Assembly: GCA_947458455.1 (NCBI GenBank)
Contig: CANGYJ010000003.1
Location: forward strand, 62,001-126,000
DNA: 64,000 bases
From: Verrucomicrobiaceae bacterium
GTDB lineage: Bacteria > Verrucomicrobiota > Verrucomicrobiia > Verrucomicrobiales > Verrucomicrobiaceae
Direction of reading: 5' to 3'
Position numbers and translations under genes: made by a program. Position 1 is the stretch's first letter. Each line of letters opens with the position of its first letter. This document shows positions 1 through 64,000 of the stretch, in pieces. The notes under the pieces were generated by a model, which was given only the letters and a program-made list of their open reading frames with translations, ran no database searches and was not told the DNA's origin.

Positions 1-125
1 ATGCTGGGCCAGAGATTTCTCAGCACGAAGGGCAGTCCGAAGAAGAGCAGCAGCGTCATCCCAAACACGACGGGCCACAAAGGCCTGCCCGTGGCGGCGG
101 CGAGAAGATGGCAGGCGGCATTCAT
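1..125 (-). CDS. Partial membrane protein, N-terminus only
   Basis: Only the first 41 residues are in the window; the gene runs off the left edge. The ATG overlaps the ribE stop codon in an ATGA junction, which supports both the start and co-transcription behind ribE. The visible part has a short polar N-terminus and then one strongly hydrophobic segment (about residues 18-34, containing VVFGMTLLLFFGLPFVL), so a membrane anchor or first transmembrane helix is likely. I do not recognise the family, and too little is present to infer a function. Confidence 0.6.
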   Translation of the reverse strand, partial: MNAACHLLAAATGRPLWPVVFGMTLLLFFGLPFVLRNLWPS

Positions 126-727
126 GAGGTTGTGGAGAGCCTGACCAGTTCGCGGACGTGCTTCCCGAGCATGTCGAACTCGACGTTGAGGCGGTCGCCG
201 GTTTTTTTGGTGTGCAGGTGGGTGACCTCCAGGGTGTGCGGGATGATCCAGCAGGTGATGCTGTCCTTTCCGACCTCCGCAGCGGTCAATGAGATGCCAT
301 CGAGGCAGATGGAGCCTTTCGGAATGACGAGGCCGTGATGCTTCGCGGGATACTCGACCTCCAATCGGTGATCCTGGCCGTGCTGCGTGAAGTCGATCAC
401 GCGAACGGTGTCATCCACATGGCCCTGGACGAAGTGACCACCAAAGCGGTCGCCGAGGCGCATGGCACGCTCGAGATTGACAAGTGAGCCGGTGGAGAGA
501 TCGCCGAGGCTGGTGACACGCAGCGTTTGCATCAGCAGATCAAAGGCGAAGGTGCCTGCGGAGGCATCGAAATCTGTCACGGTGAGGCAGCAGCCATTCA
601 CGGCCACGCTTTCACCGAGCGTGAGCTGCGGCGCGAGGCTCGGCGCCTCGACGATGAGCCGGGCGCTCTCGCCCCGAGGTTCGAGAAAAAGGATTTTGCC
701 GGTGGTTTCGACGAGGCCGGTGAACAT
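122..727 (-). CDS. ribE: Riboflavin synthase, alpha chain
   Basis: Converts two molecules of 6,7-dimethyl-8-ribityllumazine into riboflavin and a pyrimidine product, the last step of riboflavin synthesis in the cytoplasm. The protein opens with the family signature MFTGLVE and has the two tandem lumazine-binding barrels: first barrel with SVAVNGCCLTV at residues 40-50, second with GGHFVQGHVD at 96-105 and GSICLDGISLT at 138-148. At 201 residues it has the usual length. It lies 17 bases downstream of the MFS gene on the same strand, and its stop overlaps the start of a membrane protein. Some databases call this subunit ribC or ribE depending on species; no other rib gene is visible here. Confidence 0.96.
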   Translation of the reverse strand: MFTGLVETTGKILFLEPRGESARLIVEAPSLAPQLTLGESVAVNGCCLTVTDFDASAGTFAFDLLMQTLRVTSLGDLSTGSLVNLERAMRLGDRFGGHFVQGHVDDTVRVIDFTQHGQDHRLEVEYPAKHHGLVIPKGSICLDGISLTAAEVGKDSITCWIIPHTLEVTHLHTKKTGDRLNVEFDMLGKHVRELVRLSTTS

Positions 728-744
728 GGGGCAGGACTAAGGGG

Positions 745-1974
745 TCAAGTTTGAGGTTTCAAGCTGGATGAAGCTTGTGTGCCACGGCCTTTGTAAGCGA
801 GGGCAAAAAAGAGGCACACAGCGGCGGTGAGAGCTGTTTCGCCGATCCAGAAGAGTTCCCAGTTGGTGCCTGCGCTGTCTGTCGAGCAGGCTTTGAACCA
901 CCAGCCGCCACCGAGATAGCCGAAGAGATTCCCCACGCCGCTCATCAGCAGGGAGAGAAGGGCCTGGGCACGCACCCGCCATTTCGGATCAATGCGTTCT
1001 TCGAGATATATTTGGGTCGTGATGAAGTAGAGTGTGAAGGCAAAGCCATGCAGCGTGGTGCCGATGAGCACGGCGGGGAGCGTGTTCACGGCATTCAGCG
1101 CATAGCGAACCACGCAGATGAGGATGCCAGAGAGGAAGACCCACTTTAAGCGGAAACGCGTCATCAGCCCCGCGAGCACGAGCATGACGAGAATCTCTGT
1201 CGTCTGCGCCAGGGACATCATCGCGGCGATGCTGGTGACGCCGAGATCTTTGAGCTGAAGGGCGGTGTAAGGATAAAAAGCCGCTAGAGGCATGCAGTAG
1301 AGCGCCGCCGTGATGAAGACGATGCGGTGATCGCGATGCCGCAGCAGCGAAAGCGCATCCAGGCCGAGGATTTGCACCCAGGTGCGAGGTGAGCTGGTAT
1401 CCGTCGGTGGAATGGCAGGTATCAGGAAGGTGATGCCGCCGACGACGAGCCACAATCCGGCGGCGGTGTAGGCACCGACGAGGGATTCATCGGATTGCAG
1501 CACGAGACTGATCATCCAGCAGCCCGCCATCCAGCCCGCAGTAGCAAAGGCACGCAGCGGGCCGAATTGACGCTTCGCGTCCTGAAGCTGGGAAAACACG
1601 ATGCTGCTGGCGATGCTCCACATTGGCAGAGACACCAGAGCCTGAAGCTGCACTGCCAAGAGCACCGCCGCGTCCGACATTTTCCACTCCAGCGCCGTGC
1701 AGGTGAGCACGAGGGTGATGCTCGTGAGCAGCGCCAGCCAGCGCATGAGTTTCACCGGAGCCATGCGCTGATCCGCCAGTGCTGCCGTGAAAAGCGGCGA
1801 AATGAAGGCCGCGATGCTGGATGCGGAGAGCACCCATGGCACGAGATGACCGCGACCATGCGCATTGAACACCGTGCTCAAAGGCACACCCCACATGCCC
1901 ATCGGCATCGCCGTCACGAAAAATAGCGTCGCAAGCCTGCGGCGGCTGGTTTGAGGCGGTTTCGGGAGCGGCAT
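745..1974 (-). CDS. MFS transporter of the nucleoside:H+ symporter type
   Basis: A polytopic inner-membrane protein of 409 residues with about 12 hydrophobic segments. The stretch QFGPLRAFATAGWM after the fourth or fifth helix and the loop ERIDPKWRVRAQALLSLLMS in the second half resemble NupG/XapB-type nucleoside:proton symporters, so uptake of nucleosides is the best guess from family resemblance. A thymidine phosphorylase gene lies further along the window but is not linked to it. The start ATG precedes a short basic N-terminus and the first helix, as is usual. The last codons (SSLKPQT) are encoded by a 7-base tandem repeat, so the C-terminus may have been altered by that repeat. Substrate is uncertain. 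Confidence 0.8.
   Translation of the reverse strand: MPLPKPPQTSRRRLATLFFVTAMPMGMWGVPLSTVFNAHGRGHLVPWVLSASSIAAFISPLFTAALADQRMAPVKLMRWLALLTSITLVLTCTALEWKMSDAAVLLAVQLQALVSLPMWSIASSIVFSQLQDAKRQFGPLRAFATAGWMAGCWMISLVLQSDESLVGAYTAAGLWLVVGGITFLIPAIPPTDTSSPRTWVQILGLDALSLLRHRDHRIVFITAALYCMPLAAFYPYTALQLKDLGVTSIAAMMSLAQTTEILVMLVLAGLMTRFRLKWVFLSGILICVVRYALNAVNTLPAVLIGTTLHGFAFTLYFITTQIYLEERIDPKWRVRAQALLSLLMSGVGNLFGYLGGGWWFKACSTDSAGTNWELFWIGETALTAAVCLFFALAYKGRGTQASSSLKPQT
746..766. repeat. Degenerate heptamer array (3 units)
   Basis: Three 7-base units, CAAGTTT, GAGGTTT and CAAGCTG, lie end to end at the 3' end of the MFS gene and into the gap before ribE. They belong to the same period-7 family as the arrays at 11430, 14457, 19760, 29537, 29612 and 49295. 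Confidence 0.5.
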
Positions 1975-2170
1975 CGGGGTGATCGTTTAAGTGGCTGGCA
2001 GCCCGCCATTGTCAAAGAACGGCTCAAGCCTTCCAATCAACCTTTCTGGCAAAGGGGAATCCAGGCTCATTCTTGCGACGAAGGAATTGTGCTGCCCCGT
2101 GGTTGCATTCCATTTCCAGCACTCCTAACTTTCCGCTGACTAAACCTTCCGGAACCCTTTTCCGCCTACC

Positions 2171-4741
2171 ATGATGAACAACTTTACTCCTCGTGCCCAG
2201 CAGGTGCTGGCACTCGCCCGCAAAGAGGCGGATCGCTTCAACCACAACTACGTCGGCACGGAGCATCTGCTGCTCGGGCTGATCAAGCTCGGCCAGGGCG
2301 TCGCGGTGAACGTGCTGACGAAGCTCGGCCTCGAGCTCGAAACCGTCCGCCTGCAAGTCGAGCAGCAGGTCGGCTCCGGCCCGGAGACGAAGATGGTGGG
2401 GAACATCCCCTACACGCCGCGAGTGAAGAAGGTGCTCGCCTTGGCCTCCAAGGAAGCCAAGGCGCTGAACCACAGCTATGTGGGCACCGAGCACATCCTC
2501 CTCGGCCTGCTTCGCGAAGGTGAAGGCGTGGCCGCTCAAGTGCTGCGGAACCTGGAAGTGAACCTCGACAAGGCTCGTAGCGAAATTCTTCGCGAACTCG
2601 ATCCGAACTTCACCTCCCAAAACGAGGACGGGGAAGAAGAGGAAGAAGGCAATGGCAACAAGGAAGCCGTCACCCCGGGTGGTGGCACGCCGAATGAAAA
2701 GAAGGGCAAGAACGAGAAAACGCCCGCTCTGAAGGCCTTTGGCCGCGACTTGACCGAAGTGGCCGTGAAAGGCGAGATGGACCCCGTCATCGGCCGCAGC
2801 GAGGAGATCGCCCGCGTGATCCAGATCCTGTGCCGCCGCACCAAAAACAATCCCGTGCTCATCGGCGAAGCTGGCGTGGGCAAGACCGCCATCGTCGAAG
2901 GTCTCGCTCAAGAGATCGCCGCAGGCAATGTGCCTGAAATCCTTCGCGATAAGCGCGTCATCACCCTCGACCTCGCCCTCATGGTGGCCGGCACGAAGTA
3001 TCGCGGCCAGTTTGAAGAGCGCATCAAGGCCGTCATGGATGAGATTCGCCGTCAAAAGAACGTCATCCTCTTCATCGACGAAATGCATACGATGGTCGGA
3101 GCCGGTGGTGCGGAAGGTGCTCTCGATGTTTCCAACATCATCAAGCCTGCCCTCAGCCGTGGCGAGCTGCAATGCATCGGTGCCACCACGCTCAATGAGT
3201 TCCGCAAGCACATCGAAAAGGACAGCGCTCTCGAACGTCGCTTCCAGCAGGTGAAGGTCGAAGAACCCTCCGTCGAGGACGCCATCAAGATTTTGATGGG
3301 CCTGCGCGGCAAATACGAGATGCATCACAAGGCGAAGTACAGCGATGACGCCATCAAGTCCTCGGTGACCCTTTCCTCCCGCTATTTGACCTCCCGTTTC
3401 CTGCCGGATAAGGCCATCGACATCATGGACGAAGCTGGCTCGAAGGCCCGCATCGCCGCGATGACCCGCCCGCCGGAGCTGAAAGACATCGAGGCCGAGA
3501 TCGAAGAGATTCGCGTCGAGAAAGAAGGCAGCATCAAGGAGCAGGACTTCGAGCAGGCTGCGCATCTCCGCGACCGCGAAAAGAACGCCAAGAAGCGATA
3601 CGATGACGTTCTCGAAAACTGGCGCAATACCAGCCAAGAGCGCATCGTGGATGTCAGTGAGAACGACATCATGTCCGTCGTCTCGAAATGGACCGGTGTG
3701 CCGCTCCAGCGCATGGAGCAAGCCGAGGCTCAAAAGCTTCTCCGCATGGGCGAAGAACTCAAAGGCAAGGTCATCGGCCAAGACGAGGCCGTTCTCGCCA
3801 TCTCGAAGGCCCTGCGCCGTTCGCGTGCGGACCTCAAAGACCCGCGCCGCCCCATCGGTTCCTTCCTTTTCCTCGGCCCCACCGGCGTCGGCAAGACATT
3901 CCTCGCGAAGAACCTCGCCGAGTTCATGTTTGGCACCGCCGATGCGCTTATTCAGATCGACATGTCCGAGTACATGGAGAAACACACCGCTTCACGTCTC
4001 ATCGGAGCGCCTCCCGGATACGTCGGTTATGAAGAAGGCGGCCAGCTCTCCGAAGCCGTGCGCCGCAAGCCCTACTCCGTTGTGCTTTTCGACGAAGTGG
4101 AAAAAGCCCACCCGGATGTGATGCATCTCCTGCTTCAGATCCTCGAAGAAGGTCAGGTGACCGACAACTTCGGCCGCAAGATCGACTTCCGAAACACCAT
4201 CATCATTCTCACCTCGAACGTGGGTGCGGAGCAGATCAAGCGCCAGACCAGCCTTGGCTTCATGGCCATGCAGCAGGACAGCGCCGACAACGAAGGCATC
4301 AAAGGCAAAATCAACGAGGCCGCGAAGAAGTACTTCAAGCCCGAGTTCCTCAACCGCCTCGATGAACTGGTCGTCTTCCGCATGCTCGAGAAGCCCGAGC
4401 TGGCCAAAATCGTCGATCTCGAAGTCAGCAAGGTCACCAAGCGCCTCGTCAGCAAGAACATCACGATCACGCTCGACGAAGGTGCCCGCGAATTCCTCAT
4501 CAAGGAAGGTTACGATCCGCAATACGGCGCCCGTCCGATGCGCCGTGCCGTGGAAAAACACATCGAAGATCCGCTCTCCGAGCATCTCCTCCGCGAGGAC
4601 ATCCGCGAAGGCGACAAGGTGAGCATCACTCACGATGCCGAGATGAAGCGTCTCAAATTCTCCGCCGCCGAACGTGCTCCCGATCCCGAAGAGGCCGCTG
4701 TCGATGCCTTGTTGGAGAAGGTGAGCAAAGATTCCCAGTAA
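2171..4741 (+). CDS. clpC: ATP-dependent Clp protease ATPase subunit ClpC
   Basis: AAA+ unfoldase that feeds proteins into ClpP and also acts as a disaggregase with adaptor proteins. The order of domains is clear: two Clp-N repeats (residues about 5-75 and 80-150, each with the [14 protein letters not shown]-type core), an acidic Lys/Glu linker (about 155-185), the first AAA+ module with Walker A GEAGVGKT near residue 233 and Walker B VILFIDE, a UVR-type middle segment ([13 protein letters not shown], about 455-467), and the second AAA+ module with GPTGVGKT near 570 and [11 protein letters not shown]. The middle segment and the 856-residue length point to ClpC rather than ClpB or ClpA. Two ATGs stand in tandem; the first is chosen. 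mlaE starts only 18 bases downstream, so read-through is possible. I saw no CIRCE element upstream. Confidence 0.96.
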
Positions 4742-4759
4742 CGCGCTTTATCGCTCCTC

Positions 4760-5539
4760 ATGCTCGCAGCCCTCGGCAGACCTTTCTTACGGCTTCTGGG
4801 CGGCATGGGGCGCATGGCGTGCTTCACGGTGCGTTCGTTCGCAGCCGTGACGAAAACTCGAAGACTGCCCCGCAGGCTCCTGCGGGCCATTTTTGAGCAG
4901 GGAACGCGTTGCCTGCCGGTGATTCTCATTGTGGGTATTTTCACCGGTTTGGTGCTCGGACTTCAGGGGCACTATGTTTTGAACCGTTTTGGCTCCGAAA
5001 GCCTGCTCGGAGCACTCGTTTCGCTCAGTCTCGTGCGTGAATTGGGACCAGTGCTCGCGGCTCTGATGCTCGTGGGGCAGGCGGGAAGCGCTCTCGCGGC
5101 GGAAATTGGCATTCAGCGGAATTCCGAACAGATCGCCGCCCTCGAAACGATGGGTGTGAGTAGCGAAGGCTATCTCGTCACGCCGCGATTGCTTGCCGCG
5201 TTGATCGTCTTCCCGATGCAGACGGCACTCTTTGTGCTCATTGGGCTTTACGGTGGTTATTTATCCGGCTCCGCCATGCTCGGGCTTGAGACAGGCGTTT
5301 ATTGGTCCGCCGTCGAAAAGGCCATCGAGGCCCGCGATTTGACGGAGTGCTTTGTCAAAGCGGGCACCTTTGGCCTCATCACCATCGCCATGTGCTCGTA
5401 TCAGGGCTTTTCTGCGCATCTCGGCCAGGGCACCGGCGCACGAGCCGTCTCCGCCGCCACCACACGCGCCGTTGTGCTCTCCTGCGTGCTCGTGCTGGCC
5501 CTCGATGACGTCATCACCTCCTTCTTGCTTCACCGATGA
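4760..5539 (+). CDS. mlaE: MlaE-type phospholipid ABC transporter permease
   Basis: Inner-membrane permease of the Mla system, which moves phospholipids between the inner and outer membranes and keeps the outer leaflet asymmetric. The family signature RELGPVLAALMLVGQAGSAL lies at about residues 94-113, followed by the AAEIG coupling region that contacts the ATPase. About five hydrophobic helices are visible in 259 residues, a normal length. It is the first gene of mlaEFDCA; its stop overlaps the mlaF start in an ATGA junction. No STAS-domain MlaB gene lies next to it, unlike in E. coli. It follows clpC by 18 bases. Confidence 0.93.
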   Translation: MLAALGRPFLRLLGGMGRMACFTVRSFAAVTKTRRLPRRLLRAIFEQGTRCLPVILIVGIFTGLVLGLQGHYVLNRFGSESLLGALVSLSLVRELGPVLAALMLVGQAGSALAAEIGIQRNSEQIAALETMGVSSEGYLVTPRLLAALIVFPMQTALFVLIGLYGGYLSGSAMLGLETGVYWSAVEKAIEARDLTECFVKAGTFGLITIAMCSYQGFSAHLGQGTGARAVSAATTRAVVLSCVLVLALDDVITSFLLHR

Positions 5540-6321
5540 CCGATACCCCCGAGCCGCTGCTGCGCATCGAATCGCTCCACAAGCGCTTCGAGGACAATGT
5601 CGTGCTCGCAGGTGCCTCGCTCGATGTGCCACGCGGTAGCCTCGTCACCGTTCTGGGCCGCAGCGGCACGGGTAAATCGGTGTTGCTGAAATGCCTCGCC
5701 GGCATTGTCACGCCTGATGCGGGCCGCATCCGCTTCGATGGCAAAGACCTCGATGCCTCCACCCGCGCCGATTTCCGCCGCCGCTGCAGTTTTCTCTTCC
5801 AAAGCAACGCCCTCTTCGATTCGCTCACCGCGCTGGAAAACGTGGCCCTGCCACTCGAACAGACCACGAGCCTTTCCGACGCGGAAATCCGTGTGCAGAG
5901 TCTCGAAGCCCTCAAACAGCTCGAACTCGACGCCCATCACGACCGCTATCCCTCGCAGCTCTCCGGTGGGATGCAGAAGCGCCTCGCCCTTGCCCGTGCC
6001 ATCGTGACGAAGCCTGAGCTCGTGCTCTTTGACGAGCCTACCGCCGGCCTCGACCCGCTGCGCCGAAACGCCGTCTTCACGATGATTTTGAAATATCAGC
6101 GCCAGTTCCGCTTCACCGCCGTCGTCGTCACACACGATCTCGACGAGGCCCTCATCGCCAGCGACCGCGTGGCTTTGCTCGATGGCGGCAAAATGCTCTT
6201 CGAAGGCCCTCCCGCTGCCTTCACCACCTCCACCGATCCCGTTGTCAGTTCCTTCCGCGATAGCGCCGCCGCCCTGCGAGAAAGCGTGGCCGCTCTTCGA
6301 CAAACCACCGCCGCTTCATGA
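5536..6321 (+). CDS. mlaF: MlaF-type phospholipid ABC transporter ATPase
   Basis: Cytoplasmic ATPase that drives the MlaE permease. All nucleotide-binding motifs are intact: Walker A GRSGTGKS at residues 41-48, signature LSGGMQKR at 142-149, Walker B LVLFDEP at 162-168 and the switch histidine in VVVTHD at 200. The GGMQKR form of the signature is typical of the Mla/Mce ATPase subfamily. The gene overlaps mlaE and mlaD with ATGA junctions, so the five mla genes are almost certainly translated from one message. Confidence 0.95.
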   Translation: MTDTPEPLLRIESLHKRFEDNVVLAGASLDVPRGSLVTVLGRSGTGKSVLLKCLAGIVTPDAGRIRFDGKDLDASTRADFRRRCSFLFQSNALFDSLTALENVALPLEQTTSLSDAEIRVQSLEALKQLELDAHHDRYPSQLSGGMQKRLALARAIVTKPELVLFDEPTAGLDPLRRNAVFTMILKYQRQFRFTAVVVTHDLDEALIASDRVALLDGGKMLFEGPPAAFTTSTDPVVSSFRDSAAALRESVAALRQTTAAS

Positions 6322-6812
6322 AACCCACCAAGCTCGAACTCCTTGCCGGCCTCTTCGTCGCCATCGGCATCGCCGCCATCGCGTGGCTTACCATCCAGCT
6401 CGGCGCGGGTGCCCTCGTCGGCGGTGATACCTATGTCATCGAGGCACGCTTCACGAACACCAGCGGCCTAAGCAAAGGTGGCAATGTCGTCGTCGCCGGC
6501 GTGCCGGTGGGCCGTGTGGAAAGCATCCGCGTCGATCCGGCGGACTTCACTGCCATCGTCTCGCTGCGGGTGCTTTCGCATCTCAAACTGCCCACCGATA
6601 CCATCGCCTCGATCAAGACCACCGGCCTCATCGGTGACAAATTCATCGCCATCGCTCCCGGTGCCGATGAAACGTATTTGAAACCTGGCGACCGCATTGT
6701 GGATACCGAATCGTCGGTCGATCTGGAGTCGCTCATCGGAAAAATGGCCTTCGGAAGTGTTGACAAGGGGGCGGAGTCAGAGCCACAACAGGTTCCAGCA
6801 TCTCCGCCATGA
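6318..6812 (+). CDS. mlaD: MlaD-type MCE-domain lipid-binding protein
   Basis: Periplasmic substrate-binding component of the Mla transporter, anchored in the inner membrane; family members form a hexameric ring that receives lipid. A single N-terminal helix (about residues 9-30) is followed by one MCE domain (about 38-118), with the conserved stretches GGNVVVAGVPVGRVESI and TTGLIGDKFIAI. At 164 residues it is close to E. coli MlaD, not the long multi-MCE proteins. It is linked to mlaF and mlaC by ATGA overlaps. Confidence 0.93.
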   Translation: MKPTKLELLAGLFVAIGIAAIAWLTIQLGAGALVGGDTYVIEARFTNTSGLSKGGNVVVAGVPVGRVESIRVDPADFTAIVSLRVLSHLKLPTDTIASIKTTGLIGDKFIAIAPGADETYLKPGDRIVDTESSVDLESLIGKMAFGSVDKGAESEPQQVPASPP

Positions 6813-7390
6813 TTTCTCGCTTCTTCTTCATCCTCTCCATGGCTTGCCTGGTCCTTCCAGGAATTACCTCCGCCGCCACGGCTGAGGCGCAGGCAAAACT
6901 CCAGGGAGCCGTGAATCAGGTGCTCGCCTTGGCGAACAGCTCCGGCAGCAAAGCGGCCATCGCCACGAATGTGCGCCCGCTCCTTCAGCGAAACATCAGC
7001 TTTGAGACAATGACGCGTCGTGCTGTCGGTCCTGGTTGGAACACCTTCAGTGCCGCGCAGAAATCGAAGGCCACGCAGCTCTTCACCACACTCGTCATTC
7101 GCACCTACAGCAACAAATTTACCCCCGGCCAGACGCCGCAGATCCAGTATCGCACCGCTACGGAGCCAGCTACGGGTCGTGTCGATGTGCCGACGACGGT
7201 GGTTTATAAAGGGAGCCGTTACACCGTGACCTACCGAATGGAGCAGCCCGGCTGGCTCATCACCGATGTGGTGATCGAAGGCGTGAGCATGATCGCCAAT
7301 TACCGTTCCCAGCTCGATGCCACTTACAAAAAGGGCGGCGCTGATGCGGTGATCAAGTCCCTCGAACAGTCCGTATCCAAGCAGCCATGA
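6809..7390 (+). CDS. mlaC: MlaC-type periplasmic phospholipid carrier
   Basis: Soluble periplasmic shuttle that carries phospholipid between the MlaA complex in the outer membrane and MlaD in the inner membrane. It has a Sec signal peptide (hydrophobic core FFFILSMACLVLPG, cleavage likely after the SAA/ATA region near residue 23) and a MlaC/Ttg2D-like domain over the rest, with RRAVGPGWNTFSAAQKSKAT near residue 70 and GWLITDVVIEGVSMIANYR near 148-166. The 193-residue length is typical. It overlaps mlaD and mlaA by ATGA junctions. Confidence 0.92.
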   Translation: MISRFFFILSMACLVLPGITSAATAEAQAKLQGAVNQVLALANSSGSKAAIATNVRPLLQRNISFETMTRRAVGPGWNTFSAAQKSKATQLFTTLVIRTYSNKFTPGQTPQIQYRTATEPATGRVDVPTTVVYKGSRYTVTYRMEQPGWLITDVVIEGVSMIANYRSQLDATYKKGGADAVIKSLEQSVSKQP

Positions 7391-8178
7391 AAAAGATCCT
7401 CACGCTCGCTCTCTCTACCGCTTTACTCGCTTCCTGCGCCACGCCGCAGGCAGTGGTGAATGCCGATCTGGCGGCCAAGAAGCCTAAGGCGGGTGAAAAA
7501 CCAATGGCCGTGGAGGCCACCGATGCGCTCGATGATTACGGCAGTACCGTGAAGGTCTCTGATCCGCTGGAAAAACTCAACCGCGCCACTTTCTGGCTCA
7601 ATGACGGCCTCTACACGGTGATCTTCCGTCCCGTCTCAAAGGGCTACGAGAAGATCCTGCCGAAAATCTTCCGCAAGAGTGTCGATAACGTCTTCGAGAA
7701 CGCCAAATATCCCGTCCGCGTGGTCAACTGCGTGCTTCAGGGCAAAGGCCAGCGAGCCGGCCTCGAAACGAAGAAATTCTTCGTCAACACCGTCGCTGGT
7801 TTCGGCGGCATTTTGCGTGTCTCCGACAAGGTGCCTGACATCGCTGACCTTCCCGCCGAGGACAGCGGACAAACGCTGGCGAAGTGGGGCATCGGTCATG
7901 GTCCCTACATTGTTCTTCCTTTGCTCGGCCCCAGCAGCGCCCGAGAAGTCGTCGGTCTCGCTGGCGATTATGCGCTGAATCCACCGAACTACGGCCTCTA
8001 CTTCCATGGTGGCAATGCCAACCATGATTGGATGCTCATTCCGCCGCCCGCGAACACCCTCCGCTCCATGCCGGACCAGCTCGAAAAGTACGATGCCGCC
8101 ACGAAAGAGGCCGTCGATCCTTACATCTCCGCTCGCGAGGCCTACGTCCAGCAGCGTGACGAGGCGGCGAAGAAGTAA
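7387..8178 (+). CDS. mlaA: MlaA (VacJ) outer-membrane lipoprotein
   Basis: Outer-membrane component of the Mla system that, in E. coli, works with porins to remove mislocalised phospholipid from the outer leaflet. The signal peptide ends in a lipobox LLASC with the lipidated cysteine at residue 17. The family motif DPLEKLNRATFWLND is near residues 58-72, and the conserved GIGHGPYIVLPLLGPSSAR is at about 175-193. Here mlaA is the last gene of the mla operon, whereas in E. coli it is a separate locus. The start overlaps mlaC in an ATGA junction. Confidence 0.94.
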   Translation: MKKILTLALSTALLASCATPQAVVNADLAAKKPKAGEKPMAVEATDALDDYGSTVKVSDPLEKLNRATFWLNDGLYTVIFRPVSKGYEKILPKIFRKSVDNVFENAKYPVRVVNCVLQGKGQRAGLETKKFFVNTVAGFGGILRVSDKVPDIADLPAEDSGQTLAKWGIGHGPYIVLPLLGPSSAREVVGLAGDYALNPPNYGLYFHGGNANHDWMLIPPPANTLRSMPDQLEKYDAATKEAVDPYISAREAYVQQRDEAAKK

Positions 8179-8219
8179 GGCGTTGTCATCGCCTTTGAAG
8201 CGGCTAGGATTTTGCCAGC

Positions 8220-8238
8220 GCGGCGGCTCTTCCGCCGC
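8220..8238 (+). terminator. Weak hairpin after the mla operon
   Basis: GCGGCGG, five loop bases, then CCGCCGC gives a 7-bp GC stem in the gap between mlaA and kdsA. The T-rich stretch (TTTAACTTTTT) comes about 12 bases later rather than directly after the stem, so this may be a weak or factor-assisted terminator, or only an accident of GC-rich sequence. Confidence 0.3.
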
Positions 8239-8266
8239 CACCTCAACTCTTTAACTTTTTCCAGGG

Positions 8267-9097
8267 ATGTTTGATCTTCCGGCGGTGCAGATTGGTTCAG
8301 TGACAATGGATGGCGTGGAGCCCGTGTTCATGCTCGGGCCGTGCGTCATCGAGAGTGAAGAATTCATCTGGGACATCGCCGAAAAGCTCGACGCCCTCGC
8401 TCGCCCTCGCGGCTGGCGTTGGATCTTCAAAGCCTCCTACGACAAGGCCAATCGTAGCGCCATCTCCTCGTATCGCGGCATCGGCTGCGATGATGGCTGC
8501 GCCTTGCTCGCTAAAGTCGGCGCGAAGTTTGGCGTGGCCGTCACCACCGATGTCCACACGCCCGAGGAAGCCCGCCAGGCCGCGAAACACATCGACCTCC
8601 TGCAAATCCCCGCCTTCCTCTGCCGCCAAACGGATCTCATCGTGGCCGCTGGCGAGACCGGACGGGCGGTGAACGTCAAGAAAGGCCAGTTCATGGCCCC
8701 GTGGGATGTCAAAAACATCGCCGACAAGCTCGCTGCTGCTGGCTGTGCGAATTTCATGTTCACCGAGCGTGGCACCACCTTCGGCTACAACAATCTCGTG
8801 GCTGACATGCGCTCGCTTTATTGGATGCGGGAGCTTGGATACCGCGTCGTCATGGATGCCACACACAGCGTGCAGCGTCCTGGCGGTCTTGGCACCGCCA
8901 CCGGAGGCGATGGCAAGCTCGCGCCCGTTCTCGCTCGCGCTTCTGTAGCCGCCGGATGCGATGGTGTCTTCATGGAGACCCATCCTGATCCTGCCAAGGC
9001 CATGTCCGATGGCCCCAATCAGATCCCTCTCTCGCAAATCGCCTCCGTCGTCGAATCCCTGCGCCAGATCCATGCCATCACCCGCTCCATCGACTAA
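8267..9097 (+). CDS. kdsA: 3-deoxy-8-phosphooctulonate (KDO-8-P) synthase
   Basis: Condenses phosphoenolpyruvate with arabinose 5-phosphate to KDO-8-phosphate, the precursor of the sugar that links lipid A to the LPS core. A TIM-barrel protein of 276 residues with the expected landmarks: FMLGPCVIESEE near residues 22-33, FKASYDKANRSA near 57-68, TTDVH, QIPAFLCRQTDL, KKGQFMAPWD and the C-terminal GVFMETHPDP. The tract after the gene's 5' ATG (AGGGATG) supports the start. It stands between mlaA and the lptCAB genes, placing LPS sugar synthesis and LPS export in one cluster. Confidence 0.96.
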   Translation: MFDLPAVQIGSVTMDGVEPVFMLGPCVIESEEFIWDIAEKLDALARPRGWRWIFKASYDKANRSAISSYRGIGCDDGCALLAKVGAKFGVAVTTDVHTPEEARQAAKHIDLLQIPAFLCRQTDLIVAAGETGRAVNVKKGQFMAPWDVKNIADKLAAAGCANFMFTERGTTFGYNNLVADMRSLYWMRELGYRVVMDATHSVQRPGGLGTATGGDGKLAPVLARASVAAGCDGVFMETHPDPAKAMSDGPNQIPLSQIASVVESLRQIHAITRSID

Positions 9098-9587
9098 GCG
9101 CCACCGGCGTGCCGGCCTCCTCGCCGTCATTCTCTGCACCTGCCTGCTAGCTTTGGCAAAGGCCCAGACCTCCAGCAGCAGCCTCGCCAGCGTGCTTTCG
9201 CAAAACATCCCCCTCGGCGTGGAAAACACCGGAGCCGTGCTACCCTCCTTTGATCCCACCGGTCGCCGCACCTCGCTCATGACCGCTGATGTCGTGCGTC
9301 GTGTGGATGGCGAGCGCCTCTACGCGGAGGGCTTTGTCTTTGAGCAGTTCGGCGCTGATTCTGGCAAAAACCTCCGCATCGATCTCTCCACCGCCTTTTA
9401 TAACATGTCTACCTCCACCTTGCGCAGCACGCAGCGTGGCCGCGTGAGTCGCCAAGACTTCACCATCGAGGGAGATAACCTCATCTTCGATACCACCACG
9501 AACTGCGGTCTCATGGAGGGAAACATCCGCATGGTCATCTTTGACACCAAGGCCAAAAGCAGCGAGGAAAAGCCCACCAAACCATGA
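9072..9587 (+). CDS. LptC-like LPS-export protein
   Basis: Probable LptC counterpart. The ATG at 9072 lies inside the end of kdsA (26-base overlap) and gives 171 residues with a basic N-terminus and a hydrophobic segment (GLLAVILCTCLLALAKAQ) that is either a signal peptide or a single membrane anchor. The remainder resembles the LptC/OstA beta-jellyroll pattern, with repeats such as FTIEGDNLIFDTTTNCGLM and GNIRMVIFD near the C-terminus. The call rests mainly on position: it is followed directly, by an ATGA overlap, by an OstA-domain gene and then lptB. Sequence resemblance alone is weak. Confidence 0.6.
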   Translation: MPSPAPSTKRHRRAGLLAVILCTCLLALAKAQTSSSSLASVLSQNIPLGVENTGAVLPSFDPTGRRTSLMTADVVRRVDGERLYAEGFVFEQFGADSGKNLRIDLSTAFYNMSTSTLRSTQRGRVSRQDFTIEGDNLIFDTTTNCGLMEGNIRMVIFDTKAKSSEEKPTKP

Positions 9588-10624
9588 TCCGCCGCGTCAC
9601 GATCCTCTGCCTCGCCGCGCTCTCGCTTTCTGCGGGTAGCCTCGCTGCGCAGACCCCTGCCGCCGAGCCACCGCCGAAAAAAACCACGCTCATCGACTCG
9701 CTCAAAAAAGCCATCGATGGCAACAAGGATAAGGTCTCCGACGAAACCCGTCAAAAAGCCGAGGCTGCCGCCCGCGCCGCCCTGGAAGCTCTACCGAATG
9801 ATTTAAAGAAAAAAGCCCAGGATTTGGCCACTGGCTCAAAAGCGGCCGAAATCCGCCAAAAAGCCGTCCAGACCGTTCAGGGAGCCATGCAGAGCCGCGA
9901 GCCCCCCCCCGCCACACCCACCGTGACGGAAACCGTGGCCGCCGCCAGTCCCGCAGCTCCCGCTCCACTCGTCGGGCCGTTGCCGCAGAGACTCCAGCCA
10001 CTGCTTCTCGATGATCCGCAATCCGCCCGGCAGACCCAGGCAGGACGCACCGAGATCACCGCCACAAAATCCGCCTACTTTGATGCCAACACCGGCATCG
10101 GCATCTACCGGGGAAACGTCCGCGCCCGCCACCCCAATGCCTTCATTGAGTGCGAGGAACTCGAGATCCACATGGAGAAGGAAAAAACGGGAGCCGATGG
10201 CAAAAAGAAAGCACTCAAGTCCGGTGATGGAGACATCCTCGCCTCACGCACTGAGAAAAAAGCCGCCGGTAGTCCAGCTCTCGGTGGCGAGGACAGTGGC
10301 ATCGAGATCGCCTACGCTCGCGGCACCATGGTCACCATCGAAAAATTCGACGAGAACAGCGAACTCCAGATCGGCCACTGCAATGAAGTGGCCATCTACG
10401 AAGGCAAGACCGGCAATATCACCCTCCGTGGTTGGCCCTCCGTCCAACGCGGCAGCAAGCTCCTCGAAGCCACCGATCCCCGCTGCGTCATCGTCATTGA
10501 TCAGGCCGGCCGTCTCAAAGCCGATGGCGGCGTCTTCCGCACCACCCTGATCGATGAAAAGGCTGCTGCCGCGCCCGGCTCCCAGCCACCTGCCCCCACG
10601 CCTGCCGCACCCGCACGGCCCTGA
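9584..10624 (+). CDS. lptA: LptA-like OstA-domain protein
   Basis: Likely periplasmic bridge protein of LPS export. A Sec signal peptide (ILCLAALSLSAGSLAAQ) is followed by about 130 residues of Ala/Pro/Lys-rich, probably coiled or disordered sequence (charged Ala-rich helix about 30-105, Pro-rich linker about 105-140) and an OstA-type domain at about 155-315, with ATKSAYFDANTGIGIYRGNV near 165 and GWPSVQRGSKLLEA near 285. At 346 residues it is nearly twice E. coli LptA; the extra length is the N-terminal spacer and a Pro/Ala-rich tail. A run of nine C (9902-9910) encodes prolines of the linker and could be slippage-prone. It lies between lptC-like and lptB genes. Confidence 0.75.
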   Translation: MIRRVTILCLAALSLSAGSLAAQTPAAEPPPKKTTLIDSLKKAIDGNKDKVSDETRQKAEAAARAALEALPNDLKKKAQDLATGSKAAEIRQKAVQTVQGAMQSREPPPATPTVTETVAAASPAAPAPLVGPLPQRLQPLLLDDPQSARQTQAGRTEITATKSAYFDANTGIGIYRGNVRARHPNAFIECEELEIHMEKEKTGADGKKKALKSGDGDILASRTEKKAAGSPALGGEDSGIEIAYARGTMVTIEKFDENSELQIGHCNEVAIYEGKTGNITLRGWPSVQRGSKLLEATDPRCVIVIDQAGRLKADGGVFRTTLIDEKAAAAPGSQPPAPTPAAPARP

Positions 10625-10634
10625 GCCGCGAACG

Positions 10635-11420
10635 ATGTCCGAACGCTCCGTCCAAACCTCCTCCAGCATGTCCGATGGCACCACGGTGCCTGATGGTGAG
10701 ATGCTTTTGCACACCGAGGGCCTGAAAAAAATATACGACGGCCGCACCGTCGTGAACGGCGTGGATATCGAGGTCAAAAAAGGCGAGATCGTCGGCCTGC
10801 TGGGCCCAAACGGTGCCGGTAAGACCACCACCTTTTACATGATCGTGGGCCTCGTGCAGCCCGATGGCGGGAAAGTCCTCTTCGATGGCAATGACGCCAC
10901 CCGCCAGCCCATGTACATGCGGGCACGGCTCGGCATGGGCTACCTCCCCCAGGAAGAATCCATCTTCCGCCGCCTCACCGTTCGCGAAAACATCCTCGGC
11001 GTCATGGAGACGCAGAACTACACCCGCGCCGAAGCCGCCGAGCAGACACAGTCCCTCATGGAAAAATTCGGCATCGACCATGTCGCCGATAACCTCGCCA
11101 TCACCCTCTCCGGTGGTGAAAAGCGCCGCCTCACCATCGCCCGCAGCCTCGTCACCTCGCCGAAGCTGCTCATGCTCGATGAACCCTTCTCAGGCGTCGA
11201 TCCTATCGCCGTGGGCGAGATCCAGGAAATCATCCGCATGCTCCGCCAGGCCGGCCTTGCCATTCTCATCACCGATCACAACGTCCGCGAGACTCTCAAC
11301 ATCGTGGACCGCGCCTACCTCATCTTTGAAGGCAAAGTCCGCCGCCATGGCACGAAGGATTTTCTCGTGAACGACGACGAGGCCCGCCGTCTCTATCTAG
11401 GACAAGACTTCTCCATGTAA
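10635..11420 (+). CDS. lptB: LPS export ABC transporter ATPase LptB
   Basis: Cytoplasmic ATPase that powers LPS extraction by LptFG. Motifs are complete: Walker A GPNGAGKT at residues 57-64, signature LSGGEKRR at 158-165, Walker B LMLDEP at 179-184 and switch histidine 215. The segment LGMGYLPQEESIFRRLTVREN is diagnostic for LptB over other ABC ATPases. Start at 10635 is the first in-frame ATG after lptA; ATGs at 10668 and 10701 would remove a poorly conserved N-terminal tail of 11 or 22 residues and remain possible. The permeases LptF and LptG are not in the window. Confidence 0.93.
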   Translation: MSERSVQTSSSMSDGTTVPDGEMLLHTEGLKKIYDGRTVVNGVDIEVKKGEIVGLLGPNGAGKTTTFYMIVGLVQPDGGKVLFDGNDATRQPMYMRARLGMGYLPQEESIFRRLTVRENILGVMETQNYTRAEAAEQTQSLMEKFGIDHVADNLAITLSGGEKRRLTIARSLVTSPKLLMLDEPFSGVDPIAVGEIQEIIRMLRQAGLAILITDHNVRETLNIVDRAYLIFEGKVRRHGTKDFLVNDDEARRLYLGQDFSM

Positions 11421-11429
11421 CCCGTCCTT

Positions 11430-11457
11430 GAACATCCAGCGTCCAACATTGAATATT
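11430..11457. repeat. Degenerate heptamer array (4 units)
   Basis: GAACATC, CAGCGTC, CAACATT and GAATATT stand head to tail in the 73-base gap between lptB and hpf. Same period-7 family as the arrays at 14457, 19760, 29537 and 49295. Confidence 0.5.
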
Positions 11458-11493
11458 CCGTAACGCTCCGGAAATCTTTAACCCCAAACCACC

Positions 11494-12093
11494 ATGCAAG
11501 TCCACAACGTCAACCTCCCCATCATCGTCACCGGCCGCCATGTCGAGATCACCCAGGCCATCCGTGAGTATGCCCACAAGAAGATCGAGAGTCTCCATCT
11601 CGACTATCCGCGCATCATTGAGGCGAAGGTCATCCTCGACGTGCAGGGCCACCACCGTCAGATGGCCGAAATCATTCTCTTCTGCGCCAATCACATCGTC
11701 ATCGAAGTGAAGTCCACCACCGAGGATATCTACGCCTCCATCGACGAGAGCATCCACAAGATCGCCCGCCGCATGCGGAAGTTCAAAACTCGCCTGCTCA
11801 AGAGCCATCGCCCGCGCAAAGATGGTTCCATCCGCCACATTCAGGAGCACGTCATTCACGAGGAATCCGTCCACCAGGGCGAGCAAGAGCACGTCACGCC
11901 CGCGTACGTCCACGAGGAGTCCTACAAAATCCGTCCGCTCTTTCCCGATGAGGCCATCGTCGATCTCGAAATCAGCCAGCGTCCCTTCGTCGTCTTCCAC
12001 GATCAGCAGAATCACAAGCTCGCCATCCTCTTCCGCCGCCAGGACGGCGATTACGGTCTCATCCATCCGGAAGACACCGCCGCTCAGAAATGA
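11494..12093 (+). CDS. hpf: Ribosome hibernation promoting factor, long form
   Basis: Binds the decoding region of the 30S subunit in slow growth and, in the long form, dimerises ribosomes into inactive 100S particles. The N-terminal S30AE domain covers about residues 1-105 (start QVHNVNLPIIVTGRHVEIT, conserved DIYASIDESIHKIARRMRK). A His/Glu-rich linker (about 105-140) leads to the C-terminal dimerisation domain (about 143-195, IRPLFPDEAIVDLEI and FRRQDGDYGLIHP). At 199 residues it is clearly the long type. It follows lptB, as hpf follows lptB and rpoN in E. coli. Its stop overlaps a potential rlpA start, and a terminator-like hairpin lies 31 bases downstream. Confidence 0.95.
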   Translation: MQVHNVNLPIIVTGRHVEITQAIREYAHKKIESLHLDYPRIIEAKVILDVQGHHRQMAEIILFCANHIVIEVKSTTEDIYASIDESIHKIARRMRKFKTRLLKSHRPRKDGSIRHIQEHVIHEESVHQGEQEHVTPAYVHEESYKIRPLFPDEAIVDLEISQRPFVVFHDQQNHKLAILFRRQDGDYGLIHPEDTAAQK

Positions 12094-12527
12094 TCAGATC
12101 GGCACTCAGCCCGAGCCATCACCACCGAATGACGACAACCGCTCGTCATTCGGTTTTCTGCATTCTAGCGGCTGTGCTGGGCAGTCTCCTCGCCTCCTGC
12201 TCATCCTCCAAGCCACCGGTTCCTCAAGCCTCCGCACGCATCGTCGAGAGCCAGCATGGCATCGCCTCTCTGTACACGGATCGCCGCACCGCCAGTGGGG
12301 AGAGATTCAGTGCTTCGGCCTTCACCGCTGCCCATCGTCACTGGCCGCTCGGCTGCCTCGTCCGCTGCACCAATCTTCACAACGGACGCTGGGTCGTGAC
12401 CCGCATCAATGATCGCGGCCCCTACATTCGCGGCCGCATCATTGATCTCACGCCGATAGCCGCCGAAGCCATCGGCCTTAGCAAATCCCACGGCATCTGC
12501 CGCGTGCGCATTGATCGCCTCCAGTAG
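12090..12527 (+). CDS. RlpA-like septal-ring lytic transglycosylase family lipoprotein
   Basis: Lipoprotein with a double-psi beta-barrel of the RlpA type; characterised members cleave denuded peptidoglycan or sit at the septum. The lipobox is LLASC, and the barrel spans about residues 55-143 with GIASLYTDRRTASGERF, AAHRHWPLGCLVRCTN and RINDRGPYIRGRIIDLT, the last being the RlpA signature with the catalytic-type Asp. There is no SPOR domain, so it is a short form. The start at 12090 overlaps hpf by ATGA, matching the junction style upstream; the ATG at 12129 gives a more standard signal peptide but lies inside the stem of a terminator-like hairpin. Choice between them is open. Confidence 0.8.
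   Translation: MIRSALSPSHHHRMTTTARHSVFCILAAVLGSLLASCSSSKPPVPQASARIVESQHGIASLYTDRRTASGERFSASAFTAAHRHWPLGCLVRCTNLHNGRWVVTRINDRGPYIRGRIIDLTPIAAEAIGLSKSHGICRVRIDRLQ
12124..12157 (+). terminator. Terminator-like hairpin at the hpf-rlpA junction
   Basis: A perfect 12-bp stem (arms 12124-12135 and 12143-12154; left arm ACCGAATGACGA) with a 7-base loop is followed by TTTTC. It begins 31 bases after the hpf stop but sits inside the 5' end of rlpA, and its left arm contains the alternative rlpA ATG at 12129. It may end most transcripts after hpf, or be melted by ribosomes that start at 12090. Confidence 0.65.
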
Positions 12528-12533
12528 CTCAGC

Positions 12534-13184
12534 ATGCCCACCCACTACTTCATCACTGGCACCGATACGGACGCAGGGAAAACCTACGTTACCTGCCTCT
12601 TGCTCGAAGCCCTCAAACGCCTCGGCAAAACCGCCGCAGGCTATAAACCGCTCGTTTGCGGTTCGCGTGACGATGCCATCCATCTGCTCAATGCCAGTCA
12701 CAGCCCGTCTGGGCTCGTTTTGGACGAGGTGAACCCCGTCTGGCTTAAAATCCCCGCTGCACCCTACGCCGCTGCGATGATGGAAAACCGCCGTTTTGAT
12801 GCCGCTGAGCTCGTCACCGCCTTTCACGCCCTCGCGGCGCGGCACGAGCATGTCCTCGTTGAAGGTGCGGGTGGTTGGGAAGTGCCACTCAATGAGTTCT
12901 CTACCATGGCAGATCTCGCCCAGCGCTTTGCCCTGCGCGTCATCGTTGTGGTGAACAACAAGCTCGGCTGCCTCAACCACACCCTGCTCACCGTCAAAAA
13001 CATCCAGGCTAGGGGCCTCACCTGTGCCGGCCTCATTTTAAACCAAGTTCAAGACGAGAGGGACCCCGCCAGCATCAGCAACCGCATGGTTCTTCAGCAC
13101 TTCCTACCTGATGTGCCTGTCCTTGCCGAGATCATGCACGGTGAGACCGAGATCGAATGGCCGCTTGGCCGCGACCAAGTTTAA
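12534..13184 (+). CDS. bioD: Dethiobiotin synthetase
   Basis: ATP-dependent carboxylation of 7,8-diaminopelargonic acid to dethiobiotin, the penultimate step in biotin synthesis. The P-loop GTDTDAGKT is at residues 9-17, the catalytic-lysine segment AGYKPLVCG at 35-43, and the VEGAGGWEVP motif at 109-118; NNKLGCLNHTLLT marks the purine-side loop. Length 216 is typical. It starts 6 bases after rlpA and is convergent with the following minus-strand membrane gene, sharing stop-codon bases. No other bio gene is present in the window. Confidence 0.95.
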   Translation: MPTHYFITGTDTDAGKTYVTCLLLEALKRLGKTAAGYKPLVCGSRDDAIHLLNASHSPSGLVLDEVNPVWLKIPAAPYAAAMMENRRFDAAELVTAFHALAARHEHVLVEGAGGWEVPLNEFSTMADLAQRFALRVIVVVNNKLGCLNHTLLTVKNIQARGLTCAGLILNQVQDERDPASISNRMVLQHFLPDVPVLAEIMHGETEIEWPLGRDQV

Positions 13185-13585
13185 GCCCCGGTAAAAAACA
13201 ACAGAACACCCCTCGCCGTCCATCCCAAGGTGCGAATCCAGTTCGTCAGGATGAGATGGCGGATCACCCCCTTGTCATACCCCTGCATGAGCTGCGTGTG
13301 ATCCGGTGCCTGCCAGATGGCCGTGCTGAGTCCAATCAAGGGGATTATCCCCAAGCTAATGAGAAAGGGAGTGGTTCGCAGGCCCTGATAAAACAGCCAC
13401 GCGGCTGATCCCGCCTCCATTAGCACTAGCGGCACGATCATGAGACCGATGCGCAGGCAGTGGGAGAAGTGATATGCCCGGAACTCCGCCGCGCCGACGC
13501 GTAGGAATTGCGGATAAACGATGAGCTGGATGACCCAGATGAGTCCGACCATGAACCAGGTGACAGCGAGGTGAACCGTGAACAT
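13181..13585 (-). CDS. Small integral membrane protein, unknown function
   Basis: A protein of about 134 residues with four hydrophobic segments (about residues 3-23, 44-64, 72-92 and 110-130) joined by short loops. There is no recognisable catalytic motif. The ATG at 13585 is preferred because it places the first helix directly after the start; an ATG seven codons upstream is possible. Its 3' end overlaps the stop of bioD on the other strand. I do not recognise the family by sequence; the four-helix layout is common to several uncharacterised membrane families. Confidence 0.7.
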   Translation of the reverse strand: MFTVHLAVTWFMVGLIWVIQLIVYPQFLRVGAAEFRAYHFSHCLRIGLMIVPLVLMEAGSAAWLFYQGLRTTPFLISLGIIPLIGLSTAIWQAPDHTQLMQGYDKGVIRHLILTNWIRTLGWTARGVLLFFTGA

Positions 13586-13691
13586 GCGGCCAAGATACCC
13601 GGGCAATCACAACATACGAAAAGAGAATACAGCGCCGAAATGCTCGCACTTCGTTCCTTGTCGAAGCGCTGAATGCCGACTACGCACCCGC

Positions 13692-13871
13692 ATGACCCGA
13701 ATCACGGCTGCTTTGCGCAAAGGAATGGAACTCAAAGAGGGTGATCGTGCCGACCTGCGAGTGGTGATGGAGAATGGCGAGCTGGTGGTGACGCATCTCA
13801 TCAACCATGTGAAGTCTGGTGCGCATTCCCCGGACTACCAAGTGAAGCTGGGGCACTGGAACCGGAAGTAG
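13692..13871 (+). CDS. Small hypothetical protein
   Basis: A 59-residue open frame between two minus-strand genes, starting at the ATG before TRITAALRKGMELKEGD. The sequence has the alternating charged and hydrophobic pattern of a small folded beta-rich protein (DLRVVMENGELVVTHLI) rather than random reading. No strong ribosome-binding site is visible, and I do not recognise a family. A longer reading from further upstream exists but its first 38 codons look non-coding. Could be spurious. Confidence 0.4.
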   Translation: MTRITAALRKGMELKEGDRADLRVVMENGELVVTHLINHVKSGAHSPDYQVKLGHWNRK

Positions 13872-13877
13872 GAACTT

Positions 13878-14429
13878 TCAAGGCCCGTCGAAGCGGAAAG
13901 CATCCGCAGATGTGCCTGCGATGCCTTTTTGGTGCTCGCGACCTTCCGCGCGGCGTTTGCGAGCCTCAGCGAAGAATTCCTTCAGGATCATGACGCAGTC
14001 GTCTTGGAGCACGCCTTGGGTGATTTCGCAGCGGTGATTCAAATTGGGGGCTTGGAGGAGATTCCAGAAGCCGCCAGCACCCCCACCTTTGGGATCGGGG
14101 CAGCCGAAGATCACGCGCCGCACGCGGCAGTGCATGATGGCTCCGGCGCACATGGGGCAGGGCTCTTTGGTGACGTAGAGATCGCAATCAGTGAGCCGCC
14201 AATCGCCGACGGCGCTCTGGGCCTGGGTGAGAGCCAGCATCTCGGAGTGCGCGGTGGCATCCTTGAGGGTCTCGACTTGGTTCCAGGCTCTCGCGATGAC
14301 GGTTCCCTCATGCACGATGACGGCTCCGATGGGCACTTCATGCTGCCGGGCGGCTTTGCGGGCCTGCCGCAGGGCTTCCCGCATGAAATAGGCGTCGTCG
14401 AGGATGAGAATGTCAGGTTCCAGGCTCAA
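13878..14429 (-). CDS. tadA: tRNA-specific adenosine deaminase TadA
   Basis: Deaminates adenosine 34 in the anticodon of tRNA-Arg(ACG) to inosine. The zinc and catalytic residues are complete: H61-S-E63 (TAHSEMLAL) and the EPCPMCAGAI motif with Cys91 and Cys94. The substrate-shaping segment EVPIGAVIV is at residues 31-39. The enzyme is 183 residues long, with about 15 extra residues at the N-terminus and a basic tail; an ATG at 14384 would remove the N-terminal extra. It is divergent from rpe, with a heptamer array in between. Confidence 0.94.
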   Translation of the reverse strand: MSLEPDILILDDAYFMREALRQARKAARQHEVPIGAVIVHEGTVIARAWNQVETLKDATAHSEMLALTQAQSAVGDWRLTDCDLYVTKEPCPMCAGAIMHCRVRRVIFGCPDPKGGGAGGFWNLLQAPNLNHRCEITQGVLQDDCVMILKEFFAEARKRRAEGREHQKGIAGTSADAFRFDGP

Positions 14430-14456
14430 GATCTGCGGTTTCTAACCGTGCTTCGT

Positions 14457-14477
14457 GAAACTTGAAACTTGAAACTT
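14457..14477. repeat. Perfect heptamer array (3 units)
   Basis: Three exact copies of GAAACTT lie in the gap between the divergent tadA and rpe genes. Same period-7 family as the arrays at 746, 11430, 19760, 29537 and 49295. Confidence 0.6.
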
Positions 14478-14504
14478 GGAAGCCAGGCCCTTTAAAGGAG
14501 CCGA

Positions 14505-15179
14505 ATGACGCACGAGACAAATCTGATCCTCCCCTCCTTGCTGGCATCTGACTGGTCGAAAGTGGCCGCCGAAGTGAAACGGGCTGAAGACGCGGGTGCG
14601 CAGTGGCTGCACCTCGATGTGATGGACGGCACTTTTGTGGATAACATCTCCTTCGGCCCGCAGATGGTGCAAACGGTGCGGAAATGCACGGGCATGTATC
14701 TCGACGTGCATTTGATGATCCACCGCGCCGATCACTACCTGGAGCGGTTCATCAAAGCCGGTGCGAATAACATCACCATCCACGTTGAGGCAAATTACGA
14801 CTCCTCCGTGGCCGAGACGCTGAAGCGCATCCGTGCTGCCGGTCTGCACGCGGGCATTGCGCTGCATCCCAGCACGCCGTTTGAAGCCGCGCTCCCCTTT
14901 GTCAATGACATCGACTTGCTGCTGGTGATGACCGTGGTGCCGGGTTTTGGCGGTCAGCCCTTCATGGAAAAGGAAACGATGCCAAAACTGGCCGCCGCAC
15001 GCGATTATCGCGATCAGCACGGCCTCAAATTCCACCTCGAAGTGGATGGCGGTATCTACACAAATACAGCGCCCATCGCCAAACAGCACGGTGCGAATCT
15101 CTTCGTCTGCGGCACATCCTCATTTGGCCCGCCGGACATGGGTCAGTCGATGCGTGAGCTGGCCGCAGCAGTGGCTTGA
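14505..15179 (+). CDS. rpe: Ribulose-phosphate 3-epimerase
   Basis: Interconverts ribulose 5-phosphate and xylulose 5-phosphate in the pentose phosphate pathway. The TIM-barrel carries the family landmarks: LPSLLASDW at residues 9-17, LHLDVMDGTFV with metal-binding/catalytic Asp38, LDVHLMI with His69, MTVVPGFGGQ and LEVDGGI with the second Asp. Length 224 is normal. AAGGAG six bases upstream of the ATG is a good Shine-Dalgarno. The closest downstream gene, infC, is convergent and has its own terminator in the gap. Confidence 0.96.
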   Translation: MTHETNLILPSLLASDWSKVAAEVKRAEDAGAQWLHLDVMDGTFVDNISFGPQMVQTVRKCTGMYLDVHLMIHRADHYLERFIKAGANNITIHVEANYDSSVAETLKRIRAAGLHAGIALHPSTPFEAALPFVNDIDLLLVMTVVPGFGGQPFMEKETMPKLAAARDYRDQHGLKFHLEVDGGIYTNTAPIAKQHGANLFVCGTSSFGPPDMGQSMRELAAAVA

Positions 15180-15183
15180 GGGC

Positions 15184-15217
15184 AAAAAAGAGGCGGAAGA
15201 ACTTCGTCTTCCGCCTC
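15184..15217 (-). terminator. Intrinsic terminator of infC
   Basis: An 11-bp perfect stem (arms 15190-15200 and 15207-15217, left arm GAGGCGGAAGA) with a six-base loop. Read on the minus strand it is followed by six T (plus-strand A at 15184-15189), 30 bases beyond the infC stop. Confidence 0.85.
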
Positions 15218-15247
15218 GTGAGTGATCGTGAAAGCCTACTTGGAGCC

Positions 15248-16258
15248 TTATTCGAGCGGCACCTCGATGACCTTCTTCGCCGGGGGCTGCGGCTGGCGCG
15301 GTGCCTCGTCGTGATGCTCGTCTTCGTGATCTTCTTCGTCGTGCTTGTTCTCACGTGGATCGTGACCTTCGGTGAACTTATGGTCGTGATGCTCGGTGAT
15401 GCCCTTGAGATGGGGCTTGAACTTGCGATGACGCTGCTGGCCCGGAAGAGGGCTAATCTGCATGTTGATGTTACGCCCGGCCATTTTAGGTTCTTGGTCG
15501 CACTGGCCCATCGTTTTAAGGTCTTCCTTGATCTTGCCGGCGAGCAGATGGCCGAGCTCCTGATGGGCCATCTGGCGGCCGCGGAACTGGAGCTGGATGC
15601 GCACTTTGTGCCCTTCGGCGAGGAAGTCTTCGGCATGAGTGATCTTGATGAGGTAATCGTGCGGGTCGATGCCGATACGGAACTTCATCTCCTTCACCTT
15701 GCCGCCCTTCTGATGCTTGTGGGCTTCCTTTTTGTGCTTCTCCTGGATGTACTTAAATTTGCCGTAGTTGACGATCTTGCACACGGGCGGATCGGCCTGC
15801 GGAGCCACCTCCACGAGGTCCAGACCGCGCTCACGGGCAATGCGCAGCGCCTGATGCGTGGGCAGGATGCCAAGCTGATGCTGCCCGTCTTCCTCGACGA
15901 CACGCACTTTCGGCGCACGGATGCGCTCGTTGACGCGATACAGCTCGTTGGAGTGACGACCACGGTCGCGATCACGACCGCCGGGGCCGCCTGGACGATT
16001 TCCTCCCTGGCCACCACCTCCACCGAAGGGGCGAGGTCCGCCAGCGCCTTGACCGGCTGGACGGTTCTGCGGAGGGCCGGAAGGGATGCCTCCGGGCCGG
16101 ACGCCACCTGCTGCTCCTGCCGCGCCACCCGCACCTAGCGGTCGAGGCCCGGTACCGCCTTGAGGGCGCGGCTGCCAGGCTCCGGGTTGGGGTGGTTGCG
16201 GCCGCGGCGGTAGGCCGCCGAATTGTCCGCTGCTCAGGGTTTGGAATGGATTGCTAAT
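15248..16258 (-). CDS. infC: Translation initiation factor IF-3 with long terminal extensions, probable AUU start
   Basis: IF-3 binds the 30S subunit, checks start-codon pairing and prevents 70S association. The core, about residues 104-273, has both IF-3 domains (NELYRVNERIRAPKVRVV, PVCKIVNYGKFKYIQEK, RIGIDPHDYLIKI, QFRGRQMAHQELG). It is preceded by about 100 residues rich in Gly, Pro, Arg and Gln, and followed by about 60 residues rich in His, Asp and Glu. The start is placed at ATT 16258-16256 because a perfect GGAGGT stands five bases upstream in frame; the only ATG, at 16303, lacks such a site. E. coli infC also starts with AUU, which lets IF-3 repress its own synthesis. The ATG-initiated alternative would add 15 residues. 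Confidence 0.88.
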   Translation of the reverse strand: MSNPFQTLSSGQFGGLPPRPQPPQPGAWQPRPQGGTGPRPLGAGGAAGAAGGVRPGGIPSGPPQNRPAGQGAGGPRPFGGGGGQGGNRPGGPGGRDRDRGRHSNELYRVNERIRAPKVRVVEEDGQHQLGILPTHQALRIARERGLDLVEVAPQADPPVCKIVNYGKFKYIQEKHKKEAHKHQKGGKVKEMKFRIGIDPHDYLIKITHAEDFLAEGHKVRIQLQFRGRQMAHQELGHLLAGKIKEDLKTMGQCDQEPKMAGRNINMQISPLPGQQRHRKFKPHLKGITEHHDHKFTEGHDPRENKHDEEDHEDEHHDEAPRQPQPPAKKVIEVPLE

Positions 16259-16269
16259 AAATGACCTCC
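16256..16269 (-). promoter_or_regulatory. Shine-Dalgarno plus AUU start of infC
   Basis: Minus strand reads GGAGGT (plus 16264-16269), five spacer bases, then ATT in the infC frame. The strength and spacing of the site decide the start codon and suggest IF-3 autocontrol of the E. coli type. Confidence 0.7.
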
Positions 16270-16303
16270 GTGTTGGTTTACGATTTTTCCGAGCGGGAAC
16301 CAT

Positions 16304-16587
16304 CCCGCAGGAAAGATTGGAGCTGGGGGCGTGCTTTCTGGATCATACATCAGCACCAGCCCGCCATCGGCATGAGACGCGCCTCATTCCCCCGGTGATC
16401 CGGATGGTGTGGGCGCTGGGATTGACAAATCATGCAGTGGGAAACTTGGAAAGGCCTGTGAGGGGAATTAGATAACCATCCACTCAGTGCCGCGCAACGA
16501 ACGCAGCCAAAGAGTAAGAGCTTTCATGCCTGACGGCAACAATTCTTTCGCCCGAGACTTTCCTGCGGCTGATTTCGCACTGAAAAC
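16304..16587. other. Gap between the desaturase and infC genes
   Basis: This stretch, together with the untranslated bases to 16259, lies upstream of infC and should contain its promoter and leader. I cannot identify a convincing promoter, terminator, RNA gene or coding frame in it. A TTGACA on the plus strand near 16422 has no matching -10 box and no gene downstream. Confidence 0.4.
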
Positions 16588-17424
16588 TCACGCTGCGGAG
16601 GGGGTAGCGCGGTCGATGGTGGCTTCCACGACATGCTTCGGCGGCTCTTTGATGTCATGCACGATGCGCAGCCAGCCGAGAACTTTCAGGACGTAGTAGG
16701 TGATGTCGATCTCCCACCAGCGGAAGCCCTGGCGGGCGCAGTGCTGGTAGTAATGATGGTTGTTGTGCCAGCCTTCGCCGAGGGTGACGAGGGCGAGGAT
16801 GAGGGAGTTCTTGCTGGATTCGCCCGTCTCGTAGCGGCGCTTGCCGAGCATGTGGCAGAGGGAATTGATGAAGAAAGTCGTGTGGTAGAGGACCACCGTG
16901 CTCACGCAGAAGCACCACAAAAAGGCAGTCAGACCACCCAGCCACCAGCAGGTTAGGGCCAGCACGAGTGGCGGGATGAAGTGGTAGGTGTTGAGGAAAA
17001 CGAGTTCGGGGAATTTGGTGAGATCCTTCACTCGTTTCGCATCGAAGGATTCATAGTCCGGAGCCAAAATCCAGCCCACATGGGCCCAGTAGAAGCCCTG
17101 CTGTTTTACCGAGTGGATGTCCTCCGCTTGATCAGAATGCTGGTGATGATGACGATGGTGGGCAGCCCACCACAAGGCACCTTTTTGAGCCGACATACCA
17201 CCCAGCCAAGCGAGCACGAACTGAAACCAGCGCGAGGTCTTGTAGGAGCGGTGAGAGAAATAGCGGTGGTAGCCACCCGTGATGCCGAATTTACGAATGA
17301 GGAAAAGGCCAACGGCTAAGACCAGCATCCAGGGCTCAGGCTTCATGAAAAAAGCCGAGGCCGCAAGAAGATGAATGATGAAGAACAGCAGGGCTCCGGG
17401 AGAGAAATACGATGCTTTGACCAC
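16588..17424 (-). CDS. Membrane fatty acyl desaturase (acyl-CoA desaturase type)
   Basis: Diiron integral-membrane enzyme that introduces a double bond into a fatty acyl chain. The three histidine boxes are intact: HRYFSH at residues 53-58, HHRHHH at 89-94 and HNNHH at 220-224, preceded by GEGW. Their spacing and the GGYHRYFSHRSYKT and WAAHHRHHHQHSD contexts match the delta-9/SCD-like family. Four hydrophobic segments lie at about 8-45 and 145-190. Length 278. It follows the zinc-ribbon gene on the same strand. Regiospecificity and whether the substrate is CoA- or lipid-bound cannot be read from sequence. Confidence 0.92.
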   Translation of the reverse strand: MVKASYFSPGALLFFIIHLLAASAFFMKPEPWMLVLAVGLFLIRKFGITGGYHRYFSHRSYKTSRWFQFVLAWLGGMSAQKGALWWAAHHRHHHQHSDQAEDIHSVKQQGFYWAHVGWILAPDYESFDAKRVKDLTKFPELVFLNTYHFIPPLVLALTCWWLGGLTAFLWCFCVSTVVLYHTTFFINSLCHMLGKRRYETGESSKNSLILALVTLGEGWHNNHHYYQHCARQGFRWWEIDITYYVLKVLGWLRIVHDIKEPPKHVVEATIDRATPSAA

Positions 17425-17521
17425 GAACTTGGAAATTGGGTTGGGTTGAGTGCCAAATCAGGCCTGTCGAAAGGCGGGAAAGTGCGCCGTGATGTTGCCC
17501 ACTAAGACCAAAAGTGCAAGT

Positions 17522-17803
17522 TCAATGATCCCGGCCACAAACGAGGCACATAAAACGATTGCCACGTCCTTCGATCTCATAAGTGCGGCCTTTGCAGTAG
17601 GGGCAACGCACCGGTATGAAGGCCCGAATGGCCCAGCGACCGATCAGATTGAAAATCACCGCCGTGGCGAGAAACGCGGTCATCAGCACGGGCGTCTTCA
17701 TCTCGAGCCAAAAGTTCAGCAAATACACTCCATAGCATGCCAGCGCCGCGAAAACGGGCGGCCCGAAGAAACTCAAGATGAAGTGCTGGTTCGCTTTCAG
17801 CAT
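17522..17803 (-). CDS. Small membrane protein with C-terminal zinc ribbon
   Basis: A 93-residue protein with two hydrophobic helices (about residues 8-33 and 37-60) and a C-terminal CPYC ... CLVC pair (about residues 68-71 and 86-89) typical of a rubredoxin-like zinc ribbon. It starts 13 bases after the aroE stop on the same strand, so co-transcription is likely. Short membrane zinc-ribbon proteins of this form occur in many bacteria without known function; I cannot name one. Confidence 0.75.
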   Translation of the reverse strand: MLKANQHFILSFFGPPVFAALACYGVYLLNFWLEMKTPVLMTAFLATAVIFNLIGRWAIRAFIPVRCPYCKGRTYEIEGRGNRFMCLVCGRDH

Positions 17804-17816
17804 AGGTTGGCACCTT

Positions 17817-18731
17817 TCACGCCTTCAAGGCATTCCGCAAGCCCTCACGCATTGCATCCAGCGGCGCAGTCCCGCCAAACCAGTGCTCAAACGAGATCGC
17901 TCCCTGGTGCAGCAGCAGCGTGAGGCCATCGACGACCTTTGCCCCTGCCATTGTCGCATCCTCCAGCAGTGGCGTCTCGCCATCCGCCCGGTAAACCATG
18001 TCAAAGACGAGATGGCGGGCCAGCAAAGCCTCGGCGGGCACCAGCCGCGCATCACCTGTCTTCATCCCGAGCGAGGTCGCATTCACGATGAGATCGATCT
18101 CAGGCAAAATGCCAGCCAGCGCTTCATCGGTCCACGAAAGGAGCTTCACCTCGTTTTTTGGTGACAAAGAAGTCACCTCTCCAGCAAGCGTTTCAGCCTT
18201 CGATACCGTGCGATTGGCCAAAACGAGCTTCGGACAGCCCACCAGCGCACTTTGCACCGCCACCGCCCGCCCCGCGCCACCGCCCGCCCCGAGAATGAGC
18301 ACGCGCAGATCCTTCACCTCGGCTCCGAAGGTTTCCTTCACACTTCGCAGGAAGCCGGGGCCATCGGTGTTGTAGCCGATCAGCCTCCCCTCGCGGATCG
18401 CGAGGGTGTTCACTGCACCGAGACGGCTCGCCAGCGGATCGATCTCATCAACCTCTGCCAACGCCTCAAACTTGTGCGGGATGGTGATGTTCACGCCTAG
18501 AAAGCCACACTTCGCAAACTGCCGGAACGCCTCCGCCACCCTGCCTTGTGGCACCTGCACGCGGATGTATTGCGCCTCGATGCCACGGGCCTTGAGAGCC
18601 GGATTGTGCATCTGCGGGCTTCGAGAGTGCGAGATCGGATCACCGATCACCGCCAGCCGTGCTGGCGGCGTGAAGCGCCCCGCCACTGCGTCCCAGTTTA
18701 GAAATTCATCAAAGGTCAAAAACTCGCCCAT
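17817..18731 (-). CDS. aroE: Shikimate 5-dehydrogenase
   Basis: NADPH-dependent reduction of 3-dehydroshikimate to shikimate in aromatic amino-acid synthesis. The shikimate-binding SHSRSP is at residues 34-39, the catalytic Lys and Asp lie in NITIPHK and NTDGPGF, and the Rossmann glycine motif GAGGGAGRA with the NRT cofactor motif follows. The C-terminal half keeps ATSLGM and the MVYRADGETPLL segment. The ATG at 18731 (GEFLTFDEFLNWD) is chosen over one 12 codons upstream because the extra residues are not family-like. The N-terminus is about 20 residues longer than usual. It heads a minus-strand pair with the zinc-ribbon gene. Confidence 0.94.
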   Translation of the reverse strand: MGEFLTFDEFLNWDAVAGRFTPPARLAVIGDPISHSRSPQMHNPALKARGIEAQYIRVQVPQGRVAEAFRQFAKCGFLGVNITIPHKFEALAEVDEIDPLASRLGAVNTLAIREGRLIGYNTDGPGFLRSVKETFGAEVKDLRVLILGAGGGAGRAVAVQSALVGCPKLVLANRTVSKAETLAGEVTSLSPKNEVKLLSWTDEALAGILPEIDLIVNATSLGMKTGDARLVPAEALLARHLVFDMVYRADGETPLLEDATMAGAKVVDGLTLLLHQGAISFEHWFGGTAPLDAMREGLRNALKA

Positions 18732-18834
18732 GGCTCGCAGACATGGCCCGGAAGGAGTCCCTGTCAAAGCGCTCGCAATTTTCCCCTCGACAGTTCGTTC
18801 CTTTCACGCTGCAATCGCCGCCCTTTCCATCCAC

Positions 18835-19698
18835 ATGAAACTTCTCTTCCCTCTGCTCACGCTCGGCCTGTCAGCCGTCGTCTTTCTCGCCCGCGCCGCT
18901 GACACGCCGGTGAAGCCCCTCCGCGTACTCATCGTCGCCGGTGGCTGCTGCCACGAATACGACAAGCAGCCCATGGCGCTTAAAGAAGGCATCGAGTCCC
19001 GCATCCACGCCATTGTCGATATCGCCTACAATCCCGACAAGAGCACCAAGGCCACCTTTGAGATCTACAAGGCCAAGGATTGGGACAAGGACTTCGACGT
19101 CATCATTCACGACGAATGCAGCGCCGATGTGACCGATCCCGCCTACGTCGGTGCCATCCTCGGTGCTCATAAGGCTGGCAAACCTGCCCTGAACCTCCAC
19201 TGCGCCATGCACAGCTACCGCTCGGGCAATTTCCGTGAAGCCGTGAAGCCCGGTGCTGACAACGCCGGCTGGTATGAATACCTCGGCCTCCAGTCCACCG
19301 GCCATGGTCCTCAGCAGCCCATCACCATCACCTACACCGACAAAACGCACCCCATCACCCAGGGCCTCGAAGGCTGGCAGACGATCAACGAGGAACTCTA
19401 CAACAACGTCCAGGTCCTCACCGGCAAGGCGCTCGCTTCGGGCAATCAGATCGTCCCGCCGAAGGCCAAGAAAGGCGAGAAGCTCCCACCCGATGCCAAG
19501 CCCACCGAGGCCACTGCCGTCGTCGCCTGGACCAATGAATACGGCCCGAACAAGACCAAGATCTTCTCCACCACGATCGGCCACAACACCGCTACCGTCT
19601 CGGATGCTCGTTACCTCGATCTCATCACCCGCGGCCTCCTTTGGACCACCGGTCACCTTGATGAGAATGGCAAAGCGAAGGACGGTTACGGCAAGTAA
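18835..19698 (+). CDS. Secreted ThuA-domain protein
   Basis: A ThuA-like protein, related in fold to glutamine amidotransferases and first named from trehalose-utilisation operons; many copies occur in Verrucomicrobiota and Planctomycetota and their chemistry is mostly unknown. A signal peptide (LLFPLLTLGLSAVVFLARA) is followed by the domain from about residue 30 to 280, with VLIVAGGCCHEYDKQ, DVIIHDEC, LNLHCAMHSYR and HPITQGLEGW. The ATG at 18835 is chosen because it gives the signal peptide directly; an open frame continues far upstream but overlaps aroE antisense. A terminator follows. Confidence 0.87.
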   Translation: MKLLFPLLTLGLSAVVFLARAADTPVKPLRVLIVAGGCCHEYDKQPMALKEGIESRIHAIVDIAYNPDKSTKATFEIYKAKDWDKDFDVIIHDECSADVTDPAYVGAILGAHKAGKPALNLHCAMHSYRSGNFREAVKPGADNAGWYEYLGLQSTGHGPQQPITITYTDKTHPITQGLEGWQTINEELYNNVQVLTGKALASGNQIVPPKAKKGEKLPPDAKPTEATAVVAWTNEYGPNKTKIFSTTIGHNTATVSDARYLDLITRGLLWTTGHLDENGKAKDGYGK

Positions 19699-19728
19699 GC
19701 GATTCATTCGCAGCCAAGCATGACGTTG

Positions 19729-19759
19729 AATGCCCGGTGGTTATCCCCCGGGCATTTTT
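19729..19759 (+). terminator. Intrinsic terminator after the ThuA gene
   Basis: Stem AATGCCCGG (19729-19737) pairs perfectly with CCGGGCATT (19748-19756), ten-base loop, followed by a T run (19755-19759). It lies 30 bases after the ThuA stop. Confidence 0.85.
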
Positions 19760-19787
19760 CAATTTTCAGTTCTCCGTTTTCAATCCC
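19760..19787. repeat. Degenerate heptamer array (4 units)
   Basis: CAATTTT, CAGTTCT, CCGTTTT and CAATCCC stand in phase directly after the ThuA terminator and just before the ATG of the TPR-redoxin gene. Confidence 0.5.
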
Positions 19788-19796
19788 CGCCTCCCC

Positions 19797-22007
19797 ATGC
19801 GCTCACTCCTCCTTCTCCCGTTCCTCGTTCTCACCAGCCTCGCCGACGAGTTGCCCGGTCATTCCGCCCACGGTGAAGCCTTCAACGAGGGCCCACGGCA
19901 GGCGGCGGTGCTCATTCCGGGCTGCGGTGAGGCGGTGAAGTTCCCCATCAGCACCAAGAACCCGGACGCGCAGCAGTTTTTCACCCAGGGCATCGGCCAG
20001 CTTCACGGCTTCTGGTATTTCGAGGCCGAGCGCAGCTTCCGGCAGGCCGCCGCGCTCGATCCTGAATGTCCCATGGCCTATTGGGGCATGGCCATGGCCA
20101 ACGTGAACAACGACAAACGTGCCAAGGGCCTCCTCGACAAAGCGCTGAAGCTCAAAGACAAGGCCACCGCCCGTGAAAAGCAGTGGATCGCCGTGCTCGA
20201 AAACCTCTACAAAGACGACAAGCGGGACAAAAAGCAGCGCCAGCTCGACTGCATCCGCGATTTCGAGACGCTCGTGCAGGACGATCCGAAGGACATCGAG
20301 GCCAAGGCCTTCCTCGTCTGGCGCATCTGGTTCGGCAAAGGCGATGTGCCCATCTCCAGTGCCCAGGTCGTCGATGCCATGCTCGATCAAATCTTTGCCG
20401 CCGTGCCGAATCATCCGGCGCATCATTACCGCATTCATTTGTGGGACGACCGCAAACCCGCCCGCGCCGCCACCTCCGCCGCGCAGTGCGGCCAGGCATC
20501 CCCTGGCATCGCCCACATGTGGCACATGCCCGGCCACACCTACTCGAAGCTCAAACGCTTCGATGATGCCGTGTGGCAGCAGCAGGCCAGCACCCGCGTC
20601 GATCACGCCTACATGATCCACAGCTTCATCCTGCCGGATCAGATCCATAACTACGCCCACAACGAGGAATGGCTCGTGCGGAACTTCAACGAACTCGGCC
20701 GCGTCAAAGACGCCCTCGCCCTCGCCCGAAGCCTCATCGCCAACCCTCGTCATCCATCGAACAACACCCTCGACAAATCCGGCACCTCCGCCAGCTACGG
20801 ACGCACCCGCCTGATCGAGACGCTCACCAAATGGGAGCTGTGGGATGAGCTAAAAGCCTTCACTGCCACGCCCGCCGGCCATCCCGGCCACGACATCACC
20901 CGCCTCCGTGCCGTTGGCCTCACCGCGTATCAGCAAAACGATCTTCCGGGCATCACGGCAGCCTTGAAGGCTATCGAAATCATCACGCCGCCCAAACCCA
21001 CCGAAAAGTCCGAGAAGACCGATAAGTCCGATTCGACCGATAAAACCAAACGCACCCTCACCAAGCCCGGCGAAGCCAAAAAAGCCCCCGAAGCCAAAAA
21101 GCCCGACGACAAAGCCAAAGCCCTCTCCGAGCTCAAACTGCTCATCGCTCTCCTCACACCCAAAGCGAGCAAAGAGAGCAAAACCAAGCTCCTCGAAGCT
21201 CTCAAGGACAGCGACATCCCGAAGGACCGCTTGGCCCGCTATTGGCTCAAGCTCGACGACAAAGCTAAAGCCGCTGAATTGACGAAAAACTTCCCTCAAG
21301 ACCTCGCGGGCACCATCGCCAAAGCGGAGATCCTTCACGCCGCAGGCAAGGCCGACGAAGCCAAGAAAGCCTTCGAGGAGGTCAAGAAGCTCGCCTTTGC
21401 CATGGATCGCGATCTTCCCGTCTTCCAGCGCCTCACCACCACCTTTGCCAAGGATGCCAACTGGCCCGCCGAAGCCCCCAAACGCACCGATTCCGGCGTG
21501 CGCCCTGCGGATTTGAGCCAGTTCGGCCCCATGCACTGGCATCCGCCTGCCGCACCTGTCTTCGAGGCCATCGATCTTGATGCCAAGCCCGTGAAGAGCA
21601 GCGATTTCACCTCGAAGAAACCCACGCTCTTCATGTTCTACCTCGGTCACGAGTGCGGCCACTGCGTCGAGCAGATGCAGGCTTTCGCCAAAACCGCTGC
21701 GGACTTTGAAAAGGCGGGCATCCAGCTCGTCGGCGTGACCATTGAGCCAAGCCCCGTGGCCAAAAACATCCGCTCGAAGCTCAATCTCAAAAAAGACGCT
21801 CCTCTGCCCTTTCCCATCCTGTGCGATAGCAGCCTCGAAGCCTTCAAAAAAGTTCGCGCCTACGACGATTTCGAAAAAGACACGCTCCACGCCACCATCC
21901 TCGTCGATACAGCCGGCAATCAACGCTGGCAGGACATCAGCTACACGCCCTTCACCGATGCAAAATTCATCCTCGGAGAAGCCAAACGCCTGCTCGAGCT
22001 GAAGTGA
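19797..22007 (+). CDS. Secreted TPR-redoxin fusion protein
   Basis: A 736-residue fusion. A signal peptide (SLLLLPFLVLTSLA) is followed by a helical, TPR-like region (about 45-400, with AERSFRQAAALDPECPMAYWG as a clear TPR and the motif HMWHMPGHTYSKL), a Lys/Glu/Pro-rich spacer (about 400-440), more TPR-like helices, and a C-terminal redoxin domain of the AhpC/TSA type (about 575-736). The redoxin has a C620-G-H-C623 pair in LGHECGHCVEQ. A CGHC site suggests disulfide or thiol redox chemistry in the periplasm rather than simple peroxidase activity. An ATG 20 codons upstream lies inside a heptamer repeat and is rejected as the start. The exact role is unknown. Confidence 0.8.
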   Translation: MRSLLLLPFLVLTSLADELPGHSAHGEAFNEGPRQAAVLIPGCGEAVKFPISTKNPDAQQFFTQGIGQLHGFWYFEAERSFRQAAALDPECPMAYWGMAMANVNNDKRAKGLLDKALKLKDKATAREKQWIAVLENLYKDDKRDKKQRQLDCIRDFETLVQDDPKDIEAKAFLVWRIWFGKGDVPISSAQVVDAMLDQIFAAVPNHPAHHYRIHLWDDRKPARAATSAAQCGQASPGIAHMWHMPGHTYSKLKRFDDAVWQQQASTRVDHAYMIHSFILPDQIHNYAHNEEWLVRNFNELGRVKDALALARSLIANPRHPSNNTLDKSGTSASYGRTRLIETLTKWELWDELKAFTATPAGHPGHDITRLRAVGLTAYQQNDLPGITAALKAIEIITPPKPTEKSEKTDKSDSTDKTKRTLTKPGEAKKAPEAKKPDDKAKALSELKLLIALLTPKASKESKTKLLEALKDSDIPKDRLARYWLKLDDKAKAAELTKNFPQDLAGTIAKAEILHAAGKADEAKKAFEEVKKLAFAMDRDLPVFQRLTTTFAKDANWPAEAPKRTDSGVRPADLSQFGPMHWHPPAAPVFEAIDLDAKPVKSSDFTSKKPTLFMFYLGHECGHCVEQMQAFAKTAADFEKAGIQLVGVTIEPSPVAKNIRSKLNLKKDAPLPFPILCDSSLEAFKKVRAYDDFEKDTLHATILVDTAGNQRWQDISYTPFTDAKFILGEAKRLLELK

Positions 22008-22949
22008 TCAGTCCTTCTTCGAGACAAACGGCTCGATGCGGATCGTCGTCACGATAGGACGATGATCGCTGGCCTTGTCAAAATCCCGCGAGGAGTAGAT
22101 GAAGCTGCGCCGATAATCGAGATGCGGGCGCAGCAAGCGGCTGGCGAAGAGGTAATCGAGCCGCGAGTAAGTATCCGCCGTATCCCAGAAGTGTGTCCAC
22201 ACCTCCCCCTGCTTGTCGCGGAGGAAGACATCCAGCATGCCGGTATCACTTTGACGGTCGCCCATGATCGTGTCGATAGCAGGCTCGTTGCGGTGTTCGT
22301 TGAAGTCACCGTAGGCCAGCAGGCGTGTCTTCACGTCTGCGGCAAAGATGGCGTCCATGTGCTTGCGCATCAGCCGGGCTTCATTTCGGCGCATCATGGC
22401 CTGATCTGCCTCCTCGATCTCCCGCTTCGATTTGAGATGCACGCCCAGAAAGCGCACCTGCATCGTGTTGGTGAATTTGATCGTGGTATCGAGAATGCCA
22501 CGCTGAAAGGGCATCGTTTGGCCTTTGAGTTGGTAGGTCAGGTTTGTTTGCGAGCTTCTCGCCACGATGGGGAAGGCCGAAAGCAGAGCGAGGCGGCGTG
22601 TGTCATCACCCCCATGGGCCACCTCCGTATGCGGAAGGTCGAGCCCCGCTTTTTTCAGCCGCTTTTGCAGATCCGCCAGATCCTCTGCCGTGCCGATCTC
22701 GCAGATGCCGAGCACCATCGGCTTGATCGCGGCCAGGATTTCCACCACGCGCTGCTTTTCATCCTCCGGCTTCGGAGCGGAGGTCAGCATCTTTTTCGTC
22801 TCCTGATCAAACCGGTCCATCGTGAGCCAGTTTTTGACGTTGTAGGAGCAGAAGACGACGCTCTCCAGCTCAGCGGCTGGGGCGAGTGCAGCGAGGGCAA
22901 AGAAAACGGCGGGCAAAAATGCCCGCCGCGTGGTGAAAAAACGATTCAT
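22008..22949 (-). CDS. Exported endonuclease/exonuclease/phosphatase-family protein
   Basis: A 313-residue member of the EEP fold (DNase I, sphingomyelinase and inositol-phosphatase relatives). The catalytic motifs are present: SYNVKNW, GICEIG with the metal Glu, GVHLKSK, GDFNEH, SRLDYLFAS and the C-terminal SDHRPI. The N-terminus has a twin-arginine-like TTRRAFL followed by a hydrophobic stretch and an Ala-rich cleavage region near residue 26, so it may leave by the Tat route. tatA lies 14 bases upstream on the same strand. The substrate (nucleic acid, lipid or phosphoester) cannot be told from sequence. Confidence 0.85.
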   Translation of the reverse strand: MNRFFTTRRAFLPAVFFALAALAPAAELESVVFCSYNVKNWLTMDRFDQETKKMLTSAPKPEDEKQRVVEILAAIKPMVLGICEIGTAEDLADLQKRLKKAGLDLPHTEVAHGGDDTRRLALLSAFPIVARSSQTNLTYQLKGQTMPFQRGILDTTIKFTNTMQVRFLGVHLKSKREIEEADQAMMRRNEARLMRKHMDAIFAADVKTRLLAYGDFNEHRNEPAIDTIMGDRQSDTGMLDVFLRDKQGEVWTHFWDTADTYSRLDYLFASRLLRPHLDYRRSFIYSSRDFDKASDHRPIVTTIRIEPFVSKKD

Positions 22950-22963
22950 GGGATGGGAGGCCT

Positions 22964-23227
22964 TTAGACGTCCACATTCGCCACTGGCTGGCGCTTTTCC
23001 TGGGGCTGCGCCGGGGCTTTGGGGCTTTCCGCTTCGATCTGAGCGCTGTGGAGCTCGTGCTCGAATTCTTCACGGGCTTTTTTGAACTCGCCCATGCTCT
23101 TGCCCAGGCTGCGGGCGAAGGTGGGGAGCTTCTTCGCACCGAAAAGCACGAGGACGAGGATGGCGATGATGATCAGCTCGGGCGTGCCAAGGGGGCCGAA
23201 AGCGACAAGATGGGTGGGGGTGTTCAT
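22964..23227 (-). CDS. tatA: Sec-independent protein translocase subunit TatA/E
   Basis: Small membrane subunit that forms the protein-conducting part of the Tat pathway for folded, twin-arginine proteins. The single helix ([20 protein letters not shown], about residues 16-35) is followed by the amphipathic segment with [15 protein letters not shown] and a charged Glu/Pro-rich tail. At 87 residues it fits TatA. The ATG at 23227 gives a normal short N-terminus; one 13 codons earlier is less likely. tatB and tatC are not in the window. It is followed by a possible Tat-exported nuclease gene. Confidence 0.92.
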
Positions 23228-23463
23228 GATGGTAATGAGTCTAGTTTGGCGGAAAAAAGCCCGCATGCAACGCGGACTTTCAGTCGTTCCCAGTGGGGCT
23301 CATCGTCCGTTGGCGCAGGGCAGCCACGCATTCAAACGTCGCTCTACGGGCCGTTCTCACATCGCTTGCCATTTTTCAGCCGATCATCCGCCTTTGCGAT
23401 GCTGACGATAAGGCATTCCGATTTGCCCGCCGCGCCCGTCCCGCCTAGCTAGTGGCCTTGCCC

Positions 23464-24603
23464 ATGTCCTCCACCCGCGATCTCATCACGTCTCCCGCCG
23501 ATTTGAAGCCCTCCACCGCCTGGTCGGAGACCGTCTGGGCTTACACGAGCGAGGAGCAACTCGCGGATCACACCACGAAGGCTCGCCTGTGCGTGGCCAC
23601 GCTGCTGCCGTTCAAGGACCAGCAGCCGGACTGGGAGGGCTTCAGCAAAAGCGTGCGTTGGATGCAGCAGTGCGCGGCGCATTACGGCGTGGAGATCGTC
23701 TTCGTGCTCAATGCGGACACCGGTTACATCTTTGACCTCAGCAATGAACTCTACGCCGAGGTGCTGCGCCGCTTCCGGGCGGAATTTCCCGAGCAGCGCT
23801 TCATCGCCGGCGTCACCGCACGCGGGGCGGAGCGGGACACCGCCTTCAAAGCCGAGCGCTACCTGCCGCTGCTCGATCTCGCCCAGCCGCACGACAACTG
23901 CGAGGTGATGATCATGACCTCGCGGCTGCTGAACATCCTCGATTCCGAACCGCGCCGCGATGCCTACTTTCAGATTGCGGAGCTTTGCACGCATCCGGCC
24001 ATCGCGCATGCGCTGGAGCCTTCCTTTGTGTCATGGGCCTCGCCGTTTGATCCGTGGCTATTCCACCAGATCGCCATGCATCCGAAATACGTCGGTGGAA
24101 AGGTTAGCACGCTCGATGAACCGCACTTCCATTACTGGGCGGCCATGTGCAAAGAGCAGAAGCTGCCCTTCTCGCCGCACAGTGGCGATGATTACGGCAT
24201 CGCCGCCGCCATCAAGATGGGGCTGCCGCTGCTCATCGGGGCCGGCGTCAGTGCCTGCCCGCTCATCTGCGCCGCCAAAGACATGTGGCTGCTCGATTCC
24301 GTGGCCGATAAGAAATTCAAAACTGGCACCGGCCGCTTCGACACCCGCGTTTACAAGCTCTTCGAGGCCTTCCAGTCCTTCGAAGACCTCGTCTTCCGCC
24401 TCGACGACCGCCTGAGCGCCTCGCCTTACAAACACAGCACCGCGCACGTCCTTCATCAGCTCGGCCTCATCGCCTCGCCCGAGTCTCACCCCGATTGTAA
24501 AGACCTCCGCGGCCCCGATGAAGCCCAGCGCATGACCGAGGCCCTCCGCCGCCCCTGCCGTCTCGCAGAAAAGCTGGGCATTCCCTTCTTCGGCGGACGT
24601 TAA
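23464..24603 (+). CDS. DHDPS-like TIM-barrel protein (possibly DUF993)
   Basis: A 379-residue protein resembling dihydrodipicolinate-synthase/N-acetylneuraminate-lyase proteins: ARLCVATLLPF at the first strand, RFIAGVTARGAERD in the middle and a Lys in YVGGKVSTLD where family members form the Schiff base. It is about 80 residues longer than true DapA and lacks the classic GTTGE motif, so it is unlikely to be DapA. It may belong to the uncharacterised DUF993 group, but I cannot confirm that here. The ATG is preferred to a GTG four codons upstream. It sits 6 bases before the nucleoside phosphorylase gene, suggesting a shared transcript. Confidence 0.7.
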   Translation: MSSTRDLITSPADLKPSTAWSETVWAYTSEEQLADHTTKARLCVATLLPFKDQQPDWEGFSKSVRWMQQCAAHYGVEIVFVLNADTGYIFDLSNELYAEVLRRFRAEFPEQRFIAGVTARGAERDTAFKAERYLPLLDLAQPHDNCEVMIMTSRLLNILDSEPRRDAYFQIAELCTHPAIAHALEPSFVSWASPFDPWLFHQIAMHPKYVGGKVSTLDEPHFHYWAAMCKEQKLPFSPHSGDDYGIAAAIKMGLPLLIGAGVSACPLICAAKDMWLLDSVADKKFKTGTGRFDTRVYKLFEAFQSFEDLVFRLDDRLSASPYKHSTAHVLHQLGLIASPESHPDCKDLRGPDEAQRMTEALRRPCRLAEKLGIPFFGGR

Positions 24604-24609
24604 TCCACC

Positions 24610-25842
24610 ATGCACATTCCCTCCCTGATCGCAGCCAAGCGCGATGGCGCGGTGCTTACCCGCGAGGAGATCCATGCCGTGATCACGGCGTTCACGAGCG
24701 GGGAGATGCCGGACTACCAAATGAGTGCTCTGGCGATGGCAATCTACTTTCGCGGCATGTCGGCGGAGGAAACGGCGGCGCTGACGGAGGCGATGCTGCA
24801 CAGCGGCTGCACGCTGGAATGGCCCGCGCATGCGCCGATGCGCATCGACAAGCATTCGACGGGTGGCATTGGCGATAAGACCTCGCTCATCATCGCGCCG
24901 CTGCTGGCTTGTGATGGGGCGTGGGTGCCGATGATCTCGGGTCGCGGCCTGGGTATCACCGGCGGCACGTTGGATAAGCTGGATTCGATTCCCGGCTTTC
25001 GCACGCGGCTGGATGAGGCGGAGATTCATCGGGTGATCGCAAAGACCGGCTGCGTGCTCATCGGGCAGACGGAGAGCATTTGTCCCGCGGATAAAAAACT
25101 CTACGCGCTGCGGGATGTGACGGGCACGGTGCCCAGCATCCCGCTGATCACGGCGAGCATTCTGAGTAAAAAACTCGCCGAAGGTCTCGACCGACTCATC
25201 CTCGATGTGAAGCACGGCACGGGAGCCTTCATGCGCACCTACGAGGAGGCGAATGCGCTGGCGCAAAGCATGGTGAGCACGGCGAAGGTGCTCGGATTGA
25301 AAGCGAGCGTTCACATCAATGCGATGAACGAGCCCACGGGGCATGCCGCTGGGAATGCGGTCGAAGTTATCGAGGCCGTCGAATGCTTGCAGGGCAGGGG
25401 ACCGGCCGATTTGGAGGAGATTTGCCTGAACTTGGCCGGAGCGGTCTCCATCTCCTCCCGTGAGCATTTGCGCGGCTTTCTGCGCGATGGCTCGGCGTGG
25501 GCCAAATTTCAGCAGATCGTCACAGCTCAGGGCGGAGATGCTTCGAAGCTCGAAAAGCTCGCGCAGGTGCATCGAGCGCCGGTCATTCGCGAGGTGCGTG
25601 CGGATCGCTCCGGCGTGCTGACTCGCATGGATGCTTATCAAACTGGTCTCGCGGTGCTGAACCTCGGTGCGGGGCGTTCCAAGGCGAGTGACCCGGTCGA
25701 TTTCGCGGTTGGCGTGGATCAATTGGCCAAAACGGGCACGCAACAGGACATCGGCGATGTCCTTGCCCGTATCCATGCCCGCAGCGAAGCCGCCGCCGAG
25801 GCCGCAGAGCACACGCTGCGTGATGGCATTACCCTTGAATGA
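24610..25842 (+). CDS. Thymidine/pyrimidine-nucleoside phosphorylase
   Basis: Phosphorolysis of thymidine, deoxyuridine or uridine to the base and (deoxy)ribose 1-phosphate for salvage. Signatures are clear: KHSTGGIGDKTS from residue 81, SGRGLGITGGTLDKLDSIPG near 108-127, and the phosphate- and base-binding KLYALRDVTGTVPS. At 410 residues it is slightly shorter than E. coli DeoA (440), being trimmed at the C-terminus. It cannot be assigned to deoA or pdp without a tree. Gene order DHDPS-like, phosphorylase, rlmN is close-packed (6 and 7 bases). Confidence 0.92.
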   Translation: MHIPSLIAAKRDGAVLTREEIHAVITAFTSGEMPDYQMSALAMAIYFRGMSAEETAALTEAMLHSGCTLEWPAHAPMRIDKHSTGGIGDKTSLIIAPLLACDGAWVPMISGRGLGITGGTLDKLDSIPGFRTRLDEAEIHRVIAKTGCVLIGQTESICPADKKLYALRDVTGTVPSIPLITASILSKKLAEGLDRLILDVKHGTGAFMRTYEEANALAQSMVSTAKVLGLKASVHINAMNEPTGHAAGNAVEVIEAVECLQGRGPADLEEICLNLAGAVSISSREHLRGFLRDGSAWAKFQQIVTAQGGDASKLEKLAQVHRAPVIREVRADRSGVLTRMDAYQTGLAVLNLGAGRSKASDPVDFAVGVDQLAKTGTQQDIGDVLARIHARSEAAAEAAEHTLRDGITLE

Positions 25843-25849
25843 TGTGAAA

Positions 25850-26920
25850 ATGAATTCGCGCAGCCTTCACGATCTCACTTTTGACCAGATGACCGCTCTG
25901 CTGGTCTCCGAGGGGCTGGCCTCGCTGCATGCGAAGACGCTGTGGAGCACGCTGCACTTCCGCTCGCTGGCTGATCCACTGTCTCGCGAGGATTTATCCC
26001 CGCCGTTGCGCCGCTGGCTGGTGAGCAATCTCAGCTCCGGTACTTGGACACTCGATGTGCCGCCGCTGAATCTGGATGTGCCGAGTGGCGATGGTTTGAC
26101 GCGAAAATCACTGCTGAAGCTGACGGATAACCAGGAGATCGAAACGGTGATCATGAGCTACGACGGCCGTCACACGGCCTGTATCAGCACGCAGGCCGGT
26201 TGTGCGATGGGCTGCGTGTTTTGCGCCACAGGGCAGATGGGCTTTGTGCGGCATCTGCGGCCCGGTGAGATCGTGGCGCAGGTGCATCATGCCCGCCGCG
26301 TGCTCGTGGAGCAGGGGAAGCGGCTGCGCAATCTGGTCTTCATGGGTATGGGCGAGCCGCTGCACAATTACGATGCCGTCATGACAGCGCTGGACATCAT
26401 CACGCACACCAGTGGCATCAACATCGGTCCGTCGAAGGTGAGCATCTCCACCGTCGGCGTCGTGCCTGGCATTCTCCGACTGGCTGAGGAAGGTCGGCCT
26501 TACAACCTCGCCGTCTCGCTGCATGCCGCCACGGATGAGGAACGCAGCGCCATCGTGCCCGCCAATCAGCGCTGGCCTTTGCCGGACCTGCTGGCGGCCT
26601 GCCGCAGCTACAATGCGCAAACGGGCCGCCGTATCTTCTTTGCCTGGACGCTCATTCATGGCGTGAATGACACGCCGGAGCATGCGCAGCGTGTGGCGGA
26701 GCTGCTGCGAGGTCTCGATGCCCATGTGAACCTCATTCCGCTGAACCGCACCGAAGGTTATGAAGGTGTCGAGAGTGCGGAAGAGGCTGCGAATGAGTTT
26801 CACCGGCTTCTCCAAGAGGCTGGTTATCCTTGTACCATCCGTCAGCGGCGCGGCATCGACGTGGCGGCGGGCTGCGGCCAGCTCAAGGCGGAAAAACAAC
26901 GCCGCCGTCAGGCTGCGTGA
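25850..26920 (+). CDS. rlmN: Dual-specificity RNA methyltransferase RlmN
   Basis: Radical-SAM enzyme that makes 2-methyladenosine at A2503 of 23S rRNA and A37 of some tRNAs. The cluster-binding CxxxCxxC is C118-AMG-C122-VF-C125 within STQAGCAMGCVFCATGQ; the second essential cysteine is C342 in AAGCGQL. Other landmarks are GMGEPLHNYD and SLHAATDEERS. ATG at 25850 gives 356 residues, a standard length; ATG at 25823 would overlap the preceding gene and is less likely. The last codons form the left arm of a bidirectional terminator shared with rpsU. Confidence 0.96.
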   Translation: MNSRSLHDLTFDQMTALLVSEGLASLHAKTLWSTLHFRSLADPLSREDLSPPLRRWLVSNLSSGTWTLDVPPLNLDVPSGDGLTRKSLLKLTDNQEIETVIMSYDGRHTACISTQAGCAMGCVFCATGQMGFVRHLRPGEIVAQVHHARRVLVEQGKRLRNLVFMGMGEPLHNYDAVMTALDIITHTSGINIGPSKVSISTVGVVPGILRLAEEGRPYNLAVSLHAATDEERSAIVPANQRWPLPDLLAACRSYNAQTGRRIFFAWTLIHGVNDTPEHAQRVAELLRGLDAHVNLIPLNRTEGYEGVESAEEAANEFHRLLQEAGYPCTIRQRRGIDVAAGCGQLKAEKQRRRQAA

Positions 26921-26936
26921 GCTGACGGCGGCGTTT
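26898..26936. terminator. Bidirectional terminator between rlmN and rpsU
   Basis: A perfect 14-bp stem (arms 26898-26911 and 26922-26935) spans the rlmN stop codon at 26918-26920. On plus it is followed by TTT, on minus by TTGTTTTT, so it is the stronger terminator for rpsU. Confidence 0.8.
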
Positions 26937-26963
26937 AAAAGGGATCGCGAGGATCAGTGAAGC

Positions 26964-27194
26964 TTAAGCAGCAGGAGCCTCGGCGGCGTCTGGAGACTTC
27001 GGCAGGGTGAAGCGGTAGCGGATCTTGCCACGCTTCGCGGAGGCGCGGGCCTTGCGGCGATAGCGCTCTTTCGGGGTTTCAAAGGCGCGAAGGCGGCGAA
27101 CTTCTTCAAGGATGCCATCCATCTCAAGTCGGGTCTTGAGACGCTTGAGAGCGCGGTCAACAGGTTCGCCTTTGCGGATTTGGACTTCAGTCAT
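26964..27194 (-). CDS. rpsU: 30S ribosomal protein S21
   Basis: Small basic 30S protein involved in mRNA start-site recognition. The 76-residue sequence has the S21 pattern: VQIRKGEPVDRALKRLKTRL at the start, RLRAFETPKERYRRKARAS in the middle. The C-terminal stretch is short and Ala/Pro-rich. Convergent with rlmN (shared terminator) and divergent from rpsT. Confidence 0.95.
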   Translation of the reverse strand: MTEVQIRKGEPVDRALKRLKTRLEMDGILEEVRRLRAFETPKERYRRKARASAKRGKIRYRFTLPKSPDAAEAPAA

Positions 27195-27323
27195 GGTGTA
27201 AACGTAGTGGGGTGGGGAAAGGGCGCTGAGATTAGGGGCTGGACAGCATCCGTCAAATGGAATGTCAGAGGCTTTCCAAGGATCGGGCAGGGTAGGGGAG
27301 GCGGGAATCAGCAGGATTCCAGT

Positions 27324-27351
27324 TTGACAGGGATAGGTGGGCGTCTATTCT
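27324..27351 (+). promoter_or_regulatory. Candidate sigma-70 promoter of rpsT
   Basis: TTGACA (27324-27329), 16-base spacer, TATTCT (27346-27351), 25 bases upstream of the rpsT ATG. The -35 box is a perfect match to the consensus; the -10 box matches at four of six positions. Confidence 0.6.
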
Positions 27352-27376
27352 CGCCGCCCTTTCCCCGCCCCCTTCT

Positions 27377-27643
27377 ATGGCCAACATCCGCTCCGCTGAA
27401 AAGAACATCCGCAAAACCGCCGTCCGCACGGCACACAACCAGACGGTGAAGAGCCGCATGCGCACCCTGCGCAAAAACGTGCTCACCGCTGTGGAGAAAA
27501 AAGATGCCGCTGCCGCTGGCACCAGCCTGAGCGCTTATGCCTCCGCTGCTGACAAAGCCGCCAAGACCAACGTCATCAAGAAGAACACCGCCTCCCGCCT
27601 CAAGAGCCGCCTCGCGCTCAAGGTCGGTGCGCTCACGAAGTAA
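27377..27643 (+). CDS. rpsT: 30S ribosomal protein S20
   Basis: Binds the 5' domain of 16S rRNA. The 88-residue, Lys/Arg/Ala-rich helical protein starts with ANIRSAEKNIRKTAVRTAHN and ends with a typical TASRLKSRLALKV, both S20 landmarks. A good promoter lies just upstream and a strong terminator just downstream, so it is a single-gene unit. Confidence 0.96.
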   Translation: MANIRSAEKNIRKTAVRTAHNQTVKSRMRTLRKNVLTAVEKKDAAAAGTSLSAYASAADKAAKTNVIKKNTASRLKSRLALKVGALTK

Positions 27644-27665
27644 TCTCCTCGAATCATTTTCGAAG

Positions 27666-27696
27666 ACGGCGTCTCCGCAAAGAGACGCCGTTTTTT
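27666..27696 (+). terminator. Intrinsic terminator of rpsT
   Basis: Stem ACGGCGTCTC (27666-27675) with GAGACGCCGT (27682-27691), six-base loop, followed by six T. It begins 22 bases after the rpsT stop. Confidence 0.92.
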
Positions 27697-27792
27697 GTGG
27701 AGTGATGGAGAAAGGGATGGTGGGAGTGATGGGCCTGATTCGATGTGCCGTTGACGAAGACGTGCTCTCTCTGCCAATCTCGCAGGCTCCAT

Positions 27793-27832
27793 TACTCCAG
27801 CACTCCAGCACTCCAGCACTCCAGCACTCCAA
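27793..27832. repeat. Octamer tandem repeat, about five copies of CACTCCAG
   Basis: Three perfect copies plus one variant at each end (first base T; last base A), 40 bases in all, directly before the aldo/keto reductase gene (start 27845). Being 8 bases long, a copy change would not affect a protein but would change the spacing to the upstream promoter. Confidence 0.85.
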
Positions 27833-27844
27833 CCTCCCTCCCCC

Positions 27845-28747
27845 ATGACCCGCCATCGCATCTCCCCTACCGGCCCTGAGTTCTCACGTCTCGTTTACGG
27901 CACCTGGCGCATCCTCGATGATGAGGATGCGGCCAATAAAACGCCCCAGGCCCTCCTCAGCCGCTTCAAGGCCTGTGCGGACATGGGCATCACCACTTTT
28001 GACACGGCGGAGATTTATGGACTCTACCATGTCGAGGAGGCCATCGGCGGCGCCTTGAAGCTCGATCCGGCCTTCCGCAGCAAAATCGAGATCGTGACGA
28101 AGTGCGGCATCTATGTGCCCTGTGAGTTTCATCCGCAGCGGAAGACCGCCCACTACAATCTCACGGCGGCGCGGATCGTGAAGAGCTGTGAGAAATCTCT
28201 CCGCCTCATGGGCATTGATCACATCGACCTGCTGCTCGTGCATCGTCCCGATTGGCTGACGAGTGCCGACGAAACGGCGGCGGGGCTCAACCAACTGCTC
28301 AAGGAGGGTAAAATCCGCTCCGCAGGCACGTCGAACTACAATGTGCATCAGTTTGAGCTGCTGAACTCCCGCATGGATCAGCCGCTGGTGACGAATCAGG
28401 TCGAGTTCAGCCTCCTGCACATGGACCCCATTTACGACGGCGTTTTCGATCAGTGTCAGAGGCAGCGCATCCTGCCCATGGCCTGGTCCCCACTCGCCCA
28501 AGGCGATCTCATGAAGCATGAAGGCCTCCTGGCCAAGGCGGCGGAACTCAGCACCAAATATGGCGGTGCCACCCTCGATCAACTCGCCTACGCCTGGATC
28601 ATGGCGCATCCGTCCTGCTCACTGCCCATCATCGGCACGAATAAACTCGACCGCGTCACCGCCTGTGTGAAGGCTGCTGACATCCACCTCGAGCGAGAGG
28701 ACTGGTATGCGCTGTGGGTGGCGGCCAAGGGACATGGTGTCCCGTAG
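27845..28747 (+). CDS. Aldo/keto reductase
   Basis: NADPH-dependent oxidoreductase of the (alpha/beta)8 AKR family. The catalytic tetrad is present: D53 and Y58 in FDTAEIYG, K86 in IVTKCG, and H133 in LLVHRPD. The 300-residue length and the GTNKLDRV cofactor segment near the end resemble the E. coli YdhF-type group. Physiological substrate unknown. It begins just after the CACTCCAG repeat and is followed 14 bases later by the DUF6916-like gene. Confidence 0.9.
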   Translation: MTRHRISPTGPEFSRLVYGTWRILDDEDAANKTPQALLSRFKACADMGITTFDTAEIYGLYHVEEAIGGALKLDPAFRSKIEIVTKCGIYVPCEFHPQRKTAHYNLTAARIVKSCEKSLRLMGIDHIDLLLVHRPDWLTSADETAAGLNQLLKEGKIRSAGTSNYNVHQFELLNSRMDQPLVTNQVEFSLLHMDPIYDGVFDQCQRQRILPMAWSPLAQGDLMKHEGLLAKAAELSTKYGGATLDQLAYAWIMAHPSCSLPIIGTNKLDRVTACVKAADIHLEREDWYALWVAAKGHGVP

Positions 28748-28761
28748 TATCATTTTTTCCC

Positions 28762-29049
28762 ATGCTTACACTCGATCCACTTACGCACGACCATTTTGAG
28801 CCACTCATTGGACAGGCTTACCTGATTGGCGAAACAGTGCTGACGTTGCACGACGCCAAACTGCTAGGGCATAGGCGAACGGAGGCGCTGCGAGATCCCT
28901 TTTCGTTGTTGTTCTGCGGCCCGCAGGGGCTTCGACTACCGCAGGGGATTTACCACATGAAAAACGAATCGCTGGGCGAACTAGAGATGTTCATCACGCA
29001 GGTGGGTGACGGGGCAAAGGGATCTGAGTTTGAGGCGATTTTTTCCTGA
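28762..29049 (+). CDS. DUF6916-like protein (first copy)
   Basis: A 95-residue protein that reads like the small DUF6916 family: PLTHDHFEPLIGQAYLI at the start, FSLLFCGPQGLRLPQGIYHM in the middle and LGELEMFITQVG near the end. The family is annotated from its association with tail-collar genes and has no known function; the assignment is from memory of the pattern. It lies 14 bases after the aldo/keto reductase gene. Its last 56 bases overlap the convergent GNAT gene. A second copy with an N-terminal export-like segment lies about 0.6 kb away. Confidence 0.65.
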   Translation: MLTLDPLTHDHFEPLIGQAYLIGETVLTLHDAKLLGHRRTEALRDPFSLLFCGPQGLRLPQGIYHMKNESLGELEMFITQVGDGAKGSEFEAIFS

Positions 29050-29521
29050 GGTGCATTTCAGGCTGCCAAGTGAGGAATTGATAGACGCCTTTGTCCTCAG
29101 TGATTTGGAAGCCGAGACGCTCGTAGAGGCGCTTGGCGGGATTGAAGGTCTCCACGTGGATGGAGAGCACTTTGGAGGCGGTTTGGGCCTGTTTTTGTAG
29201 ATCGCGGAGAAAATGGGTGCCGATTCCTTGGCCGCGAAATTCGGGCAAAAGGGTGATGTCCATGATGCGGATCTCTTTTTCCCAGTGATCGACGTAAAGA
29301 CGGCCTGCGGGCACTTTTTCCGCCTCGATGACGAAATACTGCGCCGTGGGGTAGTGCTGGCGGTAGTGAGTATCCTGCGCCTGAAACTGCATGGCACAAA
29401 AAGCGGCCTTTTGCTCGTCACTCCAGCCTGTGGGGGCCATTTCCTCCGCTCGGGTGCTGGCATAGACGTCGGCGAGGAAGGCAGTGTCTTCCGGCGTGGT
29501 GGGGCGGAGGGAGGGCGTCAC
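28994..29521 (-). CDS. GNAT-family N-acetyltransferase
   Basis: Transfers an acetyl group from acetyl-CoA to an amine. The acetyl-CoA-binding R/QxxGxG/A motif is RGQGIG at residues 96-101, after MDITLLPEF; NPAKRLYERLGF near 127-138 is the second GNAT landmark. The N-terminal segment with WSDEQKAAFCAMQFQAQ is typical of the subgroup often found next to tail-collar genes. 175 residues, with a Lys/Gln/Pro-rich tail. Its 3' end overlaps the plus-strand DUF6916-like gene by 56 bases. The substrate is unknown; acetylation of a structural protein of the locus is one possibility. Confidence 0.85.
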   Translation of the reverse strand: MTPSLRPTTPEDTAFLADVYASTRAEEMAPTGWSDEQKAAFCAMQFQAQDTHYRQHYPTAQYFVIEAEKVPAGRLYVDHWEKEIRIMDITLLPEFRGQGIGTHFLRDLQKQAQTASKVLSIHVETFNPAKRLYERLGFQITEDKGVYQFLTWQPEMHLRKKSPQTQIPLPRHPPA

Positions 29522-29536
29522 GAGTGGTTAGGAGTT

Positions 29537-29571
29537 CAGCAATCAGCAATCGACATTCAGCAGTCGTCAAT
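29537..29571. repeat. Degenerate heptamer array (5 units)
   Basis: CAGCAAT, CAGCAAT, CGACATT, CAGCAGT and CGTCAAT in phase in the gap between the GNAT gene and the second DUF6916-like gene. The array at 29612-29639 faces it in the opposite orientation. Confidence 0.6.
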
Positions 29572-29611
29572 CCATCGCTCCGCAATATCCCCAGCCTCCG
29601 AACCAACCGCA

Positions 29612-29639
29612 GATTGATGAACGCCGATTGCTGATTGTT
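29612..29639. repeat. Inverted heptamer array (4 units)
   Basis: GATTGAT, GAACGCC, GATTGCT and GATTGTT. Part of it forms a 17-base inverted repeat with the array at 29537: 29536-29552 pairs with 29625-29641 with one mismatch. Confidence 0.55.
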
Positions 29640-29646
29640 GAAGGAA

Positions 29647-30138
29647 TTACGCTTTCAGCGTGAAGCAGGCCTCAAGAAGGTGCTTCTTTTTGCCATCGCC
29701 GATGGGGGTGAGGTGGAAATCCATCTCGCTGAGCTGTGGGTGGCTGACGTGGCAGGTGCCGCCCTCTTTAAGGAAAGCTTTAGGGGCCTCAAAAAGCAAC
29801 GTAAAGGCCGCGAAGGTGCTTTTGGTGGTCTTCATCACCGTGGCGGGGCTGACTTCGACGAGCTTGCAGGCAGCACTGGCGACGGCGTTTTGCTTGAAGG
29901 TGAATTCACTGCCGAGGTGCGGGACAAAAAGATCGCGGTTGAACGGCCCTGCGGGCAAGGGGGCCGCTTCGGCGGGTTTTTGCCGTTCGTCCGCTTTTTG
30001 CGCCGGGGCAGAGGCGTGGGATTCGACCGTTTTTTCACCGGCGGGCCATCCGAGATAAGCGGCGAGTCCCGTGGCAGCGGCGGCCCCGCTCCAGGCGATG
30101 AGTTGGCGGCGGGAGGGATCAGCAGCGGCGTTTTCCAT
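29647..30138 (-). CDS. DUF6916-like protein with N-terminal twin-arginine-type segment
   Basis: A 163-residue protein. Residues 1-35 hold a Tat-like motif (SRRQLIAWSG) and a hydrophobic stretch, so it is probably exported or anchored on the outside of the inner membrane. A charged Pro/Ala linker follows (about 35-65). The C-terminal 95 residues match the first DUF6916-like protein in pattern: FNRDLFVPHLGSEFTF, FAAFTLLFEAPKAFLKEGG, and MDFHLTPIG near the end. ATG at 30138 is chosen because it gives the export segment a short N-terminus. It is divergent from the three collar genes, with a promoter region between. Confidence 0.65.
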   Translation of the reverse strand: MENAAADPSRRQLIAWSGAAAATGLAAYLGWPAGEKTVESHASAPAQKADERQKPAEAAPLPAGPFNRDLFVPHLGSEFTFKQNAVASAACKLVEVSPATVMKTTKSTFAAFTLLFEAPKAFLKEGGTCHVSHPQLSEMDFHLTPIGDGKKKHLLEACFTLKA

Positions 30139-30204
30139 GATTTTGCCGGTATCACAAAGCCTAGGCCCTGTCTTGAAAATATTTCGACATTTGACCAATC
30201 GCAC

Positions 30205-30234
30205 TTGGACGTTGGCGCAATTGTTGCGTATAAC
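30205..30234 (+). promoter_or_regulatory. Candidate sigma-70 promoter for the collar genes
   Basis: TTGGAC (30205-30210), 18-base spacer, TATAAC (30229-30234), with the ATG of the first collar gene only 14 bases further. The leader would be very short and no Shine-Dalgarno is visible, so initiation may be leaderless-like. Confidence 0.5.
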
Positions 30235-30248
30235 CCAAAAATAAATTT

Positions 30249-30746
30249 ATGGCTGAACCTTTCCTCTCCGAAATTCGTATAATGTCCTTTAACTTTCCGC
30301 CGAGAGGCTGGGCGTTGTGCAATGGGCAGCTGCTGCCGATCAATCAGAATCAGGCACTTTTCTCTCTTTTGGGCACGACCTTTGGTGGGAACGGGACAGT
30401 GAACTTCGCCCTGCCGAATTTTCAGGGCCGCACGCCGATTCATTTCGGGAATGGTCACGCTCTGGGCGAGGTGGGCGGAGCGCAGGCCCACACGCTGACG
30501 ATTGCGGAACTGCCGCAGCACACGCACACGGTGCAGGCGACGAGTGATCCAGCCGCGTTGAACGTGCCCACGGGGAACCGGCTGGCCGCTGTGAACAACG
30601 GCTACGCACCTGCCGCGAATCTCGTGGCCACGGGGGGCTCCTCGATCGCGAATACGGGCGGTAGCCAGGCGCACCAGAACAGGCAGCCGTTTTTGGCGAT
30701 CAACTTCTGCATCGCCCTCCAGGGCATCTTTCCATCTCAAACCTAA
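30249..30746 (+). CDS. Phage tail-collar (MdpB-like) protein 1
   Basis: A 165-residue protein of the tail-collar/microcystin-dependent-protein type. The N-terminal collar fold has FPPRGWALCNGQLLPINQNQ (about residues 16-35) and SLLGTTFGGNGTVNFALPN, the middle has the HTH-rich ELPQHTHTV, and the C-terminus ends in IALQGIFPSQ, all hallmarks of the family. It is the first of three tandem copies and has the promoter. Members occur outside phages in many bacteria, where their role is unknown. No export signal is seen. Confidence 0.87.
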   Translation: MAEPFLSEIRIMSFNFPPRGWALCNGQLLPINQNQALFSLLGTTFGGNGTVNFALPNFQGRTPIHFGNGHALGEVGGAQAHTLTIAELPQHTHTVQATSDPAALNVPTGNRLAAVNNGYAPAANLVATGGSSIANTGGSQAHQNRQPFLAINFCIALQGIFPSQT

Positions 30747-30755
30747 ATCTCTCCC

Positions 30756-31256
30756 ATGGCTCAACCTTACGTTGGTGAAATCAGAATGTTCGCGGGGAAC
30801 TTTGCCCCGGCGGGCTGGCAGTTTTGTGATGGCTCACTGCTTTCGATCGCGGAAAACGAGACGCTCTTCAATCTCATCGGCACCACCTATGGCGGTGATG
30901 GGCAGAATACGTTCGCTATGCCGGATCTGCGAGGCCGGCTGCCGATCCATCAGGGGAATGGTGTCGTTTTAGCGGAGACGGGCGGTGTGGAGGAGGTGAT
31001 ACTCACGGTGCCACAAATCCCGGCGCACAGCCATCCGCTGCTGGCCTCGGCGGATATCCCGACTGGCTCCAGCCCAGATAATGCGCTGACGGGGCAGGCG
31101 GCGGCGAAGTTTTACCGCGCGGGCACGGCCACGGTGGCGATGAACGCCTCAAGCATCACGCCCGTCGGCGGATCGCAGCCGCACAACAACATGCAGCCTT
31201 ATCTCTGCGTGAATTTCATCATCTCCCTCTTCGGCATTTTCCCCTCACCCACCTGA
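30756..31256 (+). CDS. Phage tail-collar (MdpB-like) protein 2
   Basis: 166 residues; same plan as copy 1 (FAPAGWQFCDGSLLSIAENE, NLIGTTYGGDGQNTFAMPD, the IPAHSHPL histidine segment and a FIISLFGIFPSP terminus). The internal part (about 95-140) differs from the other two, so the copies are diverged paralogues, not recent duplicates. It is 9 bases downstream of copy 1 and 6 upstream of copy 3, indicating one transcript. Confidence 0.87.
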   Translation: MAQPYVGEIRMFAGNFAPAGWQFCDGSLLSIAENETLFNLIGTTYGGDGQNTFAMPDLRGRLPIHQGNGVVLAETGGVEEVILTVPQIPAHSHPLLASADIPTGSSPDNALTGQAAAKFYRAGTATVAMNASSITPVGGSQPHNNMQPYLCVNFIISLFGIFPSPT

Positions 31257-31262
31257 TTTTTT

Positions 31263-31787
31263 ATGGCTGACCCCTTCGTCGCGGAAATCCGCATTTTTGG
31301 CTTCAACTTCGCTCCGCGTGGTTGGGCCTTCTGCAATGGGCAGCTTCTGCCCCTTTCACAAAACACCGCGCTCTTCTCCCTCCTGGGCACGACTTACGGT
31401 GGCAATGGGTCATCGAACTTCGCCCTGCCGGACCTCCAGGGCCGTGCGCCGATGCATCCGGGGCAGGGTCCGGGCTTGTCTCTGCATGATCTGGGAGAGA
31501 CGGGCGGCTCTGAGACGGAGACGCTGCTGGAGAGTGAGATCCCCGCGCACAATCACACCCTACAGGCGCAAGCCGTTGTCCTCGGTGGATCGGCCAGTCC
31601 GGCGGGAAATACCCTGAACCGCGTGGCAAGTGGCAATCTGTATGCGAACACGAGCGCTAATCTGGTCTCCCTGTCCCCTCAGGCTCTAGCACCGGCTGGA
31701 GCACACCAGCCGCACAACAACATGATGCCCTACCTCACCGCGAACTTCTGCATCGCCCTGCAGGGCGTGTTCCCGCCGCGGGGGTGA
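31263..31787 (+). CDS. Phage tail-collar (MdpB-like) protein 3
   Basis: 174 residues; collar motif FAPRGWAFCNGQLLPLSQNT, SLLGTTYGGNGSSNFALPD, AHNHTL and a terminal IALQGVFPPRG. It is closer to copy 1 than to copy 2. It ends 58 bases before the giant gene, so all three and the giant protein could share a message. Function is unknown, but three paralogues in a row suggest a heteromeric structure. Confidence 0.87.
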   Translation: MADPFVAEIRIFGFNFAPRGWAFCNGQLLPLSQNTALFSLLGTTYGGNGSSNFALPDLQGRAPMHPGQGPGLSLHDLGETGGSETETLLESEIPAHNHTLQAQAVVLGGSASPAGNTLNRVASGNLYANTSANLVSLSPQALAPAGAHQPHNNMMPYLTANFCIALQGVFPPRG

Positions 31788-31845
31788 TGGACCCTGCTTC
31801 GGACTCTGAATCTCCCTTTTTGCCCTCAAACGCTTTCTTCACTGC

Positions 31846-34800
31846 ATGAAAACCTTCCTCTCCCGTCTGCTGGCCCTCGTTGGGCTGCTCGCCGCGACGC
31901 CCGCCGTCATTTCCTACGCCGCGCCAGGTGACAAGCTGCTCGATGCCGCCAATCCGGGTCTGGGGCAGCCGAACAATCTCGATCCCTACTTCCTCGACTA
32001 CAACCGGGCACAGGGGATGGCGGCGCTGAGCAATGGCAGTGTGGTCGTGGTCTGGAGCGAGCGGGAAAACCTCGCGGCACCGGTTCCGTCGCCAGATTCG
32101 CCGGATGGGACGAATGGGAAGTTGGAGGCGTGCTTTTTCCGTATTTACAGTGCCACTGGGACGGCGGTGACGGCGGCGACGCGCCCTTATCTGGACATCA
32201 ACTCTGACGGTACGGGGAGTCAGAACACGCCCATGGTGGCGGCGCTGACCGGCGGCGGGTTTGTGATGACGTGGAATTCCGCACTCGGCCCCGGAGACAC
32301 CTTTGACGATGGTTTCGGCTTTGGCGGTGATGCCTGGGCGCGAGTCTATGACAACAGCGGCACGGCGGTAAGCGGCACCTTCCGGGTAAATGACAATGAT
32401 CCCAACGGCGTGCCCGACACGCAGGCGCCGAAAGCTGTGGTGGGCCTCAGCGGCGGCGGTTTTGCGATTCTTTGGGAGGATGGCAATGACAACGCGGCTG
32501 GCCTGGGCGCCACACTTTCGAATACGGATGATTTCTTCCTCCGCGTCTTTGCCGCGAACGGCACGCCTGCGGCGGCGAGCGTCCGGCTTGGCGGTGCGGG
32601 CCAGGATGCCTTCTTCAAGGACTTCCAGTCCTTCGGCGGGGCGGCCAGCGGCCTTGTCGCGCTGTCGAACAACACCGTGGTAATCGGCTGGGCCGTCCGT
32701 GACCAGGCCAACAACGGGACAGGGGTGAGTCCGGATGGCACGGCACCGAATGGCGGCGGCGCTTCCTATTTTCAGGTCTTCAATGCCTCCGGCGCGGCGG
32801 TGAATTCGGCGACTGCACCTTATTTGGACATCAATGCCAACGCCTCTGGCAGCCAGCTCGCTCCGGCGCTGGCAGCGCTCAGTGGCGGCGGTTTTGCCGT
32901 GACATGGAATTCAAACCACAATTCTGATGACGGCGGCAACAGTGATGTCGGCATCGGCGGCAACGGCACCAGCGGTGGTGACACCTATGTGCGTGTTTAC
33001 ACGAATGCAGGCGCGTCCACCAGCAGCACGGTGCGGGTGAATGACCTGCGCACCGCTGACGAAGACGTACCTAGTGCGATCAAACCCTTGACCGATGGCG
33101 GATTCGCCATCGTCTGGAAGGACGACGAGGACAACACGGGCAACACCGACGACTACTTCGCCCGTGCCTACAACGCCAACGGCACGCCGCGCAACCCGAG
33201 CATCATGGTCGGCGGGGCCGCCTCGGACGCCCTCTTTGATGACCTCGACACGAATGGCCATGGAATGGCGGCACTCACCGATGGCGGCTATGCCGTGGCC
33301 ATCCGCGTGCGTGACTCCCTTAACAATGGCACGGGCACCAGCCTTGACGGTGTCGCACCGAATGGCGGTTATTCCGCCGCCGTGCGTGTCTTCAATGCGG
33401 ACGGCACCAGCCGCGCGGGGCCGTTCTTCCCCTATGGCGACATCAATCCTGACTTCAGCGGCAACCAGAACACCCCGCTCGTCTGCGCCATCACTGGCGG
33501 CGGCTTTGCCGTGACCTGGCACTCGAACTTCAACACGAACGACACGGATAACGATCAGCCGGTGCCTGGAGCTCCGAGCACGAACACAGGTGGCGACACC
33601 TACACGCGCATCTTTAACAACAGCGGCGTCGCGTTGCACGCCACGGTGCAGGCGCACGGCGAAGGTGTGGCTGAGCCGACGGGGATCATCGACCAGCAGG
33701 ATCCCTTCGGCATCATCGGCCTCACGGGCGGCAATTACGCCATCGTCGTCCGCGACGACAACGACAACACTAACAATAAGGACGACATCTTCCTGAGCAT
33801 CTTTGAAGGTGTGCCGACGGGGCCCGTCGCCACCGCCCCCACCGTCACCACGGCTGCCCAGAGCGCCGTCACGGCCACCAGCGCCACTCTGGGTGGGAAT
33901 GTGACCTCCGACGGCGGAGCGAGCGTGTCAGAGCGCGGCATCGTCTGGAAGACCTCCACCGGCCCGACCACGGCGGATAACAAGGTGCAAAACGGCAGCG
34001 GCACGGGTGTCTTTAGCGCCACGGTGAACAGCCTTCCCGCAGGCACGACGGTCTTTGTGCGGGCTTATGCCATCAACAGCGTGAATACCAGCTACGGCAA
34101 CGAGATCAGCTTCGCCACGCTCTCACCCACCGTCACGCTCTCCGCCTCGCCCACGAGCATCGCGGAAGCCGCTGGCGTCTCCACCATCACCGCCACGCTG
34201 AGCGCGGCTGTCAGCACCAGCACCACCGTCACGCTCACCCCCTCCGGCACCGCCACGGGCAGTGGCACGGATTACACGCTGGCCTCCACCACCATCACCA
34301 TCCTGGCCAATCAGCTCACCGGCACCACCACCGTCACGGCAGCCCAAGATACCTTGGATGAGGACAACGAAACCGTCATCCTCGACATCACGGGCGTGAG
34401 CGGCGGCAATGGTGCGACGGAGAGCGGCAGCCAGCAGGTCACCGTCACCATCACAGATGATGATGCGGCACCGAGCTTGAGCATCAACGACGTGTCGCTC
34501 ACCGAAGGCAATTCGGGCAGCGCGAACCTCTCCTTCACCGTGACGCTCAGCTCCGCCTCAGGCAAGACCGTGACCGTGAACTACGCCACCGCCGATGGCA
34601 CGGCCACCACCGCAGGCAGTGACTACACCGCCACCAGCGGCACGCTGACCTTCACGCCTGGACAGACGACGAAGACCGTCAGCGTCGCCGTCATTGGCGA
34701 GACCTCGGTCGAGACGAATGAGAGTTTCTTTGTCAACATAAGCAGCGCTTCCAACGCCACCATCAGCGACAATCAGGGCCTGGGCACGATCACCAATGAT

Positions 34801-37800
34801 GATGTGGCGGCGGACATCCCGACGACGCTTTCCTCCGGCACGCTGACCATCAATGCCAGCGGCTCCGCCAACGCTGCGAATGTGGTGCTGCGCTTCGTGG
34901 CTCCGAACCTTTTGGAGATTTTTGATGCCACACGCACCCTCGGAGCGCCTGCGGGCGGTACCCAGGTGAATGCGAATACGGTGCGGGTGCCCGTCTCCAG
35001 CGTCACGAGCATTGTTTTCACCGGCAGTGCCCTCGCGGATGTGTTCACGCTGAACTTTACGGACGGCGACATCTGCCCCACGGGCGGTATCGCGGTGAAT
35101 GGCGGAGCTCCCACGACCTCGCCGGGAGATCTGCTCGTCATAGACGGCGATTTCACCTCTGGCGGTGCCTATGGCACTGGATCGCCGGGAGCGGGCACGC
35201 TCACGCTGGATACGGGCAATACCGTCACCTTCACCGGACTGGAGCCGGTGGATATGAGCGCGGCTAGTTTCACCGATTTCACCATCACCGTCGATCCGAC
35301 GTCTGTTTTCAGCGGAAACGTCATCACCACTGTCGCGGCGGTGGATGCGGGAGTGAACACGGAAGTCACATTTGGCAGCAGCGGACTGGAAAGCGCCAAA
35401 CTGGGCACTGTCACCGGCACGCTGACCATTCTGGGCGACAATGTGGAGCAGGACTATTTCAACCTCCAAGGCCTCGGCAGCGCGATGGCGGGCCATTTCG
35501 TCGTCGATGGCCGCGGAGGTGATTCCGACGTGATCGACATTCACAACACCACTTTTACCCTGCCAGGACTTAACAAGAACCTCACCCTTCGGGCGGATTT
35601 CATTGTGCTGGGCAAGCAGAACCTTCCTACCTTTGCCACGACGGGTAACATTGTGTGCAGTGGCGACATCCTGCTGGAGGCCAATGGCGACAGCACTGGC
35701 CCGGTGCAACCCTGGAACAATGCCACGGCTGTGCCGTCAGCGACGACGGGTACCTGGGGCACGTTGCCCGGCTACGTGATTCAGGGCAGCGTTGCTCCCC
35801 TCTGTACCCTGGGCTCGATTCAGATCAGCGGCACCATCACCAAGAACGCCGGCAACAACGCCACGCTCACCCTCAAAGGAAAGCATAGCATCGGCCTGAT
35901 GAACAACGGGACAGGCATCTCTGGCACCATTCTCACCACGAATAATAAGCTCAACGTGGTGGTGAACTCCGATAGTGACGGGGCCAATGGTGGTGCGGTG
36001 GTGTTCCAGAGCAATTCCAGCATCACCACCCTGGGTGGCGATGTGACCATCGGCGGTGGCTCTGACCCCACCACGATGCCCTCTGTCGGGACGATTGGCG
36101 GGGGCAATACCGCAGGGGTGCTGGTGAACAACATGGGCATCACCACGACCACGGCCGGACCCGCCAGTACGGGGGGCAATGTATCCATCATTGGCAGTGG
36201 CTTCCCCAGCGGCACCACCAACTGCTTTGGCGTCTTCTTTACGGTCAGCAACGGTGCCACACCCGATGCAACCATCAGCACCGGCACTGGCAGCATCAGC
36301 ATTACCGGCACTGGGGGGGGCTCAACGACTTCCTGCCCTGGCGTGCAAATTTCAGGAGCCGCTTCCGCTACGCCTGCTTCCGTTCGCTATGTGCGCCTCA
36401 ACACCAGCACTGGCCCGATCAGTATCACCGGTACTGCCACAGTGGGTACCAATAATGGGGTGATGCTGGCTTCGAATGTGGACATCTCCTCCACAGGCGC
36501 GGCACCCATCAGCATCACGGGTACGGGCACCGGCACTCCCTCCGGAGTTGTGGGCTACGGCATTTTGAGCTTCCCGTCATCAACTGGCAGTGCCACCAGC
36601 GTTGTCAGTAGCACTGGAGGCACCATCACCCTCAAGGCGGACACCATGAACCTCGTGGGTAACCTGGGTGGCACGACTACGATCTCCTCAAACGCCGTTG
36701 GAGGCAGCATTGCGGTGAAGCAAAACAGCGCCACCCGCCCCATCGACATGGGCTTGGCGGTTGACACGGTTACCACCTTGGGAATCTCGACGGCTGAGTT
36801 TGCTAGGTTGAATGCCCCGACGATTACCATGGGTGACAGCAACAGCGGCACGATCAACGTGAGCGCTGTGATCGCCCCAGCGACCAGTGTTGCTACTCTG
36901 GCCCTGGCGAACAACACCACCTTTGCGGCCACCGGCGGCTTCACCTCCACCATCTCCAGCGCCTCGAATTTCACCAAAATGACTGTGGTCGGTGCGGTGG
37001 ACATCAACACCAACGCTACGCTCGCCATGAACGCTAGTGGCTATATTTGGAATGGCACGGACGTCTTCACCATCCTCGACAACGACGCGGCGGACGCCAT
37101 CACCGGCACCTTCACTGGCCCCACGTTGACGAATTTCCTCGGCAGCGCCCTCACCGCGCAGCAGAGCTACAGCGGCGGCACGGGCAATGACCTCGTCTTC
37201 TCGGCTCCGCCCTCGGCGAATGCGGATCTCGCGGCACTGACCACCACGGCGGGTGCTCTCTCACCGGTCTTTGGCGCGGGCACCATCACCTACAGCACAC
37301 CGAGCGTGCCAAATGCCACCGCCACCGTCACCGTCACGGCCACGCGGGCGCAGGCGAATGCCACGCTGGAGGCTCGCGTGAATAGCGGGGCCTTCACCAG
37401 CATCACCAGCGCCACGCCCAGCGGTGCTTTGGCCCTCAATGTGGGGGCGAATACCCTCCAGGTACGTGTCACCGCGCAGGATGGCACCACACAGAAGACC
37501 TACACCATCAATGTCACCCGCAGCGCCCCTCCGGGAGCGCCCACGATCACCTCGGCGGCTCCAGCTCGCGGCCTGATCGGCGGTGGCAGCAGCATCGTCA
37601 TCACCGGCACGGACTTCACCGGAGCCACCGGGGTGAATTTCGGCAGCACCGCCGCCACCACCTTCACGGTGGATAGCCCCACGCAGATCACCGCCACGCT
37701 TCCTGTCGGCACGGCAGGTATTTTCGATGTCTCCGTCGTCACCGGCCTCGGCACCGGCACGGGCTCCGGCCTCTTCTACTACTTCACCACCAGCGGCAGC

Positions 37801-40800
37801 ACGCCTGCCATGGCGGCCTCCAAAGTGGACATCTTCACGCCGAACGGCGCGGGCAAAGTGCTCCCCGGTGCCCCCATCCAGTATCGCACCCTCATCGCCA
37901 ACACCGGCGGCGGCAATGCCACCCTCGTGGACTTCGCCGATGCCATCCCGGCGAACACCACGCTCGTCCCCGGCTCCGTGAACGTCTCCCCGCTGGCCGA
38001 GGACGATGTTTACACCACCATCGTCAATACCCAGCTTGCCGCAGGCACCCCCACCGTGCTCTCTGGCCCGCTTGTCACCAGCGCGGTGAAGGTCACGGCC
38101 AATGACCGCGAGTTTTTGACCGATACCTTCACCCTCTCCGCCTCGGACAGCACTTCGGCGAATGGCGGGAGCGTTGTCGTGTCCTCCGACGGTTCCTTCA
38201 CCTACCTGCCGCCAGCGGGTTTCGTCGGCGCGGATTCCTTCACCTACACGATCCGCGATGACGGCACGGACAGCACCGCCGGCAATGCGGACGACCTCAC
38301 CGGCATCGGCACCGTGGTCATCAACGTCACTGAAGCCGACACCGTCCTCGCGGGCACGCAAAAGGTCTGGTACATCGACAACAGCTACGCCGGAGCGAAT
38401 GGTGTGGCCAACGGCACCTCCGCGCGGCCTTTCACCTCCACGACCAACGTCTCAGGAGCCACCGGCCCGGATGCCGTGGGTGATACACTCCATGTGGCTA
38501 CGGGGAGCTCGAATTATGGATTCTTCGCCTTCCTTCTCGATCAGACGCTTTGGGGGGCGAATGATGCTCTCGTTCTCAATGGGGTGACGTTGGCGGCGGC
38601 CACAGCCAAGCCTGTTTTTGAAAATGCGGGCGGTGCTGCTATCACCCTCAGCGGCGCGACCGGAACCAATACCATTCGCGGCCTTTCTGTGACCAACAGC
38701 GCCATCTCCTCCAACAACGGCAGTGGGGCATTTGGCACGTTGAACATTAGCAATACCACCATGACGGGCACCAGCCGCAAACTGGACCTCGCGAACGGCA
38801 CCGTGAATGGCACGATCGACAGCCTCACCGCTACCAACGGCGTCAACGGCGTCAGCCTCACCGGTGTCAATGGCACCCTTACCATCACCACGGGTGCCAT
38901 TAGCGGCACCAGCGGGGATGACTTCTTCGTCAGCGGCGGCACCGCCGTGATCAGCTACGGCGGCACCATCACCAACAGCGCGGGCCGCTCTGTCAATGTC
39001 ACTAGCAAGACCAGCGGCTCGGTGACCTTCAGCGGAGCCATTACCGATAGCGCTGGCAGCACCGGCATCTCCCTCACGAGCAACACGGGCTCCACCATCA
39101 CCTTCAGTGGCGGTTTGAGCCTCACGACTACCACCAACGCGGCCTTCACCGCCACCGGCGGCGGCACGGTGAATGTCACGGGGGCCAATAACACGCTCAC
39201 CACCACGACCGCAGCCGCCTTGAACGTGACCAACACCACCATCGGTGCCAGTGGCCTCACCTTCCGCAGCATCTCCTCCAATGGCGGCACCGGCAATGGC
39301 ATCATCCTCGACACCACCGGCACCAGCGGCGGCCTCACCGTCACGGGTGATGGCACCAACACCTCCCCCGGCGGCAACAGCAGCGGCGGCACCATCGCCA
39401 ACAAGAGCGGTGCAGACGGCAACAACGCCCAGGGCATCGGCATTTACCTCAACAACACGCGTGATGTCGTGCTGCGCCGCATGACCATCAGCGGCGTGAA
39501 TCAAAACTTCGGCATCCGCGGCTTTGGCGTCACGAATTTCACCCTGCAATACTGCACCGTCGGCTCTCCTACGCCCACGAACGTCGGCTCCATCGCGGCG
39601 AATCTGCAAGGCACCAACAACGGCAGCATCGGCGAAGGTGCCATCTACTTTGGCAATCAAACCGACGGCATCCTCGGCCTCACCGGCACCGCCAGCATCG
39701 ATAACTGCTTCATCAGTGCCGGACGCACGGATAACATGCAGCTCAGCAACGGCGGCGGCACGCTCAACCGCCTCTCGATCACCAACAGCACCTTCGGCTA
39801 CAACTTCACCACCACGCCAGCGGCCAATGCCGCGCTCACCGTCGTGGCACGCCGTGCCAGCAGCGGAAACACCGTGCTGAACTCCACCGTCACCGGCTGC
39901 ACCTTCGTCGGCACACCGGGCAATGCGGCCAACTTCACCGGTCAGGAGCCCACCACCACGCTCGGCATCGCGATGGATACGATCTTCCAAAACAACACCA
40001 TCACCAACAACCACCCGCAGAACAACCTCGGTGGCTGCAACATCACCGTCGCCGGATTCAGCACCACCACCTTCAACATCTCGAACAACAGCATGCGCGA
40101 CGCCAACGGCAGCGCCATCACCCTGCAACTGGGAGCACCCGGTGCTGGCTCCACCGTCGCCACCGCACTCAGTGGCACCATCAATAACAACATCATCGGC
40201 GTGACCGGTGTGGCTGGCTCCGGCTCGGCCTCAGGCAATGGCATCTTCTTCTCCTTTGCCGACAACACCACCGCGCCCAAGGGCCAGGTGAACGTGGCCG
40301 TCACCAACAACATCATCCGCAACTACAGCGGCAACGCGGGTATCTACGCCGACAACACCGGCGGCAACTACGACCTCAACTTCACCTGCACCGGCAACAC
40401 CGCTGCCGAGCCCGGCCCAGGAGCCGCTGCGGGCCTTGCCTTGGCCGCAGGCTCCCCCACCAGCAACGATGACATCGACATCTTCGCCCGCATCACCGGC
40501 AACGACTTCAGCACTGGTGACCCAAACAATGGGAACGACATCCTCATCGGTGGTGGTGCCAACGGAGCCTCCACCATCAAGCTCGCGGGTGCCGGCGGCC
40601 CGGCGGACGGCGTCGCCTTTGCCTCCCTCGCAGCGGTGCAGACCTTCCTGTTCAACAACAACAACACCGCCGGCACCGTCGCCAGCGCCTACGTCGATCT
40701 TCCCGCCACCGTCGCCATCTTCCGCGGTGCTGGCGCCACGAACCCGCCGCTGCCTTCCACGCTGCTTTTTGCCGAAGAACTGCCGCCCATGCCGGTGAAG

Positions 40801-43800
40801 GACCACAGCGACCTCAATGACGTCATTGAAGTCAGCGCCGTCAAAACGGTCAAAAAGGCCCCCAAAGCCCCCCAAGGCCGTTTTGCGCCTCAAACGGCCC
40901 TCACGCAGGCCACACTCGAAAAACTCGCCGCCCAGGCCATTTCCCGCTGGGAAGCCGCTGGCCTCACCCCCGCGCAAAAACAGCGCCTCCAGGCCCTCCG
41001 CTTCGAGCTTTCCGACCTCAACACCCTCCACCTCGGCCAGGCCAGCGGTGATCTCATCCAGATCAGCCGCACCGCCGCCGGAAACGCCTGGTTCATCGAC
41101 GAAACGCCCAGCGACGACGCCGAATTTGAACGTAGAACGGGTTTTCAACCCGTTTCAGCAGACAACGGACTGAAAGTCCGTTCTACGATCCAAGGCGTCG
41201 ATCTTCTCACGACCCTCATGCACGAAATGGGCCACTCCCTCGGCCTGCCGGACCGTTACGACCTGCGCAGCCGCCGCAGCATCATGTACGGCCACCTCAG
41301 CACCGGCGAGCGCCGCCTGCCAGCGCCGGGCGAGGCCGCAGGAGCCACGCCCTTCACCGACGACACCAGCCGCTTCCTCGGCGCTCCCATTGCCATTGGC
41401 GATCTGCCTCCGGGCAAGAGCGTGACCATCGTCGGCACCGTTTTGGTGAATGATCCGGCCAATACCCAGCTCATCAGCAGCCAGGGCACCGTCAGCGGCG
41501 GAAACTTCAGCAACGTCCTCACCGACGACCCCGCCTTCGCCGGAGCCGCCAATCCCACCACCACACCGGTCGAGCGTCCGGATGCCACCGTCGTCTCCAT
41601 CGTCGCTGGCACCTCGCCCACGAATGCCGCCAACGTCTCCTGGACCGTCACCTTCAGCACCGGCGTGAGCAATCTCGCCACCTCGCACTTCGCCCTCGCC
41701 AATACCGGCCTCACCGCACCTTCCATCACCAGTGCCGTCGCCACCGGGCCGCAGCCGGCCACCGCCTGGACTGTCACCGCCTCCACCGGCACCGGCAGCG
41801 GCACCCTGGGCCTGAACATGGCCAATGACGCCGGCGCACTCAGCCACGATGTCACGAACCTTCCCTTCACCGGCCAGGTTTACACCATCGACAAGATCGC
41901 CCCTGTCTTCTCCAGCATCACGCGGCAGACACCTTCGGCTCAGAACACGAATGCCGACACCCTCGTCTTCCGCGCCACCTTCAGCGAGACCGTCGTCGGC
42001 GTCGATGCCGCCGATTTCACCGTCAGTGGCACCACCGCTACCATTAGCGGCATCACTGGCACTGGCCCCTATGACATCACCCTCAGTGGCGGAAACCTCG
42101 CCAGCCTTGACGGCACCGTCGGCCTCGCCCTCGCTGGCGGTCAAAACATCGCTGACGCCGCTGGCAACGCTCTCCCCGGCACCGCACCCGCCACCAACGA
42201 GACCTACACCGTCGATAACGCCGCTCCGACCGTCGCCATCACCAGCACCACGGGCAATCCGGCCCCGAATGCCGTCATCCCCGTCACCGTGACCTTCAAT
42301 GAATCCGTCACCGGTTTCGACCTCACCGACATCACCGTCGCAGGCGGCACGAAGACCAACTTCGCAGGCACCGGAGCCATCTACACCTTCGACCTCACTC
42401 CGAGCGGCCCCGGCGTCACCGTCACGGCCGATGTGGCCGGTAGCGCGGCTCAAGACGCCGCTGGAAACAACAACACCGCCGCCACGCAGTTCACCCGCAG
42501 CATCGTCGATGCCGTCAGCATCGCCGCCACCACGCCTACCGCCGTCGAAGATGGAGCCACCGGCCTCTACACCTTCACCCGTGGCAGCAGCACCGGTGCC
42601 CTCACCGTCAGCTTCCAGCTCGATGCCTCCAGCACCGCCACAGCGGCCACGGACTTCAATCTGACCTCCAGCGGCACGCTCACCTTCACGGCAGGCACCG
42701 GCGCAGGCACCATCGTCATCCCGAACGGCCAGCTCACCGCCACCGTCACCCTCACCGCCCTCGTCGAGACCCCCAATCCCGCCGAAGCCGCCGAAACCGC
42801 CCGCCTCAATGTCGTCGCCGCCAGCGGCTACGTCGCCGGATCACCCGCGAACGCCACCGTCACCATCACCGAGAACGGCCTCCTTGTCACCACCACGGCG
42901 GACAGCGGCACCGGCTCGCTGCGCCAGGCCGTTTTGAATGCCAACAGCATCGCCGGCACGGACACCATCACCTTCCAGGCGGGAGTCACGACCGTGACTC
43001 TGACCTCGGCGGAACTGGGTATCAGCAGCAATGTCACCATTGATGGGGGATCCTCCGGCGTCACCGTCACCCGCGATATCGGTGCCCCCGCCTTCCGCAT
43101 CTTCAACGTCTCCAGTGGTGCGACGAGCCTGAAAAAGCTCACAATATCCAATGGAAGTGCTTCAGCCGATAGCGGTGGTGGCATCCTTACCGGAAGCACA
43201 ACCCAGTTGAGTATCGATTCCTGCACCATCGAATCGAACACAGCAGGTGTAGTCGGCGGCGGCATCCTGACCGCCTCAACAACGACCTTGATCACCAATA
43301 GCACGATCTCCCTCAATACCGCCAGCACGAGCTCGGGAGGTGGCATTGCCGTGGCAACCAACGGCACGGTGGACTTGGTAAACTGCACGCTCTCTGGCAA
43401 CGTGACGGCTGGCGGCAGCGGCAGCGGCGGAGGCGGCGGATTGCGGCTTTTCGCAGCCAACACTCCCACGGTGACCATCACCAACTGCACGATCACAGCC
43501 AACCGCGCTGTCGGAGGCGAGGGCGGGGGCATCTCGCGCGGAAACGGCACCTTGAACTTACGAAACACGATCGTGGCAGGTAACTTCTCCGCAGCCTCCC
43601 CGAGCACGACCCCGAATGACGTCAACGGTGCGGTAGCTTCAACAAGCTCCTTCAACCTCATCGGTATCAACACCAACATGACGGGCATCACCAACGGGAC
43701 CAACAACAACCAAGTGGGTTCCGGCACCGCTATCGCTCCCCTGCTCGGTCCTTTGCAGAACAACGGAGGCTTCACTCAGTCCTGCGCCCTGCTCGCTGGC

Positions 43801-46800
43801 AGCCCCGCCCTGAACGCAGGCAGCAACGCTTTGCTCCCCGTGGACACCTTCGACCTCGATGGCGACCTCAATACGACCGAAGTCATCGACGTGGACCAGC
43901 GCGGCCCCGGCTTCACCCGCGCCATCGGCACGGTCGATATCGGCGCCTTTGAGCTGCAAAAATCCGTCTCCATCGGCAACCTCGCCGCCATCAGCGAAGG
44001 CAATTCCGGCACGACGAACTTCGTCTTCACCATCACCCGCACCGGCGACACCTCCGGCGCAGTGGCCATGACCTACACCGTCAGCGGCGCGGCGGTGAAC
44101 GGCACCGACTTCATCGGCGGCACCCTGCCCACCGGCACCGCCACCATCACCAATGGCAATGCCACCACCACCGTGACCATCCCGGTGAGCGGCGATACCT
44201 TGGCGGAACTGGATGAGGCCTTCATCGTGACTCTCACGGCCCCAGACAATGGCTACGTCGTCGCCGGCGCACCTGCCACCAGCACGATCACCAACGACGA
44301 CACGCTCACCGTCACGATCAACCAAGCCTCCGGCCAGGCCGATCCTGCCCGCACCAGCCCAATCAACTTCACTGTGGTGTTCAGCGAGCCGGTCACCGGC
44401 TTCGTGACAGGCGATGTGACCGTCGGCGGAGCCGCCGCGCCCACCACTGGCACCGTGACGGAGATCGCCCCGAACAACGGCACGACCTTCAATGTGGCCG
44501 TCAGCGGCATGACCGCCCAGGGCACCGTCACTGCCAGCGTGGGCAGCAATGTGGCCCTCAGCGCCGGTGGCGCGGGCCATGCCGCTGCCACCAGCACGGA
44601 TAACAGCGTCGTCTTTGACAGCATCGCTCCTACAGCGGGCATCGTCGTCGCGGATACCACGTTGCTCTTCGGCGAGACCTCACTCGTCACCATCACCTTC
44701 TCTGAGGCCGTAACCGGCTTTGACAATGCCGACCTCACCATCCCGAACGGCACGCTGACCCCTGTCAGCAGCGGTGACGGCATCACCTGGACCGCCACCT
44801 TCACCCCGAGTGCGGATACCGAGGCCGCCACGAACGTCATCGCCCTCGCCATGACCGGCGTCGCCGATGCGGCAGGCAATGCGGGCACCGGCACCACGAA
44901 CTCGAACAACTTCGTCATCGATACCCTGCGCCCCACCGTCACGCTGAGCAGCCCCGTGGCCGATCCAGCACCAAACGTGGCCTTCACCCTCACGGCTACC
45001 TTCAGTCAAGCCGTGACCGGCTTCACCTTCGGAGACATCGCCACCACCAATGCGGTGATTGGCTCTTTCAACGCAGTCTCATCCACAGTCTATACGCTGG
45101 TGCTCACACCGAACGGCTCAGGCCTGCCCGTCACAGCCAATGTCGCTGCGAATACCGCAGTAGATGGCTCAGGCAATGGCAACACGGCAGCGGCACCATT
45201 CAGCCGGGCCACTTACACGCCGCCCACCATCTCCTACGCCTATGGTGCGCCGCAGGTGGCGATCAGCGGCTCTGCCTCGCTCACCTACACCGTGATCAAC
45301 CCCAATCCGACAGCTGCGCTCACTGGCCTGGCCTTCACGGATGCGCTGCCGCCCGGACTCGCCATCGCCACGCCCAACGGCGAGGTGAACAACCTCGGTG
45401 GCACCCTCACGGCCACCGCCGGCACCAATACGATCAGCCTCTCTGGCGGCACCTTGGCCGCCGGAGCCACCGCGACGCTGACCGTGAATGTGACCGGCAC
45501 CAGCATCGGGGTGAAGGGCGGCATGCTTACCGTACTCACCAGCGCCGAGGCACCGTTGAACACGACCCCAGGCTTTGTTCCGCCTCTAGTTTCCATTTCC
45601 GGGATCAGCACCTTCACTCACGACCGCCGGTTCATCACCGGCACGGTCGGTGCGGGTGATCCCACGCTGACGGGCCGCATGAACCGGAACGGCGTTGCCT
45701 CAGTGCCCGGCGCAAACAAAGTCTTCCCTGGCATGCTAACCACAAGCGGTGCCCGGCGCTACGATTCCCACACCATCACCAACACCACGGGTGCGGCCCA
45801 GGATGTGAATGTGTGGTTCAATACTTCCACTGGCAACAATGGTTTTGTCGTCGCTTACCTTGGCAGCTTTGATCCTGCCAATCCTGCCACGAACTACCTG
45901 GCTGATGCCGGCAGTAGTTTCCCCAGTGCTGCCAGCTTTGGCTTCACCATCCCAGTGGGCGGCACGGTGGTTCTGGTCGTCCATGAGGTGCTTTCGACGG
46001 GCTTTGACTATGCCCTGGGCATCAATACCCCGCTGCCCGCAGGTGCCATCTCCTCCATCCCCGCCACCTTGGCTGCGCTGCCTACCATTGAGGTCATCGA
46101 GAGGTCCGTCTCCATCGCCGACCTCGCCGCCATCAGTGAAGGCAACTCCGGCACCACAAACTTCGTCTTCACCATCACCCGCACCGGTGCCACCACGGGC
46201 AGCGTCGCCATGACCTACACCGTGGGCGGAGCCGCTGTGAACGCCGCTGACTTCGGTGGCACCCTGCCTACTGGCACCGCCACCATCGCGGATGGCAGCG
46301 CCACCACCACCGTGACCATCCCCGTCAGTGGGGATGTCTTGGCGGAGCTGGATGAAGCCTTCACGGTCACCCTCAGCGCCCCCAACAACGGCTACCTCGT
46401 CACCGGCGCACCCGCCACCAGCACCATCACCAATGACGACACCTTGACCGTCACCCTCAATCAGGCCGTCGCCCAGCTTGATCCCACGAATGCCACCACG
46501 ATCAACTTTACCGCTGTCTTCAGCGAGGCCGTGACCGATTTCGATGACGCTGCCGATGTGACCCTCACCGGCACCGCAGGTGCTACGTCGGCCTCCATCA
46601 CCGGCGGCCCGACGACTTACAATGTCGCCGTCAGCGGCATGACAGGCTCTGGCACCGTGATCGCCAGCATCCCGGCCGCTTCCGTGATCAGCGCCGGTAG
46701 CGCCGCCAACGCCGCCTCCACCAGCACGGACAACTCCGTGACCTACGACAACGTCGCGCCTGCTCTCGCCAGCGCCATCGCGATCAGCGATACCGCACTC

Positions 46801-49284
46801 AAGATCGGCGATACCGCCACAGTCACCTTCACCTTCACCGAAGCCGTCACCGGCTTCGACTCCGCCGACCTGACCGTGCCGAATGGCAGCATCCCGAGCG
46901 TCAGCAGTGGCGACGGCGGCATCACCTGGACGGGCACATTGACGCCAACAGCGAGCATCGAGGATGCGTCCAACCTCATCACCCTCGCTCTCACCGGCGT
47001 AGCCGACATCGCGACCAACCCCGGCATCGGAATGGCCGACAGCCCGAACTACGCCATCGACACCGTGGCTCCGACCGTCGCCTTGACCAGCGCAGTGCCG
47101 AACCCGACTCCGAATGTGCCGATTGCCGTCACCGCTCAGTTCAGTGAGACGGTCGTCGGTTTCGTCGCGGGCTCGGTGACGGTGACCAATGCGACCGTCA
47201 GCAGCTTCGTCGCGGTCGATGGAGACACCTACACCTTTAACCTGAACCCCACCGGCTCAAACTTGATCGTCACGGCTGACATCACCACTGGAGCCACGCA
47301 GGACGTCGCCGGGAATAACAACATCGCCGCCACGCAGTTCGCCCGCACGATCAATGCTGCGCCGGAGATCACCGTGCCTCTTGGTGCAGGCGGCAGTGGT
47401 CCTCCGGTGCTCTACGGCATTTCCAATGGCTACGGCGTAGCCGCGGATAACCAGATTTACGAAATCAATCCCGCTACGGGCACCATCTCCAATGCGCGTC
47501 AGGTGACCTTGGCTGGCTTCACTGTTACGAATTCCCAATCACTGGCCGCCCATCCGACCACAGGTGTCCTTTATGGCGTGATTCAGACAACGGGGGGGGC
47601 ATCGGCGCGGCGTCTGGTCACCATCGACCCCGCCACCGGCGTCGCGACCCAAATCGGACCTTTCACTGGCGGACTGCAATTTGCCACCCTCGCCTTCAAG
47701 CCGGATGGCACGCTGATCGGCGGCACGGGACAAGGTGGAACCACTCCCGAGACACTCTACACCCTCTCGACGGTGGATGCCTCGGCCACGCTTTTGCTCG
47801 CCTTGGGCAACGGCGCGGATGGTGAAACCATCGCCTTCCACCCGAACGGTCTGCTTTACCACTCCTCGGGAAATAGCAATGCACTCTTTGAAAGCGTGAA
47901 CCTGACCACCAACGTGGTGACTCCCATCGGCTCGGCTTCCGGCGAGATGTTTGCCATGGGTTTCCACACACCGACCGCGACGATGCTGGGATCGGACATT
48001 TCCGGAAACATGTTCTCGATCGACATCGCCACCGGTGCCCGGACGCCCATTGGCCCCATCAACGGCCCGGATGACAATCGCGGTCTGGCTCTCGCCGCTG
48101 CTCCTGGTGTTCCCCTCCTCCGTCTGACGGGCGTCACCACGGGCATCAATAGCCCCATCGCCACCGTGAGTGACGCGGAGACCGCCGCAGGCTCCCTCGT
48201 CGTCACCGCCACCACGGTGCCACCCGGCATCAATATCACCAACATCGTCAACAACGCCGGTGCCGTCACCGCCGATGTGAGCGCTGACGCAGGCATGACC
48301 GCTGGCATCTACACCCTCGTGCTGAATGTCTTCGACGGAGCCATCAACACCTCCGCCACCCTCACCATCGAGGTCAATAACGCCCCCACCGTCGTCGCCC
48401 CTGGCATCCCGGACCAAACAGCCGTCGTCGGACTGCCCGCCGTCGTCGTGCCACTCGGCGCTCATTTCGCGGATGTGGACCTCGACACCCTCACCTTCAG
48501 CGTCACCGGCAATACGGATCCCACCAAGGCCACCGCCGTCCTCACCGGCGGCACCAGTGTGACCCTCACCGCCCTCGCCTTTGGTCAAACCGATGTCACC
48601 ATCCACGCCAACGACAACAATGGCGGCACCGTCACGGATACCTTCCGCGTCTTTGCCCGCACGATCGATCCGACCGCCACCATGCCTGCCACGCCGGTCG
48701 GTGGCTGGCCATACAGCCAGGTGAATGGCTTCTTCAACATTCAGGTGCCCGTGCAGAACACCACCGCCAATGCGATCAACGGTTTGAGGCTCAGAGTGAA
48801 CGTCTCCGCCTTCCTCGGAGCACATCCTTCCCTGCGCCTATGGAATGCCACCCGCACTATCGCCCCGGGCATTTTCGAGATCGACTACCCGTATCCCGTC
48901 GCCTCGTTGGCCACGGTGCAATTCTCGCTCAGCTTCTACACTAGCACTCGTCTGATGCCGAATCCCTTTGCTCCGGTGCTGACGGTGATCGCCGTGAATC
49001 CCTCGATCGTGCCAGGGCCGCTGCCCGCCGGACTCGTCGTCTTGCCCTCCGTCATCCGCTTCACTGCTGCGGGTCTGAGAGTGCTGGAATGGGACAGCAG
49101 CTACGGCAAATGGTATCGCATCTACTACAATAACGGCCTCGATCCGAATCAGTGGCTGGAATGTACCACGCCGATCCAGGCTGGCAGCAACCGCCAGCAG
49201 TGGCAGGATAATGGGGCACCCTTCACACGGGATACTCCTGTCGGGGCTCGCTTCTATATCATCACTGAAATTCCCTCCCCTTGA
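31846..49284 (+). CDS. Giant secreted multidomain surface protein (5812 residues)
   Basis: Signal peptide (cleavage near residue 25), then in order: three about 205-residue cycles of GGFAVTW-type propeller blades (about 55-655), a fibronectin-like domain (665-760), two Calx-beta domains (762-987), a long repetitive beta-rich passenger (990-1788), a cadherin-like sandwich (1791-1895), an IPT/TIG domain (1897-1982), DUF11- and cadherin-like segments, a right-handed beta-helix stretch (about 2170-2950), and a metzincin-like unit with HEMGHSLGLPD at 3126-3136 and a following SIMYG met-turn. The tail has Ig-like and Calx-beta modules (the last Calx-beta at about 4755), a choice-of-anchor-Q-like helix (3681-4040), a DUF4394-like propeller (about 5185-5424) and a final region with RVLEWDSSYGKWYRIYYNNG. 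Likely an adhesin or extracellular enzyme scaffold. A palindromic element (41132-41186) is read through in frame beside the protease motif. Domain limits are approximate. Confidence 0.9.
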   Translation: MKTFLSRLLALVGLLAATPAVISYAAPGDKLLDAANPGLGQPNNLDPYFLDYNRAQGMAALSNGSVVVVWSERENLAAPVPSPDSPDGTNGKLEACFFRIYSATGTAVTAATRPYLDINSDGTGSQNTPMVAALTGGGFVMTWNSALGPGDTFDDGFGFGGDAWARVYDNSGTAVSGTFRVNDNDPNGVPDTQAPKAVVGLSGGGFAILWEDGNDNAAGLGATLSNTDDFFLRVFAANGTPAAASVRLGGAGQDAFFKDFQSFGGAASGLVALSNNTVVIGWAVRDQANNGTGVSPDGTAPNGGGASYFQVFNASGAAVNSATAPYLDINANASGSQLAPALAALSGGGFAVTWNSNHNSDDGGNSDVGIGGNGTSGGDTYVRVYTNAGASTSSTVRVNDLRTADEDVPSAIKPLTDGGFAIVWKDDEDNTGNTDDYFARAYNANGTPRNPSIMVGGAASDALFDDLDTNGHGMAALTDGGYAVAIRVRDSLNNGTGTSLDGVAPNGGYSAAVRVFNADGTSRAGPFFPYGDINPDFSGNQNTPLVCAITGGGFAVTWHSNFNTNDTDNDQPVPGAPSTNTGGDTYTRIFNNSGVALHATVQAHGEGVAEPTGIIDQQDPFGIIGLTGGNYAIVVRDDNDNTNNKDDIFLSIFEGVPTGPVATAPTVTTAAQSAVTATSATLGGNVTSDGGASVSERGIVWKTSTGPTTADNKVQNGSGTGVFSATVNSLPAGTTVFVRAYAINSVNTSYGNEISFATLSPTVTLSASPTSIAEAAGVSTITATLSAAVSTSTTVTLTPSGTATGSGTDYTLASTTITILANQLTGTTTVTAAQDTLDEDNETVILDITGVSGGNGATESGSQQVTVTITDDDAAPSLSINDVSLTEGNSGSANLSFTVTLSSASGKTVTVNYATADGTATTAGSDYTATSGTLTFTPGQTTKTVSVAVIGETSVETNESFFVNISSASNATISDNQGLGTITNDDVAADIPTTLSSGTLTINASGSANAANVVLRFVAPNLLEIFDATRTLGAPAGGTQVNANTVRVPVSSVTSIVFTGSALADVFTLNFTDGDICPTGGIAVNGGAPTTSPGDLLVIDGDFTSGGAYGTGSPGAGTLTLDTGNTVTFTGLEPVDMSAASFTDFTITVDPTSVFSGNVITTVAAVDAGVNTEVTFGSSGLESAKLGTVTGTLTILGDNVEQDYFNLQGLGSAMAGHFVVDGRGGDSDVIDIHNTTFTLPGLNKNLTLRADFIVLGKQNLPTFATTGNIVCSGDILLEANGDSTGPVQPWNNATAVPSATTGTWGTLPGYVIQGSVAPLCTLGSIQISGTITKNAGNNATLTLKGKHSIGLMNNGTGISGTILTTNNKLNVVVNSDSDGANGGAVVFQSNSSITTLGGDVTIGGGSDPTTMPSVGTIGGGNTAGVLVNNMGITTTTAGPASTGGNVSIIGSGFPSGTTNCFGVFFTVSNGATPDATISTGTGSISITGTGGGSTTSCPGVQISGAASATPASVRYVRLNTSTGPISITGTATVGTNNGVMLASNVDISSTGAAPISITGTGTGTPSGVVGYGILSFPSSTGSATSVVSSTGGTITLKADTMNLVGNLGGTTTISSNAVGGSIAVKQNSATRPIDMGLAVDTVTTLGISTAEFARLNAPTITMGDSNSGTINVSAVIAPATSVATLALANNTTFAATGGFTSTISSASNFTKMTVVGAVDINTNATLAMNASGYIWNGTDVFTILDNDAADAITGTFTGPTLTNFLGSALTAQQSYSGGTGNDLVFSAPPSANADLAALTTTAGALSPVFGAGTITYSTPSVPNATATVTVTATRAQANATLEARVNSGAFTSITSATPSGALALNVGANTLQVRVTAQDGTTQKTYTINVTRSAPPGAPTITSAAPARGLIGGGSSIVITGTDFTGATGVNFGSTAATTFTVDSPTQITATLPVGTAGIFDVSVVTGLGTGTGSGLFYYFTTSGSTPAMAASKVDIFTPNGAGKVLPGAPIQYRTLIANTGGGNATLVDFADAIPANTTLVPGSVNVSPLAEDDVYTTIVNTQLAAGTPTVLSGPLVTSAVKVTANDREFLTDTFTLSASDSTSANGGSVVVSSDGSFTYLPPAGFVGADSFTYTIRDDGTDSTAGNADDLTGIGTVVINVTEADTVLAGTQKVWYIDNSYAGANGVANGTSARPFTSTTNVSGATGPDAVGDTLHVATGSSNYGFFAFLLDQTLWGANDALVLNGVTLAAATAKPVFENAGGAAITLSGATGTNTIRGLSVTNSAISSNNGSGAFGTLNISNTTMTGTSRKLDLANGTVNGTIDSLTATNGVNGVSLTGVNGTLTITTGAISGTSGDDFFVSGGTAVISYGGTITNSAGRSVNVTSKTSGSVTFSGAITDSAGSTGISLTSNTGSTITFSGGLSLTTTTNAAFTATGGGTVNVTGANNTLTTTTAAALNVTNTTIGASGLTFRSISSNGGTGNGIILDTTGTSGGLTVTGDGTNTSPGGNSSGGTIANKSGADGNNAQGIGIYLNNTRDVVLRRMTISGVNQNFGIRGFGVTNFTLQYCTVGSPTPTNVGSIAANLQGTNNGSIGEGAIYFGNQTDGILGLTGTASIDNCFISAGRTDNMQLSNGGGTLNRLSITNSTFGYNFTTTPAANAALTVVARRASSGNTVLNSTVTGCTFVGTPGNAANFTGQEPTTTLGIAMDTIFQNNTITNNHPQNNLGGCNITVAGFSTTTFNISNNSMRDANGSAITLQLGAPGAGSTVATALSGTINNNIIGVTGVAGSGSASGNGIFFSFADNTTAPKGQVNVAVTNNIIRNYSGNAGIYADNTGGNYDLNFTCTGNTAAEPGPGAAAGLALAAGSPTSNDDIDIFARITGNDFSTGDPNNGNDILIGGGANGASTIKLAGAGGPADGVAFASLAAVQTFLFNNNNTAGTVASAYVDLPATVAIFRGAGATNPPLPSTLLFAEELPPMPVKDHSDLNDVIEVSAVKTVKKAPKAPQGRFAPQTALTQATLEKLAAQAISRWEAAGLTPAQKQRLQALRFELSDLNTLHLGQASGDLIQISRTAAGNAWFIDETPSDDAEFERRTGFQPVSADNGLKVRSTIQGVDLLTTLMHEMGHSLGLPDRYDLRSRRSIMYGHLSTGERRLPAPGEAAGATPFTDDTSRFLGAPIAIGDLPPGKSVTIVGTVLVNDPANTQLISSQGTVSGGNFSNVLTDDPAFAGAANPTTTPVERPDATVVSIVAGTSPTNAANVSWTVTFSTGVSNLATSHFALANTGLTAPSITSAVATGPQPATAWTVTASTGTGSGTLGLNMANDAGALSHDVTNLPFTGQVYTIDKIAPVFSSITRQTPSAQNTNADTLVFRATFSETVVGVDAADFTVSGTTATISGITGTGPYDITLSGGNLASLDGTVGLALAGGQNIADAAGNALPGTAPATNETYTVDNAAPTVAITSTTGNPAPNAVIPVTVTFNESVTGFDLTDITVAGGTKTNFAGTGAIYTFDLTPSGPGVTVTADVAGSAAQDAAGNNNTAATQFTRSIVDAVSIAATTPTAVEDGATGLYTFTRGSSTGALTVSFQLDASSTATAATDFNLTSSGTLTFTAGTGAGTIVIPNGQLTATVTLTALVETPNPAEAAETARLNVVAASGYVAGSPANATVTITENGLLVTTTADSGTGSLRQAVLNANSIAGTDTITFQAGVTTVTLTSAELGISSNVTIDGGSSGVTVTRDIGAPAFRIFNVSSGATSLKKLTISNGSASADSGGGILTGSTTQLSIDSCTIESNTAGVVGGGILTASTTTLITNSTISLNTASTSSGGGIAVATNGTVDLVNCTLSGNVTAGGSGSGGGGGLRLFAANTPTVTITNCTITANRAVGGEGGGISRGNGTLNLRNTIVAGNFSAASPSTTPNDVNGAVASTSSFNLIGINTNMTGITNGTNNNQVGSGTAIAPLLGPLQNNGGFTQSCALLAGSPALNAGSNALLPVDTFDLDGDLNTTEVIDVDQRGPGFTRAIGTVDIGAFELQKSVSIGNLAAISEGNSGTTNFVFTITRTGDTSGAVAMTYTVSGAAVNGTDFIGGTLPTGTATITNGNATTTVTIPVSGDTLAELDEAFIVTLTAPDNGYVVAGAPATSTITNDDTLTVTINQASGQADPARTSPINFTVVFSEPVTGFVTGDVTVGGAAAPTTGTVTEIAPNNGTTFNVAVSGMTAQGTVTASVGSNVALSAGGAGHAAATSTDNSVVFDSIAPTAGIVVADTTLLFGETSLVTITFSEAVTGFDNADLTIPNGTLTPVSSGDGITWTATFTPSADTEAATNVIALAMTGVADAAGNAGTGTTNSNNFVIDTLRPTVTLSSPVADPAPNVAFTLTATFSQAVTGFTFGDIATTNAVIGSFNAVSSTVYTLVLTPNGSGLPVTANVAANTAVDGSGNGNTAAAPFSRATYTPPTISYAYGAPQVAISGSASLTYTVINPNPTAALTGLAFTDALPPGLAIATPNGEVNNLGGTLTATAGTNTISLSGGTLAAGATATLTVNVTGTSIGVKGGMLTVLTSAEAPLNTTPGFVPPLVSISGISTFTHDRRFITGTVGAGDPTLTGRMNRNGVASVPGANKVFPGMLTTSGARRYDSHTITNTTGAAQDVNVWFNTSTGNNGFVVAYLGSFDPANPATNYLADAGSSFPSAASFGFTIPVGGTVVLVVHEVLSTGFDYALGINTPLPAGAISSIPATLAALPTIEVIERSVSIADLAAISEGNSGTTNFVFTITRTGATTGSVAMTYTVGGAAVNAADFGGTLPTGTATIADGSATTTVTIPVSGDVLAELDEAFTVTLSAPNNGYLVTGAPATSTITNDDTLTVTLNQAVAQLDPTNATTINFTAVFSEAVTDFDDAADVTLTGTAGATSASITGGPTTYNVAVSGMTGSGTVIASIPAASVISAGSAANAASTSTDNSVTYDNVAPALASAIAISDTALKIGDTATVTFTFTEAVTGFDSADLTVPNGSIPSVSSGDGGITWTGTLTPTASIEDASNLITLALTGVADIATNPGIGMADSPNYAIDTVAPTVALTSAVPNPTPNVPIAVTAQFSETVVGFVAGSVTVTNATVSSFVAVDGDTYTFNLNPTGSNLIVTADITTGATQDVAGNNNIAATQFARTINAAPEITVPLGAGGSGPPVLYGISNGYGVAADNQIYEINPATGTISNARQVTLAGFTVTNSQSLAAHPTTGVLYGVIQTTGGASARRLVTIDPATGVATQIGPFTGGLQFATLAFKPDGTLIGGTGQGGTTPETLYTLSTVDASATLLLALGNGADGETIAFHPNGLLYHSSGNSNALFESVNLTTNVVTPIGSASGEMFAMGFHTPTATMLGSDISGNMFSIDIATGARTPIGPINGPDDNRGLALAAAPGVPLLRLTGVTTGINSPIATVSDAETAAGSLVVTATTVPPGINITNIVNNAGAVTADVSADAGMTAGIYTLVLNVFDGAINTSATLTIEVNNAPTVVAPGIPDQTAVVGLPAVVVPLGAHFADVDLDTLTFSVTGNTDPTKATAVLTGGTSVTLTALAFGQTDVTIHANDNNGGTVTDTFRVFARTIDPTATMPATPVGGWPYSQVNGFFNIQVPVQNTTANAINGLRLRVNVSAFLGAHPSLRLWNATRTIAPGIFEIDYPYPVASLATVQFSLSFYTSTRLMPNPFAPVLTVIAVNPSIVPGPLPAGLVVLPSVIRFTAAGLRVLEWDSSYGKWYRIYYNNGLDPNQWLECTTPIQAGSNRQQWQDNGAPFTRDTPVGARFYIITEIPSP
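36313..36320 (+). repeat. Poly-G tract (G8) in the giant gene
   Basis: Eight consecutive G in codons near residue 1490. Currently in frame; a one-base change would end or shift the reading frame. Confidence 0.9.
41132..41186 (+). repeat. Paired GTAG-headed palindrome (REP/BIME-like) inside the giant gene
   Basis: A 55-base element that begins GTAGAACGG and ends CCGTTCTAC. Each half folds into its own hairpin (AACGGGTT-AACCCGTT and AACGGACT-AGTCCGTT) and the two face each other, as in bacterial interspersed mosaic elements. The GTAG foot is the tetranucleotide bound by REP-associated tyrosine transposases. It is translated in frame as residues about 3096-3114 (RRTGFQPVSADNGLKVRST), 12 residues before the HExxH motif. 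No such transposase gene is in the window. Confidence 0.8.
47592..47599 (+). repeat. Poly-G tract (G8) in the giant gene
   Basis: Second run of eight G, near residue 5249 in the C-terminal propeller. In frame as sequenced. Confidence 0.9.
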
Positions 49285-49294
49285 GGATAGGACT

Positions 49295-49343
49295 CTGAAA
49301 TCTGAAATCTGAAATCTGAAATCTGAAATCTTAAATCTTAAAT
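49295..49343. repeat. Heptamer array, 7 copies (CTGAAAT x5, CTTAAAT x2)
   Basis: The most regular of the heptamer arrays: 49 bases in perfect phase in the gap between the giant gene and the outer-membrane protein gene. The next bases AGGAAT before the ATG may serve as its ribosome-binding site, so the array lies in the leader. Confidence 0.9.
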
Positions 49344-49353
49344 CAGGAATACC

Positions 49354-50415
49354 ATGCTGCTCTCCCGAGTCCTCCTTTTCCTCGCCGCCACGGCCACGCT
49401 CACGCATGCCCAATGGCGTGTCTCCGCTGGTTACGCCCCCATGATCGGCCTCAAGGCCGAATTCAAAGGCTTCGGCAACTTCCAAAACCCCTTCCCGGTG
49501 CCCGCTCTCGGGGCACCAGGCAGTTTCATCTACCCCAACGGTTCGGTGCAGATCGACTCCTCGGGCAATCTGGGGGGCACCACCACCTTCTGGTCCTACA
49601 ACAGCGCCGCGCAGGTGGACCCTGCGGCCTTCGGTGGTCTTGGTGGCATCAATTTCACCACCGTCGCCGGAGGCTTGAATCAAGCTGGTGATGTTGCGGA
49701 GAGTAATGTGGCTGCGGGGGCCGGTTTTGATCTCCGCGCCGATCTGCGCATCGGTGCCCTCTCTTTCCTGCCTAGCGCAGGCGGACGCAGTGCCTCGTGG
49801 GGATTCCACACGGGGTTTCAATATGCCCGCGTGGATGTCGCTAATACCGATTCACTCTCAGCCAGCCTTGTCGCCGTGACGGATAGCTTTGCGCTGCCTG
49901 TTGGTGGTCTCGTTTTGCTCCCCGCCGCACCCTTCACCGGCAGCTTTTTGGGTCCGAACCTGAACATCAATGATGGAACTATTCCCGGCACCGCTACCCG
50001 CACCCTCGGCGTCTCCACCGCCACCATCAGCGGCACACGGGATCTTGAGGTCCAGATGTTCATCGCCCGCATCGGCAGCTATGTGGATGTTCCCATTACC
50101 GAGAAGATCGACTTGATGGTCGAAGGAGGCTTTCTTGTTGGCGTGGCATCTGGCAGCTACGATTGGCAGACGACGGTGAATGTGCCGGGCGTAGGTGCCC
50201 AGACCACCAGTGGTCATTCCAGCCACAACCGCATCCTCCCCGGTTTTTACGCTGGTCTTGGCCTCACCTACAACATCACCCCCAAGTTTGGCATCATGAC
50301 TTCCGCCCGTTACCAATACATGCGGCAGTTTGATCTCATCGCGAACGGCTCCGATGCCAGCCTAAACTTCTCCTCAGCCTTCGTCCTCAGCCTCGCGGCG
50401 GTTTGGAAGTTCTGA
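49354..50415 (+). CDS. Outer-membrane beta-barrel protein
   Basis: A 353-residue protein with a signal peptide (LLFLAATATLTHA) and an outer-membrane barrel character: many alternating beta-type stretches with aromatic girdles (GFHTGFQYARVDV, GFYAGLGLTYNITPKFG, ARYQYMRQF) and a C-terminal Trp-Lys-Phe ending in Phe, the usual insertion signal for BAM. It has no known family that I can name. It lies 69 bases after the giant gene and might be its partner or outer-membrane receptor; this is only positional. Confidence 0.8.
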   Translation: MLLSRVLLFLAATATLTHAQWRVSAGYAPMIGLKAEFKGFGNFQNPFPVPALGAPGSFIYPNGSVQIDSSGNLGGTTTFWSYNSAAQVDPAAFGGLGGINFTTVAGGLNQAGDVAESNVAAGAGFDLRADLRIGALSFLPSAGGRSASWGFHTGFQYARVDVANTDSLSASLVAVTDSFALPVGGLVLLPAAPFTGSFLGPNLNINDGTIPGTATRTLGVSTATISGTRDLEVQMFIARIGSYVDVPITEKIDLMVEGGFLVGVASGSYDWQTTVNVPGVGAQTTSGHSSHNRILPGFYAGLGLTYNITPKFGIMTSARYQYMRQFDLIANGSDASLNFSSAFVLSLAAVWKF

Positions 50416-50458
50416 TTTTCTCGGAGAAAGACGCCGGGTCGGGTCGTTTCAGCGCGTC

Positions 50459-51955
50459 ATGCGCTTCGCCCTCCTTTTTCTTTTATCGGCTCTCGTCGTT
50501 CAGGCTGCTTCGCGGCCCAACGTCCTCTTCATCTACGCGGACGATCAAAACTATCGCACGGTCGGCTGCTACCCGGAATCTTGGCCGTGGGTGAAGACAC
50601 CGAATATTGATGCCCTGGCGAAAAACGGCGTGCGCTTTCATGCGGCCTACCTCGGCTCGTGGTGCATGCCTTCGCGTGCAACGCTGCTCACCGGACGCCA
50701 TCCGCATGCCATCGAGAGCATGTCGATGGAGGGGCAGTATCCCGGCAGCAAATACGATCCGGCCAAAACGCCCTTCATTCCGGCGGAGATGCGAAAATCT
50801 GGCTATCACACGGCGCAGATCGGTAAATGGCACACGGGCACGGACAGCGGCTGGGGCCGTGATTGGGATCATCAAATCGTCTGGAACCGCCCGAAGCATC
50901 CCGAGAACGCCGGGGCTTATTACGAGACGCAGATCCTGAGCATCGATGGCGTCGAAAAGACCGTCGAAGGCTATCCGGCGGACAACTACACCCAGTGGTC
51001 CATCGATTACATCAAAGGTAAAAACCGAGATGCATCCAAGCCTTGGTATCTCTGGCTCTGCTACGGCAGCATCCACGGCCCGTCGAAGCCTGCGGAGCGC
51101 CATCTCGGCATGTACAAAGATGGTGCCGTCGAAGTCCCGGCGGACATCTTTCCGCCTCGCGAAGGTAAGCCAGCCTATCTCGACAAGATGCAGGCCTGGG
51201 CACGCGGTGAGGATGGCTATCCCGTCACCGGCAAAGGCGGTGAAAAATTCGGCGAGAGCAAAAAGGGCAAGCGCTACGACGAATGGGTGCATCAGATGAA
51301 CGAATGCGTGCCCGCCATCGATGAAGGCGTAGGCCAGCTCATCGCCGCGCTCAAAGAAACCGGCCAGTATGACAACACGCTCATCATCTACACGGCCGAT
51401 CAAGGCTTCAGCATGGGCCACCACGGCTTCCGCACGAAACTGGCCCCGTATGATGCGAACTACCGCTCACCGCTCATCGTCAGCATGCCGAAACGTTTTC
51501 CCATGGGCCAAGTCTGCGCCACGCCGGTGAACGGCACTGACCTCATGACCACGATCATCACGATGATGGGCGTGAAAGCGCCGCTCGCCGTTCACGGTCG
51601 TGATTTGACGCCGCTGCTCGAAAACCCATCCATGGCATGGCCTCACGTCTGTCTTTACGAGCACATGGGCAATGAATACGGCAGCACCACCACCGAAACG
51701 ATCCGACTCCGCCGTCCGCAGGATCATTATCAAGGCGTGCCGATGTACACCGCTCTCGTGCAGGATGGCTTCAAGCTCATCCACTACCTCGATGGCGAAT
51801 CCGGCGAGGAGTTTTACGATTTGAAGAATGATCCCGAAGAACTGCGGAATGTCATCACAGCCTCCGAACATGCAAAACGCCTCACGCAGATGCGTGAGGC
51901 GTTGCAGGCGGAGTTGAAGCGAACAGAGGCTGGCTTCGCCGAGGCGGTGAAGTAG
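50459..51955 (+). CDS. Secreted sulfatase
   Basis: Hydrolyses sulfate esters, probably of algal or host polysaccharides. The signal peptide (FALLFLLSALVVQAAS) is followed by the sulfatase domain: metal-binding ADDQ with D28 and D29, the formylglycine motif C69-M-P-S-R-A-T in SWCMPSRATLLTG, GKWHTG, and TADQGFSMGHHG with later metal residues. The cysteine-type active site needs a formylglycine-generating enzyme not seen here. 498 residues, with the usual C-terminal subdomain (GEEFYDLKNDPEELRN). It is 43 bases after the barrel protein gene and convergent with the PDZ gene; sulfatases are abundant in Verrucomicrobiota. Confidence 0.94.
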   Translation: MRFALLFLLSALVVQAASRPNVLFIYADDQNYRTVGCYPESWPWVKTPNIDALAKNGVRFHAAYLGSWCMPSRATLLTGRHPHAIESMSMEGQYPGSKYDPAKTPFIPAEMRKSGYHTAQIGKWHTGTDSGWGRDWDHQIVWNRPKHPENAGAYYETQILSIDGVEKTVEGYPADNYTQWSIDYIKGKNRDASKPWYLWLCYGSIHGPSKPAERHLGMYKDGAVEVPADIFPPREGKPAYLDKMQAWARGEDGYPVTGKGGEKFGESKKGKRYDEWVHQMNECVPAIDEGVGQLIAALKETGQYDNTLIIYTADQGFSMGHHGFRTKLAPYDANYRSPLIVSMPKRFPMGQVCATPVNGTDLMTTIITMMGVKAPLAVHGRDLTPLLENPSMAWPHVCLYEHMGNEYGSTTTETIRLRRPQDHYQGVPMYTALVQDGFKLIHYLDGESGEEFYDLKNDPEELRNVITASEHAKRLTQMREALQAELKRTEAGFAEAVK

Positions 51956-51956
51956 C

Positions 51957-52994
51957 TCAAACGGAGCTCTCGCGGGCCTTGGGAGCTGAAGGAGGTGTTT
52001 CGCGGGGTCCACCTTCGGGCGAGCGTGGTGGGCCGCCTTCACGACGTTCGAATTGGAAGTCCTGACGCACGTTGTCGAAGAGGCGGAGCTTCTCGCGGAA
52101 CTTCTCCGGCACGGCCTGGCGTTCCGCATCGGTATTCACCGGCCAGCTTTGCTCCTCACCCTCCTTCGGACGGGCGATGAAGGTGCGTTTACCATCTTCA
52201 TTCTTGAGCTGGTATTCGCCGGATTCATCACGACGGAGGATGTTCGCGGCGCTGTGGGCCTCGACACGGGTCTCAGAGCGTTTTTCGCCATCGCGAGGAC
52301 TTGGGCCATCGTGGCGGTCGCCGTCACGAGGGGTACCCTCGCGACGCTGAGGCGGCGAGCCGGGCATGGGGCCTTCGCGTCCGCCGCGTCCCCAGTCCTG
52401 CATGCGCTCTTGATACTCACGCATCTGTCTTTGGACCTGCTCCATCTGCTCACGCATATCCTGGCCGCCACCGCCAAAGAAGTGCTGCATCTGCGGTGGC
52501 ATGCCGGGAAAGCCGCGTGGCTTGTGAGGTGATTCATTGGCAGGCATCATCCGCTCGGCGAGTGTGACGCTGAGCTGCGTTTCCTTGCCACCGGTGATGA
52601 CGGTGAGGGGCACGACATCGCCTTTTTTCTTGCTGCGCACGAGAGTGAGGAGCTGCTCCATGTTCACGAGCTGCTGATCGGCAAATTTCACGAGCACGTC
52701 GTGCGTCTTGATGCCAGCGGTCTTCGCCGGTGAATCCGGCATGACTTCCTCGACCATCAAGCCGAAGCCCTCGGGCAGGCCAAACTGGCTGCGCAGCTCG
52801 ACAGGCACCTCACGCGTGAGCACGCCCATATAGGCGACGGCTTTCTGTTCCGCCTCGCCGCGGTTTTGTGGGCGGGATTCAGGTGGTGGAGGCGGCTTGG
52901 GTGCATCTGGAGGCTGCGGTGCGCCGGGTTCTTGCGCACTAAGTGCGGTGGCGCTGGCGGCAAGTGCCAGCAGGAGGGTGCGGTGGAGTTTCAT
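51957..52994 (-). CDS. Secreted PDZ-domain protein
   Basis: A 345-residue protein with a signal peptide (LLLALAASATALSAQ), a Pro-rich spacer, one PDZ domain (about residues 50-150; FGLPEGFGLMVEEVMPDSPA and GIKTHDVLVKFADQQL) and a long charged tail (about 160-345) rich in Gly, Arg, Glu and Pro with DMREQMEQVQRQMREYQERM as a coiled coil. There is no protease domain, so it is probably a binding or regulatory PDZ protein. It is the third gene behind a sigma factor and a one-helix, putative anti-sigma gene (25 bases after the latter), hinting at a role in sensing envelope state. Confidence 0.82.
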   Translation of the reverse strand: MKLHRTLLLALAASATALSAQEPGAPQPPDAPKPPPPPESRPQNRGEAEQKAVAYMGVLTREVPVELRSQFGLPEGFGLMVEEVMPDSPAKTAGIKTHDVLVKFADQQLVNMEQLLTLVRSKKKGDVVPLTVITGGKETQLSVTLAERMMPANESPHKPRGFPGMPPQMQHFFGGGGQDMREQMEQVQRQMREYQERMQDWGRGGREGPMPGSPPQRREGTPRDGDRHDGPSPRDGEKRSETRVEAHSAANILRRDESGEYQLKNEDGKRTFIARPKEGEEQSWPVNTDAERQAVPEKFREKLRLFDNVRQDFQFERREGGPPRSPEGGPRETPPSAPKARESSV

Positions 52995-53019
52995 GGTGGA
53001 TGGGGGCGGATGGATGGAC

Positions 53020-53511
53020 TTACTGAAAGCTCACGGGCAGCACGAGGGACTGCTCACGCGGATACTCGACGATGATCTCAGCACCATCGCGAGGGTCGAT
53101 GTAGAGATGCCGCTCCGTGCCACGGACGCGGACGTGCTTCTGCGGCATCCGATCGGCGGTGTAGCGGATGCCTTCGTCCTGCACATCGTCCCATTCACTG
53201 ATGGTGGAGACGGGCATGACGCCGGATTGAGGCGCGGAGACGGCCACGGTGGGCTGTGAAGTGGATGCCGGTAAGGTGAGGCCGCTGGAGAAGGTGCTCA
53301 TCACGGCGATGGCGGCGGCGGCACCGAGGGCGGCATAGGTCACGGGCGCTAGCCAACGCACGGTGTGTGGGCGTTTCGTCGTTTGTGAGAGCCAGCTCAT
53401 ATCGAGACGCAGCTCTTCTTCGACGCGGCTACTCAGCTCAGGCGAGACGGCGGCGGGCGCGAGGCTGCGGAGTAGGTTTTCGAGTTCAGGGGCGTGGAAA
53501 TCAGGTTTCAT
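53020..53511 (-). CDS. Putative anti-sigma factor, one transmembrane helix
   Basis: 163 residues. An N-terminal helical cytoplasmic part (about 1-48), one membrane helix (about 52-73, WLAPVTYAALGAAAAIAVMS), and a C-terminal extracytoplasmic beta-rich part (about 75-163) with VRGTERHLYIDPRDGAEIIV. No zinc-binding anti-sigma motif is evident. The call rests on the ATGA overlap with the sigma gene and the membrane topology, the usual layout of a sigma/anti-sigma pair. Confidence 0.6.
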   Translation of the reverse strand: MKPDFHAPELENLLRSLAPAAVSPELSSRVEEELRLDMSWLSQTTKRPHTVRWLAPVTYAALGAAAAIAVMSTFSSGLTLPASTSQPTVAVSAPQSGVMPVSTISEWDDVQDEGIRYTADRMPQKHVRVRGTERHLYIDPRDGAEIIVEYPREQSLVLPVSFQ

Positions 53512-54089
53512 GAGAGAACCTCCGATTGGGATGTGAAGGGCAAGACGTTGAAGGCGGTGGAAGCGGGTGGTTCGCTGGTGACGAGCTCGTCGCGGACGGG
53601 GGTGAGTTTCTTACGCAGGTTGTTCAAAGCGTAGCGGTAACGGCCGGCGATGGTGTTGATGGACTCGCCGGAGATGGCAGCGATCTCTTTGAAGGTCAGG
53701 CCACCCCAGAGGTGCAGGGTGACGACTTCGCGCTGTTCTTTGGAGAGATCTTGAAGGGCGTTTTCGATGATCTCGGCGGTTTCACGCTGCTCGGGCTGGG
53801 GATCAAAGCAGGGAGCGTTTTCGCCAGCGATGGCGATGTCGGATTTTCCTTCGCGAGTCACGCGGCGGTTATCCGAGCGGCGCTGATCGAGGGCGATGGT
53901 GCGGACGGCGGCGTAGAGCAGGGGGATGTGTTGGGCATCGCCATCGGGAAACCTCCGCCACCATCTCACGAAGGCCATCTGCACCACGTCCTCGGCATCC
54001 GCTTTCGTCTGAACGAGCTGGCGGGCATAGAGAACGAGCTGCGGAGCGAGCTGGTCAAAGGTGCGTTTCCAATCAAAGGCAGGGGCCAT
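53508..54089 (-). CDS. ECF-type RNA polymerase sigma factor
   Basis: 193-residue sigma-70-family protein with region 2 near the start (YARQLVQTKADAEDVVQMAF; AVRTIALDQRR) and region 4 near the end (LSKEQREVVTLHLWGGLTFKE, ISGESINTIAGRYRYALNNLR). It opens a minus-strand operon with the putative anti-sigma gene (ATGA overlap) and the PDZ gene, and may control them. The C-terminal tail after region 4 is about 30 residues longer than usual and is not alike to the family. It is divergent from the histidine kinase gene. Confidence 0.9.
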   Translation of the reverse strand: MAPAFDWKRTFDQLAPQLVLYARQLVQTKADAEDVVQMAFVRWWRRFPDGDAQHIPLLYAAVRTIALDQRRSDNRRVTREGKSDIAIAGENAPCFDPQPEQRETAEIIENALQDLSKEQREVVTLHLWGGLTFKEIAAISGESINTIAGRYRYALNNLRKKLTPVRDELVTSEPPASTAFNVLPFTSQSEVLS

Positions 54090-54257
54090 GCGAGGAGGCG
54101 TGGGTTTCAGAAGGGGCTTTCAGGGGGCTTAACGGGCACGCGAGGTGTTTTTGTGTGCTCGGTTGAAAAAATCCGTGGGGAGTCGATTCGCAGGCTCAAA
54201 AACACGCCACGCGGCTTGCCAGCGAGAAGGCTTCATCATTAAGCACCGTGAAATTTT

Positions 54258-55577
54258 ATGCCGGAGAGCTTTTCAGACTCAAACCAGAGCCGTTTTGCCC
54301 AGGAGCAGCAAGAGCTGAACCTGCGCAATGCGCGGATGGGGGCGTGGTTTGTGATGATCCTGGTGCCGCTGTGCTGGTTCCTCGATTGGATGGCCTACCC
54401 ACAGCGGAAGTGGGAGTTTTTGGTGCTGCGGCTGGCTTGTGCGGCGTCTTGCGTGCCGCTGTTGCTGGCGTTGAACGGTTCCTGGGGCCAGCGCTGGTGC
54501 CGCGTGTATCCCATCGTGCTGCCGCTGCTGCCAACCGTGATGATCGCGGGCATGATGTATCTCAGCGGTGATCCGGGCAGCGGCTACTACGCGGGCCTCA
54601 CGCTGGCGCTCGTGCTGCTGGCCTACTTTGCCTCCACCCTGCCCAATCTCATCGGAAGCACCGATCCACGAGCTCTGGGCATCTTCGTGAACAACACCGG
54701 CTTCATCCTGCTGAACTGCGTGGTGCTCTACTTTGGCAGTCGCCAGTATCATGCGATCCGCCTGCGAGAGTTCGCCGCGCGTTGCAAGATCGAAGACCAG
54801 CGGGAGGAGCTGGCCGAGCGGAATGCGGAGCTGACGGCTACTTTGAAACGCCTCCGCGAAACGGAGCTACAGCTCGATCAAAGCGAGAAGCTGGCCTCCA
54901 TCGGTTGCTTGAGTGCGGGCATCGTGCATGAGATCAACAACCCGCTGAGCTATGTGCAGTCGGGAATCTTCCTGCTGAAAAAGAAGGGCAATAACATGCC
55001 GGAAGATGTGGCTGAATCGGTGAGCCGCATCGCGGCGGACATCGGCGAGGGCATTGACCGTGTGGCGGCCATTGTGAGCTATCTGCGCCCCTTTGCCCAC
55101 CCGGAAAACCGTGGATGCCGCCCGGTGAATCTTCACGAGATCACGCGGAAGGCTCTGCGCTTGCTCAACAAGGAAATCGGTGATCGCAGTGTGACGCTGG
55201 TGGATGAAGTGCCGGGGGGCCTGGTGGCTTAAGGCGATGAAAATCATCTCATTCAGATCGTGATCAATTTGATCCAAAACAGTCTTGATGCCCTCAATGG
55301 TCGCCCGGAACCGCAGATCCTGCTGACAGCTTTCGAAAACGAATCCCACGTGGAGTTAATCGTGCGAGACAACGGCACCGGCATCCCGCAGGCAAATCTT
55401 GCGAAGATATTCGATCCGTTCTTCACCACCAAACCGGTGGGGCAGGGGATGGGCCTGGGGCTGAGCCTTTGCTTCCGCATGATCCAGGGCATGGCCGGTG
55501 AGGTGAGTGTGGACACGGCGGAAGGCAGCCACACGCAGTTCACGATCAGCCTCGCTAGGCCGGTAGCTCAGGCATGA
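54258..55577 (+). pseudogene. Histidine kinase split by an in-frame TAA
   Basis: A membrane-bound histidine kinase: polytopic N-terminus (about five helices, residues 28-170), coiled coil (180-215), phosphoacceptor domain with GIVHEINNPLSYVQSG (His of the H-box), then the ATPase domain. A TAA at 55230-55232 ends the first frame after GGLVA. The same frame continues without a break as GDENHLIQIVINLIQNSLDA (N-box), GTGIP (G1) and GMGLGLSLCF (G2). One base change would restore a full kinase of about 440 residues. A GTG at 55260 could start a free ATPase fragment. It could be a pseudogene, a two-piece kinase or a sequence error. No response regulator is adjacent. Confidence 0.8.
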
Positions 55578-55720
55578 ATCAGGCACTCGGGTAGCTGCCG
55601 TGAGTCTACCTGAACAAAAATGGGAGCCTCGCGTCCATGCATTCTGCGCGATGAGACGGCTCGATAAGCTGCCAAAATCGAGCTTGAAGTCGTTAGAAAC
55701 TTAAGAAACACTAAATAACT

Positions 55721-56548
55721 ATGAACTCGAAGCCTTCTCCCGGCCGCGCTACCCGCGCTCTGGGCCTTGTCCTCCTCTTGAGCAGCACGGCCTCCGCGCA
55801 GCAAGGATACTATCAGCAGCCCCCGCGCTACACGCAGCCGCCGCCGAACTACTACAACTATCAGCAGCCTCCTGCTCAGCGTGAGAGCCCTCTCGATATG
55901 ATCCCGAAGATCGGGCAAAAAGTAGGCCAGTGGGTGCGCCGCACCTTTTATGGAGACCAGGGCTATGCCCAGCCGACTCCGAACTATGGCTACAATCAAG
56001 GGCAGGCCCAGCCGCGCCAGTATTCTGCCCCGCCGCCGTCTTCCGGTTACTATCAGCAGCAGCCTCCTTCTTATCCTCAGCAGCCGCGTTATCAGGCACC
56101 GCCCGCTTCCACGGGCCAGCCGCGTTACAACTACCCACCGCAGCACCCACCGAGCACCAAGACGCCACCTCCCACATCAAAAAGTACTTCGAAGGGCAAA
56201 TACACGCCACCTCGCATCGAGGCGCCCAAATCGACGCCTTCTTCAACGCCCTCCAAAAGCAGCACCACGACGAAAAAGCCCAAAACCGAGCCACCACCCC
56301 CTCTTCAACCCAAAGAGCCAGAAGTCGTCACCACACGCCGTTCGGAGACCGCGAAACCCAAAGAGGAGCCACCGGCCAATTTCCCTTCATCGAGCAATTC
56401 AGGCTCCTTCTTGAAAGGCAAAAAGACCGGTAAGCAAGGTCGTGTCATCAGCCCCTATCCGCCTTACAAGGAACTGGACATCACCGGCCTCGAAAGCGGC
56501 TCGCTCGCTCTCGATCCCACGACGCAGAAGGTCTTCGAGGTGCCGTGA
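55721..56548 (+). CDS. Secreted Pro/Gln/Tyr-rich low-complexity protein
   Basis: 275 residues. A signal peptide (GLVLLLSSTASA) is followed by a long stretch with many YYQQPPP-like motifs (about 28-140), a short folded-looking stretch (SPLDMIPKIGQKVGQWVRRT, about 56-75), a Pro/Ser/Thr/Lys-rich linker (140-235), and a conserved-looking C-terminus (GRVISPYPPYKELDITGLES). I do not recognise it. It may be a cell-envelope or matrix protein. It has a strong terminator and is followed by rpoN. Confidence 0.75.
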   Translation: MNSKPSPGRATRALGLVLLLSSTASAQQGYYQQPPRYTQPPPNYYNYQQPPAQRESPLDMIPKIGQKVGQWVRRTFYGDQGYAQPTPNYGYNQGQAQPRQYSAPPPSSGYYQQQPPSYPQQPRYQAPPASTGQPRYNYPPQHPPSTKTPPPTSKSTSKGKYTPPRIEAPKSTPSSTPSKSSTTTKKPKTEPPPPLQPKEPEVVTTRRSETAKPKEEPPANFPSSSNSGSFLKGKKTGKQGRVISPYPPYKELDITGLESGSLALDPTTQKVFEVP

Positions 56549-56579
56549 GGCCCTGCTAAATCGGTATTTCACCCCTTTT

Positions 56580-56611
56580 GCGCCCCGGATGACCTCCGGG
56601 GCGCTTTTTTT
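56580..56611 (+). terminator. Strong intrinsic terminator before rpoN
   Basis: GCGCCCCGG (56580-56588) pairs with CCGGGGCGC (56596-56604), seven-base loop, followed by seven T (56605-56611). It separates the low-complexity protein gene from rpoN. Confidence 0.95.
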
Positions 56612-56660
56612 GGCATGCCATGAGCCTTCATTTTTCTGATTCGGAAAAAAATATGGATTC

Positions 56661-56676
56661 TGGCCTGTGCTTTGCT
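56661..56676 (+). promoter_or_regulatory. Possible sigma-54 promoter in front of rpoN
   Basis: TGGCCTGTGCTTTGCT fits the sigma-54 pattern TGGCACG-N4-TTGCW: GG at -24 and GC at -12 are kept with exact spacing; two bases of the -24 block differ. It is 48 bases upstream of the rpoN ATG. If real, RpoN would act on its own gene. Confidence 0.4.
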
Positions 56677-56724
56677 TTTAGTGGTATAGCGGCTGGTGTT
56701 TGGGTGCTGGCCGCACCACCAACC

Positions 56725-58218
56725 ATGGCCACTCAAGGATTCCAGCAGATACAGTCACAGAAGCTCGCCATCGGGCCTCAGATGCAGCAGAGTTTGCAGA
56801 TTTTGCAGGCTCCCACGCTGGAGCTGCGCCAAATCATCCAGCAGGAGATCGAGGTCAATCCGGTGCTCGAGCTGGAGGCTCCCGAGACCTCCCTGGAGGA
56901 TGCCATCCCGGACGATCCCGATGATCGCAGCGGCGGTGATGAGGACATCTCTCAGTTCACGCAGATGGACGAGGAATGGCGCGAATACTGGCAGCAAAGC
57001 CGCCAGCAGACGGCCGCTCGCCGCAGCGATGATCAGGAACGCTGGCAGTTCATGATGGACTCCATCGTGGCTCCCACGACGCTCCAGGCGCATCTCGTTT
57101 CCCAGCTTCACACAGCAGATGTGAAAGACGCCCGCATCGCCAGCCATGTGGAATATCTCATCGGCAATCTCGATGACCGTGGCTTCCTCAACGCCCGCAT
57201 CGACGACATCAGCCTCCAGCAGGCCATTCCGATTGATGAACTGCGAGAGGCCAAGCGCTTGCTCCAAAGCTTTGACCCCGTCGGCGTCGGCTCCGAGGAT
57301 CTTCGTGAGTGCCTCATGGTGCAGCTCGACCGTCTTGGAAAACGAGGCACGCTGCCCTGGCGTGTGCTCGATCAGTATCTCGACGATCTCGCCAATAAAC
57401 GCTATCCCGTCATCGCCCGGAAGCTCGGTGTGCCAGTGGAACAAATTTCCCGCGCTGGCGACCTCATCGGCACGCTCGATCCTCGTCCTGCGCAGAGGTT
57501 TGCCGTTTCAGATAACAACTACGTCACGCCCGATGTCGTCGTCGAGAGGCTCAATGGGGAGTGGGTGGCCATCATGACGAATGATGACCTGCCTCGTCTG
57601 CGCATCAGCAACACGTACAAGGACCTCCTCAGCCAGGCGCAAAGCACCGGTGAGGTTCGTGATTATGTGCGGGATAAGATCCGTGGGGGTAAATTTCTCA
57701 TTCGCTGCATTCACCAGCGCCAGCAGACCATTCACAAGATTGCCACGGAGATCCTCCGCCACCAGCGTGACTTCCTCGATAAGGGTCTCGGCCATCTCAA
57801 ATCCCTCAACATGGCTACCGTGGCCGCTGATGTGGGGGTGCATGAGACGACTGTTAGCCGCGCCATCGCTGGCAAATACATCGCTACGCCACACGGCGTC
57901 TTTGAGCTGAAGTACTTCTTCACTCACGGCGTGAAAACCGATTCCGGCGAGGACATGAGCAACACGAGCGTGAAAAACGCCATCTCCGAGCTCATCAAAC
58001 AGGAGTCCAAGCATAAGCCTCTCAGCGATGACAAGCTCGCCGCCCTCCTCGATAAGCAGGGCATCAAAGTGGCCCGTCGCACCATCGCAAAGTATCGCGA
58101 GGCCCTTGGCATCCTCCCCAGCCATCTTCGCAAAGAGTTTAGTTCTGCGCCACCCAAGGAGCCCAAGGCCCGGAAGCCCAAGAAGGAAGCCGCTGAGACT
58201 GAGTCATCCGAAGCCTAA
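56725..58218 (+). CDS. rpoN: RNA polymerase sigma-54 factor
   Basis: Alternative sigma factor that recognises -24/-12 promoters and needs an AAA+ activator. Region I is Gln-rich at the start (QMQQSLQILQAPTLELRQII), the acidic region II follows (EDAIPDDPDDRSGGDED), then the core-binding region III, and the RpoN box ARRTIAKYRE at residues 450-459 binds the -24 element. ATG at 56725 gives 497 residues, near the usual 480; an upstream ATG would add 35 residues overlapping the promoter. A basic Lys/Glu/Pro tail of about 25 residues follows the box. In E. coli rpoN lies between lptB and hpf; here it is 45 kb away from them. Confidence 0.96.
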   Translation: MATQGFQQIQSQKLAIGPQMQQSLQILQAPTLELRQIIQQEIEVNPVLELEAPETSLEDAIPDDPDDRSGGDEDISQFTQMDEEWREYWQQSRQQTAARRSDDQERWQFMMDSIVAPTTLQAHLVSQLHTADVKDARIASHVEYLIGNLDDRGFLNARIDDISLQQAIPIDELREAKRLLQSFDPVGVGSEDLRECLMVQLDRLGKRGTLPWRVLDQYLDDLANKRYPVIARKLGVPVEQISRAGDLIGTLDPRPAQRFAVSDNNYVTPDVVVERLNGEWVAIMTNDDLPRLRISNTYKDLLSQAQSTGEVRDYVRDKIRGGKFLIRCIHQRQQTIHKIATEILRHQRDFLDKGLGHLKSLNMATVAADVGVHETTVSRAIAGKYIATPHGVFELKYFFTHGVKTDSGEDMSNTSVKNAISELIKQESKHKPLSDDKLAALLDKQGIKVARRTIAKYREALGILPSHLRKEFSSAPPKEPKARKPKKEAAETESSEA

Positions 58219-58223
58219 TCCGC

Positions 58224-58532
58224 TTAACCCGCCGGAGCATCGAGTGCCCGAAGGTAATCGAAGGTGTAAAGGCCGGTGTTGTGCCCATCGCTAAAATCGA
58301 ACTGGACGGCGTAACCTCCGATGATGCGCCAGTCGCGCACGGTGACGCCGGGGAAGTGTTTTTGATTCGTTCCGCCGATCTGGCGGCCGAGCAGATCACG
58401 TTCCCCTGTGTTTTCGGCGCTAGGAGAAGCGGCACGCAGCTTTTCCATCGCGATAAATTGCTCGTGACCATCACCCCAAATGATGGCGACTTCGTTTCCG
58501 ATGAGTTCGAGGCGAGCGGGGGACATGGGCAT
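58224..58532 (-). CDS. DUF971-family protein
   Basis: A 102-residue protein with the pattern of DUF971 (gamma-butyrobetaine hydroxylase-like N-terminal domain): IIWGDGHEQFIAMEKLR near the start and DFSDGHNTGLYTFDYLR near the end. These domains occur alone in many bacteria, some tied to Fe-S cluster work, with no settled function. The ATG at 58532 is chosen because an earlier ATG at 58565 lies in the rpsD terminator; an ATG two codons downstream (58526) is also possible. Confidence 0.75.
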   Translation of the reverse strand: MPMSPARLELIGNEVAIIWGDGHEQFIAMEKLRAASPSAENTGERDLLGRQIGGTNQKHFPGVTVRDWRIIGGYAVQFDFSDGHNTGLYTFDYLRALDAPAG

Positions 58533-58563
58533 GGGAGAGTTTTGAGCTGGATGGATGAAAAGC

Positions 58564-58591
58564 AAAAGGGACGCTCTAAAGCGTCCCTTTT
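58564..58591 (-). terminator. Intrinsic terminator of the rpsM-rpsD operon
   Basis: Perfect 12-bp palindromic stem AAAAGGGACGCT (58564-58575) / AGCGTCCCTTTT (58580-58591), four-base loop. Read on the minus strand it ends in four T, 28 bases after the rpsD stop. Confidence 0.85.
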
Positions 58592-58618
58592 GAAGGTGAT
58601 TCTGAACTCGGCTGGAGA

Positions 58619-59230
58619 TTAGCGGGAGTAAAGTTCGACGACGAGCTGCTCGTTGGCGATGGGGGCGATTTCTTCACGCACAGGGGCGCGATTGACGGTG
58701 CCCTTCATGGCGTCGCGATCGACGGTCATCCAGTCGGCGCTGGGGCTGCCAGCAGTCATTTCGAGGAACTTGCCCACGAGCTGCTGGGAACGAGGGGCGG
58801 CCTTCACGGAGACCACGTCTCCGGCTTTGCACTGGTAGCTGGCGATGTTCACGACCTTGCCGTTCACGGTGATGTGGCGGTGGGCGACGAGCTGGCGGGA
58901 GGCGAAGCGGGTGTTGGCGAAGCCCATGCGGTAGCAGACGTTGTCGAGGCGGAGCTCGAGCATCTGAAGCAGGATTTCACCGGTTACGCCTTTGCGACGC
59001 TGGGCCTCGGCGAAAAAGCGGCGGAACTGCTTTTCGAGCACGCCGTATTGGAAGCGGAGCTTCTGCTTCTCGATGAGGGCGGTGCCGTATTCGGAAGTCT
59101 TGCGGCGGGTGTTGCGAGCACCGTGCTGTCCCGGGGGGAAATTGCGCAGTTCGAGGGCTTTGGAGGGGCCGAAAAGAGCCACGCCGAAGCGGCGGGCGAT
59201 TTTTTCACGAGGTCCAGTGTAGCGAGCCAT
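58619..59230 (-). CDS. rpsD: 30S ribosomal protein S4
   Basis: Primary 16S rRNA-binding protein that nucleates 30S assembly. It starts ARYTGPREKIARRFGVALFG, has the S4 core with QKLRFQYGVLEKQFRRFF and the S4 RNA-binding domain (LDNVCYRMGFANTRFASRQL, VAHRHITVNGKVV). 203 residues, the normal length. It is the last gene of the operon, with a terminator behind it; rpoA and rplQ, which usually follow, are absent here. Confidence 0.97.
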   Translation of the reverse strand: MARYTGPREKIARRFGVALFGPSKALELRNFPPGQHGARNTRRKTSEYGTALIEKQKLRFQYGVLEKQFRRFFAEAQRRKGVTGEILLQMLELRLDNVCYRMGFANTRFASRQLVAHRHITVNGKVVNIASYQCKAGDVVSVKAAPRSQQLVGKFLEMTAGSPSADWMTVDRDAMKGTVNRAPVREEIAPIANEQLVVELYSR

Positions 59231-59259
59231 GAGTCAGGTTTGAGGGAAAGGGATTCGAA

Positions 59260-59805
59260 TTAAACGCGGCGGGATTGCGGCGGGCGGCAGCCATTGTGCG
59301 GGATCGGGGTGACGTCCTTGATGGCCGTCACTTCGATGCCGAGGGCCTGCACAGCACGCACGGCGGACTCACGACCGGAGCCGGGACCATTCAGGCGGAC
59401 TTCCACTTCGCGGAGACCGTGACCCATTGCCTGACGGCAGGCATCCTGAGCGACGACCTGAGCAGCGTAAGCGGTGCCTTTACGGGAGCCGCGGAAGCCC
59501 ATCTTGCCAGAGGAGGAGGAGCCAATCTTCGCACCCGTCTTGTCCGTGACCGTGACGATGGTGTTATTGAAGGTAGCTTTGACGTGAACGATGCCTGTGG
59601 AGACGTTCTTCGAGCCCTTGGCCTTGATGATCTTGGCGCCTTCTTCCTCGCCTCCGATCTCTGCCCAGATGCTCTGGGAGACCTGGCGGTCACCGCCGGT
59701 GGGTTGCTTGTCAGCCGCAGGAGCGGCGGCGGGTGCGGGAGCAGGAGCGGCGGCAGGAGCAGCCGTTGCTTCAGCAGGGGATGCCGGGATGATTTCGTCA
59801 GCCAT
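59260..59805 (-). CDS. rpsK: 30S ribosomal protein S11 with N-terminal extension
   Basis: Part of the 30S platform. The conserved body (from about residue 67: [20 protein letters not shown]) contains [34 protein letters not shown] and [16 protein letters not shown]. An Ala/Pro-rich stretch and an acidic segment (together about 52 residues) precede it, so it is 181 residues versus the usual about 130. Whether the extension is translated is open, but its ATG is the only suitable start seen. Confidence 0.93.
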
Positions 59806-59832
59806 GGTAGGTAAAGTGCGTCGCGTTGAGGG

Positions 59833-60210
59833 TTACTTGGAGGCTTTCTGAGCGCCGACGGTCTTACGCGGACCTTTGCGAGTGCGGGCGTTCGTGTGAG
59901 TGCGCTGACCACGCACTGGAAGGCCGCGGCGGTGACGGTGAGCGCGGTAGCAGTTGATGCCCAGGATGCGTTTCATGTGCATCTGGATTTCACGGCGAAG
60001 GTCGCCTTCGATCGGAAGCTTCAAACCCTGAATAACCTGCGTGATGAGAGCGATCTGCTCATCGGTGAGCTCACCGGCACGCGTGTTCGGATCAATGTTC
60101 GTCGCAGCAAGAACCTTGCGGCTAATGGGAAGACCGATGCCGTAAATATAGGGCAGCGAGTATTCAATCTTTTTGTCGTTGGGGATTTCGACTCCGAGCA
60201 GGCGGGGCAT
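59833..60210 (-). CDS. rpsM: 30S ribosomal protein S13
   Basis: Located at the top of the 30S head and contacts tRNA and the 50S. It starts PRLLGVEIPNDKKIEYSLPY, with YGIGLPISRKVLAATNID and the C-terminal RGLPVRGQRTHTNARTRKG. 125 residues. The ATG at 60210 is the normal S13 start; an earlier ATG would add 11 residues that are not S13-like. It lies between rpmJ and rpsK. Confidence 0.97.
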   Translation of the reverse strand: MPRLLGVEIPNDKKIEYSLPYIYGIGLPISRKVLAATNIDPNTRAGELTDEQIALITQVIQGLKLPIEGDLRREIQMHMKRILGINCYRAHRHRRGLPVRGQRTHTNARTRKGPRKTVGAQKASK

Positions 60211-60239
60211 AAGACGTGGTTTGTGAGGTGAAAAGCGGA

Positions 60240-60353
60240 TCAACCCTGACGCTGCTTATGGCGTGGGTTTTTGCAGACGACACGGACGATGCCAGCGCGA
60301 CGGATCACGCGGCATAGCTCGCAGAGGGGTTTGACGGAAGTGCGGACTCGCAT
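60240..60353 (-). CDS. rpmJ: 50S ribosomal protein L36
   Basis: A 37-residue protein, [19 protein letters not shown] and so on to [17 protein letters not shown]. It has the zinc-binding CxxC (Cys11, Cys14), then Cys27 and His32, so it is the zinc-containing type. It is the first gene of the group rpmJ-rpsM-rpsK-rpsD, as in the spc/alpha junction of many bacteria. Confidence 0.95.
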
Positions 60354-60503
60354 GGGAAAGAAAGATTGCTGAGGAAAGAAACAATCAGGAACCCTTGCCG
60401 GAGCAGGGGGGCGGGATGCCTACCACAGAAGAAACCTCGCGCAAGCCAGATTTTCACAGTTTTCCGGTGCGCTCCGGCCTCTCTTGCTCATAAAGAGGGG
60501 CGC

Positions 60504-61151
60504 ATGAAAAACATCCTTTGTTTTGGAGATTCAAACACCTGGGGCTTCATCCCGGAAAGCATCACCGAGAGCCATCCTCGGCGTCACCCGCATGATGTGC
60601 GCTGGACGGGTGTGCTGGCCCGCGAGCTCGGCGAAGGCTTCCGCGTGATCGAGGAAGGTCAAAATGGCCGCACCACCGTTCACGACGATCCTTTTGCCCT
60701 CGTCCGGAATGCCAAATCCATCCTCCCGGCCATTTTGGAATCCCACAAGCCCCTCGACCTCGTCGTGCTGATGCTCGGCACCAACGACCTCAAGAATGTC
60801 TTTGGTGTCTCGCCCTCCGAAATCGCTGTCGGGGTTAAAATCCTCTCCCAGACGATTTTGAGCAGCGACGCCGGTCTCGCGGCCAAACCGCCGCGCCTGC
60901 TTCTCCTGTGCCCGCCGACCGTTGGCCAGCTCGCCCACCTGCCTGACCTCGAAGCCAAGCTCAGCAACGCCCAGGCTCGCAGCCAGCAACTGCCAAAGCA
61001 CTACGAAGCCGTCGCCGCCGCCCTCGGTTGCGCTTATTTAAACACGCAGGAAATCGTCACGCCGAGTCCCGTCGATGGCATTCATCTCGATGCGGCAGCT
61101 CATCAAAAGCTCGCCCTCGCCATGGCCGCGAAAATCAAATCCCTCTTTTAA
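60504..61151 (+). CDS. SGNH/GDSL-family hydrolase
   Basis: A serine esterase or lipase of the SGNH fold, 215 residues, no signal peptide. Block I is CFGDSNTWG with nucleophile Ser10, block III is GTND at 92-95, and block V is DGIHLD with Asp191 and His194. The DSNTWG form resembles arylesterase/acyltransferase members. The ATG at 60504 is chosen because GAGGGG precedes it; earlier frames do not look coding. It is 3 bases upstream of pyrD, with which it may form an operon. Confidence 0.88.
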   Translation: MKNILCFGDSNTWGFIPESITESHPRRHPHDVRWTGVLARELGEGFRVIEEGQNGRTTVHDDPFALVRNAKSILPAILESHKPLDLVVLMLGTNDLKNVFGVSPSEIAVGVKILSQTILSSDAGLAAKPPRLLLLCPPTVGQLAHLPDLEAKLSNAQARSQQLPKHYEAVAAALGCAYLNTQEIVTPSPVDGIHLDAAAHQKLALAMAAKIKSLF

Positions 61152-61154
61152 ATC

Positions 61155-62180
61155 ATGACCTGGCTCGAACGCATCTACCCTGCTCTCAAACCCTGGCTCT
61201 TTCTCCTCGACGCGGAGATGGCGCACTCGCTTACCGTCAAAATGATGGTCATCTCTCACAAGCTGGGGCTGCTGCGTCCGCTCGGAGCGGGCCAGCCGGT
61301 TCAATGCATGGGTTTAACCTTCCCAAACCGCCTCGGCCTTGCCGCAGGCATGGATAAATCCGCCAGCGCAGCCGATGCGTGGGCTGCGCTTGGGCTGGGG
61401 CATGTCGAGGTCGGCACGCTCACGCCGCGTCCGCAGCCCGGGAATGCCAAGCCGCGCCTCTTCCGCCTGCCGGAGCACAACGCCCTCATCAACCGCATGG
61501 GCTTCAACAATCCCGGCATCATCAGCGCCGTGAAGCGCCTCGAAAAGCGCCGCTCCAAGGCCGTCGTCGGCGTGAACATCGGCAAGAATTTCGACACGCC
61601 GAACGAGAACGCGGTCAACGACTACCTCTATTGCCTGAAGGCCGCCTACGGCACTGCCGACTACATTACTGTGAACATCTCCAGCCCGAACACCAAGGGC
61701 CTGCGAGACCTCCAGGCCGAGGATGCCGTGCGCCACCTGCTCACCACGATGAAGAAGGAGCAGGCAGAGCTCAAAAAGGAGCACGGCAAAATGGTCCCGG
61801 TGCTCGTGAAAATCGCCCCGGATCTAAACGACCTTCAAATCGAGTCACTCGCCCGCGTCATCAACGAGATCAATCTCGACGGTGTCATCGCCACAAACAC
61901 CACCATCGCTCGTGAAGCCGTCGCCAGGCATCGCCTCGCGAATGAAACCGGCGGTCTCAGCGGCGCTCCCGTGCGCGAGAAGTCCACACTCGTGCTTCAG
62001 GCCTTCCGCATGCTTTTGAAGCCCACCATCCCGCTCATCGGCGTCGGCGGCATCGTCGAAGGTTCACATGCGGCGGAGAAGATCCAGCATGGAGCTGAGC
62101 TTGTGCAGATTTACAGCGGCCTCGTCTTCCGTGGCCCCACCCTCATCCGCGAATCCCTCGCCGCGCTTTCCACGAAATAA
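61155..62180 (+). CDS. pyrD: Dihydroorotate dehydrogenase, quinone type (class 2)
   Basis: Oxidises dihydroorotate to orotate with electrons to the quinone pool, at the inner membrane. The N-terminal helices (WLERIYPALKPWLFLLDAEM, residues 3-22) make the quinone-binding site of class 2 enzymes. The FMN barrel has GLAAGMDKSA, RMGFNN, the catalytic-Ser segment NISSPNTKGLR, and GVGGIVEGSHA near the end. 341 residues, normal length. It sits between the SGNH hydrolase and thioesterase genes. Confidence 0.95.
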   Translation: MTWLERIYPALKPWLFLLDAEMAHSLTVKMMVISHKLGLLRPLGAGQPVQCMGLTFPNRLGLAAGMDKSASAADAWAALGLGHVEVGTLTPRPQPGNAKPRLFRLPEHNALINRMGFNNPGIISAVKRLEKRRSKAVVGVNIGKNFDTPNENAVNDYLYCLKAAYGTADYITVNISSPNTKGLRDLQAEDAVRHLLTTMKKEQAELKKEHGKMVPVLVKIAPDLNDLQIESLARVINEINLDGVIATNTTIAREAVARHRLANETGGLSGAPVREKSTLVLQAFRMLLKPTIPLIGVGGIVEGSHAAEKIQHGAELVQIYSGLVFRGPTLIRESLAALSTK

Positions 62181-62185
62181 AAGCC

Positions 62186-62605
62186 ATGCATACGCCCACG
62201 ATTGAAACCCGCGAGGAGATCATGTTCTTCGACACCGACTGCGGTGGCGTCGTCCACAACATCGCCTACCTGCGCATGATCGAGACCGCCCGCACCCGCC
62301 TGGCCGCGAAGCTCGGCATGAAACTGCGTGAGATGTCCGAGACGCAGATTTACCCCGTCGTCGTTCGCACGGAGATCGATTACAAACGCCCTGCCAAGCT
62401 CGGCGATGAGATCGTCATTCACGGACGACTCGAAACCGTCGAGCGCGTCCGCTTCTGGTGCGCCTTTGAGGTTCGCCGCCCCGCCGATGACTCGCTGCTC
62501 ATCACCTGCCGCCAATCCCTCGCCCTCGTCCAGATGCCGCAAGGCCGCCCGATGCGCCTGCCGGATGACTGGAGCGAAAAGTATGCGCACCTGATGAAGA
62601 AGTGA
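62186..62605 (+). CDS. Hotdog-fold acyl-CoA thioesterase (YbgC/4HBT type)
   Basis: A 139-residue thioesterase. The 4HBT active-site stretch FFDTDCGGVVHNIAYLRMIE is near residues 14-33 with the catalytic Asp, and the following segment (IDYKRPAKLGDEIVI) is typical. Substrate could be short-chain acyl-CoA or the YbgC substrates of the Tol-Pal region; no tol gene is near. Five bases after pyrD, so likely part of the same message. A BIME-like palindrome follows immediately. Confidence 0.88.
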   Translation: MHTPTIETREEIMFFDTDCGGVVHNIAYLRMIETARTRLAAKLGMKLREMSETQIYPVVVRTEIDYKRPAKLGDEIVIHGRLETVERVRFWCAFEVRRPADDSLLITCRQSLALVQMPQGRPMRLPDDWSEKYAHLMKK

Positions 62606-62613
62606 GTCTGTTT

Positions 62614-62672
62614 GTAGTTCGGGCTTCAGCCCGTTCTGCGGAACTCCAAAGACGGGCTGAAGCCCGAACTAC
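62614..62672. repeat. Paired GTAG-headed palindrome (REP/BIME-like)
   Basis: GTAGTTCGGGCTTCAGCCCG begins the left arm; the 21-base arms (62614-62634 and 62652-62672) are perfect inverted copies separated by 17 bases. Each arm also forms its own hairpin (CGGGCT-TC-AGCCCG). It is placed between two convergent genes, the usual place for REP elements, and is related in form to the element at 41132. Confidence 0.9.
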
Positions 62673-62693
62673 AAGCGAAGAACCGTCCACCGC

Positions 62694-64000
62694 TCACTGC
62701 TTCGAGGCTGGCTCGCGGAGCTGGAGTTGTTTCTCCTTGCCGAGATTCTTCAAAAGCGTCGCCGGCCATTCCCACGAGGTTTTGTCCTTCGTGTAGATGA
62801 CCACGCGCGTCTTGTCCGCGGCCATGGCGACGGCTTGGGGCAGGTCGAGGGTTTTGAGCACGTTGAGCAAAGCCGGGGCAGGGGAGACCTCGCCGTCCAC
62901 GGTGCCATTGTGAGTCGTGGGAAGGTCGTGGAGGTCGAGGCGCTTGATGCCATCGGTGAAGAGGCTGGCATAGACGGCGTCGGCCGCCATATCGCGATGT
63001 GCCTGAATCCATAGCGGCGTGTCGTTGAGCCCCGAGATGCCGCGGATCGTCGCCACGGCCCGATGGATGTCCCACACGCGCATGCCATCCACGGTCTGCC
63101 CGAGGAGGTAAAAGCGACGCAGCCGCTGCGTCTGCGCTTTTTCGCTGCCCGACCATGCTGTCGGCCCCACGCCACGCGGGCACACATAGGCCATGCCCCA
63201 TTTGTTGGAGGTGAACATCTGCTTCTCCTGCTCGAAGGCCTTCTCATCGTCCGGCAGGCCGGGGAAGGCCTCCATGAGCTTGCCAAAGCGTTTGTGGTAG
63301 GTGGCGCAGAATGCGTCCCAACCTTCCTCATCGAGCACATTCAGCGCCACGAGCTCCAGATCCTCCGGACGCAACCCATCGCGATGCGTGATGAAGATGC
63401 GCAGGCGGTAGCCGGACTGTGGCTCGAAGTCGAAGGCGGACATCTCGATGCCATCCCGCACCATGCTGCCCTCCTGCGCCGCATTCACGCCGCCTGCATC
63501 CTGCGGCCAGCCGCGAAAGGTCTTTTCACTCAGCGACTTCAACCAGCCATCCTTCACCTGCTGCCAGTCCTTCTCATTCGTTGGCGGCGTGGGAGCCTTG
63601 GCCATCGGCACAAAGGTTTCGTCGATCTTGGTGTTTCGTTCGTCCTTCGGCAGGTCGGTAAAAACACGCAGCGCCTCAGGTTCCAGCCTCTTTTTCGCGC
63701 CTTCGTCGATCACCTGCATCGGGTCCGCGCCTTTGAGATGACGCTCCATCCAATGAAACGCGCCCATGTTCAGCGGCTGCAAATCTTTGTGCGGTCCCTC
63801 GGCCACTTGCAGGCCCAGATTTCCTTCCACACCGAGCATCTCATACACTCGCCGCACGTCCTGATAGAGGCGGAAAACACCGTCGATGGGGAAGATCGTG
63901 TCCTTATCTGTGTTCACCACCAGCAGCGGACGCGGCGCGGCGAGGGCCACGAGGCGTGAAAAGTCCCAGCGGTAGGTGTTCACGAAAAACATGCAGTCGC
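62694..64000 (-). CDS. Alpha/beta hydrolase-family protein, partial (5' end outside)
   Basis: Only the C-terminal part is present; the frame is open through the right edge. It contains DFSRLVALAAPRPLLVVNTD and KDTIFPIDGVFRLYQDVRRV, the segment around the catalytic Asp of acetyl-xylan-esterase-like hydrolases, and GPHKDL with a possible catalytic His. A further 300 residues follow, including a WIQAHRDMAADAVYASLF segment. Verrucomicrobial proteins of this form are usually exported esterases or peptidase-like; the substrate is unknown. The visible segment is about 435 residues. Confidence 0.75.
   Translation of the reverse strand, partial: DCMFFVNTYRWDFSRLVALAAPRPLLVVNTDKDTIFPIDGVFRLYQDVRRVYEMLGVEGNLGLQVAEGPHKDLQPLNMGAFHWMERHLKGADPMQVIDEGAKKRLEPEALRVFTDLPKDERNTKIDETFVPMAKAPTPPTNEKDWQQVKDGWLKSLSEKTFRGWPQDAGGVNAAQEGSMVRDGIEMSAFDFEPQSGYRLRIFITHRDGLRPEDLELVALNVLDEEGWDAFCATYHKRFGKLMEAFPGLPDDEKAFEQEKQMFTSNKWGMAYVCPRGVGPTAWSGSEKAQTQRLRRFYLLGQTVDGMRVWDIHRAVATIRGISGLNDTPLWIQAHRDMAADAVYASLFTDGIKRLDLHDLPTTHNGTVDGEVSPAPALLNVLKTLDLPQAVAMAADKTRVVIYTKDKTSWEWPATLLKNLGKEKQLQLREPASKQ

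Follow-up and report, generated by a model that had tools for sequence, protein, structure and literature searches.

The window analysed here, a stretch of 64,000 nt from a Verrucomicrobiaceae bacterium (assembly GCA_947458455.1, contig CANGYJ010000003.1, positions 62,001 to 126,000), contains a 5812-aa open reading frame that carries a short palindromic doublet within a metzincin-like region. The features are as follows.

31846..49284, + strand: 5812-aa ORF containing the doublet, with a Calx-beta domain near the N-terminus (Pfam on pieces)
40888..41352, + strand: metzincin-like region in which the insertion lies; the model covers 155 residues (Pfam, alignment, AlphaFold)
41131..41187, + strand: in-frame peptide RRTGFQPVSADNGLKVRST, residues 3096-3114, a low-confidence loop in the model
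41132..41154, + strand: arm 1, GTAGAACGGGTTTTCAACCCGTT, GTAG head and stem with the 3-nt loop TTC (read directly, pattern match)
41155..41163, + strand: spacer of 9 nt (read directly)
41164..41186, - strand: arm 2, inverted, AACGGACTGAAAGTCCGTTCTAC, with four pair-preserving changes relative to arm 1
41221..41253, + strand: HEMGHSLGLPD, starting at residue 3126, 12 residues after the end of RRTGFQPVSADNGLKVRST

Direct reading of the sequence resolves positions 41132-41186 into two inverted 23-nt GTAG-headed hairpins. The pattern GTAGAACGGNNTTTCANNCCGTT fits either arm with 0 mismatches and is matched twice in the window, while 100 window shuffles yielded 0 matches, and a chance palindrome is rejected on this basis. 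Arm 2 departs from arm 1 at four stem positions with pairing kept at all of them (GGGTT/AACCC against GGACT/AGTCC). Under DNA parameters the 71-nt strand has a folding energy of -18.8 kcal/mol (z = -5.72), which 0 of 200 shuffles equalled. The arrangement is that of a REPIN, with GTAG at the unpaired end of a hairpin whose loop is 2-4 nt and with two such hairpins inverted, GTAG outside, around a short spacer. The element is a GTAG-type REP doublet (REPIN/BIME), as the first-pass annotation had proposed from its inverted GTAG-headed hairpins, and the placement given there, in frame and 12 residues ahead of HEMGHSLGLPD, is likewise correct. Flanking direct repeats (a target-site duplication, as in a classical MITE) were not apparent by eye at the junctions inspected.

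The doublet is read through just upstream of HEMGHSLGLPD, which we take to be a zinc-binding motif and whose H, E, G, H, G and D residues are invariant across a 25-row alignment. The Peptidase_M10 match in the region falls below the Pfam cut-off (22.2 against 24 bits). The homologous region is matched at 25 places in 5 of 56 genomes, window copy included. RRTGFQPVSADNGLKVRST is absent from all 24 of the other matches (24/24), so that residues 3096-3114 are indeed lacking from the homologues found, and the insertion place corresponds to a variable linker. Because these homologues share only 34-46% identity, an exact empty site for the window copy, by which the recent insertion inferred in the first-pass annotation could be judged, was not obtained. 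In an AlphaFold model built on the 25-row alignment (mean pLDDT 86) the single segment below 50 is construct residues 82-98, which nearly coincides with RRTGFQPVSADNGLKVRST (residues 82-100) and precedes the HEMGH helix (residues 106-117). The peptide is thereby predicted, as a low-confidence loop, to form a disordered loop in the metzincin-like domain.

Further copies were found in the same genome (28 contigs, 96% complete), and the element is not unique there. The TTTTC pattern (3-nt loop) at ≤3 mismatches gave 11 matches representing 9 sites, against 1 in the reversed control. Four sites have ≤1 mismatch, namely the window doublet, C6:311145-311197, C9:176086-176135 and a single arm at C12:57899, and all four lie within genes of 909-5812 aa as called by a self-written dicodon gene caller trained on this genome. 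The five further sites, with 2-3 mismatches and four of them GTGG-headed, comprise one genic site (173 aa), one overlapping gene ends and three intergenic; at ≤2 mismatches 4 of 6 TTTTC sites are wholly genic. A sister subfamily, TTTTCC (4-nt loop TTCC), gave 50 matches at ≤3 mismatches versus 0 in the reversed control. Its 29 sites at ≤2 mismatches divide into 15 wholly genic (L412 among them on the strength of a weak 78-aa call), 6 overlapping gene ends (two of them at a RAYT gene) and 8 intergenic; four more sites, three of them intergenic and the other genic, have 3 mismatches and do not enter this count. Within this genome the two subfamilies do not differ significantly in how often they are genic (p = 0.12). 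All genic copies examined read in the host frame, and the hosts include, besides PSD1 proteins, an SbcC-like ATPase, a glycosyltransferase and an oxidoreductase fusion. Separately, two single TTCG-loop arms (L408, at 2653 and 6628) lie in one 1603-aa gene (DUF7133, FG-GAP).

The genome has 12 Y1_Tnp (PF01797) matches, two being fragments of a single frame. The RAYT gene at C5:352905-353567 (Pfam E = 9.4e-8) has TTTTCC doublets on both sides, and the suggestion that the genome would hold a RAYT for the element was thus borne out for the sister repeat, whose loop is 4 nt, but, in the loci scanned, not for the 3-nt loop of the window's doublet. Homologues of the C5 RAYT at E ≤1e-20 occur in 45 of 56 genomes. 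A hairpin scan of 30 fetched loci found TTTTCC on both sides in the C5 RAYT and its three nearest homologues (75% identity in G005, 65% in G050 and 83% in G026) and did not find it in the other 26 of 30, and no RAYT flanked by a 3-nt-loop TTTTC arm was seen in the loci scanned, which are part of all Y1_Tnp matches. The same RAYT may move both subfamilies. The frame of the C5 RAYT (L352 1039-1863, G000:C5) traverses the palindromes at both of its ends (MHRRTGFPTRS... and ...VERVFQPVLQ), so that the transposase itself may carry repeat-encoded residues. Two more RAYT-like loci, L350 (G000:C7) and L353 (G000:C4), are accompanied by palindrome families of their own (GTGATGCGGGC- and GTGGTGCAG-type heads), and each frame has a stop within its homology match.

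Across genomes the TTTTC pattern at ≤2 mismatches is present in 13 of 56 (own included), with 64 matches versus 7 in the reversed control. The relatives were sampled as 28 stretches from 9 of the 12 other genomes, one stretch (G050) belonging to another family of the order. Among their 30 sites, counted with the omission of five single 2-mismatch matches in G016, G020 and G040, 26 are wholly genic, 3 overlap gene ends and 1 is intergenic, at a coding fraction of 0.89; since several sites are orthologous or near-duplicates, these represent fewer than 30 independent events. Inverted pairs, which span 49-93 bp, are genic in 21 of 21 cases versus 5 of 9 for singles (Fisher p = 0.005). The generalization in the first-pass annotation that such elements are nearly always intergenic therefore fails for the TTTTC subfamily, both in these relatives and at the 4 of 6 genic sites of this genome, while its expectation that the peptide type would recur in other verrucomicrobial proteins is upheld. 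Both open frames are used in each arm, giving peptides of RTGFQPV or VERVFNPF type from one and of NGLKTRST or ERVENPFY type from the other.

Two loci from two species, L055 and L068, each carry a pair of arms spanning 93 nt end to end, and the spacer between the arms is translated as ordinary protein sequence (FGPVIKIM.EGIT); 11 of 49 spacer bases differ between the two loci, and 1 of 44 arm bases. At L077 (G026:C56, ~4981-5036) the element and the 12 bases to its left are those of L053 and L059 and the right flank is different, so that either the contig is chimeric or recombination took place at the repeat.

An exact TTTTC scan of wider genome contigs returned 101 stretches, and among the 80 listed are Verrucomicrobiaceae, Phycisphaerae and other Planctomycetota, Desulfobacterota-type MAGs, Bacteroidota and others. 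Six record groups were called with a simpler self-trained caller and a stricter 6-nt margin. Wholly genic sites number 1 of 13 in Phycisphaerae GZL_FP_2, 1 of 11 in Desulfatirhabdium, 1 of 4 in Phycisphaerales UBA2421 and 0 of 6 in Spirosomataceae, so that these four MAGs of other phyla (coding 74-87%) combine to 3 of 34 wholly genic, 12 overlapping gene ends and 19 intergenic. The Verrucomicrobiaceae MAG P8_D7_6 has 3 of 7 sites genic and Brevifollis 4 of 5. Genic placement is thus the pronounced pattern in the Prosthecobacter/Brevifollis-type group to which the window belongs, though not in all verrucomicrobial MAGs. Tandem arrays of related GTAG hairpins occur at L138 (5334-5746) and L164 (Planctomycetota MAG K_DeepCast_35m), in L138 inside an 874-codon open frame.

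The three other close TTTTC sites of this genome have counterparts at the same position in other species, the C9 site being common to three genomes and the C6 and C12 sites to two each, and for this reason the copies in these genes are not recent. Within the C9 gene (16 best loci aligned) the TTTTC pair is present in 3 loci and a different GTAG palindrome pair, beginning at the same base, in 2; the remaining loci have a 7-residue linker of FTDLTPK type (4), a 12-residue linker (3) or other linkers of 15-17 residues (4, one of them palindromic without GTAG). All five palindrome carriers lack the short linker residues. In the C6 gene (30 loci aligned) an ungapped LMNxxFxxPQA-type linker is found in 24 loci, the two TTTTC carriers are without it, two loci have a GTGG-headed doublet and two have other variants. 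Because that GTGG-headed doublet is a clean addition of 60 nt without loss, linker replacement is not general. The single arm in the C12 gene occurs in two genomes, and the linker there is equal in length to that in many others. The idea that most C12 linker sequences are themselves hairpins was dropped, stems of ≥6 being found in 3 of 14 rows against 88 of 2473 windows elsewhere, with two of the three stem-bearing rows being the element itself. Nine orthologue comparisons, three of them within the C9 trio, show 9 differences in 374 arm positions, 21 in 104 spacer positions and 572 in 3779 flank positions. The sites were found by the arm pattern, which favours clean arms, and ~26 arm differences would be expected after allowing for this (17 arms treated as independent). 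The slower change of arms than of flanks is not predicted by pure tolerance.

The most concentrated set of genic copies lies in the PSD1 (DUF1553) family, for which PF07587 has 60 matches in 56 frames of this genome. Alignment of 49 loci from these 56 frames (the 30 top-ranking loci, 17 others and two carriers already known) places a TTTTCC doublet (A) in the linker after MSxTYR in seven paralogues, its second arm diverged in L409, and an unrelated GTAG doublet (B, GTAGTTCGG-type heads) in the same linker of L420, L430, L431, L432, L435 and L441. The left junctions of A fall at four offsets and those of B are nearly alike. Where paralogues free of an element have residues such as VTPELLEKD, the carriers have a shortened stretch or none. 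PSD1 genes make up 3.3% of coding DNA but hold 7 of the 15 genic TTTTCC sites, an enrichment of P ~2e-7 if all coding DNA is assumed equally tolerant. On a tree built without the linker the carriers are scattered, the A label requiring 7 changes and the B label 5, with the B carriers L431 and L432 as sisters (98/86); the tree, with a median end branch of 0.8 changes per column, has 21 of 46 inner branches well supported and 17 open, and is for that reason not decisive. In two further paralogues (L479, L419) the same linker is filled by short tandem TTCTCAG-like repeats.

These observations are most economically explained by a REP doublet that a RAYT serves and that disordered linkers tolerate, and we place at about 0.75 the probability that the window copy is a RAYT-type REP doublet which inserted into the variable linker ahead of the zinc-binding helix and is tolerated there. 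RAYT enzymes (HUH/Y1 transposases) would, as published work proposes, move such doublets as single-stranded DNA; one would have come to rest in the linker ahead of the metzincin-like domain's zinc-binding helix, where it would be tolerated because it is stop-free in the occupied frame, keeps that frame and forms a predicted disordered loop. Such in-gene landings would be common in this group and repeated in the same linkers, native linker residues being missing at comparable sites. We infer that a RAYT moved the window copy, that it persists through tolerance and not through function, and that the linker residues were lost in the act of insertion, although a later in-frame deletion may also account for the apparent replacement. 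Recurrence in the same linkers may reflect either targeting or survivorship.

We judge it an even chance that survivorship alone suffices, with insertion everywhere, persistence only of in-frame copies in disordered linkers, and decay of the intergenic copies of an older subfamily while the genic ones were held by the reading frame. The uniform host-frame reading of the genic copies examined agrees with this, as do the genic share of 26 of 30 in the relatives, close to their coding fraction, and the confinement of all 21 pairs to genes as against 5 of 9 singles. However, in MAGs of other phyla this pattern of arms is wholly genic at only 3 of 34 sites, and the PSD1 clustering would demand a single linker of exceptional tolerance. 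That clustering, with all seven genic PSD1 copies of TTTTCC in one linker and carriers scattered on the tree, is what would be expected if the machinery preferred certain linkers or older palindromes and swapped out native codons, recurrence then reflecting targeting plus survival. The C9 gene points the same way: species differ there in which of two unrelated GTAG palindromes starts at one and the same base, and either palindrome is accompanied by missing linker residues. Yet the four offsets of the A-type junctions leave no single target base, an all-tolerant linker would yield the same picture through survival and later in-frame deletion would mimic replacement, and we consider targeted replacement rather unlikely. 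Its broader form, in which RAYT-served REP doublets of this Verrucomicrobiaceae group are linker-replacing elements that re-enter particular disordered loops, swap families at the same base and diversify the loops of paralogues, seems to us equally doubtful.

Lower still in probability is a small number of insertions spread by gene duplication or gene conversion. The sites common to two or three species, the sister carriers L431 and L432 and the nearly uniform B junctions are consistent with it, but A needs as many changes as it has carriers, and near-identical elements sit in paralogues separated by long end branches. For PSD1, spread by duplication alone is not favoured on a tree that is only partly resolved. 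Comparably improbable is co-option of the hairpin or peptide for a host function (mRNA structure, linker or interaction motif) and its retention by selection. The low divergence of arms relative to flanks and spacers, below the ~26 differences expected, speaks for this, as does the preservation of pairing by all four changes in window arm 2. Against it, discovery by arm pattern favours clean arms and a third of the comparisons come from one trio, while the use of both open frames means that the peptide is not fixed and most orthologues are without the element. An assembly artefact might be entertained for an assembly of this fragmentation and completeness, but the shuffles gave no match and the arms recur in other assemblies, contigs of Brevifollis gellanilyticus NBRC 108608 among them, which makes artefact or chance exceedingly improbable.

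Tolerance of a RAYT-served doublet, the reading preferred here, extends what is described for known systems. In Di Nocera et al. (2013, PMC3733652), 24 families of GTAG REPs are treated, most REPs being intergenic; intragenic ones are known, most of them in Opitutus terrae (Verrucomicrobia), and REPs lie near the same recB site in two Xanthomonas species. Since intragenic members are described there, genic location is not taken to exclude REP membership. The doublets here resemble these GTAG REPs and REPtrons in the GTAG tag, short-loop hairpins, head-outside doublets and, for the 4-nt-loop sister, a repeat-flanked RAYT; unlike them, as far as that account goes, the present subfamily is mostly genic, is repeated in one linker of many paralogues and is accompanied at some sites by missing native residues. 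REPINs, as described by Bertels and Rainey (2011, PMC3116915), likewise consist of two inverted REPs and a spacer forming a hairpin and are associated with RAYTs, but are distributed in extragenic space, whereas the doublets here lie in frame inside genes. Rickettsia palindromic elements (PMC10969869, PMC3733652) are also readable palindromes in frame in unrelated genes; compared by description, they measure ~150 bp (PMC10969869) versus 49-93 bp here, and the account, in the passages available, gives no RAYT link. Recurrence in one linker, linker replacement and the occurrence of two palindrome families at one base are apparently new, and a literature search outside which most subscription papers and all preprints fell returned nothing on the TGFQPV peptide or on DUF1553 palindromes.

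In PMC3116915 the mechanism by which REPINs spread was called central but unresolved. Where an intragenic copy has element-free homologues, protein alignment leaves the product of insertion readable, and such cases are numerous here. In one gene two unrelated palindrome pairs start from a common base, in another a single linker shows both a clean addition and an apparent replacement, and in a single genome the PSD1 linker has 13 carriers, divided between two families. Mobile DNA is thus seen supplying disordered loops to ordinary proteins, and if the linker-replacing reading were true, mobile DNA would diversify the loops of large paralogous protein families.
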